From NCBI RefSeq assembly GCF_022406875.1, contig NZ_CP023018.1:841575-905574 (forward strand): a stretch of 64,000 nt of DNA, in the 5' to 3' direction. Positions within the stretch are counted from its first letter, which is position 1; the number at the start of each line of letters is the position of its first letter. Below the pieces are notes generated by a model. The model searched no databases and was not told where the DNA came from. It saw only the letters and a list, made by a program, of their open reading frames with translations. The translations under genes were made by a program, and so were the position numbers. The DNA is from Ectothiorhodosinus mongolicus (GTDB lineage: Bacteria > Pseudomonadota > Gammaproteobacteria > Ectothiorhodospirales > Ectothiorhodospiraceae). Below, piece after piece: positions 1 through 64,000 of this stretch.

Positions 1-1380
1 AGCGGTCGCTTTCATGACCTGACCGACAAAAAAGCCAAACAGCTTGTCTTTACCGCTACGGTACTGCTCCAGCTGACTGGGATTGGCAGCGATCACTTCA
101 TCGATCATTTGTTCGATCGCGCCTGTATCCGTGATTTGTTTTAAACCACGCGCTTGGATAATGTCATCGGCACTGCCTTCGCCGGCCCACATGGCCTCGA
201 ATACTTCTTTGGCGATCTTGCCCGAAATGGTTTCATCATGGATGCGGCTTAAAAGCCCGCCCAAGCCAGTGGCCGACACTGGACTGGCGCCAATGTCCAA
301 GCCGTCTTTGTTCAATGCCCCGGAGAACTCACCCATCACCCAGTTAGCCGCCAACTTGGCCTGGCCCGCCGCAGTTTTCACCACGACTTCGTAGTAATCG
401 GCCATCTCACGGCTGGCGGTTAGCACCCCAGCATCGTAGGCGGATAAACCATAATGGGTCATGAATCGATGTTTTTTCTCATCGGGTAACTCCGGCAAGC
501 TAGCGCGCACGGATTCTACGAAGCCCGAGTCGATATCCAAAGGCAGCAAATCTGGATCGGGGAAATAGCGATAATCATTGGCTTCTTCTTTAGAGCGCAT
601 CGAGCGCGTCTCGCCCTTGTCGGGATCATACAAACGGGTCTCTTGCACCACCGAACCGCCGCCTTCGATCACATCAATCTGGCGCTCGACTTCATACTCA
701 ATGGCTTTTTCGACAAAGCGAAAGGAATTGAGGTTTTTGATTTCGGTGCGCGTACCAAATTCAGTGGACCCCGCGCGCCGAATCGAGACATTGGCATCGC
801 AGCGGAATGAACCCTCCTGCATATTGCCATCGCAAATCCCCAGATAACGCACCAGAGAATGCAGCTTTTTCATGTAAGCCACCGCTTCTTTGGCCGAGCG
901 CAAATCCGGCTCAGAAACGATTTCTAACAAAGGCGTGCCGGCGCGATTCAAATCGATACCGCTCATGCCATGAAAATCTTCATGCAAGCTCTTACCGGCA
1001 TCCTCTTCCAAATGCGCGCGGGTAATGCCAATACGCTTGGTCTGCCCATCTTCCAGCTCGATCTCGATCTCGCCACTGGAAACTACCGGCAACTCATACT
1101 GTGATATCTGGTAACCCTTGGGGAGGTCCGGATAAAAATAGTTCTTGCGGGCGAACACCGAGCGCGGCGCGATTTCGGCGCCTATGGCCAGGCCCAACTT
1201 AACCGCCATCTGCACCGCCTCACCATTGAGCACCGGCAACACCCCGGGCAACCCCAGATCCACGGCACAAGCCTGGGTATTGGGCGCTGCGCCGTAAGCG
1301 GTGGCAGCGGCAGAGAAAATCTTTGAGCGCGTGGCCAGCTGCGCATGGATCTCAAGGCCAATCACAGTTTCCCAGGTCAT
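1..1380 (-). CDS. gatB: Asp-tRNA(Asn)/Glu-tRNA(Gln) amidotransferase subunit B (3' end outside window)
   Basis: This is the kinase/transferase subunit of GatCAB, which phosphorylates and then amidates misacylated Glu-tRNA(Gln) or Asp-tRNA(Asn) using ammonia supplied by GatA. The minus-strand reading frame is open from an ATG at 1380 to the window edge, about 460 codons. It begins [15 protein letters not shown], the conserved GatB N-terminus, and runs through [16 protein letters not shown] to the C-terminal YqeY-type tail ending [12 protein letters not shown] near base 1, so only some 15-20 residues are missing. It lies 5 bases downstream of gatA and completes a gatC-gatA-gatB operon. The order C-A-B with mreB divergent is common in gammaproteobacteria. 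Confidence 0.97.
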
Positions 1381-1385
1381 GGTGA

Positions 1386-2843
1386 TCAAGCTCCAAAGCC
1401 CGCTGGCAGGCGCTGATGCCAGTCGGTTTGCTGTTGGTATTGGTGCGCCGCCCCTAACAGGCGCGACTCATCGAAATAGTTACCGATCAATTGCATACCC
1501 ACCGGCAGCTCATCGACAAATCCAGCCGGCAACGACATCGCCGGCAGACCCGCCAGATTCACAGCGATAGTGTAGATATCCGAGAGATACATAGTGATCG
1601 GGTCATCGGTTTTCTCGCCGAGGCGAAACGCCGGGGTGGGCGTGGTCGGCGCGAAAATCAAATCCACAGACTCGAAAGCCCGGGCGAAATCATCAGCGAT
1701 CAGGCGACGAATCTTTTGCGCCTTGAGGTAATAGGCATCGAAATAACCTGCGGATAACGCATAGGTCCCAATCATGATGCGACGTTTCACCTCTTCACCA
1801 AAGCCCTCGCCTCGGGAACGCGTGTACAAATCCATCAAGTCCTTGGGATCTTCGCAGCGATAGCCGTAACGCACGCCATCCAAGCGGGCCAGATTCGAGG
1901 AGCACTCAGCTGGAGCCACAACATAATACGCCGGCGCTGCCAGTCCCGAGTTCGGCAAATCCACTTCGGTAAACGTCACGCCCAAATCCCGATACACGGC
2001 CATGGCTGACTCCAAGGCAGCCGCCACCCCGGCATCCATACCCTCAGCAAAAAACTGCTTGGGCAAACCCATGCGCAGCCCTTTGAGCGAATTCCCCAGA
2101 GCACGTGTGAAATCCTCAGGGTCGCGTTGCAATGAAGTGGAGTCGCGTTGATCAAAACCACTCATGACATTGAGCAGCAACCCGCAATCCTCAGCGGTTT
2201 GCGCCATAGGGCCGCCCTGATCCAAGCTGGAAGCAAAGGCAATCATGCCCCAGCGCGACACGCGGCCATAGGTGGGTTTCAGCCCCGTGATGCCATTTAG
2301 CGCCGCAGGTTGGCGGATGGACCCACCAGTATCTGTGCCGGTGGCCGCTGGCGCCAGACGCGCTGCCACGGCAGCGGCAGATCCACCTGAGGAGCCGCCC
2401 GGGACACGCTCTACGTCCCAGGGGTTTTTCACCGAGCCATAAAAACTGGTCTCGTTGGATGAGCCCATGGCGAACTCATCCATATTGGTTTTGCCCAACA
2501 TCGGGCAGCCTTCTGCCTTAAAGCGCTCAACCACGCCGGCATCGTAGGGCGAGATAAAATTATCGAGCATGCGCGAGGCGCAGGAGGAACGAACGCCCTG
2601 GGTGCAAAAGATGTCTTTCTGCGCGATCGGCACACCGGTGAGGCGACTGGCCTGGCCACGGCCACGACGCGCATCAGCCTCCTTAGCGGCCGTCATCGCC
2701 TCTTCAGCGGTCACCGTAATAAAGCTATTGAGCTGTGTGTCCAAACGCTCAATACGCTCGAGAAAATGTTCAGTCAGCTCAACACTGGAAACATCCCCAG
2801 CATTCAAAGCATCAGCCAATTGGGCAAGAGTTTTATCGTACAT
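1386..2843 (-). CDS. gatA: Asp-tRNA(Asn)/Glu-tRNA(Gln) amidotransferase subunit A
   Basis: Amidase-signature glutaminase that releases ammonia from glutamine and channels it to GatB. The Lys-Ser-Ser catalytic triad is visible: Lys in [10 protein letters not shown], and the two serines in the [14 protein letters not shown] segment and the following [11 protein letters not shown]. The protein has 485 residues from the ATG at 2843. A TTG four codons upstream (2855) is also open, but the ATG is the more usual start and leaves 18 bases after gatC. It is the middle gene of the gatCAB operon. Confidence 0.97.
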
Positions 2844-2861
2844 GCGGGCATCCAAAACGGG

Positions 2862-3149
2862 TCACTCAATGACCTTGGGAACCAGGTAAAGACCGGCCTC
2901 AACTGCCGGGGCATGGCGCTGAAAATCAACGCGTTGGTCTGTCTCTGTAACCTCATCGGGGCGCAAGCGCTGAGACATATCCAAGGGATGCGCCATGGGT
3001 TTGACGCCGGCGGTATCCACCGTATCCATTTGCTCCACGAAAGCCAAAATGGCGGAGAGATTCTCCGCGTAAGACTGCACATCGGCGTCTTTGATTTGCA
3101 GGCGCGCTAAATGCGCGATCTTCCTGACTTCATCAGCAGACAGGGACAT
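2862..3149 (-). CDS. gatC: Asp-tRNA(Asn)/Glu-tRNA(Gln) amidotransferase subunit C
   Basis: Small structural subunit that wraps around GatA and GatB and stabilises the amidotransferase. It has 95 residues beginning MSLSADEVRKIAHLARL, the typical GatC N-terminus. The start at 3149 is chosen because a GGGAGG Shine-Dalgarno lies just upstream; the open frame extends four codons further, but that would place the ribosome site inside the gene. It is first in the operon and divergent from mreB. A possible promoter (TTGGGC, 16 bases, TAGCTT on the minus strand) lies in the shared intergenic region. Confidence 0.95.
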   Translation of the reverse strand: MSLSADEVRKIAHLARLQIKDADVQSYAENLSAILAFVEQMDTVDTAGVKPMAHPLDMSQRLRPDEVTETDQRVDFQRHAPAVEAGLYLVPKVIE

Positions 3150-3152
3150 TGA

Positions 3153-4334
<1,182 letters not shown>

Positions 4335-4354
4335 GCACCTCAGGAGGACTGGCC

Positions 4355-5221
4355 ATCAAACAGCCGCTGTTTAAACTGGGCACGCCTCCCGCGGTCAAGT
4401 TTTTGTTGCTTGCTGTTCTGTCTTTAACGCTGATGACGATGGACCATCGACATCAGCATGTGGAACAACTGCGCAGCCTCATCGCTATCGCGTTTTTTCC
4501 GGTGCAATACGCCGCTGACTCACCCTTGCGTATCTCGCACTGGACCAGTGAACAACTCGCCAGCCGACACCGCCTCATCACCCAGAACCGGGAACTACGA
4601 GCTGACATGACGCATCTGCGAGTGCGGCAGCTGAATATGGATGCCTTGGCTGCTGAGAATGAACGCTTGCGGCAACTGTTAGACTCCTCGGCCCGCCTTG
4701 AAGACCGTGTATTGATTGCACGTCTGATGGCAGTAGACCTCGACCCCTTCCGGCAGCAAGTCGTTTTGAACAAAGGGGCAGGGGATGATGTTTACCCCGG
4801 CCAGCCGCTAATTAACGCTGATGGCGTCGTTGGCCAAATTCTTGAGGTGCATCCCACTCATAGCGTGGCCTTACTGATCTCGGATCCCAGCCACGCTCTA
4901 CCAGTCGAGATCAATCGCACGGGATTGCGCACTCTGGTTATCGGCACAGGACACCCAGAACGGCTAGAGCTGCGCTTTATTCCGGTAAGTGAAGACCTGG
5001 AAATTGGCGATATCGTCAGCACCTCTGGATTGGGAGGTCGCTTCCCAGCCGATTACCCTGTAGCCCGCATATCGCAGATTGAACGCCCCCTTGGTTCAGC
5101 GTTTGCACGAGTCGAAGCAGAGCCCTTGGCGCGCCTGGACCGCAGTCGTGAGGTCCTATTGCTGTGGCCAGGCGAGGCTCTTGAGCCGCCCATACCGGCC
5201 GCTACGGATGAGGACGCCTGA
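4355..5221 (+). CDS. mreC: Rod shape-determining protein MreC, probable ATC start
   Basis: Bitopic inner-membrane protein linking MreB to PBP2/RodA. It has one N-terminal membrane helix (KFLLLAVLSLTLMTMDH), a periplasmic coiled coil (about residues 65-110) and the beta-barrel MreC domain with VVGQILEVHPTHSVALLISD. The conserved cytoplasmic start (I/M-KQPLFKLGTPP) is encoded only if translation begins at ATC 4355, which sits 7 bases after a perfect AGGAGG at 4342-4347. No in-frame ATG, GTG or TTG exists between the upstream in-frame stop (4328-4330) and TTG 4403, which would truncate the membrane helix. The stop overlaps the mreD start (TGATG). Confidence 0.93.
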   Translation: MKQPLFKLGTPPAVKFLLLAVLSLTLMTMDHRHQHVEQLRSLIAIAFFPVQYAADSPLRISHWTSEQLASRHRLITQNRELRADMTHLRVRQLNMDALAAENERLRQLLDSSARLEDRVLIARLMAVDLDPFRQQVVLNKGAGDDVYPGQPLINADGVVGQILEVHPTHSVALLISDPSHALPVEINRTGLRTLVIGTGHPERLELRFIPVSEDLEIGDIVSTSGLGGRFPADYPVARISQIERPLGSAFARVEAEPLARLDRSREVLLLWPGEALEPPIPAATDEDA

Positions 5222-5706
5222 TGGGTTTGCGTGCCATCTTGTTGGTGATTCCCGCCACTTTTGTTTTGGCGCTTATTCTCACCATCATTCCCCTGCCAGA
5301 TTGGGCAGCACCTTGGCGTCCTGAATGGGTGGCCATGACCATGCTCTACTGGTCGATGGCCTTGCCGCGACGCTACAGCATTGGCACAGCTTGGCTGGCT
5401 GGACTGTTTTTGGATGTGGCTAAAGGCGCCTTGCTGGGCCAACATGCCATGGCTTTGGCCTTAATCACCCTGCTGGGCCTGCGCTTGCACCAACGCATTC
5501 GCCTGCATCCCCTGTGGCAACAGGCCATCAGCATTGGTGCTTTACTGGGCCTGTACCTCCTCGTCGTATTGTGGGTCTACGGCATTACCGGCCAACCGCC
5601 GGAAAGCTGGTTGTATTGGGCCCCTATTGCTTCCAGTATGCTGCTTTGGCCGCTGATATTTGTGACGCTCAGAGGCGTACGTCGCCGATGGTGCCTGGAT
5701 CTTTGA
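5221..5706 (+). CDS. mreD: Rod shape-determining protein MreD
   Basis: Polytopic inner-membrane component of the rod complex, acting with MreC. The 161-residue protein is almost entirely hydrophobic, with about five predicted membrane segments. It contains the family signature segment PEWVAMTMLYWSMALPRR followed by GTAWLAGLFLDVAKGALLGQHAM. It is translationally coupled to mreC through a one-base overlap and is last in the operon. It ends 12 bases before the convergent ChaN-like gene. Confidence 0.93.
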   Translation: MGLRAILLVIPATFVLALILTIIPLPDWAAPWRPEWVAMTMLYWSMALPRRYSIGTAWLAGLFLDVAKGALLGQHAMALALITLLGLRLHQRIRLHPLWQQAISIGALLGLYLLVVLWVYGITGQPPESWLYWAPIASSMLLWPLIFVTLRGVRRRWCLDL

Positions 5707-5718
5707 ATCAACCCGGGT

Positions 5719-6723
5719 TCACTGGCGCAGTCTCTCCAACTGTTCACGGAAATCATCACAGGGGTCAGTAATGCGTTGCCGGGTGGTGAATATCACGATG
5801 TCATAAAGTGCTTGTTGCAGCGCGCTGTAATCCATAGCTTCTGGCTTATCCGCATCCACCTCCACCAAGCCGATGCTTAAGACACTGGCCTGGGAGCTAT
5901 GCGTCATTAAATACACAGGAACGCCCAAATCTTGGCGCACATGACCATTGCCGGCGATGAGAACCGCCGGCTGTCCCGATGCAGCCATGAGCTCGCGCGC
6001 CATGATCGCATCACGCACCCGCTGTGCCATAACCATGCCACCGGCGTGCTGTGGCGGTAGAAAGCCACAATGCGCATCGATGATTTGCTCGGTCAGCGCT
6101 TGCTCCCGATCGGAATTCCAAGACTCAGGCAGTTTCAATGCGGCGAGCTGCGCCTCACTTAACAGGGTCTCGGCGCCCTGACGGGCCACCTGCATGGCAT
6201 CGGACATGGACAGATTGGCGGCGATTAGTGGCAGCTGATTATCTAAAGCCCATTGCACGGTGGCGCGAGAAAATGGCCAAGGCCAGCCACGGTCACTCAT
6301 CCCCACCGCTTCTGCTACAGCATCGGCTTCAACAGGGCCGCGAGCCCGCAGCTCATCGATGACGGGCTGATCATCTAAGTCGAAGATCTCCATAGCTAGG
6401 GAAGCTCGCCTCTCATGATGGGCCAAACTGAGCAGAATAAGGCGATGCAAAGCTTGATGATCGCGGTTATCGTGAACCTCTCCCAACAGCAGATATTGCG
6501 TTTGGCTCAACTGCTCCTGCCAGAGCTCTACGTCCACCGGGCGCGCTGCAGCAGTTAACCAAACATGGCCCAGCAAAGGATGCTGCTGTCCGTGAGGCGC
6601 CTGCCAGCCGCCCTCAGGAGCCAGACGGAAATCGGCCAGCGTCGGCATCGTCATAAAAAATAGGCCGATCACGCAGCAAACCTGAGCGGACAAACGAAAA
6701 TAGGGCATCATGCGCAAAGCCAT
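5719..6723 (-). CDS. ChaN-family (DUF399) haem-binding-type protein
   Basis: Member of the ChaN/Tiki-related family. Some characterised members are iron-regulated lipoproteins that bind stacked haem, but the cellular role is otherwise poorly known. The 334-residue product has an N-terminal hydrophobic export signal (VCCVIGLFFMTMPTLADF). Family motifs are LLGEVHDNRDHQALH near residue 80 and LIAGNGHVRQDLGVPVYL near residue 260. A cysteine near the signal end could allow lipidation, but no clean lipobox is seen, so soluble periplasmic location is equally possible. Methionines at codons 1, 5 and 6 are all possible starts. It is divergent from rnd with only about 20 bases between starts. Confidence 0.85.
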   Translation of the reverse strand: MALRMMPYFRLSAQVCCVIGLFFMTMPTLADFRLAPEGGWQAPHGQQHPLLGHVWLTAAARPVDVELWQEQLSQTQYLLLGEVHDNRDHQALHRLILLSLAHHERRASLAMEIFDLDDQPVIDELRARGPVEADAVAEAVGMSDRGWPWPFSRATVQWALDNQLPLIAANLSMSDAMQVARQGAETLLSEAQLAALKLPESWNSDREQALTEQIIDAHCGFLPPQHAGGMVMAQRVRDAIMARELMAASGQPAVLIAGNGHVRQDLGVPVYLMTHSSQASVLSIGLVEVDADKPEAMDYSALQQALYDIVIFTTRQRITDPCDDFREQLERLRQ

Positions 6724-6743
6724 TGAGAAGACCGGAGTTCATC

Positions 6744-7892
6744 ATGCAGGAAGTGCAGTTTATTGACCAGTCAGCCGTCTTGGCTCAGATCTGTCAGGAC
6801 TGGGCCAAGAAGCCTTGGCTGGCCCTGGACACTGAATTCATCCGCGAGAAGACCTATTATCCGCAGCTGTGCTTAGTGCAGATTGGCGATACCGATCAGG
6901 CGGTTTGTATCGATACTTTGGCCATTGAGGACTTGTCACCTCTTTGGGAACTGCTGGGCCAAACCCACATGCTCAAAGTGCTGCACTCTGCCAGCCAAGA
7001 TCTTGAGATTTTCTGGCATCAAACCGGGCAGCTGCCATCGCCCCTATTTGATACCCAAATCGCCGCTTCGCTCATGGGTTTGGGTGATCAAATTTCCTAT
7101 GCCAAATTGGTCGATAGCCTATTAAATGTCCAGCTCGATAAATCGCATACCCGTACAGATTGGGCCAAACGCCCACTGGATCAGGGCCAGTTGCGCTATG
7201 CCGCCGATGATGTGATTTATTTAGCCAGGGCCTACGAGCGTCTGCATGATCAGCTGGCTCGGGCTGGCCGCCTAGACTGGCTAAGTGAAGACTTCATTGC
7301 CCTAGCTCACGGCAAGAACTATGCCCCAGCGCCCGAGGCGGTTTGGCAACGCCTGAAAAACCTATCTCAATTAAGGAGCCGAGGTGAGTTGGCGATTGCT
7401 CAAATGCTGTCTGCTTGGCGTGAAAAAACCGCGATGCAAGCCAATCGTCCGCGGCGATGGATCCTGGCCGATGAAATCATCATCGACTGCGCCCGCCGCC
7501 CCCCAAAGAATAGCCAAGCGCTGGCGCAGATTCGCGGGCTGAAACCTGAACAAGTGGAACGCCATGGCGCAGCCATTTTAGCGGCGATTAGCGAGGCACA
7601 AGCCATGCCTGAACAGGCGCGCCCCAGACTGCCAGAACGGCGTCATTTGACGCCTGCGCAAGAATCCAAGGTGGATGTCGCCATGGCTTTACTGCGTCAT
7701 CAGGCAGAGCACCATGGCATCAGTACAGCGGGCATTGCCAGTCGCAAAGACGTTGAGCAGTGGGTCTTGGGCGACGCTCAGTCGCGCCTCGGTCACGGCT
7801 GGCGCCACGCACTGGCTGGCAGCACTATCGAGCAGTGGCTCAATGGCGAGACCAGCGTGCGTTCCACTCCTACGGGTTTGTTGATCGGCTAA
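6744..7892 (+). CDS. rnd: Ribonuclease D
   Basis: 3'-5' exoribonuclease involved in tRNA 3' maturation and structured-RNA turnover. The 382-residue protein has the DEDDy motifs: Exo I in LALDTEFIREKTYYP, Exo II in LHSASQDLEIF and Exo III in LRYAADDVIYL. It continues into two C-terminal HRDC-type helical domains (from about residue 205). The start at ATG 6744 is preferred because GGAG lies 7 bases upstream; an upstream TTG at 6723 would overlap the divergent gene's start. The gene is followed by a shared terminator hairpin. Confidence 0.95.
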   Translation: MQEVQFIDQSAVLAQICQDWAKKPWLALDTEFIREKTYYPQLCLVQIGDTDQAVCIDTLAIEDLSPLWELLGQTHMLKVLHSASQDLEIFWHQTGQLPSPLFDTQIAASLMGLGDQISYAKLVDSLLNVQLDKSHTRTDWAKRPLDQGQLRYAADDVIYLARAYERLHDQLARAGRLDWLSEDFIALAHGKNYAPAPEAVWQRLKNLSQLRSRGELAIAQMLSAWREKTAMQANRPRRWILADEIIIDCARRPPKNSQALAQIRGLKPEQVERHGAAILAAISEAQAMPEQARPRLPERRHLTPAQESKVDVAMALLRHQAEHHGISTAGIASRKDVEQWVLGDAQSRLGHGWRHALAGSTIEQWLNGETSVRSTPTGLLIG

Positions 7893-7912
7893 AACCCACG
7901 GACATAAAAAAA

Positions 7913-7938
7913 CCCGCTTCGACAAACGCCGAAGCGGG
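7913..7938 (-). terminator. Intrinsic terminator of the cold-shock gene
   Basis: Arms CCCGCTTCG (7913-7921) and CGAAGCGGG (7930-7938) form a perfect 9-bp stem. Read on the minus strand it is followed by a run of seven T, so it terminates the cold-shock transcript. On the plus strand the downstream T content is weaker, so termination of rnd there would be partial. Confidence 0.88.
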
Positions 7939-7956
7939 CTTCCTCAAATTTGGAAA

Positions 7957-8163
7957 TCAGCCGGCAACAGTGACGTTGACAGCCTGCAGTCCCTTGGGGC
8001 CCTGCTGGACTTCGTAATTGACTTTCTGGCCTTCGCCTAGGGTTTTGAAACCATCAGCAGAAATCGCAGAATAATGCACGAACACGTCGGCACCCCCATC
8101 TTCCGGGGCGATGAAACCAAAGCCCTTCGTTTCGTTAAACCACTTCACAGTACCGGTAGACAT
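7957..8163 (-). CDS. Cold-shock domain protein (CspA family)
   Basis: Small single-stranded nucleic-acid-binding protein acting as an RNA chaperone. The 68 residues form one cold-shock domain with RNP1 (KGFGFI) and RNP2 (DVFVHYSAI) intact. The start [10 protein letters not shown] at 8163 is the family start; the open frame upstream lies in the leader. The gene has a leader of about 110 bases after a good promoter, as is usual for cold-inducible csp genes where the leader controls translation. Whether this copy is cold-induced or constitutive cannot be told from sequence. Confidence 0.95.
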
Positions 8164-8282
8164 CGAACTAACCTCAATCATAATCAGGAAAATACAGCAA
8201 CATGCAGAGCGTTTGTACCGACGATTAACGAAGTAACGCACACCACTACACAATTGCAGTTTATCCGCTTCACAGCTCGCTT

Positions 8283-8311
8283 ACCATAGATAATCACTAA
8301 AAACTTGTAAA
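8283..8311 (-). promoter_or_regulatory. Sigma-70 promoter for the cold-shock gene
   Basis: On the minus strand TTTACA (8311-8306) and TATGGT (8288-8283) are separated by exactly 17 bases. The promoter lies just downstream of the uup stop codon and predicts a start near 8276, giving a leader of roughly 110 bases before the csp ATG. Confidence 0.65.
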
Positions 8312-8317
8312 TCTGAC

Positions 8318-10219
8318 CTAATCCATGGCCTCCAATGTGGCCCAGCGCGCGTAAGCAGCCTCCAAATCTGCCTCTACCTGCGCTAATTTCGCCTGAGTCT
8401 GCGTGATTTGCTCACTCTGCTGCCGATAAAACTCGGGGTCACCCAGTTGGGTCTGCAACTGCTCCAGCCTGGCTTCCAATGCCTCAATCTCAGCAGGTAG
8501 GCTAGTCAATTCTTGCTGCTCTCGATACCCAAGCTTCATTTTTTTCGATGATTTTGCAGCGCTAGGCTTCGCTACTGGTGATGCTGCCGCGGGATCTGGT
8601 TTGGTAGAGGCTGTCTTATTGACAGTTGAGCGCTGGCGTAACCAGTCACTGTATCCCCCAACCGACTCAACAAAGCGCCCTGGGCCCTCCCAGGCGATGA
8701 TACTGGTGGCGATATTATCGAGAAAATCACGGTCATGACTGACCACCAAAACGGTGCCAGGAAACTCAACAACGCGAGACTCTAAAACTTCTAGAGTCTC
8801 TACATCTAAATCATTGGTGGGCTCATCCAAAACCAGTACATTGGCGGGTCGCAAAAACAGCTTGGCCAATAACAGACGATTACGCTCACCGCCGGACAAG
8901 GCACTTACAGGCTGTCGCGCACGCGCGGGGGCGAAAAGAAAATCTTGCAAGTAAGAGAGAACATGGCGAGTCTGGCCACCTAGGCTGACACGATCCCGAC
9001 CCTCGCCAACGTTGTCGGCCACGCTGGCTGTCTCATCCAAGGCCTGACGATGCTGATCGAAATAGGCAACCTCCAACTTGCTGCCAAGACGCACCTGACC
9101 TTGTTGTGGCTGCAACTGACCCAGTAAGAGCCGCAGCAAAGTGGTCTTGCCTACCCCATTAGGGCCGACAACACCCACCTTATCGCCGCGCATGATAAGC
9201 GTAGAGAAATCCTTGATTAATGGCTGCCCCGCGTAACTGAAGCCCAAATTCTCGGCTTCGATCACCAAACGTCCCGAAGGAATGGCGGCCTGTAACTGCA
9301 AGCGGGCTTTACCCATCAGGTCTCGGCGTTGCGCCCTTTCCGCGCGCAATGCCTTGAGTGCCCTGACACGACCCTCGTTGCGCGTACGGCGAGCTTTGAT
9401 GCCTTGTCGTATCCAGGCTTCTTCTTCCGCCAATTTACGATCAAATAAAGCCTGTTCGCGCGCCTCGACCTCTAAAGCCTCGGCTTTACGCCGGAGGTAC
9501 AGGTCATAATCACCTGGCCAATCATGCAAATGACCACGGTCTAATTCGATAATGCGGGTGGCCAGTTTGCGCAAAAAAGCCCGATCATGGGTGATGAACA
9601 GCAAAGCGCCTGGAAAAGCCGGCAGACTCGACTCCAACCACTCAATAGCTTCCACATCCAGATGGTTGGTAGGCTCATCCAATAGCAACACATCCGGCTC
9701 CACCACCAGCGCTCTGGCCAGCAACACCCGGCGCTGCCAGCCCCCGGACAAGGCAACAAAATCAGCCTCACCATCCAAACCCAAACGCGATAGCACAGTC
9801 GCTACCCGCTGCTCTAAGGACCAGCCATCGCCTGCCTCTAGAGCATGCTGTTGACGTTCCAACAACTCTAGATTTTGGGAGCTGGGATCCTCCGCCACGC
9901 GTTGGGCGGTTTCGTGATAGGCAGCAATCAGGCTACCGAGCTCACCCAGACCAGCCGCTACCACCTGATAGACCGAGCCGGTTTGCCCTTTGGGAACCGC
10001 TTGTTCAAGGCGAGCCACAACCAGATCTTGCGAGCGCATGACTCGGCCATCATCGGGTTGGATCTCACCACTGATGATTTTCAGCAGCGTCGATTTTCCC
10101 ATACCGTTGCGGCCCACCAAGGCGACACGCTCACCCGACTCAAGGCTGAGTTGTATCCCATCAAGTAGCGGGACAGGCCCGTAACTGAGCTGAATATCTT
10201 GTAAGGTCAAAATCGGCAT
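8318..10219 (-). CDS. uup: ABC-F ATPase Uup
   Basis: Cytosolic ABC-F protein with two ATPase domains and no membrane segments. Uup homologues act on ribosomes and affect transposon excision. Domain 1 shows Walker A GRNGMGKST, signature LSGGWQRR and Walker B LLLDEPTNHLD. Domain 2 shows GPNGVGKTT, LSGGERNRL and LVLDEPTNDLD. A lysine/alanine-rich linker leads to a C-terminal coiled coil (about residues 565-630), the DNA-binding tail that marks Uup within ABC-F. The start at 10219 (MPILTLQDIQLSYG) gives 633 residues, close to the E. coli length; the frame is open 12 codons further upstream. Confidence 0.93.
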   Translation of the reverse strand: MPILTLQDIQLSYGPVPLLDGIQLSLESGERVALVGRNGMGKSTLLKIISGEIQPDDGRVMRSQDLVVARLEQAVPKGQTGSVYQVVAAGLGELGSLIAAYHETAQRVAEDPSSQNLELLERQQHALEAGDGWSLEQRVATVLSRLGLDGEADFVALSGGWQRRVLLARALVVEPDVLLLDEPTNHLDVEAIEWLESSLPAFPGALLFITHDRAFLRKLATRIIELDRGHLHDWPGDYDLYLRRKAEALEVEAREQALFDRKLAEEEAWIRQGIKARRTRNEGRVRALKALRAERAQRRDLMGKARLQLQAAIPSGRLVIEAENLGFSYAGQPLIKDFSTLIMRGDKVGVVGPNGVGKTTLLRLLLGQLQPQQGQVRLGSKLEVAYFDQHRQALDETASVADNVGEGRDRVSLGGQTRHVLSYLQDFLFAPARARQPVSALSGGERNRLLLAKLFLRPANVLVLDEPTNDLDVETLEVLESRVVEFPGTVLVVSHDRDFLDNIATSIIAWEGPGRFVESVGGYSDWLRQRSTVNKTASTKPDPAAASPVAKPSAAKSSKKMKLGYREQQELTSLPAEIEALEARLEQLQTQLGDPEFYRQQSEQITQTQAKLAQVEADLEAAYARWATLEAMD

Positions 10220-10294
10220 GCGCGTAGGATATGCTATACGCGCCGGCGCATTCACGTAAAATAGTGTTAAAAGACCTTAAGGATTAATCCGCTC

Positions 10295-11137
10295 TTGAGA
10301 ATTACCGCCCATCAGTATGAACACTGGCAGCAGAAATCAATCACGCTGCTGGGCATGTCGGGCGTGGGTAAAACACGCTTGGCCCATTTGCTGCGACGCG
10401 CGCACTGGTTTCATTATTCAGGCGATTATCGCATCGGCACGCGTTATTTGGACGAGGCCATCCTCGACAACATCAAAAGCCAGGTCATGACCATCCCTTT
10501 AATGCGGGATTTGCTGCGCTCCGACTCGATTAGCATCGTCAATAATCTTTCCGTCGACAATCTGCAGCCAGTCTCCACTTTTCTCGGCAAGCTAGGCAAC
10601 CCTGAATCGGGCGGCCTTTCGCTGCCTGAGTTCAAACGTCGGCAACGGCTGCATCACGACGCTGAAGTCTCCGCCATGCGCGATGTGCCGGATTTTATTC
10701 GCAAAGCCCATGAAATTTTTGGCTTTGAACATGTGATTAATGATGCCGGAGGCAGCGTCTGTGAGTTAGATGACCCTGGCGTCATGGAACTGCTGGCTGA
10801 ACATACGCTGATCATTTACATCAAGGCGACCGCCGACAATGAGCTCGAACTGATCCGGCGCGCCGAGCAAAGCCCTAAGCCCATGTATTATCGTGAAGAC
10901 TTTCTGGACCGCGAACTCCATGCCTACCTCACTGCCAAGCGCTTGGACTACGTCGCGCAAATTAATCCCGATGACTTTGTGCGCTGGACCTTCCCGCGAC
11001 TGTTTCGTGACCGTCTGCCACGCTATGAGGCACTGGCTGAGCGCTATGGCTATACCATTACCACCGATGAACTGGCCGAGGTGAAAACCGAAGATGAGTT
11101 CAACGCGCTGATCATGACAGCCTTGAAACGCGGCTAA
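10295..11137 (+). CDS. Uncharacterised P-loop ATPase upstream of the MetA-like gene
   Basis: I do not recognise a characterised family. The 280-residue protein has a clear Walker A, GMSGVGKT, at about residues 20-27, with LIIYIKATADNELELIRRA as a possible second strand region. The overall kinase-like shape (P-loop, then YREDFLDREL, then a helical C-terminus) resembles small nucleoside/metabolite kinases and conserved gammaproteobacterial 'ATPase' proteins. The start is TTG at 10295 with AAGGA about 11 bases upstream. It is 9 bases upstream of the acyltransferase gene, so the two are probably co-translated and functionally linked. The function is unknown. Confidence 0.8.
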   Translation: MRITAHQYEHWQQKSITLLGMSGVGKTRLAHLLRRAHWFHYSGDYRIGTRYLDEAILDNIKSQVMTIPLMRDLLRSDSISIVNNLSVDNLQPVSTFLGKLGNPESGGLSLPEFKRRQRLHHDAEVSAMRDVPDFIRKAHEIFGFEHVINDAGGSVCELDDPGVMELLAEHTLIIYIKATADNELELIRRAEQSPKPMYYREDFLDRELHAYLTAKRLDYVAQINPDDFVRWTFPRLFRDRLPRYEALAERYGYTITTDELAEVKTEDEFNALIMTALKRG

Positions 11138-11146
11138 GGAGTTTGC

Positions 11147-12223
11147 ATGCCACTGGTTGCCCACAGCCCTCTGCCCACCTTCAACCGCCTCAAACAAGAG
11201 GGCCAGACGGTCCTGAGCGATCGCTTCGCGCTGCAACAGGACATTCGCGCGATGCATATTGGCTTGCTCAATATGATGCCGGATAAGGCCCTGGCGGCTA
11301 CCGAACGCCAATTCTTCAGACTGATTGGTGAAAGCAACCAGATCGCCCAGTTTTATGTGCATCCATTCACCCTCGATGCGCTCCCGCGGGGCGCTGAGGC
11401 TCAAGCCTATATCGAGAAATACTATGAACCTTGGGCAGCCATTCAGGATCAAGGTTTAGATGCCTTGATTATCACCGGTGCCAATGTGACTCAGCCGGAT
11501 TTATCGCTGGAGGCGTTCTGGCAGCCATTGATTGAGGTGATTGATTGGGCCTATGACAATGTCACCTCAAGCTTATGTTCCTGTCTGGCCACCCATGCCG
11601 TCATGCAATTTCGCTACGGCCAAACGCGACGCGCGCTGGGCCATAAGTGCTGGGGCGTGTTTCCACACTATGTGGTGGATCGCACCCATCCGCTGGTTAA
11701 TGGTGTGAACACCCGCTTTGATGTGCCGCACTCACGTTTCAACGATATATCTCGCGATCAATTCGATGCCGCAGGCGTCAAAGTCTTGGTAGAAAGTGAG
11801 GAAGCCGGCGTGCACCTAGCGGTCAGTGAAGATCAGTTTCGTCTCGTGTTTTTTCAGGGGCATCCGGAATACGACATCATCAGTCTGCTGAAAGAGTACA
11901 AACGAGAAGTGGCGCGCTTTGCTGCGGGGGAGCGTGAAGATTATCCGTCCATGGTGGCGCATTATTTCAGCCAGCGCAGCCAAGCGATACTGGAAGAATA
12001 CCGCCTGGCTTTGATCGATGCCCGCGAAACTGGGCGTAGTTCACCCGCCTTTCCCGAGGAATTGATTAGTGCTGCTTTGGACAACACTTGGCATGATACC
12101 GCCGAGGCGGTGATCAACAACTGGATCGGCCACGTCTATCAGTTAACCCATGTGGATCGTAAAAAGCCTTTCCGCGAAGGTCTGGACCCGAACAATCCCC
12201 TGGGTCGCCTCAACCTCGATTAA
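11147..12223 (+). CDS. Homoserine O-acyltransferase, MetA family (divergent)
   Basis: Glutamine-amidotransferase-fold enzyme that activates homoserine as an O-acyl ester for methionine synthesis. The 358-residue protein has the nucleophilic cysteine in SSLCSCLATHA (Cys146), the His/Glu pair in GHPEYD (His239, Glu241) and the FDVPHSRFND substrate loop. The usual CWGAQA around the cysteine is replaced by CLATHA. The position that distinguishes succinyl from acetyl donors (Gly or Glu after GAP-x in characterised MetA) appears to be Thr here (GANVT), so the donor cannot be predicted. The C-terminus overlaps the convergent CBS gene by 14 bases. Confidence 0.88.
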   Translation: MPLVAHSPLPTFNRLKQEGQTVLSDRFALQQDIRAMHIGLLNMMPDKALAATERQFFRLIGESNQIAQFYVHPFTLDALPRGAEAQAYIEKYYEPWAAIQDQGLDALIITGANVTQPDLSLEAFWQPLIEVIDWAYDNVTSSLCSCLATHAVMQFRYGQTRRALGHKCWGVFPHYVVDRTHPLVNGVNTRFDVPHSRFNDISRDQFDAAGVKVLVESEEAGVHLAVSEDQFRLVFFQGHPEYDIISLLKEYKREVARFAAGEREDYPSMVAHYFSQRSQAILEEYRLALIDARETGRSSPAFPEELISAALDNTWHDTAEAVINNWIGHVYQLTHVDRKKPFREGLDPNNPLGRLNLD

Positions 12224-12800
12224 TCAGCTGCTCGATCTCAGCGAAACTTTGCACTGGACCCTCAGGGCTAATTTCAACGCCCAACTGGCGCGCAATTTGC
12301 GTCAGCGAGAACATGCCACGCACTATCTCCGCCTCACCTTCATACTCGACCACGAGCGCATGCTGGCGCTGCGCGGCACTCAACGTTTCCACAACATCAC
12401 CGACGCGCGCCGTTAACACATCAGCGTAGTTAATCACGGTCATCTCCGCTTGCCGCGACATCACATGGGATACGGTTAAATCATTGTGGGCGATGCGTTC
12501 CTCGGAGACGATCTTCACCGGCTTCTCACCCATGATGTCGCGCGCCGTTACCACCCCCATAACTCGATCGTCCTGGGCGACCACCAAAAGACGAACACCG
12601 GCATGAATCATTTTCTGCAAAGCGGCATCCATGGCCATATCCGGAGTAGCGGTTTTGACCTCGACCCGACGAAAGTCGGTCATCACGTCTTCGGCCGCGT
12701 CCTCCATCGATACCATCAATGGTAGACCCTGTCGGAAGCGGTGCAGGCTAACCTGTGCTGACAACGGATGGGAACGAATCACATCGTAACGCGTGCTCAT
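12210..12800 (-). CDS. Protein with tandem CBS domains
   Basis: Stand-alone cytosolic protein of 196 residues with two CBS motifs, a pair that normally binds adenine nucleotides and senses energy state. The first (about residues 35-95) includes MIHAGVRLLVVAQDDRVMGVVTARDIM. The second (about 107-172) includes VGDVVETLSAAQRQHALVVEY and ends REGMFSLTQIA-like (VRGMFSLTQIARQLG). No catalytic domain is attached and no partner is encoded alongside, so its target is unknown. Its 3' end overlaps the metA-like gene in antisense. Confidence 0.85.
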   Translation of the reverse strand: MSTRYDVIRSHPLSAQVSLHRFRQGLPLMVSMEDAAEDVMTDFRRVEVKTATPDMAMDAALQKMIHAGVRLLVVAQDDRVMGVVTARDIMGEKPVKIVSEERIAHNDLTVSHVMSRQAEMTVINYADVLTARVGDVVETLSAAQRQHALVVEYEGEAEIVRGMFSLTQIARQLGVEISPEGPVQSFAEIEQLINRG

Positions 12801-12932
12801 AGTCTCTCCTTTGTTGGCGGCTCTTTTTGATGTTTTCTAGGCCGTTGCGCTCAGTCTAGCACCCTGAAGGCCCTTGCCAATATGCGCGCTGCACAAAGAT
12901 CCAAAAAAGGGTTTGACGTACAATCGGCGGCC

Positions 12933-14120
12933 ATGGCTGCGACCCACACAGATGTCATCATTATCGGCGCCGGCGCGGCGGGCTTGATGTGTGCTGCCGA
13001 AGCAGGCGCTGGCGGGGCCCGTGTTCTGGTTTTGGATCACGCCAACAAAGTGGGAAAAAAAATCCTCATGTCGGGTGGAGGTCGATGTAACTTCACGCAT
13101 CTGCATTCCGGCCCCGAAAATTTCATTGGCCATAATCCGCATTTTTGCAAATCCGCTCTCAGCCGCTACACACCCTATGACTTTTTGGATCTGGTTGAGC
13201 GCCACGGCATCGCCTATGAAGAAAAAACGCCCGGCCAGCTGTTTTGTCAAAACAGCGCCAAAGACATTGTGCAGATGCTGCTGGCTGAATGTCGCTCGGG
13301 CGGCGCACAAATTCGCCTACGCACTGAGATCGAGGCTATCGACTGGCAAAAGCCTTTTCACCTAAAGACCAGCTTGGGCAAACTCTCTTGTGATACTTTG
13401 GTGATTGCTACAGGTGGCTATTCCGTACCCAGCATGGGGGCCTCGGGTTTTGGTTACGAACTGGCTCGCAGGCTGGGCATCAACGTTCACACGACTCGCC
13501 CAGGGCTGGTGCCCTTCACGCTGCCGCCCAAGTTACTTGCTTCTTTGGCGACACTCTCGGGGATTTCTCTGGCCGCCTCGGTGCGTACCGCTGATGCTTT
13601 TTTTCAAGAGAATATTTTATTCACGCATCGCGGACTCAGCGGCCCTGGCGTGTTGCAAGCCTCATCCTACTGGCACGAGGACGAGGCTGTTGCCATTGAT
13701 TTATGGCCGCAGGCGGATCTGCTAACGCAGCTAGCAACGCAGCGTGAGCAACGACCGCGCATGAGCCTGAAAAATTTCCTCGCCACACTCTGGCCACGGC
13801 GACTCGCAGAGCATTGGTGTACTCATTATGTACACGACAAGCCTTTAAATCAGCTTACTGTGGAAGATCTCAAACAGCTACAAAACCACTGCCAACCTTG
13901 GACCATCAAGCCAGCAGGAACCGAGGGCTATCGCACAGCCGAGGTCACCGTAGGCGGTGTCGATACCGATGCATTCTCCTCAAAGACTTTAGCCTGCAAA
14001 CAGCTTCCCGGGCTTTACTTCATCGGTGAGGTGCTGGACGTGACTGGCCATTTAGGCGGCCATAATTTTCAATGGGCCTGGGCTTCGGCGGTCGCTGCCG
14101 GACAGGCAATCACAGCCTAA
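12933..14120 (+). CDS. FAD-dependent oxidoreductase of the YhiN/HI0933 family
   Basis: Flavoprotein family found across bacteria with mostly unknown substrates. The N-terminus has the dinucleotide fold [18 protein letters not shown], followed by the family hallmark [11 protein letters not shown] and, near the C-terminus, [24 protein letters not shown], the second FAD contact. From ATG 12933 it has 395 residues. A longer start at 12882 is open, but TACAAT just upstream of 12933 looks like a -10 element, so the short form is favoured. The stop is interleaved with that of convergent trpC. Confidence 0.88.
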
Positions 14121-14932
14121 GCGTGCTGCGCTGAGGTGCCAAACAAGTCCTGAAGTTTTTCCCCCGGATCGGCTGCGCGCATAAAAGCCTCGCCCACCAG
14201 AAAGGCATTGACACCCGATGCCCGCATCGACGCCACATCTTCAGGCATATGAATTCCACTCTCGGTCACCACTAAGCGGTCAGCAGGAATCATCGGCAAC
14301 AAATCTAAGGTGGTTTGTAGACGCGTTTCAAAACTACGCAGATTGCGGTTATTAATGCCAATCAGCACCGCATCCAAAGCCAGCGCTCGTTCCAACTCTT
14401 GCGCATCGTGGACTTCAATCAGGGCATTCATGCCCAGCTCATGGGTGACCGCCAATAAATCCTTCAGGTTCGCATCTTCCAGCGCAGCGACGATCAACAA
14501 AATACAATCCGCCCCGATCACCCGGGATTCGTAGATTTGATAGGGGTCAATCATGAAATCCTTGCGCAGTACCGGCAGCTGACAGGCACCTCTAGCCTCT
14601 TGAAGATGAGCATCACTGCCTTGGAAAAAATCCATATCGGTCAACACCGAAAGACAGCAGGCGCCGGCCCCCTCATAACTGCGGGCAATGGCTGCCGGGT
14701 CAAAATCAGCACGGATAACGCCCTGACTGGGGCTGGCTTTTTTAACTTCAGCGATCACCGCGGGCTGATCATGATGCAAGCGTTCACGCATCGCCTTGAG
14801 AAACGCTCTGGGTTTGGGACAGGCCTCTGCTGCTTCGCGCAGAGCTGGCAGACTGCTGTGGGCCTTACGTTCCCTGACTTCCTCAGCTTTGCGCTCAAGA
14901 ATCCGTTTTAAAATATCCGGAGTTCCCTGCAT
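14117..14932 (-). CDS. trpC: Indole-3-glycerol phosphate synthase
   Basis: TIM-barrel enzyme that closes the indole ring from carboxyphenylaminodeoxyribulose phosphate in tryptophan synthesis. Visible motifs are [17 protein letters not shown] (catalytic Glu-Lys), [15 protein letters not shown] and [11 protein letters not shown]. It is monofunctional (271 residues), not fused to TrpF. The ATG at 14932 is preferred over an adjacent TTG at 14935. It is the last gene of the rpe-gph-trpEGDC run, 13 bases after trpD. trpF, trpB and trpA are not in the window. Confidence 0.97.
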
Positions 14933-14945
14933 CAACCACCCACCC

Positions 14946-15968
14946 TTATTCGGCCAAAGACCGAGTCAACTGAACCAACGCATCAAGACGCTCACGAGCC
15001 GCCGCAGAATCGATGGCTTTAGCAGCAGCCTGCACTCCTTGGGCCAAACTATCTGTCACACCGGACACATAAATCGCGGCGCCGGCATTGAGCAACACAA
15101 TATCCCGAGCGGGCCCCTCTTGACCGTCTAAGACCGCATGGATCATCGCCAAGCTCTCTTGGGCATCGGCCACACGCAAGCTGTCCAGTGAAGCGCGCTG
15201 CAAACCAAAATCCTCAGGCGCGATCAACTGACTCGCCACCTGACCATCACGCAGCTCAGCCATGCGCGTCGGAGCACCAATGCTGATCTCATCCAAGCCA
15301 TCTTCAGCATGAACCACTAAGACATGGCGACTGCCTAATTGACCCAACACCTTAGCCAAGGGCTCTAGCCAGTGATTGCTGAATACGCCCAGTACTTGAT
15401 TGGGGGCGCCTGCAGGATTGGTCAGCGGTCCCAGCACATTAAATATCGTGCGTAAGCCCAATTCACGACGCGGGCCGATGGCGTGTTTCATGGCGCCATG
15501 ATACTGAGGCGCGAATAAAAACCCGACACCCAATGTATTGATACAGTGCGCCACCTGATCCGCCGACAAATTGAGATTCACACCAGCAGCTTCCAGCACA
15601 TCCGCGCTGCCGGACTTACTGGAGACAGAACGGTTGCCGTGTTTGGCAACGCGCGCTCCCGCAGCAGCACCCACAAACGCGCAGGCGGTGGAGATATTGA
15701 AGGTTCCGGCAGCATCTCCCCCGGTGCCACAGGTATCCACCAAATGCGTTGGCTCAACATCTACCCGCGTCGCTAACTCTCGCATGACACCGGCCGCCGC
15801 AGCGACTTCGTCCACAGTCTCACCTTTCATGCGCAGCGCCACTAAGAAACCGCCAATCTGGGCTGGCGTGGCCTCACCAGTCATGATCTGGCGCATCACT
15901 GCAGCCATCTCATCACGGCTTAAGTCCTCATGACCTGTGACTTTGGCCAGCGCCTGCTGCACATTCAT
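14946..15968 (-). CDS. trpD: Anthranilate phosphoribosyltransferase
   Basis: Transfers phosphoribose from PRPP to anthranilate, the second dedicated step to tryptophan. The 340-residue protein shows the PRPP/anthranilate signature [35 protein letters not shown] and [22 protein letters not shown]. It overlaps trpG by 4 bases (ATGA), indicating translational coupling within the trp operon. It is a stand-alone TrpD rather than the TrpGD fusion of enterobacteria. Confidence 0.97.
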
Positions 15969-16606
15969 AAACCACTACCTCCCAATGGCTGAGCACCACC
16001 AGCCCCCAAGGCCCCCGTTCGCTGCAAAGGAGTGCGCAAGAAGTTTTGCAGCAAGTCGTGGCCCTGATGCGTGAGAATCGACTCGGGATGAAATTGCACG
16101 CCCTCGACCGCTAGCTCGCGATGCCTCACGCCCATAATCTCGTCTAAAGTACCGTCTTCATTCTGCGTCCAAGCGGTCATTTCCAAACACTTGGGTAGGC
16201 GCGTCTTGTCGATCACGAGAGAGTGGTAACGGGTGGCTTCCAAGGGATTATCCAAGCCGCTGAAGACGCCCTGATCACGGTGGTAAACCAAGGAGGTTTT
16301 ACCGTGCATGATGCTGCCGGCATGAATAATATGGCCGTCGAACACCTGGCCAATGGCTTGATGACCCAGACACACCCCCAGTATCGGCACGCGCCCCGCG
16401 AAACGCCGAATCACCTCCATGGAAATGCCCGCCTGATCGGGGGTACACGGCCCGGGGGAGATCACAATCCGTTCTGGAGCAATGGCCTCGATCTCATCTA
16501 GGGTGATGGCATCATTGCGACGCACATGCACGGCCGCCCCCAGCTCACCCAGATACTGCACCAGGTTGTAGGTGAACGAGTCATAATTGTCGATCATCAG
16601 CAGCAT
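15965..16606 (-). CDS. trpG: Anthranilate synthase component II (glutamine amidotransferase)
   Basis: Class I glutamine amidotransferase that supplies ammonia to TrpE. The triad is visible as Cys in [11 protein letters not shown] and His-Glu in [10 protein letters not shown]. The 213-residue length includes a Gly/Ala-rich tail after FLRTPLQRT that many homologues lack. In many bacteria this subunit also serves aminodeoxychorismate synthase (PabA). No second copy is seen here, but the rest of the genome is unknown. It starts 5 bases after the trpE stop. Confidence 0.96.
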
Positions 16607-16611
16607 GGCAT

Positions 16612-18108
16612 CTAAGTCTCGCTGGATTCACTGCGCTCTTGCAGCCTTAAACCGGCCTCAGCCATTGAGACCGCGCGAAAAATCGCCCGACCTTTATTCA
16701 TGGTTTCGGCCCATTCGTTTTCAGGCGTGGAGTCATGAACAATGCCGGCACCCGCCTGAATGTGCAGGACCTGATCTTTAATAACCGCGGTGCGAATGGC
16801 AATCGCCGTATCCATATTGCCTTGCCAGGAGAGATACCCCACAGCGCCAGAATAAATCCCACGCTTCACGGGTTCTAATTCATTAATAATTTCCATGGCG
16901 CGAATTTTGGGCGCACCGCTAACGGTTCCCGCCGGAAATGTCGCGCGCAGCACATCCATGGCCTTGAGTCCACGGCGCAGGCGTCCCACCACATTGGAGA
17001 CGATATGCATGACGTGGGAATAACGCTCCACCATCATTTGATCAGTCAAGCGCACGCTGCCGATCTCTGCCACCCGACCCACGTCATTACGACCCAAATC
17101 GATCAGCATGAGATGTTCTGCCAGCTCCTTGGGGTCAGCCAGAAGTTCTCTCTCCAGAGCCTCATCGCGCTCAACAGAGCGCCCGCGGGGGCGGGTGCCG
17201 GCTATTGGCCTGACCGTCACTTCATCGTCTTCCAGGCGCACTAAAATCTCTGGGGAGGCGCCGACCACCTGATGATCGCCCAAGTCCAAATAAAACATGT
17301 ACGGTGAAGGGTTCATGCCACGCAACGCCCGATAAAGGTCCAAAGGACGTGCCTGAAACGGAATTGATAGCCGCTGCGACAGCACCACCTGCATGACATC
17401 GCCTTCGACGATGTATTCTTTGCAGCGCTGCACCGCCTGTTTAAACCCTTCCTCGGTAAAACCCGAGACAAAATCCGACTCTGATATCGAAAGCTGGCTG
17501 GCGAGGGGTTCTGGCCAGTGTGATGCGTGAGCCAACTCTTGCTCAATAGCATCAAGCCGTGCTTCGGCCTGCTCGCGCCCCCCGGGACTGGCATGCACAA
17601 CGATATACAAGCGACCCGCTAAATTATCGTAGGCAATGACCTCATCAGAGACCATTAACAGAATATCGGGTACCTGTAGGGGGTCTGATTTCTCGGCATC
17701 GGCCAGTCGAGGCTCGATGTAGGCAATGGTTTCATAACCAAAATAGCCCACTAGACCACCGGTAAAGCGCGGTAAGTTGGGTAGGTCTGGCACGCGAAAG
17801 CGGGCCTGATAGGACTCAATCCACTCCAGGGGGTCATCTAACTCGACCGCTTCAATGACCTCGCCATCCTCCCGAACTTCAACCAAGCGACCTTGCACCC
17901 GCACTACCGTGCGTGCCGGCAGGCCAATGAAGGAATAGCGCCCCCATTTCTCGCCACCTTGCACTGACTCGAACAAGTAGGAATAAGGCTTAGCCGCCAG
18001 CTTCATGAAGACACTCAGTGGCGTGTCCAAGTCGGCCAACACCTCACGCACCAGAGGGATACGGTTGTATCCCTTTGCCACCAACGAATCAAAAATATCT
18101 GGCGTCAT
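16612..18108 (-). CDS. trpE: Anthranilate synthase component I
   Basis: Chorismate-utilising enzyme that makes anthranilate with ammonia from TrpG. The 498 residues carry the C-terminal chorismate-binding domain with [48 protein letters not shown] and [18 protein letters not shown]. The feedback-site motif LLESVQ-type (here [16 protein letters not shown]) is present near the N-terminus, suggesting tryptophan inhibition. The start [10 protein letters not shown] at 18108 is 4 bases after the gph stop; an upstream 13-codon extension overlaps gph and is rejected. No leader peptide or attenuator separates it from gph. Confidence 0.96.
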
Positions 18109-18112
18109 GAAC

Positions 18113-18796
18113 TCATGCCGCCTTAGACAGCAGAGGCGGCAATTCAAGCAAGCTATCGATCACGGCATCAGGCTGTTGCAGACGGATGTCCTCACCGTGG
18201 TTGTATCCATAACTGACACAAACTATGGCAAAGCCCGCAGCACGCGCCGCTTTCACATCGCTGCGCGAATCGCCAATCATCAGCGAGAGGCCAGGGCTGG
18301 CCTGCAGTTGCTCGGCAGCATGCAGCAAAGGGGCTGGGTCGGGTTTTTTTACGGGCAAAGTATCGCCCGCCACCACCAGTTCGAAGTAGCCATCCAGACC
18401 CAAAGCAGACAGCAAAGGCAGCGTAAAACGCCCCGCCTTATTGGTCACACAGGCCAAACGCAAACCCATAGCGCGTAGGGCATCCAGACCCTCAAGGACA
18501 CCCGGATACAAGCGACTATTGGCGGCGTTATTGGCGCCATAAACGCGGGTATAAATGTCCAAAGCGCGCACATATAACTCGGCGTCAGGCTCAGCTTCCA
18601 TGTCATCGGTGAGCGCGCGTTTCACCAGCCGTTCAATGCCGTTTCCCACCCAGTTGCGCACTTTGGCCTCGCCGCGCGCCGGCATCTCAAGCTCATCCAT
18701 CATCCGATCAACGGCGTAAGACAAATCCGGGACGCTATCCACCATGGTACCGTCCAGATCAATCAGTACCAACTCGGGTCTACCCAAGGCAATCAT
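18113..18796 (-). CDS. gph: Phosphoglycolate phosphatase
   Basis: HAD-superfamily phosphatase that removes 2-phosphoglycolate, for example from DNA repair. The 227 residues have motif [14 protein letters not shown] with the Asp-x-Asp catalytic pair, motif II in LACVTNKAG and motif III/IV in [14 protein letters not shown] and [16 protein letters not shown]. The gene overlaps rpe by 4 bases and precedes trpE. The rpe-gph-trpE order is standard in pseudomonads and relatives. Confidence 0.94.
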
Positions 18797-19482
18797 GCTT
18801 TGGCTAGCTCCGCGCGCATAGCTGCAATCACACTGTCATAGCGATGGGGATCACTGTCCTGACCAGCGCCAAAAATGGCCGAGCCAGCCACAAAGGTGTC
18901 AGCGCCGGCGGCTTTAATCTCGGCGATATTCTCGACTTTCACGCCACCATCGACTTCTAGGCGGATCTCACGACCTGAGGCATCAATACGCTGGCGTGCT
19001 TCACGCAGCTTGTCCAAGGTGGCGGGAATAAAACTTTGGCCACCAAAGCCAGGGTTTACCGACATCAACAAAATCAAATCGACTTTGTCCATCACATAAT
19101 CCAGATACGACAAAGGCGTGGCAGGGTTGAATACCAGTCCGGATTTGCAGCCCTGATCACGCACTAGCTGCAACGAGCGATCGATATGCTCACTGGCTTC
19201 CGGGTGGAAGGTGATGTAATCGGCACCAGCCTTGGCAAAATCCGGGATGATACGGTCCACTGGCTTAACCATCAGATGGACGTCGATTGTGGCCGTCACA
19301 CCGTGTTTGCGTAATGCCTCGCAGACCAAAGGACCAATGGTGAGGTTAGGCACATAATGGTTGTCCATCACATCAAAGTGCACCACATCGGCCCCAGCCG
19401 CGAGCACGTTATCGACTTCCTCACCCAGACGGGCGAAATCCGCAGACAGAATCGAAGGCGCAATCAGATCCGGCAAAGCCAT
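18793..19482 (-). CDS. rpe: Ribulose-phosphate 3-epimerase
   Basis: TIM-barrel metalloenzyme interconverting ribulose-5-phosphate and xylulose-5-phosphate in the pentose phosphate pathway (or the Calvin cycle, if present). The 229 residues show [44 protein letters not shown] and [12 protein letters not shown], which carry the catalytic aspartates and metal histidines. A good GAGGAG Shine-Dalgarno lies 9 bases upstream. It begins 26 bases after the methyltransferase gene, so the trp run may be transcribed from the pur genes upstream. Confidence 0.96.
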
Positions 19483-19508
19483 AGGTTTAGTCTCCTCAAA
19501 ATGAACTA

Positions 19509-20102
19509 TTAAGTATCGCGGGCTTTTTGCGCCATCGCAACGGTGTAGTCCTGACCCTGCTTGACCTTATCGTAATGACCAAAGACTTCTTTGCAGGCCC
19601 GCTCAATAAAACGACGCAAGCCGGTAATGGTCACCACGTAGAGGCGACCACCGGGATGTAAGCGCGCATAAGCATCATGTAGGTAGAGATACAACATCTC
19701 TTTCCCCACCTTGGCGGGTAAGTTAGAGGTGATTAAATGAAAACGACGCTCACCCACGTGGGAAAAACCATTACTCAGAAAACTCTCGGCATTCTCAATG
19801 CCATTGATTCGCGCATTTTTAGCGGCGTAATCCACCGCCACAAAATCCTTATCCACCAAACACACTTGGCCATTTGGAGAAAGCTTGGCTAGGGTCAAGC
19901 CAATGGGCCCATAACCACAGCCAAGGTCAAGACAATCATCGCCATCAGCAACCTTGATATGCCTGAGCAATAGGCGCGTCCCCGCATCAATACCGCGTGG
20001 CGAGAATAGCCCCCAAGTGGTATGAAACTGCAGAGTCTGCTCGCAGAGCGTCTCGGTAAAAACGATGTCCTCACGCAGGCTGGCGATATAGGCAGCATCC
20101 AT
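19509..20102 (-). CDS. Class I SAM-dependent methyltransferase, RsmC-like fold
   Basis: The 197-residue protein has a Rossmann SAM-binding motif [18 protein letters not shown] and, at the motif IV position, [10 protein letters not shown] in place of the NPPF/Y seen in N-methyltransferases. This matches the MTS small-subunit rRNA methyltransferase-like family whose members are mostly uncharacterised. It shares one base with the purK stop (TAATG), so it is translationally coupled to purine genes. The substrate could be an rRNA or tRNA guanine, but that is not shown by the sequence. Confidence 0.82.
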
Positions 20103-21241
20103 TAGCTGCCTGCCTGATCCCGTAGCTGCTGATACAGCTGTTCGGCTTGTCGCAGGGCCGTTGTCACATCATCTGCAAGCACTGTGAAATGGCCCATTTT
20201 ACGACCCGGACGGGCCTCTTCTTTGCCGTACAAATGCAACTTCACCTGCGGGTTGGCCAACAAAAGCGACCAATCGGGCATCCCATTGGCCCACAGATCA
20301 CCCAGCAAATTCACCATCACCGCGGGGCGCAACAAATCCGTTGCCCCCAAAGGCAAATCGCAGATAGCCCGCACCTGTTGTTCAAATTGCGAGGTAACAC
20401 AGGCATCTAACGTGAAATGACCGCTGTTGTGAGGGCGAGGTGCCACTTCATTCACCAGTAACTGTCCGTCGCGGGTGACGAAAAACTCGACCGCCAACAA
20501 GCCCACATAGTCTAAATGCGCCGCAATTGCCGCGGCAGCCGCCTCAGCCTGTGCTTTGATATCGGCATCAATATTAGCCGGCACCACGCTCATGTGCAAA
20601 ATTCCATGGCGATGGCGATTTTCCGCAATAGGAAAACAACAGGATTGCCCCGAGGCAGTGCGCGCCAGAATCACCGAGATCTCGCAGTCCAGATCGACCC
20701 GCTGTTCCAGCACACAGGGAACCTTGCCCAGGTACTCAAAAGCCTCTTGCGCCGTTTCTTGCGTTGTCACTGTGACTTGGCCTTTGCCGTCATAGCCCAG
20801 AGCTGCCCGCTTGAGGATGGCTGGCAACTGAATACTGGAGAGTGCACTGGACAAGTCCTCCAAGCCTTGAATCTCAGCATAGGGCACGGTCTCAAGCCCG
20901 GCAGCCTTGAGCATTTGTTTCTCACGAATGCGATTCTGTGTTTGCTCTAGGGCATCTGCACCCGGGCGAACCGGCCTGTGCTTGGCCAGGCGCCGCAGAG
21001 ACTCGGCAGGGATGTTCTCAAATTCCGTACTCAGCACAGCACAACCCGAAGCCATTTGCTCTAAGGCCCAAGCATCGGTGTAGGCGGCATGAAGATGCTC
21101 ATCAGCCATGCGGCCTGCTGGACTTCCAGTGTCGGGATCGAGCACCACAACACGGTAACCCAGGGAACGTGCAGCCACGGTAAAAAAGCGACCCAACTGG
21201 CCACCACCCAGCATCCCCAGGGTCTTGCCTGGCAAGATCAT
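20102..21241 (-). CDS. purK: 5-(carboxyamino)imidazole ribonucleotide synthase
   Basis: ATP-grasp enzyme that carboxylates AIR to N5-CAIR in purine synthesis, with PurE as the following enzyme. The 379 residues begin with the nucleotide-binding segment [20 protein letters not shown] and include [25 protein letters not shown] and [19 protein letters not shown]. It overlaps purE by 4 bases. Confidence 0.97.
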
Positions 21242-21738
21242 GACTGAGGGGGCAAATCCATGGCCAGCACGGTATCACGCTGGGCATGGCGAAATTCGGT
21301 CAGCCTGGCTGCCAGTTCGGGGTCTTGATGGGCCAGCAGTGAAACCGCAAACAGCCCCGCATTGGCGGCGCCGGCTTCACCAATGGCGAAGGTCGCCACG
21401 GGAATGCCCTTGGGCATTTGCACAATAGACAGCAAGGAATCTTGACCTTTTAAATGTTTGGAGGGTACGGGCACCCCCAATACTGGCAGTGTCGTCTTAG
21501 CCGCCAGCATCCCAGGCAGATGCGCCGCACCGCCAGCGCCGGCGATAATGCATTTCAGGCCTCGGGAAGCCGCTTGTTCGGCGTACTCGAATAACAGGTC
21601 TGGAGTGCGATGGGCAGAAACCACGCGCGCTTCAAAGGGAACGGCAAAGGCTTGTAATTGCTCGGCGGCGTGCTGCATGACTGGCCAATCACTTTGGCTA
21701 CCCATCACCACACCAACTAGGGGGGATTCTGCGTTCAT
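21238..21738 (-). CDS. purE: N5-carboxyaminoimidazole ribonucleotide mutase
   Basis: Moves the carboxylate of N5-CAIR to give CAIR in purine synthesis. The 166 residues show the class I PurE motifs [24 protein letters not shown] and [15 protein letters not shown]. It overlaps purK by 4 bases and is the first gene of the long minus-strand run purEK-methyltransferase-rpe-gph-trpEGDC. It begins 39 bases downstream of gpsA. Confidence 0.97.
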
Positions 21739-21777
21739 CGGCGAAGCTTAATGAAAGCCCGGCATGGGGACAAGGTT

Positions 21778-22779
21778 TTAGAACTCTGGCTTGGGTTCAC
21801 GACCCAATAGCTCTTGCACGGCTTGCGCCGGTGGCAGCGCATCAAATAATACCCGTGAGACCTGCTCGCTGATGGGCATTTCGACGCCGTGGTGCTCAGC
21901 CATACGCAACACCACACCCGCGGTATAAACACCTTCGACAGCTTGGCCGATTTGCTCAACCGCCTGATCACGCGTTTGCCCATGCCCAAGGGCGATCCCC
22001 AAACGTCGATTACGCGACTGATCATCCGTACAGGTCAACACCAAATCACCCAAACCGGACAGGCCCATTAAGGTCTCCTGACGAGCCCCCAAGGCCTCCC
22101 CGAGACGCATCATCTCGGCCAGGCCGCGAGTGATTAATGCCGCCCGCGCATTGGCGCCAAAACCCAAGCCATCGGAAACCCCCGCGGCGATCGCCAACAC
22201 ATTTTTTAAGGCACCACCCAATTGCACGCCGAGCACATCATCACTGGTATAGATACGCAGCGTGCCGCCAGATAGCCAGGTACGCACCTGTTGTGCGAAC
22301 TCTTTATTCCGAGAAGCCAATGTAAGTGCCGTTGGCAGCCCGCAAGCCACCTCTGCAGCAAATGAGGGCCCGGAGGCTATGGCCCAGGGCACTTGATCGC
22401 CCAAGATGGCCTGTGCGCGCTCATGCAACCAGCTGTTGTGCTCCCGATCCAACCCCTTGGTGGCCCAAACCAAGCCTCGTTCCTTCAGCCAGGGCTGAAT
22501 GGCCTCTAAAGTTGCAACAAAGGCACCACTAGGCACAGCCAGCAGAATCTGCTCGGCCTGCCGCACCGCTTCAGACAAATTAGATGTGGGCGTCAGCGTC
22601 TCGGGGAAAGTGATACCCGGGAGGTAGCGTGGATTACAGCGCTGCCGCAGCATCTCCTCGATTTGCTTATGATCTCGCCCCCACAGGGCCACATGGTGAC
22701 CTTGACGGGCCAAATGCATGGCCAGCGCCGTCCCCCAGGACCCGGCGCCCAGCACGCCAATATGGGCCGGAGTCAGCAC
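21778..22779 (-). CDS. gpsA: Glycerol-3-phosphate dehydrogenase [NAD(P)+]
   Basis: Makes sn-glycerol-3-phosphate from dihydroxyacetone phosphate for phospholipid synthesis. The 333-residue protein has the N-terminal dinucleotide motif IGVLGAGSWGTALA, the catalytic lysine region GGALKNVLAIAAG and GLSGLGDLVLTCTDDQSRNRR. The start codon is GTG at 22779, 9 bases after the secB stop. The secB-gpsA order is conserved in gammaproteobacteria. Confidence 0.96.
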   Translation of the reverse strand: MLTPAHIGVLGAGSWGTALAMHLARQGHHVALWGRDHKQIEEMLRQRCNPRYLPGITFPETLTPTSNLSEAVRQAEQILLAVPSGAFVATLEAIQPWLKERGLVWATKGLDREHNSWLHERAQAILGDQVPWAIASGPSFAAEVACGLPTALTLASRNKEFAQQVRTWLSGGTLRIYTSDDVLGVQLGGALKNVLAIAAGVSDGLGFGANARAALITRGLAEMMRLGEALGARQETLMGLSGLGDLVLTCTDDQSRNRRLGIALGHGQTRDQAVEQIGQAVEGVYTAGVVLRMAEHHGVEMPISEQVSRVLFDALPPAQAVQELLGREPKPEF

Positions 22780-22788
22780 GAAGCTTAA

Positions 22789-23316
22789 TCAGTTGGCTTG
22801 CGGCTGATTGCCGGCAGCTTGGGAGTCAGCCGGCGCCGATTCCCCGGCTTTCTGCGCATTCAGCTTCTGAGCGTATAAGCTATCGAAGTTGATCGGCGCG
22901 AGCAGTAGCTGCGGGAATCCCCCACGAATCACCAAATCAGAGATGGTCTCGCGGGCGAAGGGGAATAAAATATTCGGGCAATAAGCAGACAGCAAAGGTC
23001 CAAGCTGATCTTCAGGCACACCGCGCACCAAGAACACACCGGCTTGTTTAACCTCCACCAAATAGGCGGTTTGGTCGGCTGAGCGCGTGGTCACGGTAAT
23101 AGTGAGTTCGACTTCGTAAGCACCCTTTTCATCCACAGGGCGGGCTTGGGAGTTTAGCTGCACATTGGTTTCAGGCTTCCATTCCTGCAAAAAAATCTCA
23201 GGGGCGCCGGGCGCCTCAAAGGAGATATCCTTAACGTAAATCTTCTGCAGTCCAAATTCCTGCTGCGCATCCCCTTGTGCGGCAGCACTATTACCTTGAG
23301 TTTCTTGCTCGGCCAT
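22789..23316 (-). CDS. secB: Protein-export chaperone SecB
   Basis: Tetrameric cytosolic chaperone that keeps precursor proteins unfolded and hands them to SecA. The 175 residues contain the conserved core QKIYVKDISFEAPGAPEIF, VEVKQAGVFLVRG and CPNILFPFARETISDLVIR. The N-terminal 20 residues are Gln/Ala-rich, and the C-terminal tail (AGESAPADSQAAGNQPQAN) is a variable SecA-binding-type tail. It lies in the conserved yibN-grxC-secB-gpsA cluster, 77 bases after grxC. Confidence 0.96.
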   Translation of the reverse strand: MAEQETQGNSAAAQGDAQQEFGLQKIYVKDISFEAPGAPEIFLQEWKPETNVQLNSQARPVDEKGAYEVELTITVTTRSADQTAYLVEVKQAGVFLVRGVPEDQLGPLLSAYCPNILFPFARETISDLVIRGGFPQLLLAPINFDSLYAQKLNAQKAGESAPADSQAAGNQPQAN

Positions 23317-23393
23317 GGTGGCTCCCTGAGTCCTGAGTTAAACCACCCATGATAGGCCCGCCCGCCAAGTGGCGCAACGTGAACAGGGGTGGT

Positions 23394-23666
23394 TTATTCA
23401 GGCGCCAAACCCAGCAAATCGTCTAACTCGCCTGCCTCATCGAGGGCCTTAAGATCGGTATAACCACCCAGATGAGTCTCACCCACAAATACCTGCGGCA
23501 CGGTGTTGCGCCCGGAACGTTGTTCCATTAGCCGGCGCTGTTCATCACTGCGCCCGACATTGATTTCTTCAAAACTGACGCCTTTACGCTTCAAAAAGCG
23601 CTTAGCCATATTGCAGTAAGGGCACCAGCGGTTGCCATACATGACGATTTGGCGTTCAGCATTCAT
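23394..23666 (-). CDS. grxC: Glutaredoxin 3
   Basis: Small thioltransferase that reduces disulfides with glutathione. The 90 residues have the dithiol active site WCPYCNMAK, the cis-proline motif NTVPQVFVGETHLGG and the C-terminal GGYTDL glutathione-binding turn. It follows the rhodanese gene by 9 bases and precedes secB, matching the E. coli order. Together with the rhodanese and the upstream ArsR-type gene it forms a thiol-related block. Confidence 0.95.
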   Translation of the reverse strand: MNAERQIVMYGNRWCPYCNMAKRFLKRKGVSFEEINVGRSDEQRRLMEQRSGRNTVPQVFVGETHLGGYTDLKALDEAGELDDLLGLAPE

Positions 23667-23675
23667 AACAAGGCC

Positions 23676-24104
23676 CTATTTTTTGGACAGTGGCAGACTG
23701 GCTGAGGACCAGGCTGTGATACCGCCCTGCAAATTGACGACTTGGGAGAATCCATTTTTCACCAAGATATTACAGGCGGAAGCGGAACGGGGACCTGACT
23801 GACAATAAGCGACAACCGGCTTCTCTTTGTACTTAGCAATCTCGCTCAGCCGGTCAGCCAGCTTACCCACTGGGATATGCTTGGCGCCACTGATGCGGCC
23901 CGTCTTGCGCACCTCAGCCTCTTCCCGCACATCCAACACCAAAGCACCATCCTGGTTCATCACACGCACGGCTTCAGTGGGACCCAGCACCTTGAACTTG
24001 CGCGTCGCGCGCGACCATTCAGTGAAGAAGATAGCGCCCAGCACTACGGCCAACAAGCCGAACAGCAGAGGATGATTGGTGAGAAACTCGATGTACTGTT
24101 GCAT
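23676..24104 (-). CDS. Membrane-anchored rhodanese-like protein (YibN type)
   Basis: Single rhodanese domain (about residues 40-138) behind one N-terminal membrane helix (LLFGLLAVVLGAIFF). The active-site loop CQSGPRS retains the persulfide-forming cysteine at about residue 100, so sulfurtransferase activity is plausible. YibN homologues sit upstream of grxC-secB in many gammaproteobacteria, with no settled function. The membrane helix places the domain at the inner membrane; by the positive-inside rule (TEWSRATRKFK follows the helix) it faces the cytoplasm. It begins 74 bases downstream of the ArsR-type gene. Confidence 0.9.
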   Translation of the reverse strand: MQQYIEFLTNHPLLFGLLAVVLGAIFFTEWSRATRKFKVLGPTEAVRVMNQDGALVLDVREEAEVRKTGRISGAKHIPVGKLADRLSEIAKYKEKPVVAYCQSGPRSASACNILVKNGFSQVVNLQGGITAWSSASLPLSKK

Positions 24105-24178
24105 AGCCTACTCAGGAGTAGAATCCAAAACGAGCGCGCATTCTGCCGGGTTGCATAAGGCGCGACAAGGGTCTGCGG

Positions 24179-24502
24179 CTAGACAGAGCGACAGAAAACG
24201 TCCTGCATCATGCCAATCAGCCTTAAGGTGCGGGCATCAGAAACACGATAATAGACACGATTGGCATCTTTGCGGCAGGCGAGAATGTCTTTTTCTCGCA
24301 AAATTGCCAAATGCTGAGAGATATTGCTTTGTGACGTTCCCACACAATCGACAATATCTTGTACGCTCACTTCACGGTTCCCCAAGACACAGAGTATCTT
24401 GAGACGCAGGGGATGGGCCATGGCCTTTAAAGATCTTGAGGCGCGCTCAATATCCTCTTCTTTTTCCATGAGCTCGCTGGCTTCAGAAATGACGGTATTC
24501 AT
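24179..24502 (-). CDS. ArsR-family repressor, probable persulfide (BigR/SqrR/YgaV-type) sensor
   Basis: Winged-helix repressor of 107 residues with the DNA-recognition helix in TSQSNISQHLAILREKDI. It has no arsenic or zinc ligand motif of ArsR/SmtB (no CxC in the recognition helix). It has one cysteine in the second helix (LKILCVL, Cys38) and one close to the C-terminus (QDVFCRSV, Cys104). This spacing is that of BigR and SqrR, where the two cysteines form a tetrasulfide bridge in response to sulfane sulfur. Two further cysteines lie in the DNA-binding region. A GTG at 24514 would add four residues and give Cys42/Cys108. It lies upstream of the rhodanese-grxC genes and divergent from envC. 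Confidence 0.85.
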   Translation of the reverse strand: MNTVISEASELMEKEEDIERASRSLKAMAHPLRLKILCVLGNREVSVQDIVDCVGTSQSNISQHLAILREKDILACRKDANRVYYRVSDARTLRLIGMMQDVFCRSV

Positions 24503-24527
24503 AAGCTTTTCCACATGGCAGCGCTTT

Positions 24528-24549
24528 CATATTAGCTTAGCTTGATATG
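24528..24549. promoter_or_regulatory. Candidate ArsR-type operator between the repressor and envC
   Basis: An AT-rich imperfect palindrome has arms CATAT (24528-24532) and ATATG (24545-24549) around a 12-base centre. It sits between the repressor start and envC. Its size and position suit autoregulation by the ArsR-type protein, but only the outer five bases are symmetric. Confidence 0.35.
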
Positions 24550-24576
24550 ATTATGATGTTAATCAAAGATAATTCA

Positions 24577-25764
24577 ATGTCCCATATCAAGACCCAGCAG
24601 TTTACTCTGGTAATGGCTTTGTTGTTGCTGTGCCTGCCCGTCACTGGCTTCAGCCAAGATGAGGCGGCACAGACTCGGGCACAACTGGAGCAACTGCAAG
24701 AACAAATAAGCCGTGAGCAGCGCCGCTTAGAGGCCTCCCAAGGACAACGCGGCCGGCAGCAAATGGCGCTGCGTGAAGCGGAACAAGCGGTAGCACGAGC
24801 TGGCCAAGAATTAAGCAGTTTGGATGCGCAACTGGCAAGGACCCAAGAGACGCTGCAAGACTTGGAGGTTCAAGCGCGGGAACAGCAACGCCACACGCAA
24901 CAGCATCGAACCTTTCTTCAGCAGCAACTCAAAGCCGCTTGGCGCAATGGCCAACAAGATCGCCTCAAACTGCTATTAAATGTGGAGGAGGCGGCACAGG
25001 TGCAACGCATGATGGTGTATTACCAACACTTTGCGAGGGCCCGCGCAAGCGCGCTGGCGGAGGCGCTGGAAGCGATGGAAGCACTGCTAGAAACCCGTAC
25101 ACAAATCAATAGTGTGCGCATACGCCAATCACAAGCACGCGATCAGCAAGCGCGGCTTCGCGATCAACTGGAATTGCAGCGACAAGCGCGGGCTGAGGCA
25201 CTGCAAGCTCTGAATCGAAGCATCAGCGATGCCGATGCCCGCCTGACCCGCCTCAGTGAAGAGGAACAGGCTCTCAGAGACTTGTTGCGCTCACTGGATG
25301 CCTTGCTTGATGACATTCCCGATGCATCTTTATTAGATGCCGATTTTGCTCAGCAACGCGGCAAGCTGCCGCCGCCAATCAACGGACGCGTGCGCCATGC
25401 CTTTGGCAGCGACCGCGGCACCGGCACAGGGCAGCGCTGGCGCGGCATGGTCATTAATGCCGAGCGCGGCATGCCGGTGCGGGCCATACACCATGGGCGA
25501 GTGGCTTTTGCCGACTGGATGCCGGGGTTTGGCATGCTCATGATTGTCGACCATGGACAACAATATTTGTCGCTGTACGGATTTAATGAGAATCTCATGA
25601 AGCGCGCCGGCGATTGGGTGCAGGCGGGTGATGTACTGGCCCACGCGGGCGATAGCGGAGGTCAAAGCTATACTGGGTTATACTTTGAAATCCGACATCA
25701 GGGACAACCAGTGAACCCTGCGCAATGGTGGGACTCTAAGCAAGCAACAGCGACTGCGCGCTGA
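24577..25764 (+). CDS. envC: EnvC-type murein hydrolase activator
   Basis: Exported divisome protein that activates the amidases AmiA and AmiB for daughter-cell separation. After a signal peptide (LVMALLLLCLPVTGFSQ) come about 220 residues of Gln/Arg/Glu-rich coiled coil, then a C-terminal LytM domain. The LytM metal site is degenerate: the final motif reads LYFEIRHQG where active enzymes have HLHFE-type His, as in E. coli EnvC. The product is therefore an activator, not a peptidase. The ATG at 24577 (MSHIKTQQ) is preferred; earlier ATGs lie in the AT-rich promoter region. It is followed by ctpA and yibQ. Confidence 0.9.
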   Translation: MSHIKTQQFTLVMALLLLCLPVTGFSQDEAAQTRAQLEQLQEQISREQRRLEASQGQRGRQQMALREAEQAVARAGQELSSLDAQLARTQETLQDLEVQAREQQRHTQQHRTFLQQQLKAAWRNGQQDRLKLLLNVEEAAQVQRMMVYYQHFARARASALAEALEAMEALLETRTQINSVRIRQSQARDQQARLRDQLELQRQARAEALQALNRSISDADARLTRLSEEEQALRDLLRSLDALLDDIPDASLLDADFAQQRGKLPPPINGRVRHAFGSDRGTGTGQRWRGMVINAERGMPVRAIHHGRVAFADWMPGFGMLMIVDHGQQYLSLYGFNENLMKRAGDWVQAGDVLAHAGDSGGQSYTGLYFEIRHQGQPVNPAQWWDSKQATATAR

Positions 25765-25780
25765 TTTTGGAGATGAATAG

Positions 25781-27076
25781 ATGAAAACACAGGCTCGGAT
25801 TGGCACAGGCGTGCTGCTGGGGATCGTGCTGGGTCTGATGCTTAGCGTCTCCCTGAGCGTGGTTGCGGATCGCCGGGACACAGCCAACGCCGTGCCCTTG
25901 GAGGAGCTGCGCGCTTTCACCGAAGTCTACATGCGGGTGAAGCGGAACTATGTTGATGAAATCTCCGATTCAGAACTGCTGGAACATGCCATACGCGGCA
26001 TGCTCTCAGGACTAGACCCGCATTCCAGCTACCTGACCCCGAATGAGTTCTCGGAACTACAGATTGGCACACGCGGTGAATTTGGTGGCCTAGGCCTCGA
26101 AGTGGGTATGGAAGATGGCTTTGTCAAAGTGATCTCACCCATCGACGATACGCCTGCCAGCCGTGCTGGGATGCGCACTGGGGATTTAATTATTCGTTTG
26201 GACGATACGCCGGTAAAGGGCTTGACCTTGAACGAGGCTGTGAATTTAATGCGCGGCCCACGCGGCAGCGACATCACCCTGACCGTCGTACGTGAAGGCC
26301 GTGACGCCCCATTTGAGGTGACCATCACCCGCGATACGATTCGCGTGCAAAGCGTTCGCAGTGAAATGCTGGAACCCGGCTTTGGGTATCTGCGCATCAC
26401 CACCTTTCAAGCACAAACTGCGCAGATGTTGGTCGAGCATGCACGTCAACTGCAGCGCGAAAGTGGTGGGCTCAAAGGCCTAGTGCTGGATTTACGCAAC
26501 AACCCTGGCGGGGTGCTCAATGGCGCCGTTGGAGTCTCTGACGCCTTTCTTGAAGAAGGCCTGATCGTTTATACCGAAGGTCGCGCACCGGATTCCCAGC
26601 TGCGCTATACCGCCTCTCCAGGTGATGTCATCGGTGGCGCACCCTTAGTGATATTGGTTAATGCAGGCTCCGCTTCAGCCTCAGAAATTGTGGCCGGTGC
26701 ATTGCAGGACCACAATCGCGCCGTGATCATGGGCACGTCGACCTTCGGCAAAGGCTCAGTGCAAACCATCCTGCCCATGGATCAAGGCAAGGCCCTAAAA
26801 CTCACCACGGCGCGTTATTACACGCCATCGGGCCGATCCATCCAGGCTGAAGGCATCGAGCCCGATATCATCTTAGAGCCCTTAGTCGTGGCAGAAAACG
26901 ACGATAACGCCATGCGCCCCATCACCGAGGCACAGCTCAACCGGCATTTGCGCGGCAATGGTAGCGAGGCCAATGAGGAAACGGATTCCAGACCCTCGTT
27001 GGCGCGGCGCGACTATCAGCTCTATGAAGCCCTGAATCTCTTAAAGGGGTTAGATATCTTGCAGGCCAGACGCTAA
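25781..27076 (+). CDS. ctpA: C-terminal processing protease (S41 family)
   Basis: Periplasmic serine protease of the CtpA type, which in pseudomonads degrades peptidoglycan cross-link hydrolases. The 431-residue product has an N-terminal signal anchor (VLLGIVLGLMLSVSLSVVA), a PDZ domain (about residues 95-180) with GFVKVISPIDDTPASRAGM, and the catalytic domain. The catalytic serine lies in NAGSASASEIVAGAL (about 297-301) and the lysine in FGKGSVQ (about 324). It sits 16 bases after envC, so septal and side-wall hydrolase control are encoded together. Confidence 0.94.
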   Translation: MKTQARIGTGVLLGIVLGLMLSVSLSVVADRRDTANAVPLEELRAFTEVYMRVKRNYVDEISDSELLEHAIRGMLSGLDPHSSYLTPNEFSELQIGTRGEFGGLGLEVGMEDGFVKVISPIDDTPASRAGMRTGDLIIRLDDTPVKGLTLNEAVNLMRGPRGSDITLTVVREGRDAPFEVTITRDTIRVQSVRSEMLEPGFGYLRITTFQAQTAQMLVEHARQLQRESGGLKGLVLDLRNNPGGVLNGAVGVSDAFLEEGLIVYTEGRAPDSQLRYTASPGDVIGGAPLVILVNAGSASASEIVAGALQDHNRAVIMGTSTFGKGSVQTILPMDQGKALKLTTARYYTPSGRSIQAEGIEPDIILEPLVVAENDDNAMRPITEAQLNRHLRGNGSEANEETDSRPSLARRDYQLYEALNLLKGLDILQARR

Positions 27077-27089
27077 GACCGCCTTTAGC

Positions 27090-27839
27090 GTGAGACTCTG
27101 GTTCACGGCATTGCTGACCTTCGGGCTGTTGCTGCCGCTTATAGTCAGTGCCGATTCAAGACCTGTAGTGGCTATTGTCATTGATGACTTCGGCCATGAT
27201 CCCCGAGAATCGAGGCGAGCAGCGGCTCTGCCGGCGCCTATTCACTTTGCCGTGCTACCGCATACGCCCTTTGCGCGCATGAGTAGCGAACTGGCGGTAG
27301 CTCATGGGCATGAGGTGCTACTGCACCTGCCGATGGAAGCGCAAAATGGCAGTGACCCGGGCCCTGGAGCTATCCTCGGCCGACTCAGCGAAGAAGAAAC
27401 ACGCCAAGCCGTGTGCGATGCGCTTGCGTCCGTACCGCATGCCAAAGGCATGAACAACCATATGGGAAGCCTACTGTCGCGCGAACATCATCATCTAGCC
27501 TGGGTGATGTCAGAATTGCGTGAGCAGCATCCAGAACTCTATGTGCTTGATAGCCGCACGCATCCTGAAAGTCAGGTCAGGCACATCGCTAGCTGGGCAG
27601 GTCTACCTGCGGCGCAGCGAAATGTCTTCCTCGATGCTGAGCCCCACAATGAGGACTTCGTGCGTCAGCAACTGACATTATTGGAGCGCATCGCGCGGCG
27701 AGATGGCATGGCCATCGGCATTGGCCATCCCTATCCTGAGACATTACAAGTACTTGAGGAAGCCTTACCCGGTCTTAAAGAGCGGGGCATAGGCCTGATC
27801 AAGTTGAGTGACTATCTGGTGGGTGTCACTCAACCGTGA
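27090..27839 (+). CDS. yibQ: Divergent polysaccharide deacetylase (YibQ/DUF610 family)
   Basis: Exported NodB-like protein of unknown substrate, conserved next to envC. The 249 residues begin with a signal peptide (LLTFGLLLPLIVSADS), followed by VAIVIDDFGHDPRESRRAA (Asp-Asp metal/catalytic pair), EVLLHLPMEAQ and GMNNHMGSLLS, the family's versions of the deacetylase motifs. The start is GTG at 27090. Its 3' end overlaps the convergent glmS by 14 bases. Confidence 0.88.
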   Translation: MRLWFTALLTFGLLLPLIVSADSRPVVAIVIDDFGHDPRESRRAAALPAPIHFAVLPHTPFARMSSELAVAHGHEVLLHLPMEAQNGSDPGPGAILGRLSEEETRQAVCDALASVPHAKGMNNHMGSLLSREHHHLAWVMSELREQHPELYVLDSRTHPESQVRHIASWAGLPAAQRNVFLDAEPHNEDFVRQQLTLLERIARRDGMAIGIGHPYPETLQVLEEALPGLKERGIGLIKLSDYLVGVTQP

Positions 27840-29655
27840 CGGACTTGGCTAAGTTGCGTGGCTGATCGACATCAGTGCCCTTCAAGACCGCTGTATGATA
27901 GGCCAGTAACTGTAGCGGAATCGTATGAATAATCGGCGACAGCCAATCATCAATACTGGGCACGCTTAAGACGTGCGTGTGCGCATCAGCACCGAGGGCC
28001 TCCGGGTCATCGGTGAAGACCAAAAGCTCACCCCCTCGCGCGCGCACCTCCTGAAGGTTGGACTTCAGCTTTTCCAGCAGCCGATTATTGGGGGCCACCA
28101 CGATCACCGGCATATCCGCATCGACCAATGCCAGAGGGCCATGCTTAAGTTCGCCAGCTGGGTAGGCCTCAGCATGGATATAAGAGATTTCCTTAAGCTT
28201 TAGGGCGCCTTCTAAAGCGATGGGGTAATGCCCTCCGCGTCCTAAAAACAGGGCATTATGCTTGTCCGCCAAAAGAGTGGATAACTGCTCGATCGGCGCA
28301 TCCAACTCCAGTGCCCGCTCCAGCATCTTCGGCAAAGCGCGCAGATGATCCACAAGGCTAGCCGCGAGGGTCGCATCTAGGCCCTGATGACGGCCCAATG
28401 ACAGTGTGAACAACAACAAAGCCACCAACTGCGTGGTGAAGGCTTTGGTCGAAGCCACGCCAATTTCCGGACCGGCATGGGTCATCAGCACCAGATCAGA
28501 CTCCCGTACCAGAGAGCTCTCGGGGACGTTACACACGGACACACTGCCCAAATACCCCTCAGTCTTGGCACGACGCAAGGCCGCCAAGGTATCGGCCGTT
28601 TCCCCTGACTGGGAAATCGTTACCAACAAACAGTCTGGCATCACCGCGTGGCGCCGGTATCGAAACTCGCTGGCCACCTCGACGCGACAGGGCAAGCCGA
28701 GCAAGCCCTCAATCCATAGCGAAGCCACAAGGCCCGCGTGATAACTGGTACCACAGGCCAAAATTTGCACGCTGCGCACGCGCGCCAAAAGCTCTTCAGA
28801 GCCAGGCCCCAAAATACCATCGAGCACGGCATCAGTGCCCAGTCGACCTTCGAGAGTCTCGGCGACCGCCTGCGGCTGTTCATGAATTTCTTTGAGCATG
28901 AAATGTCGAAACTGACCACGGTCGGCAGAACCTGCTGACAGCCCGGATTGATGCACCGGTCTATCAACGGGACTACCTTGTGCATCCAGAATGCGCAAAG
29001 TGTCGCCGCACACCTCTGCCAGATCCCCATTTTCTAAATAGATGAATCGCTGCGTGACGGGTAATAAAGCCTGTATATCTGAGGCGATAAAATGCTCGCT
29101 AATACCCAAACCAATCACCAGTGGGCTACCCTGTCGCACCGCAATCAGCCGGTCAGGACATGTCGGGCTGATCACCCCCAAAGCATAGGCACCTTTGAAT
29201 TTGGCTGTCGCGGACCGTACCGCATCCAACAATTGGAGCCCTTGGCGCATCTCCTCCATGATTTGATGGGCGATGACCTCGGTGTCGGTGTCCGAAGCGA
29301 AGTGATAGCCCTTTTGAGTCAGCTGCTCACGCAACTCGGCGTAGTTCTCGATAATGCCGTTGTGCACTACCGCCACCCGATCTTCGCTTAAGTGTGGATG
29401 GGCATTGGCCTCGCTGGGCTTGCCATGGGTTGCCCAGCGGGTATGAGCGATTCCCAAATGGCCCGCCAGCGGCGCCTCGGCCAAACGCTGGGCCAGTTGT
29501 TCCACCTTGCCGACCGCACGCTGGCGATGTAACTCCGACCCATCAATCACCGCCAGACCAGCGGAATCATAGCCCCGGTACTCGAGACGCCTTAGCCCTT
29601 CAATCAGGATCGGTTCCACGGGTCGCTGCGCAATCGCACCAATAATGCCGCACAT
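27826..29655 (-). CDS. glmS: Glutamine-fructose-6-phosphate aminotransferase
   Basis: Makes glucosamine-6-phosphate, the first step to UDP-GlcNAc. The N-terminal Ntn glutaminase begins MCGIIGAIAQRP with Cys as the nucleophile after Met removal. The two SIS domains follow (CGTSYHAGLVASLW, SQSGETADTLAAL) and the protein ends NLAKSVTVE, the canonical tail. The start at 29655 is fixed by this requirement and by GGGAG upstream; the 13-codon extension is spurious. Only 2 bases separate it from the glmU stop, leaving no room for a riboswitch-ribozyme. Confidence 0.97.
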   Translation of the reverse strand: MCGIIGAIAQRPVEPILIEGLRRLEYRGYDSAGLAVIDGSELHRQRAVGKVEQLAQRLAEAPLAGHLGIAHTRWATHGKPSEANAHPHLSEDRVAVVHNGIIENYAELREQLTQKGYHFASDTDTEVIAHQIMEEMRQGLQLLDAVRSATAKFKGAYALGVISPTCPDRLIAVRQGSPLVIGLGISEHFIASDIQALLPVTQRFIYLENGDLAEVCGDTLRILDAQGSPVDRPVHQSGLSAGSADRGQFRHFMLKEIHEQPQAVAETLEGRLGTDAVLDGILGPGSEELLARVRSVQILACGTSYHAGLVASLWIEGLLGLPCRVEVASEFRYRRHAVMPDCLLVTISQSGETADTLAALRRAKTEGYLGSVSVCNVPESSLVRESDLVLMTHAGPEIGVASTKAFTTQLVALLLFTLSLGRHQGLDATLAASLVDHLRALPKMLERALELDAPIEQLSTLLADKHNALFLGRGGHYPIALEGALKLKEISYIHAEAYPAGELKHGPLALVDADMPVIVVAPNNRLLEKLKSNLQEVRARGGELLVFTDDPEALGADAHTHVLSVPSIDDWLSPIIHTIPLQLLAYHTAVLKGTDVDQPRNLAKSVTVE

Positions 29656-29657
29656 CG

Positions 29658-31049
29658 CTAGCTCTCCCTGTTCTGTTTTTTGGGGCGCACCCAAGCATCA
29701 AAGGTTTTTTGAGATGCTCGACTGAGCGTCAGCTTGCCCTCGGGTGCCGCGCGGGTAATGGTCGAACCCGCACCGATGGTGGCGTCAGCTCCCACCTCAA
29801 CCGGTGCGACCAGCGCTGTATTGGAACCAATAAAGGCATGATCGCCAATCACCGTTCGGTGTTTATGAGCACCATCATAATTACAGGTGATAGTCCCAGC
29901 ACCGACATTCACCTTTTCCCCAAGCTCAGCATCACCAATATAACTCAGGTGATTCACTTTCGAACCCTTGGCGATGGTGCTGTTCTTGATCTCCACAAAG
30001 TTACCCACATGGGTTTCGTCTGCAAGCCAGGCGCCAGGGCGCAAACGCGCGAAAGGACCAATGCTGGCGTTGGCACCAACCACTGCCTCTTCGATCACGC
30101 AATGTGCCTGAACCACTGTATTGGCGCCGATATGGGCATTGCGGATCACGCAGTTGGGACCAATACGCACGCCCGCTTCCAACACCACATCTCCCTCGAA
30201 CACGACATTGACATCTACGGTGACATCGCTTGCCGCGCTCAGGCGCCCACGAATATCCAAGCGCTCTGGGTCCAATAAAGTCACCCCGGCTTGCAGCAGC
30301 TGTTTAGCGAGGCCGGCCTGGTAAAAGCGCTCCATTGCGGCCAGCTGCAGGCGATCATTAATACCAAAAAAGACCTGTGAATCCTCAGCACATAGCACCG
30401 CCACCGAGCTTTGTTCAGCCACCGCCAAACCCAAACAATCAGTCAAATAGTACTCACCCTGAGCGTTTTGCGGTTCGATCACCTCTAACCACCGCGTCAA
30501 AGCGGAACACTGGGCAGCAAGGAAACCCGTATTCACCTCAGTCAGCGCGCGCTGTGCGGCACTCGCATCTTTTTCTTCGATGATAGCCAACGGCTGGCCG
30601 GCATCACTGCGCAAAATACGTCCGTAGCCCTTGGGTTCGCCAAGACGCATGGACTGCAAAACCAATGAATGCTCATCGAGAGCACTAAGCAACTGGTGCA
30701 GGGCTTCATGGGGCACGCAAGGGATGTCTCCATACATCACCAGCACATCGTCTTGCTCACCAATCTCGGGCAGCGCCAGTCGCACGGCATGACCCGTACC
30801 CAATTGCTCAGGCTGCACTACCCAATGAATACGCGGATCTGGGAAATGCGCCCTAATCGCTTCAGCTCCATGGCCGATCACCACGAGGACCCGATCGGGT
30901 TCCAGCGCGAAAGCAGTATCAAGTACATGGCCTAATAGGGGTTTACCCCCGAGGGGGTGAAGCACCTTGGGCAACTGCGAACGCATCCGCGTGCCTTGGC
31001 CGGCGGCAAGAATGATGATGGATGTGGTCCTAGTCACCGAAGCCTGCAC
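29658..31049 (-). CDS. glmU: Bifunctional UDP-N-acetylglucosamine pyrophosphorylase/glucosamine-1-phosphate acetyltransferase
   Basis: Acetylates glucosamine-1-phosphate and then adds UMP, giving UDP-GlcNAc for peptidoglycan and LPS. The N-terminal nucleotidyltransferase has IIILAAGQGTRMRSQLPKVLH. The C-terminal left-handed beta-helix (from about residue 250) has the hexapeptide pattern and the acetyltransferase motif NFVEIKNSTIAKGSKVNHLSYIGD. The start is GTG at 31049 with AAGGGG just upstream. It forms a two-gene unit with glmS downstream of atpC, the conserved gammaproteobacterial order. Confidence 0.97.
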   Translation of the reverse strand: MQASVTRTTSIIILAAGQGTRMRSQLPKVLHPLGGKPLLGHVLDTAFALEPDRVLVVIGHGAEAIRAHFPDPRIHWVVQPEQLGTGHAVRLALPEIGEQDDVLVMYGDIPCVPHEALHQLLSALDEHSLVLQSMRLGEPKGYGRILRSDAGQPLAIIEEKDASAAQRALTEVNTGFLAAQCSALTRWLEVIEPQNAQGEYYLTDCLGLAVAEQSSVAVLCAEDSQVFFGINDRLQLAAMERFYQAGLAKQLLQAGVTLLDPERLDIRGRLSAASDVTVDVNVVFEGDVVLEAGVRIGPNCVIRNAHIGANTVVQAHCVIEEAVVGANASIGPFARLRPGAWLADETHVGNFVEIKNSTIAKGSKVNHLSYIGDAELGEKVNVGAGTITCNYDGAHKHRTVIGDHAFIGSNTALVAPVEVGADATIGAGSTITRAAPEGKLTLSRASQKTFDAWVRPKKQNRES

Positions 31050-31069
31050 CTACCCCTTGAAACACGAGA

Positions 31070-31086
31070 CCCGGTCGAAAACCGGG
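31070..31086 (-). terminator. Weak terminator or attenuator between atpC and glmU
   Basis: Arms CCCGGT (31070-31075) and ACCGGG (31081-31086) enclose a 5-base loop. The hairpin lies 20 bases after the atpC stop, but the minus-strand sequence after it has no T run, so read-through into glmUS is likely. Confidence 0.4.
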
Positions 31087-31106
31087 CCTGCTTTGCTGAG
31101 GACTGA

Positions 31107-31535
31107 TTACTGATTAGCAGTTTTGCGAAGTTTTTGGATCAATCTGAGACGCGCCGCCGCCTCAATCAACTCAGATTGGGCTTTGGCATAATCAAAATCC
31201 GCTTGTCGATTAGCCAATGCATCCTCCGCTCGCCGCTTGGCCTCCATAGCTTCCGCTTCGTCCAAATCTTTGGCACGCACAGCGGTATCGGCCAAAACCG
31301 TCACACAATGCGGCTGCACTTCAAGAATACCACCGGAGATGAACACACTTTGCTGTTCTCCGCTATCGGAAACCTGGATCCGTACTTCGCCGGGCTTTAA
31401 CAACGCGACATACTGAGCGTGGCGAGGCTTGATACCGACCTCACCGTGCTCCGCAGGTGCCACCAGCATATGTGCGGTGCCCGAGTAGATGGACTCCTCG
31501 GCACTCACAATATCGACATGAAATGTCATGGACAT
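31107..31535 (-). CDS. atpC: F1Fo ATP synthase epsilon subunit
   Basis: Central-stalk subunit that regulates ATP hydrolysis. The 142 residues have the N-terminal beta-sandwich (FHVDIVSAEESIYSG, GELGI-type GEVGIKPRHAQYVALLKPG) and the C-terminal helical hairpin (DEAEAMEAKRRAEDALANRQ). The ATG at 31535 is preferred over a TTG at 31547. It is the last gene of the atp operon, starting 12 bases after atpD. Confidence 0.96.
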   Translation of the reverse strand: MSMTFHVDIVSAEESIYSGTAHMLVAPAEHGEVGIKPRHAQYVALLKPGEVRIQVSDSGEQQSVFISGGILEVQPHCVTVLADTAVRAKDLDEAEAMEAKRRAEDALANRQADFDYAKAQSELIEAAARLRLIQKLRKTANQ

Positions 31536-31547
31536 GGCCGCCCCCAA

Positions 31548-32942
<1,395 letters not shown>

Positions 32943-32972
32943 CTAGTCTTAAATTCCTGAACCGGGTCGGGC

Positions 32973-33833
32973 TTAAACAGCCGCGGCGCCACCCACAATT
33001 TCCGAGATTTCTTGGGTAATGGCAGCCTGACGCGCCTTGTTATAAACCAGCTGTAATTCGTTAATCAGATCACCTGCATTGTCGGTCGCCGACTTCATGG
33101 CCACCATTCTAGCGGCCATCTCACAGGCCACGTTTTCTACCACTGCCTGATAAATCACTGATTCGATGTAGCGGGACAAAAGCGTATCTAAAACCGGCAC
33201 AGTGTCGGGCTCATAGATGTAATCCCAGTGGTACTTCAGCGAATCGTCTTTTGCGGGAGCGATCGGTAGCAAGGTAGTGGCGCGGGGCTTTTGACTCATG
33301 GTGTTGATGAACTCATTTTCCACCAACAGCAGGCGATCGATTTTACCCTCGTCATAGGCCTGCAGCATGGCTGAGATCGCCCCCAACAGGTCATTGAGCC
33401 GCGGTTTGTCGCCCAGATTGGCGGTGTTAGCGACGACATTGCCACCGAGACGGCGGAAAAAACCCAGCGCCTTGGCGCCAATGAGACACAAGTCCACTTC
33501 GACGTTTTGATCGCGGTACTCACGCATGGTCTGCACGGTCTTTTTGAACAGGTTGATGTTCAAGCCACCACACAGACCACGATCGGTGGATACCACAATG
33601 ATGCCGACTCGCTTAACCTCACGCTCTTCCATATAGGGATGGCTATATTCAGCATTCGCCAACGCCACATGACCGATCACCTGGCGAATTTTCTCCGCAT
33701 AGGGTCGGGTCTCCAGCATGCGATCCTGCGCTTTGCGCATTTTACTGGCGGCCACCATCTCCATAGCCTTAGTGATCTTCTGAGTACTTTTAATACTCTT
33801 GATCTGGCCTCGGATTTCTTTTGCGCCTGCCAT
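32973..33833 (-). CDS. atpG: F1Fo ATP synthase gamma subunit
   Basis: Rotor shaft of F1. The 286 residues show the conserved termini: [30 protein letters not shown] at the start of the N-terminal helix and [22 protein letters not shown] at the C-terminal helix. Both form the coiled coil inside the alpha3beta3 ring. It lies between atpA and atpD with gaps of 14 and 42 bases. Confidence 0.97.
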
Positions 33834-33847
33834 GAGCTACTCCCGCC

Positions 33848-35389
33848 TTACCAGCTGTGATTGGCTTTGAAGTCTTCCAAGGCCGCCTTCATGCTGGCCT
33901 TGATTTCATCGCTGTAATCGCCGCTCTGGTCGATTTGATCCACCAAAGCTTTCTGGCTGGAACGCAGGTAGCCATGCAAAGCGTGTTCGAAGTCCACCAC
34001 CTTGTTGACATCCACATCATCCAAGAAGCCTTCCTCAGCAGCGAATAGCGAGAATGCCATTTCGCCAATCGACAGCGGGGCGTATTGCTTTTGTTTCATC
34101 AATTCCATCACGCGCTGGCCGCGTTCGAGCTGCTTACGTGTGGCTTCATCGAGGTCAGAGGCGAACTGCGAGAATGCGGCTAGCTCACGATACTGAGCCA
34201 GAGCCAAACGCACACCACCGCCGAGCTTCTTAATGATCTTGGTCTGGGCTGCACCACCCACACGAGACACCGACAAACCGGCGTTGATGGCCGGACGAAT
34301 ACCGGCATTGAACAAGTCGGTTTCCAAGAAGATCTGACCGTCGGTAATCGAGATCACGTTGGTGGGCACGAAGGCGGAGACGTCACCGGCCTGGGTTTCA
34401 ATGATGGGCAGCGCGGTCAAGGAACCGGTCTGACCCTTCACTTCACCATTAGTGAACTGTTCGACATAGTCAGCATTGACGCGTGACGCGCGCTCCAATA
34501 GACGGCTGTGCAGGTAGAACACGTCACCAGGATAGGCTTCACGACCCGGCGGACGGCGCAGCAACAAGGAGACCTGACGGTAGGCCCAAGCCTGTTTGGT
34601 TAAATCGTCATACACAATCAAGGCATCTTGGCCACGATCACGGAAGTATTCGCCCATGGCGCAGCCGGCATACGGAGCGATGTACTGCATCGCTGCAGAA
34701 TCCGAAGCGGTTGCCGCGACGATAATGGTGTGATCCATGGCGCCGTGCTCTTCCAGCTTACGCACCACGTTGGCAATGGAGGAGGCTTTCTGGCCCACCG
34801 CCACGTAAATACACTTAATACCGGTGCCTTTCTGATTAATGATGGCGTCAACCGCGACCGCGGTCTTACCTGTCTGACGGTCACCGATGATCAACTCACG
34901 CTGGCCACGACCCACGGGAACCATAGCGTCAATAGCCTTCAGACCCGTCTGTACTGGCTGGTCCACTGACTTACGATCAATAACGCCCGGCGCGATTTTC
35001 TCGATAGGCGCGGTCAGCTCGGAGCTGATAACACCCTTACCATCAATCGCCATACCCAAAGAATTCACCACGCGGCCCAGCAGCGCATCGCCCACCGGCA
35101 CTTCAAGGATGCGGCCCGTGCAACGCGCGGTATCGCCTTCTTTGATGTGTTTGTAATCGCCGAGAACCACGGCTCCGACTGAGTCGCGCTCCAAGTTCAA
35201 CGCTAGGCCAAAGGTATCACCAGGAAACTCGATCATTTCCCCTTGCATGACATCGGCCAAGCCATGAAGCCGAACAATACCGTCAGACAAGCTGACAACA
35301 GTACCCTCGGTGCGTGCCTCAGCAGCAGCCTGATAATTCTTAATACGCTGGCTGATCAGTTCACTGATTTCAGACGGGTTGAGTTGCAT
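33848..35389 (-). CDS. atpA: F1Fo ATP synthase alpha subunit
   Basis: Non-catalytic nucleotide-binding subunit of F1. From ATG 35389 it has 513 residues, the same as E. coli AtpA, starting [16 protein letters not shown]. It carries the P-loop [13 protein letters not shown] and the conserved [14 protein letters not shown] and [11 protein letters not shown] segments. A GTG two codons upstream is the other candidate start. The gene sits 30 bases after atpH. Confidence 0.98.
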
Positions 35390-35419
35390 GTTCACAAATC
35401 CTCTTAAGCTCTAATCCTG

Positions 35420-35956
35420 TTAGCGGCTCAGACTGCTGGCCAGACGCTGTAGGCGCCCACGGACCGAGCCGTCAATAACCAGATCGCCCGCTCGCACAAT
35501 GGCACCGCCGATCAGGCTGTCGTCGACAACGCACTTCAGCGCCACTTCCCGGCCCAAACGTTGTTTCAGCGCGCTGGCAATCGCTTCTTGCTGTGCCGCG
35601 CTCACTTCCTGAGCTGAAACCACTTGGGCTTCTACTTTCTTCTCGGCCTCAGCCTTGAGCAGCTCGAACAAACGGCTGATCTCGGGCAACAGCCGCAGCC
35701 GTGCATTGTCCGCCAACAAGTGGACGAAATTTTGCCCATTGGCATCGACATGATCTGCACAAACCGCCAAAAAAGCCTCGGCCATGGTTTGTCGGGTCAG
35801 CCGCGGACTATCTAACACCGCCCGCATTTGAGCGTCTTCTGCCACCAGAGCCATAAAGCCCAGCTGTTGTGACCAAGTAGCCAAGGCATCGCTTTCTTTC
35901 GCGACTTGAAAAGCCGCTTTAGCGTAGGGTCGGGCGGCGGTAGTCAGTTCTGACAT
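35420..35956 (-). CDS. atpH: F1Fo ATP synthase delta subunit
   Basis: Joins F1 to the peripheral stalk. The 178-residue protein has the N-terminal helical bundle (TAARPYAKAAFQVAKE) and the conserved C-terminal segment DDSLIGGAIVRAGDLVIDGSVRGRLQRLA. It starts 10 bases after atpF. Confidence 0.96.
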   Translation of the reverse strand: MSELTTAARPYAKAAFQVAKESDALATWSQQLGFMALVAEDAQMRAVLDSPRLTRQTMAEAFLAVCADHVDANGQNFVHLLADNARLRLLPEISRLFELLKAEAEKKVEAQVVSAQEVSAAQQEAIASALKQRLGREVALKCVVDDSLIGGAIVRAGDLVIDGSVRGRLQRLASSLSR

Positions 35957-35966
35957 GGCGGCGCCC

Positions 35967-36437
35967 CTAGATCTGGCTAGCCAGGTCGTTAATTACCTGA
36001 TCGTGAGCCTTGGCATCCACTTCCTTGCGCAAAATGGACTCGGCACCGGCAATCGCCAAAGTGCCTACCTGTTGGCGCAAAGCTTCCCGAGCGCGAACGA
36101 GCTCCTGCTCAATTTCCGCTTGGGCGGCGGTCTTGATCCGCTCACCCTCTTCACGCGCGGTGTCTTTGGATGCTTCGACGATTTCGTTGGCACGTTTTTG
36201 TGCCGTCGCCACGATCTCTGCGGCCTGCTGTTTGGCCTCGCCAATCACCTGTTTGGCGCGATCCTCAGCCAATTGCTGCTCATGCTTGCCGCGCTCGGCG
36301 GCTGCTAAGCCATCAGCAATCTGCTTTTGTCTTGCCTGCATTGCCGAGATGATGGGGGGCCACACATACTTCATGGTGACCCACACCAGCAGGGCAAAGG
36401 TGATCATCTGACCCAGCAGCGTGAGATTAATATTCAC
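35967..36437 (-). CDS. atpF: F1Fo ATP synthase b subunit
   Basis: Peripheral-stalk subunit. The 156 residues have one N-terminal membrane helix ([23 protein letters not shown]) and a long charged Ala/Glu/Lys helix (about residues 30-140) that dimerises as a right-handed coiled coil. Only one b-type gene is present, so the stalk is a homodimer rather than the b/b' type of photosynthetic alphaproteobacteria and cyanobacteria. Confidence 0.96.
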
Positions 36438-36496
36438 GTTGCAACCTCCACTGGAAACGGTTGAATCGGTTGGACTGCACGAGCATCACTCGCGCC

Positions 36497-36790
<294 letters not shown>

Positions 36791-36812
36791 TCAAGTTCAA
36801 TCAGAATAAAAA

Positions 36813-37987
<1,175 letters not shown>

Positions 37988-38064
37988 ATCTCGAAACGCT
38001 TCCCGATCTTGCCAGCCTTGGCCGCCCTTACGGACAAACCCAACATTCTGAACGACAGCGCGAG

Positions 38065-38093
38065 AGTATACGGACCCGCCCCAAGACGGTCAA
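38065..38093 (-). promoter_or_regulatory. Strong sigma-70 promoter of the atp operon
   Basis: On the minus strand TTGACC (38093-38088) and TATACT (38070-38065) are separated by exactly 17 bases, close to consensus. Initiation near 38058 gives a leader of about 70 bases before atpI. It lies in the parB-atpI gap, so the synthase genes are transcribed independently of parAB. Confidence 0.75.
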
Positions 38094-38117
38094 TGCAGTG
38101 CATCAATTTTGCATGAT

Positions 38118-38981
38118 TCAACGCAGGTGCTCGATGATGCCATCGAGCTCGTCAAGACTGTTGTAATGAATCACCAGCTTGCCGCGGCCTTTTTTGTCGT
38201 ATTGGATATCAATGCGCGCACCCAAGCGCTCTGAAATATCTGATTCCAAGGCTTCTAACTCCGGACTGCGGCGCGACGACTTATCAGCGGCCGGCTTATC
38301 ACCCTGACGCAGCCAATTCTTCACCAAGCGCTCAGTATCGCGCACCGACATGCCTTTATCAGCGACCTGGCGCGCTGCTTGGCGCTGTTGATCGCCGCTG
38401 AGGGCCAACAAGGCGCGAGCATGGCCCATATCCAGCGAACCCGCTTCAATAAGCTTTTTCACAGCCGAATCGAGTTCTTGTAGACGCAGCAGATTGGTGA
38501 CCGCAGCTCGTGAGCGGCCCACGGCATCTGCCACCTGTTGATGGGTCATACCAAACTCATCCACCAAGCGCGCCAAAGCGTTGGCTTCTTCCAGAGCATT
38601 GAGCTGCTCGCGCTGGATATTCTCGATCAACGACATCGCGGCGGCGGCTTGATCAGGGATCTCGCGCACCACGGCTGGAATCTCGTGTAAACCGGCCAAT
38701 TGGGCGGCACGCCAGCGGCGTTCACCAGCAATCAGCTCATAGCCACTCGATACGGGACGCACCAGAATCGGTTGCACTAAACCTTGAGCTTTGATGGAAT
38801 CAGCCAGCTCCTGCAAGGCCTCGGGGCGAATGCTGACCCGAGGCTGATATTTCCCGCGAGAAATACTCTCAATGGGTAACTGACGCAGCTCAGCCGCATC
38901 CGCGTCCGCGGCATCTGTCATGCCCGCCCCTGAAAGCAGGACATCCAAACCCCGACCTAAGCCCGCCCGTTTTTTTGCCAT
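38118..38981 (-). CDS. parB: Chromosome-partitioning protein ParB
   Basis: CTP-dependent DNA clamp that loads at parS sites and helps segregate the origin region. The 287 residues show the CTP-binding motifs GKYQPRVSIRPEALQELADSI and LIAGERRWRAAQLAG, the NIQREQLNALEEA box and a helix-turn-helix (MTHQQVADAVGRSRAAVTNLLR). The C-terminus is the Lys-rich dimerisation domain. I found no perfect parS palindrome in the window. It starts 18 bases after parA. Confidence 0.96.
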   Translation of the reverse strand: MAKKRAGLGRGLDVLLSGAGMTDAADADAAELRQLPIESISRGKYQPRVSIRPEALQELADSIKAQGLVQPILVRPVSSGYELIAGERRWRAAQLAGLHEIPAVVREIPDQAAAAMSLIENIQREQLNALEEANALARLVDEFGMTHQQVADAVGRSRAAVTNLLRLQELDSAVKKLIEAGSLDMGHARALLALSGDQQRQAARQVADKGMSVRDTERLVKNWLRQGDKPAADKSSRRSPELEALESDISERLGARIDIQYDKKGRGKLVIHYNSLDELDGIIEHLR

Positions 38982-38999
38982 TGGCTTTTTTTCCGTTAT

Positions 39000-39776
39000 T
39001 TACGCTGCATGCGCCGATTCGCGGCGCAAAATCTCTCCCGCCAGAGCCAAATAGGCCATGGCACCCCGGGACTGCTTATCATACATAATCACAGGCAAGC
39101 CATGACTGGGCGCTTCCGCCAAACGCACATTGCGCGGGATGACCGTTTGATAGACCTGATCACCAAAATGCGCACTGAGCTGCTCAGAGACTTCTGTAGA
39201 AAGGTTATTTCTAGGGTCATACATGGTACGCAGCAAGCCATGAATCTGTAGCTGATCGTTGACCGACTCACGGATGCTGTTGATGGTTTGCACCAACGCC
39301 GACAGGCCCTCTAACGCGAAGTACTCACACTGCATAGGAATGACCACCCCATGCGAAGCCACTAAAGCATTCACCGTCAACATATTCAGCGACGGCGGAC
39401 AATCAATGATAATGAAGTCATATTCGCTTTGGATCTCGGCCAAGGCATCCTGCAAACGATACTCACGGCGCAAAGCGGTCATGAGATTGACTTCCGCCAC
39501 TGTCAAATCCGCGTTGGCTGGCATCACGTCATAGCCCATGCCCTCGCCGCGGGTAATCACATCACCGGCCGACTTGCGCTTCAAAAGCACGTCGCAGCTA
39601 CTGCTGGAGATACGGTATTTATCGACGCCACTGCCCATGGTGGCATTGCCCTGGGGATCCAGGTCAATCAGCAGGACGCGGCGCCGAGTAGCGCCCAAAG
39701 AGGCGGCCAAATTCACCGCCGTCGTGGTTTTCCCCACGCCGCCTTTTTGATTGGCAACGGCAAGTACTTTGCCCAT
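39000..39776 (-). CDS. parA: Chromosome-partitioning ATPase ParA (Soj)
   Basis: Walker-type ATPase that moves ParB-bound origins along the nucleoid. The 258 residues begin VLAVANQKGGVGKTTTAVNLAAS with the deviant Walker A, followed by VLLIDLDPQGNATMG and FIIIDCPPSLNMLTVNAL. The short length without an N-terminal DNA-binding domain marks the chromosomal Soj type. It follows rsmG by 3 bases. Confidence 0.97.
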   Translation of the reverse strand: MGKVLAVANQKGGVGKTTTAVNLAASLGATRRRVLLIDLDPQGNATMGSGVDKYRISSSSCDVLLKRKSAGDVITRGEGMGYDVMPANADLTVAEVNLMTALRREYRLQDALAEIQSEYDFIIIDCPPSLNMLTVNALVASHGVVIPMQCEYFALEGLSALVQTINSIRESVNDQLQIHGLLRTMYDPRNNLSTEVSEQLSAHFGDQVYQTVIPRNVRLAEAPSHGLPVIMYDKQSRGAMAYLALAGEILRRESAHAA

Positions 39777-39779
39777 GAA

Positions 39780-40406
39780 CTAGCTAATCCTTTTTAGACA
39801 GACCAAACGGCGCGCGGCGGCAAGACCTGGCACCTCGATATCCAGCGTCTGCTCAATACCCCATCCTGCTGGCAACCCCTCAGGATCATTATCCGCTTCA
39901 CGGCCTTTCATGGCGAGCATGCGCCCATCTAGGGCGCAACAATGACCCGCCATCTGCACAAAATCGGCGGTGGCCGCAAAGGCGCGGCTAATTACTGTAG
40001 CAAAGGGCGGACTCAGGGGACAGGATTCAATGCGCTCTTGGATGGGCGTCACGTTAACCAGCCCCAGCTCCAACACCACCTGCCTCAAGAAGCGTATCTT
40101 TTTATTGTTGCTGTCGAGAAGCACAAACTCCCATTGCGGATACACCAGCGCCAAAGGAATACCCGGCAGACCCGGCCCGGTACCCACATCCAGAATGCGC
40201 GGACCGCGCACATGAGGAGCCACCGCTAAACTATCGAGCAAATGCCGAGTGACACTTTGCTTGGGGTCACGAATCGAGGTCAGGTTGTAAGCGCGATTCC
40301 AGCGCAACAGCAGTGCCTGATAAGCCAGCAGCGGATCTTTCAGATCTGGGCTTAAACCCAGCGCGTTCAGACCTCGCTGCAACGCCGACTCGACTGCATC
40401 AGGCAC
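39780..40406 (-). CDS. rsmG: 16S rRNA (guanine-N7) methyltransferase RsmG
   Basis: Methylates N7 of G527 in 16S rRNA. The 208 residues show [20 protein letters not shown] and the SAM-binding [20 protein letters not shown] followed by [12 protein letters not shown]. It overlaps mnmG by 8 bases; mnmG-rsmG-parA-parB is a conserved origin-proximal order. Confidence 0.96.
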
Positions 40407-42291
40407 TTTGACGCAAACTCGATTCGCGTTTTTTTAGGTGCACCAACAGTAGCGATACCGCCGCAGGCGTGATGCCCGGAATACGCGATGCTTGAGCGAT
40501 GCTGTGCGGCCGGTGCTCGGTGAGTTTTTGTCGCACTTCGTTGGACAGGCCATGAACTTGGGCGTAATCCAGATCCTCGGGCAACTGAGTTTTCTCTAGA
40601 TGTTGCGAGCGGGCCACTTCCTCACGCTGACGATCGATATAGCCGGCGTACTTGGTCTGAATTTCCACTTGCTCGGCAACCCGAGCTTGGCACACGGGCT
40701 CACCCGCTCCTGGCACCTGCATCAGCTGCTGATAGCTCACCTCAGGACGGCGCAACAGCTCAGATAGGTGTATTTCCCGGCTTAGCGGCGCCCCCAGTAA
40801 CCGCGTCATCGCTTCATGATTATCGGCATTGGGCCGCAGTAGGGTGTTATCTAAGCGCGCGCGCTCTTGCTCCAAACTGTCGTGGTACTGCTCAAAGGCA
40901 GCCCAACGCGCATCATCCACCAATCCCAGCTCGCGACCCACAGGGGTCAAACGCAAATCGGCATTGTCTTCGCGCAAAATCAATCGATACTCAGCGCGGC
41001 TGGTGAACATACGGTAGGGCTCCATGGTGCCGCGCGTGATCAAATCATCCACCATGACGCCGATGTAAGCCTGATCTCGCGAAGGACACCAAAGATCCCG
41101 CTCCAAAACCCGCTGCGCCGCGTTAATGCCCGCCAACAAACCTTGGGCAGCAGCCTCTTCATAACCCGTCGTGCCATTGATCTGACCGGCGAAAAACAAA
41201 CCCGCAACACTGCGCGTCTCGAGGCTAGGCATCAGATCGCGCGGATCGAAGTAGTCGTATTCAATGGCGTAACCGGGGCGGGTGATGTGGGCGTTTTCCA
41301 TGCCCTCGATTGAGCGCACGACCTCGACCTGAACATCAAACGGCAGACTGGTAGAAATCCCATTGGGGTAAACCTCACGAGCACATAAGCCTTCGGGCTC
41401 TAGGAAAATCTGGTGGCGTTCCTTGTCGGCAAAGCGCACAACCTTATCCTCAATTGAAGGACAGTAGCGCGGCCCCACCCCCTCAATCACCCCGCTGTAC
41501 ATGGGCGAGCGATGCAGGTTGTCGCGAATCACCTCGAGCGTGCGCGCTGTGGTCCAGGTGATATGACAATCCACCTGCTCAGGGTGCTCTTCAACTCGGC
41601 CCATGAAAGAGAAAACCGGCAACGGCATATCGCCAGGCTGGGGCTGCAGGCGCGTGTAATCAATGCTGCGGGCGTCAATCCTTGGCGGCGTACCGGTCTT
41701 TAAGCGGCCCACGCGCGGCATCAGCTCACGCAGGCGCTGCGCCAGCGTCAGGGCTGGCGGGTCGCCAGCACGACCTCCCGATTGCTGGGCTTCACCCACA
41801 TGAATACGGCCCGCTAGAAACGTCCCGGCGGTGAGCACCACCGAGGGCGCAAAAAAGCGCATTCCGCCTTGGGTGACGACGCCGCGCACGATGCCACCTT
41901 CGATAATGATGTCGTCGACACCCTGCTGAAAAATCTGCAAGCCTTCTTGTGCTTCGACGCCGGCGCGCACCGCCGCCTTATAAAGCGCTCGATCGGCCTG
42001 AGCACGGGTTGCGCGTACCGCCGGTCCCTTGCGGCTATTGAGGATACGAAATTGAATACCGCCGCGGTCGGCAGCATGGGCCATCAAACCGCCCATGGCA
42101 TCGATTTCTTTGACCAAATGACCTTTACCAATACCGCCAATAGCGGGGTTACAGCTCATCTGGCCGATGGTGTCGACATTGTGGGTCAGCAACAGGGTAC
42201 GACAGCCCATGCGCGCCGAGGCAAGCGCAGCCTCAGTGCCGGCATGGCCGCCACCCACCACGATTACGTCATAGCTCGCCTCAAAGGCCAT
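40399..42291 (-). CDS. mnmG: tRNA uridine 5-carboxymethylaminomethyl modification enzyme MnmG
   Basis: FAD-dependent enzyme that, with MnmE, installs carboxymethylaminomethyl on wobble U34 of several tRNAs. The 630-residue sequence has the FAD site [22 protein letters not shown], the conserved [19 protein letters not shown] and the tail [31 protein letters not shown]-type helical domain. Its partner mnmE is not adjacent: a terminator, a porin and a BCCT carrier lie upstream instead. Confidence 0.97.
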
Positions 42292-42324
42292 GGTAAAACC
42301 CCAGCAAAAATCTCAAGATCCCGC

Positions 42325-42352
42325 ATTCTAACGCGAGACCCGCCGCGCTCAA
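42325..42352 (-). promoter_or_regulatory. Candidate promoter for mnmG
   Basis: On the minus strand TTGAGC (42352-42347) and TAGAAT (42330-42325) are separated by 16 bases, with the expected start about 27 bases upstream of the mnmG ATG. It would drive the mnmG-rsmG-parAB unit. Confidence 0.55.
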
Positions 42353-42390
42353 AGCCAAGCTCCCCACACAGCCACAGGCACGGCAACCCC

Positions 42391-42423
42391 AAAAAGCAAA
42401 AGGGGAGCCGAAGCCCCCCTTTT
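42391..42423 (-). terminator. Strong intrinsic terminator of the porin gene
   Basis: AAAAGGGG (42398-42405) and CCCCTTTT (42416-42423) pair around a core that on the minus strand closes with a TTCG tetraloop, giving an 11-bp stem including one wobble. TTTTGCTTTTT follows on the minus strand. It ends the porin transcript before mnmG. Confidence 0.88.
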
Positions 42424-42451
42424 CGCCACTAACGTATGACGCTATAACCAA

Positions 42452-43432
42452 TTAGAAGTCAAAGCGAGCACCGACGGCGAAAGCACTACCACCTGCAACA
42501 TTATTCGTAAAGTCTGCAAATGGCTCCAAACGCGCCTCTTTTGCGATCGCGGCACCTTCATCTTCGGAATAGTAATCAACAAACAGTGTCAGGTCAGACC
42601 GAACCTGGAAGTCATAACCCAAGTGATAAATATCGCCACCGTAGTTATCCACTTTGGCAATCATGCCTTTGAACGTGTGCTGCCCTAAATTATAACTGAC
42701 AAACAAATTGGCGGCCTTGTCACCATCCGAGGCGTCATTGTTGTCTCTCATTTCATACTTGGCGCCGATGTACCAGTCGCCGATGCTGTGCATTACTGAG
42801 ACGCCATAATCACGCCCTTTGGTGCTGAAACCATTCTCAGCCGCACCTAATGATAGGGTCGTGTCATTGAAACTGTAACTGGCGGTCAGTGTAATTTGGT
42901 CGTCATTTCCTGGCCCCCCGTTTTCGCTCCATGAGCCGGCAAAGGAAAAGCCATTGAAGCTCGGGCTGTAATAACTCAGGGTGTTGTCGACTCGAAAACT
43001 AGCCCATGTGGCGAAGCCACTGTAGAAGCTGCTGAACATATCGACCGGGAAGGCAATCGCGTTGTAGTAGGGCAGCCATTGCCGGCCGTAGTACAAGCCA
43101 CCGAAATCGCCCGTGACGCCGACCATAGCAATGCGCACGTCTTCGCTTTGCCCGTTAGCAGGGTCCTGCACCTTGCGGTTAGCCAAATCCAGCGGCAATT
43201 CCAGCTGGCCTACGATGGCGAAGTTTTCCGCAGGCGCATATTCAGCGTTAAAGCCGATGCGCGAGTAGGCATCGCGAGTGCCGGTGTAGGAGTCAGCACC
43301 ATCAGGGCTCACCGATTCGACTTGGAATCTCGCCGAACCGTAGAAATCAAAGGTGACTTCCTGGGCCATCACCTGCGCCGGCAACACCATGGCAGCAGAA
43401 ACAGCGGTGACTAAAGCAGTTTTCTTCAACAT
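42452..43432 (-). CDS. Outer-membrane porin
   Basis: Gram-negative general porin. The 326 residues start with a signal peptide (MLKKTALVTAVSAAMVLPAQVMA) and continue as amphipathic beta-strands (VTFDFYGSARFQVES, SRIGFNAEYAPAENFAIVGQLEL), ending with the aromatic outer-membrane assembly signal AVGARFDF. The short RKVQDPANGQSEDVRIAMVGVTGDFGG-type region fits the trimeric porin fold. It lies 43 bases downstream of the BCCT gene with a purine-rich ribosome site, so the pair may be co-transcribed. It may then admit the carrier's substrate, though specificity cannot be read from sequence. Confidence 0.88.
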   Translation of the reverse strand: MLKKTALVTAVSAAMVLPAQVMAQEVTFDFYGSARFQVESVSPDGADSYTGTRDAYSRIGFNAEYAPAENFAIVGQLELPLDLANRKVQDPANGQSEDVRIAMVGVTGDFGGLYYGRQWLPYYNAIAFPVDMFSSFYSGFATWASFRVDNTLSYYSPSFNGFSFAGSWSENGGPGNDDQITLTASYSFNDTTLSLGAAENGFSTKGRDYGVSVMHSIGDWYIGAKYEMRDNNDASDGDKAANLFVSYNLGQHTFKGMIAKVDNYGGDIYHLGYDFQVRSDLTLFVDYYSEDEGAAIAKEARLEPFADFTNNVAGGSAFAVGARFDF

Positions 43433-43475
43433 CTATTTTCTTCCTCTTCGTTTTTATAACAATGGTAAAGCGTGA

Positions 43476-45113
43476 TTAGTTTGATTGAGCCTCATCAGCA
43501 ACGGCCTGATTGAGCTTGAGCAAGCTGCGTTCGTGATACAGGCCCTTGTAGAGACTTACCGTCATGAACAAGAGCACGATCACAAACGGCAGACCCGCAC
43601 TCACCGAGGCAGCCTGAAGCGCCTGAAGTGCCGCGGCGCCGCCCACAGCAAGAAGTACCGCTGCGATCAGACCCTCAAACGTTGCCCAGAACAGACGCTG
43701 GGCCTGCGGGGAGTCGGTCTTGCCTCCGGAGGTGATGCTGTCAATGACCAAGGATCCGGAATCGGATGAGGTCACGAAAAACACCAGCACCAAGATGATG
43801 GCAACGGTGGCCGAGATGCTCGTCAAAGGCAATGCATCCAGCATTTGGAAGAGCGCCAGTTCAGAGGCCCCAAGACCATCGGCGAGTCCACCCACACCAT
43901 CGCGCACCTGGTTCAGACCCTGACCACCCAAGGCACTCATCCACAACACCGTGACCCCTGTGGGCACCAGCAATACGGCGGTGACAAATTGGCGCACGGT
44001 ACGGCCCTTTGAGACGCGGGCGATGAACATGCCGACAAACGGTGACCAGGAAATCCACCACGCCCAGAAGAAGATCGTCCAGTCGTGGTAGAAGACGCTG
44101 TCTTCGCGTCCCACGGGGTTACTTAAAGGCAGCATGTACTGCGCATAAGAGGCCAGGGTTTCACCCGTGGTATTCAAAAAGGCGATAAAACCGCCAGCCA
44201 GCATAACGAACAACAGAAACACCATGGCCATTCCCAGATTGATGTTACTGAGCACGCGTACGCCCCCGTGCAAGCCGCGGCTGATCGATATCAAGGCGAC
44301 AATGGTGATACCAACGATGATGGCGAGCTGCGTGGTTAAGCCACCGTCAACGCCGAACATGAAGGACATGCCGGCCGCTGCCTGCTGGGCACCGAGGCCC
44401 AATGAGGTTGCCAGACCGAACATGGTGGCCAGCACCGCAAGCACATCAATCACGTGACCAATCGGCCCCCAAATGCGCTCTCCCAGCAAGGGATAGAATG
44501 CTGAACGTACCGTTAGAGGTAGCCCCTTGTTGTAGGTGAAAAACGCCAGTGATAGTCCGACCACGGCGTAGATAGACCAAGGGTGCAAACCCCAGTGGTA
44601 CATGGTGGCACCTAGGGAAGCACCACGCGAAGCTTCAGAGCCCGCCTCAATACCCAACGGCGTCCCCCACCAATCGGTGTAGTAGGCCACAGGTTCGGCT
44701 ACGGCCCAGAACATCAGGCCGATGCCCATGCCGGCGGCAAATAACATTGAGAACCAAGACAGAACACCAAAGCTAGGCTTGGCATCCTCGCCGCCGATGC
44801 GAATGCTGCCGATGGGCAGCACGATGAGCAGCAAAGCCGCCAGAACAAACAAGTTAGCCGAGGACAAGAACAGCCAATCGAAGGTTAGGCCAATCCAGGA
44901 CCGCGTTGAGCCGAGAGCATTGTTGGCTGCCTCGGGCATCAGCAAAGAGCCCACTACAAACAGCAAAATCAGACCCGCACTAATGACGAAGACCGGATTA
45001 TGAAGGTCTAGCCCCAGAGGGTTGATGTTCTGTTCGCCGATCTCATGATCGGTTTCGTACTCCTGTTCCAGTTCAGCAATTTTTTCTTCTAATTCATCGG
45101 TGGTCGAACTCAT
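43476..45113 (-). CDS. BCCT-family betaine/choline/carnitine-type transporter
   Basis: Secondary transporter of compatible solutes. The 545-residue protein has an acidic cytoplasmic N-terminus (TTDELEEKIAELEQEYETDHE), twelve hydrophobic segments and the BCCT substrate box TIFFWAWWISWSPFVGMFIARVSKGRTVRQF with its tryptophan cage. Glycine betaine is the commonest substrate, but choline or ectoine cannot be excluded. The short C-terminal tail lacks the long positively charged osmosensing extension of BetP. It is upstream of a porin and preceded by a palindrome-containing control region. Confidence 0.93.
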   Translation of the reverse strand: MSSTTDELEEKIAELEQEYETDHEIGEQNINPLGLDLHNPVFVISAGLILLFVVGSLLMPEAANNALGSTRSWIGLTFDWLFLSSANLFVLAALLLIVLPIGSIRIGGEDAKPSFGVLSWFSMLFAAGMGIGLMFWAVAEPVAYYTDWWGTPLGIEAGSEASRGASLGATMYHWGLHPWSIYAVVGLSLAFFTYNKGLPLTVRSAFYPLLGERIWGPIGHVIDVLAVLATMFGLATSLGLGAQQAAAGMSFMFGVDGGLTTQLAIIVGITIVALISISRGLHGGVRVLSNINLGMAMVFLLFVMLAGGFIAFLNTTGETLASYAQYMLPLSNPVGREDSVFYHDWTIFFWAWWISWSPFVGMFIARVSKGRTVRQFVTAVLLVPTGVTVLWMSALGGQGLNQVRDGVGGLADGLGASELALFQMLDALPLTSISATVAIILVLVFFVTSSDSGSLVIDSITSGGKTDSPQAQRLFWATFEGLIAAVLLAVGGAAALQALQAASVSAGLPFVIVLLFMTVSLYKGLYHERSLLKLNQAVADEAQSN

Positions 45114-45439
45114 GTGGTTCCCTCATGATCGATACTGTCGCCGCGCAAATCGAAAAAAGACCACAAGTCGCGTCACAGACACGAGCAATGGAACCCTTTA
45201 GCGTTCGCAAGCGAACGGAATACTGCAAATCCAAGTTGTCTTATTAGGGCGCTAGCCCAAGATGCTGCGACACGCGAATGCATGCCCGAATGTCATCGGT
45301 CGAGAAACTGCAAGCGACGCTGCGTTGAAATGTTACTTGCCCCGTGGTGCTAAAGCGTTGGGACAGTGCGGCGTCATGTGATGACTTTTTTTACGCTAAC
45401 ACGATTGTTATTGGGATTGCCAATCCCGACTATTCCACT
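45114..45439. other. 326-base non-coding region upstream of the BCCT gene
   Basis: No gene is supported here; the small open frames match nothing I recognise. It must contain the BCCT promoter. Notable elements are a perfect CGTTCGC-AA-GCGAACG palindrome (45202-45217), 90 bases upstream of the BCCT start, GGGCGCTAGCCC (about 45247-45258), and a GGGATT-GCC-AATCCC hairpin (about 45413-45427) just past the xth stop that lacks a T run. No promoter match good enough to report was found. Confidence 0.6.
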
Positions 45440-46213
45440 CTAGAACGGCCAGTCATAATCCATGATCACCGGAGCGTGATCAGAAAAATGATCATCACGG
45501 TGCACGCTGGCTTGGCGAACGCTGCTAGACAGCAGGGGAGTGGCTATCTGGTAATCCAAACGCCAACCCACATTATTAGCCCGCGCCTGGCCGCGATTAG
45601 ACCACCAGGTGTATTCATCGGGATTTGGATTGACCGCGCGAAAGGTATCTACCCAGCCCACCTCGTCATATAGCCGATCCAGCCAGGCCCGCTCTTCCGG
45701 CAAAAACCCAGAGTTTTTTTGATTGCTGCGCCAATTGCGAAGATCGATGGGCTTATGGGCAATATTCCAGTCGCCACAGTAAACATACTGGCGGCCGTCA
45801 GAATGCCGTTTTTGCAGCTCTGGCATGAAAGCATCGAGAAAACGCCACTTCACTTCTTGACGATGATCGCCCGATGAGCCGGAAGGCAAATAGACGGAAA
45901 TAACCGATAAACCACCGTATCTCGCCTCTAAATAGCGCCCTTCTGTGTCGAACTCCTCAATTCCCATACCCATAATGACGTGCTCAGGCGACTTCTTGGA
46001 ATATAGCGCCACACCACTGTAGCCTTTCTTCTGAGCATCGAAATAAAAGCACTCATAGCCGCGAGGATGAAAGATTTCATCATCCAGTTGATGGATCTGT
46101 GCTTTCGTTTCTTGAATGCACACCACATCGGCGCTCTGATGCTCCAGCCACTCAAAAAATCCTTTTCGGGCGGCAGAGCGGATGCCATTGGCGTTGAAGT
46201 TGATAATGCGCAT
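45440..46213 (-). CDS. xth: Exodeoxyribonuclease III / Crc-related endonuclease
   Basis: EEP-fold nuclease of 257 residues. Metal and catalytic residues of ExoIII are intact: Asn in NFNANGI, Glu in CIQETKAQ, Asp and Asn in CGDWNIAH, Asp in GWRLDYQI, and Asp-His in FSDHAPV. In Pseudomonas the homologue beside pyrE is Crc, a catabolite-repression protein that has lost these residues. Here they are retained, so an active apurinic-site endonuclease/3'-exonuclease is predicted. The overall sequence and position are still Crc-like. It is divergent from pyrE over 63 bases. Confidence 0.9.
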
Positions 46214-46276
46214 GCGAGGCTCTCTTGGGTCAGTTATGCTTTGAGGCTGCCCTTTTTAACACAGCGACCCGCATCG

Positions 46277-48374
<2,098 letters not shown>

Positions 48375-48394
48375 GAACTGCTCTCCTAGGGTTT

Positions 48395-49588
48395 TTATTT
48401 TTGTTTGACCCGCTCTGCCACCAGCTGCAACAAAGCCTCAGCCAGCTGATGTTTGGACTGACGCGGCAACATGTGCTCACCACCCGGCCAGAACACCTGT
48501 AGCGCATTGTCTTCTTGATCAAAGCCTTGACCCGCAGATACATCATTGGCAGCAATCATGTCGAGCTGCTTGCTCTCGAGCTTGGCTAAAGCATGCTGCT
48601 TCACTTGCTGAGTCTCAGCAGCAAAGCCCACGACGAAAGGTCGGCGCGGCAAAGCGGCCACCTCGGCGAGAATATCGGATGTGCGCGCCAATTCGAGCTG
48701 CAGATGCTCTGATTGTTTTTTGATTTTTTCGGAAGCCGGCGATTCGGGACGATAATCGGCTACGGCAGCGGTAGCGATAAACACATCCGCGGAGCTAACG
48801 CGCGACATCACGGCCGTGTGCATTTGCTGCGCAGTTTCCACCGCCACCGCTTCAATACCAGCAGGAATAGGGATAGTCACGGGCCCATGCACCAAGGTCA
48901 CCTGCGCACCAGCGCGGCGCGCCGCAGCGGCTAGGGCGAAACCCATGCGTCCCGAACTGCGGTTGGACAGATAACGCACTGGATCAATGGGCTCGCGGGT
49001 GGGTCCAGCGGTTAACAAAATATGCAGACCTGCTAATGGGCCGTTGACGCCGGTTGTTTGCAGCGCTTCCAACAACTGCTGCGGTTCCCACATACGGCCC
49101 GGCCCCACGTCACCGCAAGCCTGTTCACCGCTGCTGGGTCCATAGAGCCGGTAGCCCAACGCATCCAGCAAGCGCACATTGCGCTGTGTGGCGGGCGCCG
49201 ACCACATGCCTTGATTCATGGTGGGCGCCAGAGCAATCGGGGCCTGCGTTGCTAGACACACGGTGGTGAGCAAATCATCGGCTAGACCATGAGCCAAACG
49301 CGCCATCAGATCAGCGGTGGCTGGTGCAATCAGTACCTGATCAGGCCAGCGTGCCAGCTCGATATGATCCATCCCTGCCTCGGCTTGGGCATCGAATAAA
49401 TCAGTGCGTACCGGATGTCCGGATAAGGCCTGAAAAGTTAGTGGCGTAACAAACTCAGTAGCACTGCGCGTCATCACCACGCGCACCTCAGCGCCCGCCT
49501 CGATCAAGCGGCGCACCAGCTCGCAGCTTTTATAGGCAGCGATACCGGCCGACACACCGAGTAAAATTTTTTGACCTGTGAGTGACAT
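48395..49588 (-). CDS. coaBC: Bifunctional phosphopantothenoylcysteine decarboxylase/phosphopantothenate-cysteine ligase
   Basis: Carries two consecutive steps of coenzyme A synthesis. The N-terminal FMN-dependent CoaC domain has [21 protein letters not shown], the [14 protein letters not shown] substrate clamp and the active-site cysteine in [13 protein letters not shown]. The C-terminal CoaB domain (from about residue 185) has [24 protein letters not shown] and the KIKKQ lysine motif. The length of 397 residues is normal. It is divergent from an MFS gene over 56 bases. Confidence 0.96.
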
Positions 49589-49644
49589 GCAGCGAGTCTA
49601 CGCTAAGATGTGGGCTCGGATTAATACCAAAAGAACGAAAATCC

Positions 49645-50937
49645 ATGCAAAACTTCGATCAGGCGCGCTTTGAGCGCACCCGCTGGACCATCTACAGCAT
49701 CCTCATCGCGGCTTATATGTTGGTGTTTTTTCACCGCTTTGCGCCAGCCATGGTGTCTGCTGAGCTGGCTGAGGCTTTTGGTATCACGGCTGCCGCGCTG
49801 GGCTCGTTATCGGCGATGTACTTCTATATCTACACGGTCATGCAAATGCCCGCCGGCATTCTTGCCGACACATTAGGCTCACGTTTTGCGGTCACCATCG
49901 GCAATGTCGTGGCCGGCAGCGGCTCCATTATTTTCGGCTTAGCTGACACCTTAGCCACCGCCAGCATTGGGCGCTTTCTTGTGGGTCTTGGGGTTTCGGT
50001 GGTTTTCGTTGGGCTGATGAAAAGTAATACCGTGTGGTTTAGTAGCCGCAAATACGGGAGCATCAGCGGTCTGACCTTGCTGCTGGGGAATATGGGGGCA
50101 ATCGCCGCCACCGGACCCTTGGCACTGATGCTACTGGCGGTGGACTGGCGAACCCTGTTTGTGGCTTTGGGCATTGTGGCCATTGGCTTAGCCTTATTGT
50201 CTTGGTGGCTGGTGCGCGATAAGCCTGAGCAATTGGGCTTTCCCTCGGTGGCAGAGATGGAAGGTCTACCCCCGCCTCAGCCGCGCGAGCAACACTGGCT
50301 GCGCGATCTAGGATCGGTGTTAAAAAACCGCAAGCTTTGGCCGGGCTTTGTTTATGACTTTGGCATCACCGGCAGTCTGTTCGGGATGTTGGGACTTTGG
50401 GCGGTACCGCTGCTGCGCGATGTGCATGGCCTGACCCGAGGTGAAGCTTCGGTATACACCACCCTGGCGACTGTGGCCTTTGCTCTAGGCTGTCTGATCG
50501 CAGGTAACGTATCTGATCGACTAGGGCGCCGCCGGCCTATTTTGCAGGGCGGTGCCTTGGCTTATCTGACGATTTGTTTGTCCTTCCTGTTTTTGCCGTG
50601 GGGACCGGGCGCTGGTGGCATGGCCTTATTCGTGATGTTGGGACTAAGCGCTGGATGCTTTGTGGTGGCCTATGCCCATGCCAAGGAAGTCGCGCCTGTG
50701 GCACTGTCTGGGATGGCCATCGCGCTGGTCAATACCGGCTTATTTCTGGGCACAGCCCTGTTCCAGCCTCTGTTTGGCTGGGCCATGGACCTGGGTTGGT
50801 CCGGGCAGTTGGTGGCGGGCGTACCAGTTTATGAAGCCAGCGACTATCAACGCGGTCTGTGGCTACTCACTGGCTTTGCTGCCTTGGCGATGCTGGCTTC
50901 CACACGACTGGTGGAAACCCGCTGCCGCCACATCTGA
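49645..50937 (+). CDS. MFS transporter
   Basis: Twelve-helix secondary transporter of 430 residues. The A-like motif between helices 2 and 3 reads GILADTLGSRFAV, and a second copy GNVSDRLGRRRPI lies between helices 8 and 9. The overall pattern fits the nitrate/sugar-phosphate-related MFS group of uncharacterised proteobacterial carriers. The substrate is unknown. The ATG at 49645 is preferred; the 21-codon extension overlaps the coaBC start. Its stop codon abuts the sucrose synthase stop with no gap (TGATCA). Confidence 0.88.
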   Translation: MQNFDQARFERTRWTIYSILIAAYMLVFFHRFAPAMVSAELAEAFGITAAALGSLSAMYFYIYTVMQMPAGILADTLGSRFAVTIGNVVAGSGSIIFGLADTLATASIGRFLVGLGVSVVFVGLMKSNTVWFSSRKYGSISGLTLLLGNMGAIAATGPLALMLLAVDWRTLFVALGIVAIGLALLSWWLVRDKPEQLGFPSVAEMEGLPPPQPREQHWLRDLGSVLKNRKLWPGFVYDFGITGSLFGMLGLWAVPLLRDVHGLTRGEASVYTTLATVAFALGCLIAGNVSDRLGRRRPILQGGALAYLTICLSFLFLPWGPGAGGMALFVMLGLSAGCFVVAYAHAKEVAPVALSGMAIALVNTGLFLGTALFQPLFGWAMDLGWSGQLVAGVPVYEASDYQRGLWLLTGFAALAMLASTRLVETRCRHI

Positions 50938-53325
50938 TCAGTGACCCTGAATCTGCTCGGCTAGACGCCGATACTGCAGGCTGTAGAACATCTGCAGATA
51001 GCGGCGGGTTTCCGAGCGCTCAAGATCAGTGACGTATTTCCAAAAACCGTAAATACGTGACAAAGTCATCATCCGCTCAGCATAACGATCCCAGGTATAA
51101 CGATCTGCCACCCGCTGCATACCGGCATCAGAAATCTGCTGCCAATAGTCGGGCTCATCCGCGCAGCGCGTGAAGAACTCACTGATTAACTCAGCGGCCT
51201 GCTCGCCATGATTGGGGTCGATATGAAAGCCCGAATGGCCATGTTCAATGATTTCTAGTGGTCCGCCATATTGTGTAGCAAAGGTCGGTAAGCCAGAGAC
51301 CATGGACTCAATCACCGTCAACCCAAAGGCCTCAAACAGCGCTGGCTGCACGAAAATGCCGCGACGATCGGCGATAAACCGATAAAGCTCCCCGGACAGC
51401 GTCTTGTCCAAACGTACGCCCAACCAGCGAACCTGTTCATCCAAGCCATGCTCATCAAAAAGAGCGTGCATTCGAGCGATCTGCTCTCGCTCTTCACGAT
51501 CATCGGATTGACTGCTATCCACATGGCCGGCAATCAGCACCAAATTGGCCTGTTCGCGAAGCCTTGGGTTCTGTGCATACCAAGTCAGCAGCCCAGTGAT
51601 GTTCTTGATGTGATCCAAGCGCGCCATGGAAAACACCACTGGCTTTTCTGGATCTGCCAACACGCCTCGCGCATCTTCAGAGGGCCCGCCGAACAGCATT
51701 TCCTCAAGTTCAGTGTGCAGCCCACTAAGGCGCCGCTCGGAATTGGTGTAGGCATAGTAGACCTCGGCATCAGCACCCGGCGAGACAATGTTAAAGCGCG
51801 GATCGAACACATCCACGCCATTGACCACCCGATATAAATCCGGCAGCGTGAATTGGCCGTAGCTTTCGTACTGGCCGATGCTGTAATCCGTACCGGCGAT
51901 CTCCTGAAAGGTGCTGGTGATAATAAAATCTGCCGCATTCATGGCAATCAAATCCGCCGTAAACTGACAAGAAAAATGGTACTGCGGCTCATTGTCCTGC
52001 CAGTACAAATCTGAATAGAGATACTTGGTCTTCTCTAGCGCATGGGCGATATTACACTGAGTCACATGAAGGCGATTGGCCAGCAGCGTGGCTACCAAAT
52101 TACCGTCGGAATAGTTACCCACAATCAGATCCGGACGACCACCCAGTTCGGCCAATACCCGCGTCTCGGCATCGTCGGCAAAGCGTTCCAAATAGGGCCA
52201 AATCTCAAAACGGGAGATCCAACTGGGCAGGATTTCGCCATCGCTGCTGCGAAATGGTACGCGCAGAATGCGGGCGTTGCGCGTACCGCGAATGGGTTCC
52301 TCGGCCTGATCACAGGTCGTGCCCTGAGCATCGGGCAACAGGCGTGTTACCACCAGAATATTGGGGTGGATATCTAAGCCTTGTTCCACCAGACGCTGGC
52401 GCATCTCACGCTCCAAAGCCCGGACCTGATCCAAGATATAGACCACTTGACCACCGGTATCGGGCCGCCCCAAAACATTATCCTGCCCAAAAAAGCCATG
52501 TGGCGAGAGAATCAACAGACTGAAGATCATGGGGATACGCGCGAGGAATCGCTCCAAAGTATCGGGCGAGGGCGCCTCTAACAGTTCGGAAAGCAGCTGC
52601 AGAGTATCGATGGCGCGCGACGCATCACCACCCCAGCCGACCTCAAAACCAAGATCTTGCAAACGATGTGCGTGCGCCTTCCAAGGAGTCTCAGCGGGAG
52701 ACTTGCGTAAGACCCGAATGGCCTCGCGGATTGCTTTGCGCAGACTATCCACATCGGCAATACGATCATTGAGCATCAACTGCTCGCCCTGACAGCGGTG
52801 TTCTCTTAAAAACCGCAGCAACTGTGTCAGACCGCGACCTTGCTGATCGAATAGTTCGCTGGACAGCTTGCGGTTAAGAAAGGAAACCCCCTGACCAATG
52901 GAGCGCGACTCTCGCATACGCGGCACATTGCGGTTAAATGCTCCGATATCAAATACCAGAGGATGTTGCTCAGCCAATGCCGGAATCACCAAGCGCTCTT
53001 TGAATGCCAGAAAATGTGAAACATCCATAGGTTCAAGCGTCAGGTCATCGGCATGCAAGCTCAGATAATAGGTACGGCCAACTCGGGGGCGCAGCGCTAA
53101 GGCTACGACCGGCCAAGCGATAGCCAGCTCCTGGATATCTTCCATCAAGCGCGCCAGCGGACTGTCTTCCTCATCCTCCATGTCGCGCTCAGCAAGCATG
53201 GCTAGGTAATGGTCTTTGACATCCGAGCGCAACAGAAAAGGTCGGCCCAAAGACTGATATCGGCGCAACAGCAGGTAAACCAGTTCTCGATGATCGCTGA
53301 GAGCCTGACGTAACTCCTTCAGCAT
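50938..53325 (-). CDS. Sucrose synthase
   Basis: Reversible glycosyltransferase (sucrose + NDP to NDP-glucose + fructose), a GT4 enzyme with the plant-like four-domain build. The 795 residues have the N-terminal regulatory domains (about 1-265), then the GT-B core with [59 protein letters not shown] and [21 protein letters not shown]. The length matches other bacterial enzymes. At the nucleotide-discriminating loop before GELYR it reads RLDKTLS (about 638-644). This lacks the plant Gln/Asn pair and matches ADP-preferring bacterial enzymes. The gene is divergent from the carbamoyl/amide operon; fructokinase is 6 kb away. Confidence 0.93.
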
Positions 53326-53475
53326 GGCGTTCTCCCGTTTCCCACAACGAAGGGTGAATTTGAGCACTTCGGGGATAGGTGGTAGGGTAACAAAAGATCC
53401 TCAACCCATGCGATGCACTCCTGCCTGGCAGCTCTGCCTGTCGTTTCGATTAGGCAGCCAAAAGGCTGAATATTG

Positions 53476-54738
53476 ATGACCGACAAACCCGTTTCGATCA
53501 ATATCGACCGACTCAGGCGTGATGTTGAAGCGCTGGCGGCTATAGGCCGCGGCCCAGATCAGGGCATCTACCGCATGGCCTTTAGTGAAGGCGATCTGGC
53601 TGGTCGTCGCTGGCTGCAAAGCCAGATTGAGGCCGCTCACCTCGATTATTTCGAAGATGGCGCTGCCAATCAACACGGTCGCTTGGCTTGGGATGGGCAA
53701 TCGCCCAGCATCATGATCGGCTCGCACCTTGATACGGTTCCTGGCGGCGGACCCTTGGATGGCGCCCTTGGCGTGCTGGTGGGCTTGGAGATTCTGCGCA
53801 GTATTCAAGAATCCGAAACACCACTGCGCCATCCCATGGAAGTGGTCAATTTTACAGATGAAGAAGGTCGCTTTGGCGGCTTATTTGGTTCTCAGGCGAT
53901 GGCCGGCCAGCTCACTCCGGCGATGATCCATGAGGCCCGGGATCTTGAGGGGGTTTCTCTGACCGAGGCAATGGCAGCTTGGGGTATGGATGCCAATGCC
54001 GCGTTATTTGCTCGTCGGCCACGCGATGCCATCAAAGCTTATTTAGAGCTACATATTGAACAGGGCCCAGTGTTGGATCGCGGTGATATCAGCATCGGCG
54101 TGGTGGAAGCCATCACCGGACTATTCAAGTGGGAAGTGACCCTAAAGGGGCAAACCAACCATGCGGGCACCACGCCCATGCACATGCGTCAAGACAGTTT
54201 TCAGGGACTGGCTGAGTTCGCTTTTGCCATTGACCGCATTCTAGAAGAACATGGCAGCCCGCATAGCCGCGCGACCATTGGTCGTGTTGAGCTCTCCCCG
54301 GGAGCTGCCAATACCGTTCCGGGCAGCACGGCTTTCTCACTGGATGTGCGCGACACCGATGCCGATGTGCTCTCCAACCTCAGCGATGCGTTCCGGCGAA
54401 CGCTATCAGCACTGGCCAGACGTCGGCAACTGATGTTCGAGTTTGAGGTGCTCTCAGAGATTACACCCCAGCGATGTGACGCTGGCTTGGTGCAGCTGTT
54501 GAGCGATAAGGCCCGCGCCTTGGATCTTAAGCATATGTGCCTGCCCAGTGGTGCTGCTCATGATGCACAAATCATGGCCAGCATGACGCGCACCGGCATG
54601 GTGTTCGTGCCCAGTATTGAGGGTCGCAGTCATTCCGCAGCCGAGTGGACCAATTGGGAAGATATTGAGCGAGGGGCCAATGTGCTGCTGCAAGCCTCCC
54701 TCTCATTGGCAGTGGGTACAGGAGAAACTTTACGATGA
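53476..54738 (+). CDS. M20-family N-carbamoyl-amino-acid hydrolase/allantoate amidohydrolase-like protein
   Basis: Zinc/manganese hydrolase of the hydantoinase/carbamoylase type, which cleaves ureido groups to an amine, CO2 and ammonia. The 420-residue protein keeps the full metal set: His84 in IGSHLDTV, Asp95 in GGPLDGALG, Glu129-Glu130 in NFTDEEGRFGG, His193 in ELHIEQGPVL and His in SGAAHDAQ. The dimerisation lid has KGQTNHAGTTPM. It is first in the plus-strand operon, overlapping the next gene by 4 bases. The ATG at 53476 is used, although no strong ribosome site is visible. In this operon it could remove a carbamoyl group from the product of the carbamoyltransferase encoded two genes downstream. 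Confidence 0.88.
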   Translation: MTDKPVSINIDRLRRDVEALAAIGRGPDQGIYRMAFSEGDLAGRRWLQSQIEAAHLDYFEDGAANQHGRLAWDGQSPSIMIGSHLDTVPGGGPLDGALGVLVGLEILRSIQESETPLRHPMEVVNFTDEEGRFGGLFGSQAMAGQLTPAMIHEARDLEGVSLTEAMAAWGMDANAALFARRPRDAIKAYLELHIEQGPVLDRGDISIGVVEAITGLFKWEVTLKGQTNHAGTTPMHMRQDSFQGLAEFAFAIDRILEEHGSPHSRATIGRVELSPGAANTVPGSTAFSLDVRDTDADVLSNLSDAFRRTLSALARRRQLMFEFEVLSEITPQRCDAGLVQLLSDKARALDLKHMCLPSGAAHDAQIMASMTRTGMVFVPSIEGRSHSAAEWTNWEDIERGANVLLQASLSLAVGTGETLR

Positions 54739-55517
54739 ATGAGTTGGATGCACAGCGCGATACCCGCTTCGATAATCTCGACCCCTTGCGCGAGCAATAT
54801 CGCGAGACCTTAATCAGTAATCGCGCCCTGAGCCGGGCTTTGGGCGCGCATCATGCGGCACTGTTATGTATTGATTTGCAGTATCTGGATGCTGCCCGAG
54901 GCTGGGGTATTTTCGCCGATGCCGAGCGTTCGGGACTGCCGGCGGAGGCTCAGGATTATTATTTTGAGCGTTTGGATAATCTGGTGCTGCCCAATGTGCG
55001 GCGGCTGCAAGATGGTTTTCGCTCGCTGGGTCTGGAGGTCATTCATACCCGCATCCAATCTATGACCCATGATGGACGCGATCGCGGACCAGGCCATAAA
55101 CGTTTGGGCCTGCATGCCGCACCCGGCTCCAAGGAGGCGGAGTTCCTAGAAATCGTCGCTCCTCAAGGCGATGAGATCATCATCAATAAAACCGCCAGTG
55201 GCGTCTTCACTTCCACCAATATTGAGTACGTTCTGCGCAATCTGGAAGTGACCGCCTTATTCATCGTTGGCGTTTACAGCAATGAATGCGTCAGCACAGC
55301 CATCCGCGACGCCTGTGATCTGGGTTTTTACACCACCTTGATCAGCGATGCCGTGGCCACCGTGACCCCCGAGTTGGAGCGGGCAACCATTTTGACCATG
55401 AAAGATCGCTATGCGCGGGTTATGACGACCGAACAGGCGTTGTTGGAAATCTCCAAAATTGAGGTCGACAGCGCAGACGCCCAAGTTTCCACCGCCCTCA
55501 TGGAAGAACCTCGATGA
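54735..55517 (+). CDS. Isochorismatase-fold cysteine amidohydrolase
   Basis: Cysteine hydrolase of the isochorismatase superfamily, which includes N-carbamoylsarcosine, biuret and nicotinamide amidases. The Asp-Lys-Cys triad is intact: Asp47 in LLCIDLQY, Lys152 in IINKTASGVF and Cys185 in VGVYSNECVSTAIRDA. The 260-residue length includes a 35-residue N-terminal extension. The substrate is unknown. The partners suggest an amide- or ureido-containing small molecule. The gene overlaps both neighbours by 4 bases, so the three are translated as a unit. Confidence 0.87.
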   Translation: MNELDAQRDTRFDNLDPLREQYRETLISNRALSRALGAHHAALLCIDLQYLDAARGWGIFADAERSGLPAEAQDYYFERLDNLVLPNVRRLQDGFRSLGLEVIHTRIQSMTHDGRDRGPGHKRLGLHAAPGSKEAEFLEIVAPQGDEIIINKTASGVFTSTNIEYVLRNLEVTALFIVGVYSNECVSTAIRDACDLGFYTTLISDAVATVTPELERATILTMKDRYARVMTTEQALLEISKIEVDSADAQVSTALMEEPR

Positions 55518-56581
55518 ACTGGGAATCCCAACTACAAAAGCCACTCAGCCCCAAAGATGGCACGGCCGGTATTGAACGACCTCGGGCGCTGGCCGAACAA
55601 ATCAGTGAGGACCCCAATCCCTTACTGACACTCTCCAATCGCCACGTGGTCTCAGCGCGGCAGTTTGATCGAGACACATTAACTCAGTTGTTTCGTTTGG
55701 CGGCTCAATATGAGAGCACTCCGGCACTGATGCATCTGCCACTGCAAGGTAAAATCCTGATCAGTGCCTTTTATGAACCCAGCACCCGCACGCGTCTGTC
55801 TTTCGAGAGTGCTTGGCACCGCCTAGGCGGTGACATCATGTCGATTACCGACCCAAAGAGCACGGGGATGGCCAAAGGCGAGTCGCTTGCCGATATCGCG
55901 GAGATGTTTAACAACTATGGCGATGTCATCGTCCTGCGTAATAACCAGAACGACTCGGTTTATGAAATGTTGGATGCCCTGCGCATTCCCATTGTGAACG
56001 CAGGCAATGGCATTGATGAGCATCCCACGCAGGCGATGGCCGACCTGTACACGATTTTTAAATGGCATCCGAACCTTTTGGATACCTCGCTAGCGGAAGC
56101 AGAGCGCATCCGCATCGGTATCATCGGCGTTCCCGGACGCATGCGCACGGTACGTAGCTTGCTCATCCTGTTATCTAAGTTCGCCTCAGCGATTTCCGAG
56201 GTGGTGATTATCAGTGATGAAGATCAGCCGTTTAGCGAGGGTCAGGAAACAGAACTGCTTGCAGCAGGGCTCTCCATTCGCGTCGCACGTAGCTTGAATA
56301 CTGAGCTACCTGCTTTGGATGTGGTGTACATCAATGCCATCGCTTGGGTGGGGGACAGCTTTGAGGCCATGGGCTCGGAACTGAGGCTTTCGCAACGTTC
56401 ACCACTAAAACCTGATGCCATCATCCTGCATCCTCTCGCTCGCGGTGAGGAACTGTCCACTGATTTAGATAACACGCCCCATAATTGGTATTTCGCCCAA
56501 GCCCGTGGTGCCGTGTTTATCCGCATGGCTTTGCTTACTTGTATTGTTCGACGCATCAGCGAAGTGATGGATACACCCTGA
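55514..56581 (+). CDS. Aspartate-carbamoyltransferase-like enzyme with altered amino-acid site
   Basis: ATCase/OTCase-family protein of 355 residues with an N-terminal extension of about 35. The carbamoyl-phosphate site is intact: Ser90-Thr-Arg-Thr93 in YEPSTRTRLSFESA, Lys121 in GMAKGESLAD, Arg142 in VLRNNQ and His170-Gln173 in EHPTQAMADLY. Arg211 matches E. coli PyrB Arg167. The 230s loop that binds aspartate in PyrB (Arg229-x-Gln231) reads INAIAWVGDS here and lacks both residues, and the Leu-Pro of HPLPR is Leu-Ala (HPLARGEE). The co-substrate is therefore probably not aspartate. No OTCase ornithine motif is present either. It is third in the operon, before the amidotransferase. Confidence 0.88.
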   Translation: MNWESQLQKPLSPKDGTAGIERPRALAEQISEDPNPLLTLSNRHVVSARQFDRDTLTQLFRLAAQYESTPALMHLPLQGKILISAFYEPSTRTRLSFESAWHRLGGDIMSITDPKSTGMAKGESLADIAEMFNNYGDVIVLRNNQNDSVYEMLDALRIPIVNAGNGIDEHPTQAMADLYTIFKWHPNLLDTSLAEAERIRIGIIGVPGRMRTVRSLLILLSKFASAISEVVIISDEDQPFSEGQETELLAAGLSIRVARSLNTELPALDVVYINAIAWVGDSFEAMGSELRLSQRSPLKPDAIILHPLARGEELSTDLDNTPHNWYFAQARGAVFIRMALLTCIVRRISEVMDTP

Positions 56582-56599
56582 AGTTTTAAGGAGTTTTTT

Positions 56600-58612
56600 A
56601 TGTGTGGTATTGCCGGCGTGATGCACGCCGACCCCCAAAAACCTGTTGATCCCAACACACTGGTGGCAATGGCCGCGATTCAGCACCACCGCGGTCCGGA
56701 TGGCTTTGGCTATGAGGTGCAGAAAGATCGTGGCGTTGGCTTTTCTCATGCCCGCCTGACCATTATCGATTTAGACGAAAATCGCGCCCGCCAGCCTTTT
56801 GTCAGTGCGGACAAACAGCTGATGCTGGCGGTCAATGGTGAGCTTTATGACTACAAACGCATTCGCGCGGATTTGGTTTCACGCGGCGCGCGCTTTCGCA
56901 CTAAGAGCGATTCGGAGATGGTCTTGCACCTCTACCCGCGCTTGGGCTTGGAAGACATGCTTCCACAGCTGCGCGGCGAGTTTGGCATTGCACTTTATGA
57001 TCGCCACCGCGATCGCTTGATGCTGATTCGCGACCGCTTTGGCGTTAAACCTTTGTACTGGACCGAGGTCAATGGCACGTTAGTCTTCGGCTCGGAATTG
57101 AAAGTGTTGTTTGCGCACCCCGAAGTACCTCGTCGCTTTGAGGCGCAGGGACTGTATCACCAACTGATGCAGACTATGGTGCCGGGTCACACCGCCTTTG
57201 ATGGTATCCATCAGGTCAAACCAGGGCATTGTCTGATCATTGAGCGCAGCCATGGGAAGCTGCAAATTCGTGATGAACGCTACTGGGACATGGATTTCCC
57301 ACTACTCGAAGAACGCGGTCAAGAACGCGACGAGGATTTCTACATCGAGGGCATTCGCGAAACGCTCATGGAGTCGGTGCAGCTGCGTCTGGAGGCCGAT
57401 GTACCTGTGGCCTGTTATCTATCCGGTGGCATTGATTCCTGTATCACGCTGGGCTTAGCAGCGGCGTCGCAGCAGTCAGCGGTCAAAGCCTTCACCATCG
57501 GCTTTGACAATGTGGACTACGATGAAACGGCAATTGCTCAGGAGATGGCCCAGAGCGTGGGCGCCGATCAAGACATCATGCGCCTCAAAGCCGAGCATCT
57601 CTATGACAATCTAGTCGAAACGCTTTGGCATGCCGAGCGCACCATCTACAACACCTTGGGCGTTGCGAAGCTGCTGATGAGCCGCCATGTCAATCAAGCC
57701 GGTTATCGGGTCGTGGTCACGGGTGAAGGCTCGGATGAGCTATTTGGCGGCTATCCCTCGTTTCGCCGCGATATGTTCCTGCATGGACTCGATACCTTAA
57801 GTCCAGCAGAGCGCGCCAGCTGGCAACAGCTGCTGTCCGAGAGTAATCAGCTGTTCTCCGGCGCCATGCTGGCGGAAAACGAATGGCGTGATCCGGCCTT
57901 GGATAAACTCGTTGGTTTTACGCCCTCCTGTTTGCAGCCATGGTTGGCTAGCGCGATACACACACCAGGGCTGATGTCGGAGTCCATGCGCGATCAAATC
58001 CATGGCTATGAGCCGGGCCGGGCGATTGCTGAAGCGCTTGATGGCGACATGATCCGCGGCCGCCATCCCTTGGATAAGGCGCAATATGTGTGGATCAAGA
58101 CCATGCTAGAGGGACAAATTCTCACTTGGGGCGGTGATCGGGTAGATATGGCCAATTCCATGGAAGCGCGGCCGCCGTTTTTGGATCATCATCTCGCTGA
58201 ACGCGCTGTACATCTGCCGCCGTCGATGCGCATCAAGGGCCGCACCGAAAAATATGTACTGCGTGAGGCCATGAAAGGCCTACTGCCCAAGGTGTTGTAC
58301 GAGCGCGAGAAGTTCGCGTTTATGGCGCCTCCAGCGCATACCGACCCCAAGAAATGGGCGGCAATGCGGGCCTTGGCCGACCAATATTTGTCTGACCAAG
58401 CGATCCAAGATGCTGGGTTATTGGATGTGAATGGTGTCAAAGCCTTATTCCAGTTACATGAAGCCGCCGACACCAGCGCTTCGACTCAAGTGCAACTCGA
58501 TGCGGTGATCAACCACATGATTGGCGTGCAGGTTCTGCACCACCAGTTCGTGGCACAAGACATCCCGGCATTGGCACGCAAGCGTGCCGCTGAGTTGGGC
58601 TGGGCGGCCTAG
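56600..58612 (+). CDS. Glutamine-dependent asparagine-synthetase-like amidotransferase
   Basis: The N-terminal Ntn glutaminase begins MCGIAGVMHA (nucleophile Cys2) with HHRGPDGFGYEV and AVNGELYDYKR. The C-terminal synthetase domain has the ATP pyrophosphatase loop LSGGIDS (275-280) and VTGEGSDELFGGYPSF (about 374-388). At 670 residues it is longer than E. coli AsnB (554) and of the AsnB/AsnO size class. Members of this fold also amidate small peptides, for example in N-acetylglutaminylglutamine amide synthesis. AAGGAG lies 7 bases before the ATG, 18 bases after the carbamoyltransferase. Its place suggests that it amidates a carboxyl of the carbamoylated amino acid; plain asparagine synthesis remains possible. 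Confidence 0.88.
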   Translation: MCGIAGVMHADPQKPVDPNTLVAMAAIQHHRGPDGFGYEVQKDRGVGFSHARLTIIDLDENRARQPFVSADKQLMLAVNGELYDYKRIRADLVSRGARFRTKSDSEMVLHLYPRLGLEDMLPQLRGEFGIALYDRHRDRLMLIRDRFGVKPLYWTEVNGTLVFGSELKVLFAHPEVPRRFEAQGLYHQLMQTMVPGHTAFDGIHQVKPGHCLIIERSHGKLQIRDERYWDMDFPLLEERGQERDEDFYIEGIRETLMESVQLRLEADVPVACYLSGGIDSCITLGLAAASQQSAVKAFTIGFDNVDYDETAIAQEMAQSVGADQDIMRLKAEHLYDNLVETLWHAERTIYNTLGVAKLLMSRHVNQAGYRVVVTGEGSDELFGGYPSFRRDMFLHGLDTLSPAERASWQQLLSESNQLFSGAMLAENEWRDPALDKLVGFTPSCLQPWLASAIHTPGLMSESMRDQIHGYEPGRAIAEALDGDMIRGRHPLDKAQYVWIKTMLEGQILTWGGDRVDMANSMEARPPFLDHHLAERAVHLPPSMRIKGRTEKYVLREAMKGLLPKVLYEREKFAFMAPPAHTDPKKWAAMRALADQYLSDQAIQDAGLLDVNGVKALFQLHEAADTSASTQVQLDAVINHMIGVQVLHHQFVAQDIPALARKRAAELGWAA

Positions 58613-58621
58613 GAACCCATC

Positions 58622-59530
58622 ATGGAATTCGTCGTTGAATATTTCTTGGAAGTCGCTTGGCAGGATCTGATCTTCGCCAGCCTGCGCATTTTGCTGGTAG
58701 TGGTAATCGCCTGGCTGATTGCCAGCTTCCTGAAATCCGGGCTGCGGCGTCTCGAGAAATCCCTGATCGAACGCGGCAAGCAACAAGGTGAGGTCCCCTC
58801 AGAAGCCAGCAAACGTGCCGAAACGTTGGTGCGCTTGCTGCGTCAGGCCATGGTCATCATGATTTGGGTGGTTTCCATTCTCGTGATACTCAATGAGTTC
58901 GGATTATCCATTGCGCCAATCATAGCCAGCGCAGGGGTGGTAGGACTGGCCGTGGGCTTTGGTGCCCAGAACCTGGTTCGCGATGTGATCAGTGGCTTTT
59001 TCCTGATTCTTGAGAATCAGGTGCGAGTGGGTGATGTGGCTGTGGTCAACGGCACCGGTGGTCTTGTAGAGTCGATTAATTTTCGCACCCTGCAGCTAAG
59101 AGATCTCGAGGGCAAGGTGCACATCTTTCCCAATGGCTCGATCAGTTCCATGACCAATCTCACCTACGGCTGGTCGGCCTACGTGTTTGACATCCCCGTC
59201 GCCTACAAAGAAAACACCGATCGCGTGGTGAAGCTGATTGAAAAAGTCGGTCAGGAACTGCGGGATGATCCCGAGTATCACACCAGCATTTTGGACGATA
59301 TTGAAATCTTCGGCGTGGATAAATTCGACGACTCGGGCGTCATCATCAAAGGTCGAATTCGCACCCTACCGATCAAACAGTGGTTTGTGGGTCGCGAATT
59401 CCTGCGCCGCATTAAGCTATGTTTTGACGACGAAGGCATCGAAATTCCCTTCCCGCATCGCACGCTTTATCTAGGGCAGGGCGAAGAGGCCAAACTGACG
59501 GCGGCCATGCTTAATCGTGAGCAAAGCTAA
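58622..59530 (+). CDS. MscS-family mechanosensitive channel
   Basis: Small-conductance channel that releases solutes on hypo-osmotic shock. The 302 residues have three N-terminal membrane helices; the pore-lining one is IIASAGVVGLAVGFGAQNLVRDVISGFF. The MscS beta domain follows with LILENQVRVGDVAVVNGTGGLVESINFRTLQLRD and HIFPNGSISSMTN, then the alpha/beta C-terminal domain. It begins 9 bases after the amidotransferase, so it is probably the last gene of the operon. It ends 3 bases from convergent fructokinase. Confidence 0.92.
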   Translation: MEFVVEYFLEVAWQDLIFASLRILLVVVIAWLIASFLKSGLRRLEKSLIERGKQQGEVPSEASKRAETLVRLLRQAMVIMIWVVSILVILNEFGLSIAPIIASAGVVGLAVGFGAQNLVRDVISGFFLILENQVRVGDVAVVNGTGGLVESINFRTLQLRDLEGKVHIFPNGSISSMTNLTYGWSAYVFDIPVAYKENTDRVVKLIEKVGQELRDDPEYHTSILDDIEIFGVDKFDDSGVIIKGRIRTLPIKQWFVGREFLRRIKLCFDDEGIEIPFPHRTLYLGQGEEAKLTAAMLNREQS

Positions 59531-59533
59531 GGA

Positions 59534-60421
59534 TTAGGACCAATCCGATTTGGCTTCGATGTAGAACAATGGATCGTCAGTAGTTGCGCCGCGCATCGCG
59601 CAGATGGCGGCGGCATAAACCGATGCGCGCTGCAGAATCAACGGCCATGGCCACGCTTCAATCAGGCCGATGAGAGTGACGGCAGTAAATGCGTCGCCAG
59701 CGCCAACCGTGTCAATGAGTTGAGGTACAGCTGGGGCCGGTGTCTCAAACACACTTCCATCGCGACTCACCACGAAAGCGCCTTGCGCCGCGCGCGTCAC
59801 GATCACTGCCTCAAGCTGACATTCATCGCGCAAGCACTGCGCCTGCTCAATCGGCGCAGACTCGGGTCGTGAGGACAAGATGGCCAACTCCTGCTCATTG
59901 AGTTTGGCCCATGTGGCTTGCTGCAAATACCCCACCACCTCATCATGTTGCCACCAAGGATCTCTGAGGTTGACGTCGAGAAAAATGCGCGGCTGGGTCT
60001 GATCACACAAATGCTGAAAATTTTGCCGTGAGACCTCTCCACGCAACGCCAAAGAGCCGTGATAGAGCAGCCCATGCTGCGGCATCTTCTCAAGAACCTG
60101 GCTGGCATCAATATGATCGTAAGCCTGATCGGCGAGGATTTTGTAGCTGGGCTCGCCGTTTTTTAGGTGCACCTCGACGCGACCCGTGGGGTGGTTTTCT
60201 GACATACCCAAGCCGGCAAGCGACATATGCCAGGTACGCATCGATGCAATCACACGTTGGCCTAAGGCATCATGACCCACGGCACCGACGAATAGGGGGT
60301 TTCGCCCCAAACCCTTAAGATTCCAGACGACATTAAAGGGCGCACCACCCAGCACCTGCTGATCGTCAAAACAATCAAACAGCACCTCACCAAACACCAA
60401 AATGTCGGGTGAATCAGGCAT
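59534..60421 (-). CDS. PfkB-family carbohydrate kinase, probable fructokinase
   Basis: Ribokinase-fold sugar kinase of 295 residues. The N-terminal signature is LGGAPFNVVWNLKGLG, and the C-terminal DTVGAGDAFTAVTLIG contains the catalytic aspartate. The FGEVLFDCFDD start and GGAPFN pattern are those of bacterial fructokinases. Sucrose synthase 6 kb away supports fructose as substrate, since fructose is a product of sucrose cleavage. It overlaps the upstream EEP gene by 8 bases and belongs to the cytochrome-c4/EEP/kinase unit on the minus strand. Confidence 0.87.
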   Translation of the reverse strand: MPDSPDILVFGEVLFDCFDDQQVLGGAPFNVVWNLKGLGRNPLFVGAVGHDALGQRVIASMRTWHMSLAGLGMSENHPTGRVEVHLKNGEPSYKILADQAYDHIDASQVLEKMPQHGLLYHGSLALRGEVSRQNFQHLCDQTQPRIFLDVNLRDPWWQHDEVVGYLQQATWAKLNEQELAILSSRPESAPIEQAQCLRDECQLEAVIVTRAAQGAFVVSRDGSVFETPAPAVPQLIDTVGAGDAFTAVTLIGLIEAWPWPLILQRASVYAAAICAMRGATTDDPLFYIEAKSDWS

Positions 60422-61274
60422 TTAATTGAATTAAAGGCTCGCCATAGAATTGGTTTAAGCGCACGCCCTCAGGCACCGTCAGCTCAACGCCCACGGGCAG
60501 ATGATCCGAATAGTTCAGATTATAGACATGCACTTTTTCCACACCCAGGCCAGGAGTGACTAGGATATGGTCAAATGCGTGTATGGGCCGCCAACTGGGA
60601 TAGGTCTTGGCCGATTGCAGGGGTTCTTGAAGGCGGGTTGAACGCACGAGGCGCTGGACTTCCAAGGAATGTGCTGGAGTATTCATATCCCCCATCACGA
60701 CCACATGTTCGTGATCCCGCAGCACCTCACTGATGTAGTGCATTTGCTCGAGGCGGGCTTTTTTGCCCAGTGACAAATGCACCAACATGATCACTAGGGA
60801 GTTATCGCCCTCAGGCGCACCGAAATGTGCCTCTATCGCACCGCGCCCGGGAATTCGGCCAGGCAAGCGGTGCTCTACCACAGAATGCGGTTGGTATCGG
60901 GATAAAAGACCGAGGCTGTGCTGGGCGAGCTTACCCAGCTTGCGGTTGGTCTGACTGTACCAATAAGTCAGCTGGCTTTGATTGGAGAGATATTCGGCCA
61001 GATTAATGAAGTTGCTGCGCAGCGAACCGGCATCCAGCTCCTGTAGCCCCACCAAGTCAAAACCAGCAATGAACCGGGCGATACTGTCGAGATTGCCCAT
61101 GCGGCCGTGATAGGGCAGCACATGCTTCCAACTGTTGGTGAGATAGTGGTGGTAGCGACCAGAGGATATTCCAACCTGGACGTTGTAGCTGAGCACCCGC
61201 AGGCTCTGGCCCGTCGGTGAGGGTGCTTCTGCTAAAGGAAGGGTGGCCGAAGCCACCCCGAGATTTTCATGCAT
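60414..61274 (-). CDS. Endonuclease/exonuclease/phosphatase-family protein
   Basis: EEP-fold metal-dependent phosphoesterase of 286 residues without a signal peptide. Catalytic motifs are LSYNVQVG, Glu in LVGLQELDAG, the Asn/Asp motif in VVMGDMNTPAHS and the C-terminal Asp-His in NYSDHLPVGVE. The substrate could be DNA, a phospholipid head group or a sugar phosphate. It is regularly found beside cytochrome c4 and engB in related bacteria, but its role is not known. It overlaps the fructokinase by 8 bases and follows cytochrome c4 by 6. Confidence 0.85.
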   Translation of the reverse strand: MHENLGVASATLPLAEAPSPTGQSLRVLSYNVQVGISSGRYHHYLTNSWKHVLPYHGRMGNLDSIARFIAGFDLVGLQELDAGSLRSNFINLAEYLSNQSQLTYWYSQTNRKLGKLAQHSLGLLSRYQPHSVVEHRLPGRIPGRGAIEAHFGAPEGDNSLVIMLVHLSLGKKARLEQMHYISEVLRDHEHVVVMGDMNTPAHSLEVQRLVRSTRLQEPLQSAKTYPSWRPIHAFDHILVTPGLGVEKVHVYNLNYSDHLPVGVELTVPEGVRLNQFYGEPLIQLNA

Positions 61275-61280
61275 AAGCCT

Positions 61281-61907
61281 TTAGTTGGCGCTGAGCGTTG
61301 CCATGAATTCAGAAACGGCGGCCATCTCCTCGTCGGTCATGCGGCCTGCGACATTGCGCATCATGCGACCGGGGTCATTGGCGCGCACGCCATCACGAAA
61401 CTGGTGCAGCTGATCGCGCGAATAGGCGCCATGCTGCGCAGCCACGCTGGGGAAAATAGCCGCAGGATTACCTTTTCCGGTGGGTCCGTGACAGGCCACA
61501 CAAGCAGCGACACCAGAGGCCATGTTGCCGCCAAAGTAGATTTGCCGACCCAGCGCCAGGGTTTCTTCATCAGCCGCACTGCGTCCCGGAGCGGTCGTTT
61601 GCGCGGCGAAATAAGTCGCCAAGTCGCGCATATCCTGATCGCTTAAGTTAGCCACTTGAGGCATCATCAGCGGATTGTTGCGGCGACCTTCTTTGTAGTC
61701 AGACAGCTGCTTATACAGGTAGCCTGCGTCTTTACCGGCAATTTTCGGCCAGGCAGGGTTCACGCTATTGCCATCAGCCATGTGGCAGGCGATACACGGG
61801 GTCGACAAACCTTGGCCCCGCTGGGCATCTCCACCGAGATTCTCAACCGCATTAGCGGAAAAACTCAAACCAAGGGTGGCAACGGCTAAAATAAGGTACT
61901 TTTTCAT
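61281..61907 (-). CDS. Dihaem cytochrome c4
   Basis: Periplasmic electron carrier with two c-type haems in a tandem-duplicated fold, typically feeding a terminal oxidase. The 208 residues start with a signal peptide (KYLILAVATLGLSFSANA) and have two CxxCH sites, CIACH and CVACH. Each has a distal methionine candidate (NPLMMPQV and PGRMMRNV). The ATG at 61907 (MKKYLILAV) is used; an 8-codon upstream extension is rejected because it spoils the signal peptide. It is divergent from engB over about 80 bases. Confidence 0.95.
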   Translation of the reverse strand: MKKYLILAVATLGLSFSANAVENLGGDAQRGQGLSTPCIACHMADGNSVNPAWPKIAGKDAGYLYKQLSDYKEGRRNNPLMMPQVANLSDQDMRDLATYFAAQTTAPGRSAADEETLALGRQIYFGGNMASGVAACVACHGPTGKGNPAAIFPSVAAQHGAYSRDQLHQFRDGVRANDPGRMMRNVAGRMTDEEMAAVSEFMATLSAN

Positions 61908-61988
61908 TTTGATCGGGCTCCCGGACCGCAATTCGACCAGCTGCTAACGTATACCACACAAACCTTTAAGCCGCAAAAGCAAATCCTT

Positions 61989-62588
61989 ATGAATTCCTAC
62001 TACAATCAAGCCAACTTCCTACTCAGCGCATCACGCCTTTCCGGACTGCCTGAGGACTCTGGATATGAGGTAGCTTTTGCCGGCCGCTCCAATGCAGGCA
62101 AATCCAGCGCCATTAATACCTTGTGCCGCCGGCGCGGACTTGCCCGTGCCAGTAAGACACCGGGACGCACGCAATTGATCAATTTTTTTTCGCTAGACGA
62201 GGAGCGACGCTTGGTCGACCTCCCGGGCTATGGCTACGCCAAGGTGCCTGAGGAAATCCGTCGCAAGTGGGGCAAACTCATGCGCGACTATTTGGGCAAG
62301 CGTGAGTGCCTCAAAGGATTGGTGCTGATCATGGACATTCGCCACCCGCTCACCGAGGGTGACTGGCAGATGCTGCACTGGGCCCAAGAGCACGCACTCG
62401 CCATTCACATACTCTTGACCAAGGCCGATAAGCTCAAACGCGGCCCGGCACTTACCACCGCCCATCAAGTGGCTGCTGCCCTCGGCGATGCCGATATCGA
62501 AGCCACCGTACAACCCTTTTCCTCTCTCAAGGCCGAGGGCATCGAAGATCTGCACAGCATCTTAGACGCCTGGCTCGGCTGGACTTAA
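61989..62588 (+). CDS. engB: Ribosome-biogenesis GTPase EngB (YihA/YsxC)
   Basis: Essential GTPase of large-subunit assembly. The 199-residue protein has G1 FAGRSNAGKSSAIN, G2 around KTPGRTQLINFF, G3 DLPGYGYAKVP, G4 TKADKL and G5 FSSLKAEG. Its stop codon lies inside a 22-bp palindrome. In E. coli, Pseudomonas and Xanthomonas the 3' flank of this gene or of neighbouring polA carries a regulatory small RNA. An equivalent locus with two RNAs is seen here. Confidence 0.97.
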   Translation: MNSYYNQANFLLSASRLSGLPEDSGYEVAFAGRSNAGKSSAINTLCRRRGLARASKTPGRTQLINFFSLDEERRLVDLPGYGYAKVPEEIRRKWGKLMRDYLGKRECLKGLVLIMDIRHPLTEGDWQMLHWAQEHALAIHILLTKADKLKRGPALTTAHQVAAALGDADIEATVQPFSSLKAEGIEDLHSILDAWLGWT

Positions 62589-62632
62589 CAAATGGGGTAC
62601 GACCCCAAATGGGGTCGTACCCCATTTGTTAA
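62585..62632. repeat. Perfect 22-bp palindrome at the engB stop (REP-like)
   Basis: The left arm 62585-62606 and right arm 62611-62632 are exact reverse complements around a 4-base AAAT loop. The core reads GGGGTACGACCCC / GGGGTCGTACCCC. It contains the engB stop codon. Such GGGGTC-type palindromes resemble REP sequences mobilised by REP-associated tyrosine transposases, although no such gene is in the window. It might also serve as the engB transcript end. Confidence 0.8.
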
Positions 62633-62642
62633 AGTTCTGGCG

Positions 62643-62765
62643 AAAAAAAGCCCCGGGGCCATCGGGGGAAGGCCGTATCCGGGGCAGAGCTTGGCCCGAC
62701 TTGAGGGGTAACGGGCCAACCCGCTCAGGGAGGTTAGCGGGGAGCGCCGGGCTACAGCGCTCGAG
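62643..62765 (-). ncRNA. Small RNA candidate A (upstream tandem copy, engB side)
   Basis: On the minus strand there are four stems: GAGCGC/GCGCTC (62742-62762), CCCGCT/AGCGGG around 62720-62740 with a loop containing CCTCCC, GGCCCG/CGGGCC (about 62692-62717) with a loop containing CCCCT, and a terminator hairpin GCCCCGG/CCGGGGC (62650-62690) with a CCCCC-containing loop. Seven T follow at 62649-62643. It aligns base for base over most of its length with candidate B, with paired changes in stem 3. No convincing promoter was found (best: TTTTCA, 17 bases, TGTACT, which starts slightly too far in). The 5' end is therefore approximate. Confidence 0.65.
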
Positions 62766-62816
62766 TACATTGGAACATGAAATGACTGAAAAGTGTAGTA
62801 ATTTACTCAGGTATTA

Positions 62817-62854
62817 TGGGGTTACTCCACAGAAAACAATGGAGTCGTACCCCA
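62817..62854. repeat. Imperfect palindrome between the two small RNAs
   Basis: TGGGGTTACTCCA (62817-62829) and TGGAGTCGTACCCCA (62840-62854) pair imperfectly around a 10-base loop. It shares GTCGTACCCC with the perfect palindrome at the engB stop and so appears to be a diverged member of the same repeat family. Confidence 0.6.
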
Positions 62855-62858
62855 GTGT

Positions 62859-62968
62859 AAAAAAAGCCCCGGCCAAAAGACCGGGGCAATCTTGGGCTCG
62901 ACTTGGGGAGTCAGAGCAACCCGCTCAGGGGGTAAGCGGGCAGCGCTCAGGGGAGAGCGCTTACCCGT
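62859..62968 (-). ncRNA. Small RNA candidate B with C-rich hairpin loops
   Basis: A transcript of about 105 bases is predicted on the minus strand. Its stems are AGCGCTC/GAGCGCT (62942-62961) with loop TCCCCT, CCCGCT/AGCGGG (62920-62940) with a CCCCC-containing loop, GCTC-GACT/AGTC-GAGC (62896-62917) with loop CCCCA, and a terminator GCCCCGG/CCGGGGC (62866-62887). Seven T follow at 62865-62859. A promoter with 17-base spacing lies just upstream. C-rich unpaired loops typify RNAs such as sX13 and ErsA that pair with Shine-Dalgarno regions. The engB-flanking location, transcribed toward engB, matches the Spot 42/ErsA locus. Confidence 0.78.
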
Positions 62969-62972
62969 TATG

Positions 62973-63001
62973 ACTCTAGTGCAAAAACAAAGTTCCCTCA
63001 A
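62973..63001 (-). promoter_or_regulatory. Sigma-70 promoter of small RNA candidate B
   Basis: On the minus strand TTGAGG (63001-62996) and TAGAGT (62978-62973) are exactly 17 bases apart. Initiation is expected around 62966-62968, immediately before the first hairpin. Confidence 0.7.
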
Positions 63002-63244
63002 AAATCACATTGTGGTGTAGGCCACACTATGCCCATAAGTCGTATTCGCGAAGTGCTCCAAGCTTTCCTGCTTGTGGGCCATCGACTTAAAACTGCAACG
63101 CGCATGCCCAAGAACTTAAACAGGATGTTCATAGGCCTTTCAAGAAACTTCCATCGGCATTAAACATTCGCGCGTCAAGCTGCGCCCTGGGTTGCAGGAC
63201 ATGTCGTCCTGTTGATTTCACTTGACCTTGGGGAGCACCCTGTA
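63002..63244. other. Leader/promoter region of the right-hand porin gene
   Basis: No coding frame is supported. It contains TGTGG/CCACA (about 63012-63027) and CAGGAC/GTCCTG (about 63195-63211) hairpins and the porin ribosome site GGGGAG (63230-63235), 9 bases before the ATG. The porin transcription start could not be placed; several poor -35/-10 pairs exist between 63060 and 63180. Confidence 0.5.
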
Positions 63245-64000
63245 ATGAAACGTAAACTACTGCTTGCAGCAATGATCTCTGCGGGTATGGCCATGCCGGC
63301 CATGGCCGACACCACACTTTATGGCCGCGCCAATCTGTCGGTTGATTACTTGGACGACGGCAAAGACTATTCGGAAGTCAACGTCTCGAGTAACTCCAGC
63401 CGCTTGGGCTTCAAAGGCGAGCGCGACTTTGGTGTCGTTACCGGCATTTTCCAGATCGAAGGCGAAATTTTATTTGACACGGGCAGTGACAACACGGACA
63501 TCTCTAGCCGCGATACTTTTGCAGGCATTAAAGGTGACTGGGGCATGCTGCGTATTGGCAAGTTCGACACGCCCTTCAAGAGGGCTCGCGGTCCTGCCAA
63601 TTTCTTTGGTGACATCGTTGGTGACATGCGCAACTTAGCTCGGACCACCGACTTTGGCCGCTTCGATGAGCGCTTTAAGAACAGCATTCATTATCGCAGC
63701 CCCTCGATGAGCGGTTTGGTGCTTGATTTGCAGTACTCCCCAGAAACCAGTGACGCCGATACTAGTGATGGAAACAAGCGTTCGGCCGTCAGCACGTCTC
63801 TAAGCTATAGCAGCGGCCCCTTCCGCGCAGCCCTGGCTTTCGAGCAGCAGGGTATCACCGCTACTAGTATGGATGACTTCACAGCTGATGCCATCCGTCT
63901 TGCTGCCTCCTATCGAGTTAGTAGCGATCTCACTTTGGGTGGCTTCTATCAGCAATCAGAGCGCACTCGTGACGTCACTACCGCCACCAAAGGTGATAAG
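63245..64000 (+). CDS. Outer-membrane porin (3' end outside window)
   Basis: The 5' part of a Gram-negative porin, 252 codons to the window edge. A signal peptide (KRKLLLAAMISAGMAMPAMA) precedes beta-strands such as DTTLYGRANLSVDYLDD, SSRLGFKGERDFG and DWGMLRIGKFDTPFKRARG, the last being the family segment leading to the constriction loop. It is only distantly similar to the porin at 42.5 kb. It starts at ATG 63245 after a G-rich ribosome site that is complementary to a loop of the neighbouring small RNA. Confidence 0.92.
   Translation, partial: MKRKLLLAAMISAGMAMPAMADTTLYGRANLSVDYLDDGKDYSEVNVSSNSSRLGFKGERDFGVVTGIFQIEGEILFDTGSDNTDISSRDTFAGIKGDWGMLRIGKFDTPFKRARGPANFFGDIVGDMRNLARTTDFGRFDERFKNSIHYRSPSMSGLVLDLQYSPETSDADTSDGNKRSAVSTSLSYSSGPFRAALAFEQQGITATSMDDFTADAIRLAASYRVSSDLTLGGFYQQSERTRDVTTATKGDK

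Follow-up and report, generated by a model that had tools for sequence, protein, structure and literature searches.

A rare salt-protecting molecule, Nα-carbamoyl-L-glutamine 1-amide (CGA), has been known since 1991 (Galinski and Oren, cited in PMC1224877 and PMC3857566). In the openly licensed literature that we searched, we found no paper assigning genes to it. The locus considered here raises the question of whether a compact gene cluster in Ectothiorhodosinus mongolicus makes and recycles this solute, as proposed in an earlier note made from the sequence alone. The cluster lies in a 64,000-nucleotide stretch of the genome (contig NZ_CP023018.1, positions 841,575 to 905,574), referred to below as the window. 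It consists of the following features and neighbours:

50938-53367, minus strand: sucrose synthase, a divergent neighbour and second compatible-solute gene at the locus
53368-53475, no strand: divergent intergenic stretch between sucrose synthase and the putative operon, a possible promoter region
53476-54738, plus strand: M20 hydrolase of the hydantoinase/N-carbamoyl-L-amino-acid hydrolase family (open reading frame from 53473, with an ATG at 53476)
54735-55517, plus strand: isochorismatase-fold cysteine hydrolase (ISO)
55514-56581, plus strand: ATCase-like carbamoyltransferase (CT), a proposed glutamine N-alpha-carbamoyltransferase
56600-58612, plus strand: AsnB-like glutamine-dependent amidotransferase, proposed to amidate the alpha-carboxyl of carbamoylglutamine
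58622-59530, plus strand: MscS-type mechanosensitive channel, associated, a possible efflux valve on osmotic downshock
59534-60421, minus strand: PfkB-family sugar kinase, fructokinase-like

The arrangement described in the note, four tightly packed genes followed by MscS, is confirmed. M20 and ISO, and likewise ISO and CT, overlap by 4 bp each, whereas CT and AsnB are 18 bp apart and AsnB and MscS 9 bp. Profile searches support the family assignments: TIGR01879 for M20 (367 bits, cut-off 204), PF00857 for ISO (102 bits), PF02729/PF00185 for CT (139/46 bits), PF00733 (292 bits) plus GATase for AsnB, and PF00924 for MscS. Sucrose synthase is also identified (TIGR02470, 1175 bits, cut-off 810), while the best NCBIfam hit of the sugar kinase, fructokinase, stays below its cut-off (89.5 of 450 bits). 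The arrangement is not due to chance, since in 76 of 80 named loci AsnB lies on the same strand downstream of CT, directly next to it among the labelled genes in 68 and with M20 and ISO between them in 8. Three of the four exceptions are contig ends; the fourth is Thiorhodospira sibirica, in which both genes are present but unlinked.

To address the distribution of the cluster, we searched genomes of the family, the order and the class. CT is found in 38 of 38 family genomes that are at least 90% complete; the order-level search covered the same 47 genomes and added nothing. At the cut-offs used (E 1e-55, with 61% identity or more, for CT and E 1e-180 for AsnB), orthologues of the two proteins occur in the same 23 of 369 sampled class genomes, although, since the genomes are related, these are not 23 independent events. 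Four weaker CT paralogues (37-42% identical) were set aside, because none has STRTR or Lys121 intact, three of the four lack His170, and no relative of the window AsnB was found in the stretches examined. Many relatives add three genes that are not at this locus in the window and that the note could not have seen: an SSS symporter (68 of 80 named loci), an undescribed FN3-like membrane protein and a MarR regulator (41 of 80, in 32 of them upstream of the first core gene). In the window genome, the symporter and the FN3-like gene sit together elsewhere. The MarR gene, which in Ectothiorhodospira loci stands in the divergent intergenic stretch, is absent from this stretch in the window, and the MarR of the E. 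marismortui locus found no match in the window genome at E 0.001, albeit in a search without a positive control. We do not claim that the MarR of the Idiomarina-type loci belongs to the module, as in one such locus it lies about 5 kb away. Among 109 loci holding CT and AsnB, a relative of sucrose synthase is found in 20 (14 genomes), and an MscS relative within 2 kb of AsnB in 9 (7 genomes, two of them represented twice; many loci are short). In one locus, sucrose-phosphate synthase and sucrose synthase genes follow AsnB.

The note had suggested looking for this gene order in Ectothiorhodospiraceae and comparing it with solute reports, and the outcome of this comparison supports its interpretation. 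Ectothiorhodospira marismortui DSM 4180 (record FOUO, named E. mobilis in the collection and identified by the accession in PMC8877833) carries M20-ISO-CT-AsnB next to sucrose synthase. It belongs to the species reported as the source of CGA (PMC1224877; PMC3857566). Moreover, CT is its only PF02729 carbamoyltransferase besides ArgF and PyrB. The window genome also has its own pyrB and argF, and it has GatB. A separate gene of the same genome encodes an N-acetylglutaminylglutamine amide (NAGGN) amidotransferase (964 bits), so the cluster represents a distinct system.

Conserved residues are consistent with this reading. Counts by rigid patterns were too strict (e.g. 87 of 115 for the R211 motif, 52 of 83 for one M20 motif and 27 of 40 for one ISO motif), and we therefore relied on alignment columns. 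In CT, the carbamoyl-phosphate site (STRTR and the equivalents of Lys84, Arg105 and His134) is kept in 100 of 100 distinct orthologues chosen at 60% identity and over 90% coverage, and Lys121, Arg142, His170 and Arg211 are likewise present in 100 of 100. In contrast, the position of E. coli ATCase Arg229, which probably binds the aspartate side chain, is occupied by A/S/T/K and never by R, whereas PyrB of the same genome has the arginine. CT is below the cut-off of every NCBIfam model it matched, including the ATCase models (190.4 and 190.1 bits against 263 and 237). In AsnB, Cys2 and SGGxDS are present in 91 of 91 distinct relatives (55% identity, over 90% coverage). The protein scores above the generic asparagine synthase model TIGR01536 (418 of 267 bits), but below the models for asparagine synthase B (270 of 499), NAGGN amidotransferase TIGR03104 (306.8 of 570) and XrtA (375 of 817). 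In M20, H84, D86, E129, E130, H193, N279, R292 and H386 are the same in 71 of 71 distinct relatives (50% identity, over 90% coverage). M20 passes the subfamily model NF006771, named allantoate amidohydrolase (523 of 399 bits), while its best equivalog is ErtE, N-carbamyl-L-glutamate amidohydrolase (385 bits, below the 520 cut-off). In ISO, Asp47, Lys152 and Cys185, presumably the catalytic triad of the fold, are found in 29 of 29 distinct relatives (50% identity, over 90% coverage); however, its best equivalog, biuret amidohydrolase, reaches only 61 of 370 bits, so the substrate is open.

Taken together, these observations make it likely that the cluster makes and recycles CGA, although, with no enzyme assayed and no solute measured, both the acceptor (glutamine) and the salt role are inferred. 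In the scheme that we propose, CT transfers the carbamoyl group of carbamoyl phosphate to the alpha-amine of glutamine, and AsnB then activates the alpha-carboxyl with ATP and amidates it with ammonia from a second glutamine, resulting in a neutral solute. After salt stress, or after re-uptake by the symporter (unlinked in this genome), ISO might first remove the 1-amide. M20, which keeps its probable carboxylate-binding residues, might then split off the carbamoyl group, so that glutamine, ammonia and CO2 are recovered. MscS might let solute out on downshock. Compared with the note, the scheme is refined in that many relatives also carry the symporter, its small partner and a MarR gene, and in that the hydrolases are missing beside the core in some lineages; in particular, no isochorismatase-fold gene stands near the core in the Kangiella- and Idiomarina-type loci. 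The main tension is with the known distribution of the solute: a 2013 review gives CGA as found in one organism only (PMC3857566), yet we found 306 related stretches in species genomes. Either CGA was overlooked or some clusters make another amide. Raman spectra of E. marismortui showed no CGA signal; the review calls CGA a minor solute without a library spectrum. Thioalkalivibrio versutus D301 was reported with betaine as main solute and no CGA (PMC9062515), although the account that we consulted followed only m/z 118; the cluster itself was seen in strain AL 2.

Other explanations seem less likely. The same carbamoylation and amidation might act on another alpha-amino acid, such as asparagine, glutamate, alanine or a dipeptide, giving a different neutral osmolyte, with CGA in E. 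marismortui made elsewhere or being one of several products. Acceptor specificity cannot be read from the sequence, the loss of the aspartate side-chain arginine fits many side chains, and the gene family is far wider spread than reported CGA. Nonetheless, CGA formation needs a carbamoyl-transferring enzyme, CT is the only PF02729 candidate left in E. marismortui once ArgF and PyrB are set aside, and among equivalogs M20 is closest to an N-carbamoyl-glutamate hydrolase. We thus regard this alternative as unlikely, though it is the strongest of those considered.

A nitrogen-scavenging or storage system, in which the symporter takes up carbamoyl amino acids or amides, the hydrolases degrade them, and CT and AsnB serve salvage or storage without an osmotic role, appears very improbable. 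It is true that both hydrolases are found in 53 and the symporter in 68 of 80 loci, that M20 passes a model named allantoate amidohydrolase, and that both hydrolase families may often be catabolic. However, CT and AsnB would spend carbamoyl phosphate and ATP and are the constant core, whereas the hydrolase pair is missing from 27 of 80 loci (some cut by contig ends). In addition, the neighbours include sucrose genes and MscS, and many of the named isolates appear to belong to marine, halophilic or soda-lake genera. Even more doubtful is a housekeeping role, with CT as a divergent ATCase and AsnB as the asparagine synthetase of the cell. The ATCase-like score and predicted fold of CT and the generic asparagine synthase match of AsnB would fit it. 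Against it speak the ATCase cut-offs that CT fails to reach, the separate pyrB and argF, the lost Arg229 position, the presence of GatB in 6 of 6 genomes tested, and the restriction of orthologues of the pair to 23 of 369 genomes.

The cluster offers a set of candidate genes for a solute known for decades, a carbamoyltransferase with a probably new acceptor, and a marker for seeking the solute in Thioalkalivibrio, Kangiella, Idiomarina-type and spirochaete genomes. The cluster may also fill a gap, since Ectothiorhodosinus mongolicus was reported to lack betaine and ectoine synthesis genes, with CGA named among possible substitutes (PMC7824335). It is attractive to speculate further that this is an overlooked, widespread osmolyte system spread over marine and halophilic Gammaproteobacteria and spirochaetes. 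It would combine a new class of glutamine (alpha-amino acid) carbamoyltransferase, its own amidotransferase subfamily, and a symporter with a new FN3-domain membrane partner for solute retrieval, and CGA would then be a common solute. We consider this somewhat more likely than not.

Several known systems resemble parts of the cluster. EctR1 and CosR are MarR repressors of osmolyte genes (PMC7876524). To obtain an EctR for comparison, we searched for EctA; of 29 matches, the five over the cut-off were inspected (one cut at its contig end), and a MarR gene was found beside ectA in one. MarR genes in 14 loci (Kangiella, Aliikangiella, Idiomarina-type, symbiont and other loci) are 39-50% identical to this presumed EctR, and in 7 of the 14 the gene lies just upstream of the FN3-like gene. 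However, the MarR at the operon head in Ectothiorhodospira and Thioalkalivibrio is only 24-30% identical (24-28% for Ectothiorhodospira), so a salt role is not shown by it. Aspartate carbamoyltransferase (PyrB) shares with CT the predicted fold (the first-ranked Foldseek match of the CT model is an ATCase, TMq 0.73; model mean pLDDT 75), the carbamoyl-phosphate residues and R211, the likely carboxylate arginine. CT differs at the Arg229 position and in having HPLAR in place of the HPLPR of the aligned PDB ATCases. ErtE/HyuC-type N-carbamoyl-L-amino-acid hydrolases share with M20 the family, the metal ligands and the Asn/Arg pair that probably binds carboxylate, but M20 stays below the ErtE cut-off and sits with a synthetic pair. 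Finally, in the NAGGN operon (asnO-ngg, PA3459-PA3461, with MarR regulator PA3458), an AsnB-like enzyme likewise amidates a capped glutamine to a neutral osmolyte, accompanied by a MarR gene and a predicted aminopeptidase (PMC8070244). The cap there is acetyl plus a second glutamine, made by the GNAT-family enzyme Ngg, whereas here a carbamoyltransferase takes this place, and the two AsnB proteins, both present in the window genome, score as different subfamilies.

All four genes described in the earlier note are present on the + strand, with two 4-bp overlaps and gaps of 18 and 9 bp around AsnB, and our family searches agree with the names that the note had given them: an M20 carbamoylase-type hydrolase, an isochorismatase-fold hydrolase (ISO), an ATCase-like carbamoyltransferase (CT) and an AsnB-like amidotransferase. 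However, CT falls below every curated ATCase and OTCase model that it matched, while AsnB is below the asparagine synthase B, NAGGN and XrtA models although above the generic one. M20 passes a subfamily model named allantoate amidohydrolase (523 bits against a cut-off of 399), whereas its best equivalog is ErtE, an N-carbamoyl-glutamate hydrolase (385 bits against 520). The window (55.3% G+C) lies in a single-contig genome of 1,995,095 bp, of the same genus group as genomes whose contigs match named Ectothiorhodospira records. The genome is probably that of Ectothiorhodosinus mongolicus, a species reported to lack betaine and ectoine synthesis genes and for which CGA was named among possible substitutes (PMC7824335).

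The earlier note had proposed that these genes may make CGA and that their order should be sought in Ectothiorhodospiraceae and compared with reported solutes. To address this, we scanned species genomes with a 16-sequence CT alignment and found 306 related stretches, of which the best 80 were analyzed. One of these loci, L083 on NZ_FOUO01000006, comes from strain DSM 4180, there named E. mobilis, but FOUO00000000 is given as E. marismortui DSM 4180 in PMC8877833. This locus carries M20-ISO-CT-AsnB beside sucrose synthase, as does L084 of E. mobilis DSM 237. E. marismortui, though not necessarily this strain, is named as the source of CGA (PMC1224877, PMC3857566), and CT is the only one of its carbamoyltransferase family there that is free for CGA.

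Within the family, CT is found in 41 of 47 genomes and in 38 of the 38 that are at least 90% complete and little contaminated. In a class sample of 369 genomes, 26 match at E 1e-55; 23 of them have an orthologue of 61% identity or more, and three have only a weaker paralogue of 37-42%. Such weaker relatives (loci L050, L051, L052 and L053) represent a second family in which the carbamoyl-phosphate site is eroded; they are probably non-catalytic. AsnB orthologues at E 1e-180 are present in 23 of the 369 genomes, and these are the same 23, although related genomes cannot be counted as independent. Among the 80 named loci, AsnB follows CT on the same strand in 76, directly in 68 and after M20 and ISO in eight. 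Three of the exceptions are contig ends, and the fourth is Thiorhodospira sibirica (L061, L082 and L157), which has AsnB (82% identical) about 0.7 Mb from CT on one contig, with no M20 or isochorismatase-fold relative in the stretches around either gene. In genome G009, the CT gene is split over two overlapping frames (L060:5998-7091), due to either a frameshift or a sequencing error, while M20, ISO and AsnB are found at normal length nearby.

The composition of the loci varies. Of the 80, 53 have M20 and ISO, 68 a symporter, 61 its small partner (detected by BLAST and by a profile of five members, and never without the symporter) and 41 a MarR gene, which in 32 cases is upstream of the first core gene; short contigs lower all of these counts. 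In the eight loci with M20-ISO between CT and AsnB, mostly spirochaete MAGs, the arrangement differs from that of the Idiomarina-type loci, which have symporter-CT-AsnB without ISO. The names include Ectothiorhodospira, Thioalkalivibrio, Thiohalobacter, Thiohalophilus, Kangiella, Idiomarina, Pseudidiomarina and Leptospiraceae or Spirochaetaceae MAGs. Nine loci of Leptospiraceae/spirochaete MAGs (L113, L114, L120, L122, L129, L133, L135, L150 and L154; L122 is labelled only 'bacterium') carry CT of 61-64% identity, eight of the nine with the shared order symporter-CT-M20-ISO-AsnB, which might reflect a transfer between phyla.

We next examined the CT active site in 100 distinct orthologues, the window sequence included, chosen at 60% identity or more and over 90% coverage. 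STRTR, T117, K121, R142, H170, R211, N274, W278 and HPLAR are the same in all of them, and Q173 in 99. Position 275, which stands opposite the Arg of TRIQ/TRVQ-type motifs in the alignments with PDB ATCases, is A in 69, S in 26, T in 4 and K in 1. If, as seems likely, this position corresponds to E. coli Arg229, which binds the aspartate side chain, and R211 to the carboxylate-binding Arg167, the pattern suggests a carboxylate-bearing acceptor that is not aspartate, but it does not prove glutamine. The structural model (mean pLDDT 75; below 50 at residues 86-89, 111-122 and 277-285, which are parts of the active site) matches ATCases best.

In many relatives, the gene between ISO and CT encodes an SSS-family symporter; the three that we tried are below all named equivalogs. 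In the window genome the symporter (66%) is unlinked to the cluster and located, in locus L188, directly after the gene of a 160-aa partner. Members of the partner family include the following:

L188, 2950-3432, - strand: small partner protein of the window genome
L124, 7862-8398: small partner protein
L141, 7892-8407: small partner protein

No Pfam match was found for the three members tried and no NCBIfam match for the two tried. The model (pLDDT 90) shows an N-terminal helix, a beta sandwich resembling FN3 domains and a C-terminal helix, and this undescribed small membrane protein might be a new symporter subunit. The MarR genes fall into two groups. In 14 loci they are 39-50% identical to the MarR beside ectA in locus L162, and in seven of these they lie just upstream of the partner gene. 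The rest are 24-30% identical and are located at the operon head in Ectothiorhodospira and Thioalkalivibrio. EctR1, CosR and PA3458 are known to repress osmolyte operons (PMC7876524, PMC8070244). Of the 109 loci holding CT and AsnB, sucrose synthase is near in 20 (14 genomes) and MscS in nine (7 genomes), and in L116 AsnB is followed by a sucrose-phosphate synthase, a phosphatase-like gene, a sugar kinase and a sucrose synthase relative.

Taken together, these observations support the CGA assignment but, in the absence of an assay, do not prove it. Some reports do not readily fit a widespread CGA system. According to a 2013 review (PMC3857566), CGA was known from one organism only, though PMC7824335 speaks of CGA, sucrose and NAGGN together as found in other purple sulfur bacteria. 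No CGA is reported for T. versutus D301, where m/z 118 was followed (PMC9062515), and neither carbamoyltransferase nor asparagine synthase is mentioned in that text, its supplements aside. On the other hand, nitrate uptake and glutamine synthetase genes of this strain, but not its betaine genes, rose with salt, which would fit a further nitrogen-rich solute but proves nothing.

A housekeeping role of AsnB is unlikely, since GatB is present in 6 of 6 genomes tested and asparaginyl-tRNA could therefore presumably be made without AsnB. The cluster is also distinct from the NAGGN system, because the second full AsnB-like gene of the window genome, situated near 330 kb (L190:1483-3258, - strand), is a NAGGN amidotransferase (964 bits against a cut-off of 570), so that this genome may make two glutamine-amide osmolytes. 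The proposed product would be, like NAGGN, a capped glutamine amide serving as an osmolyte, but the AsnB of the cluster, unlike this second gene, falls below the NAGGN model.
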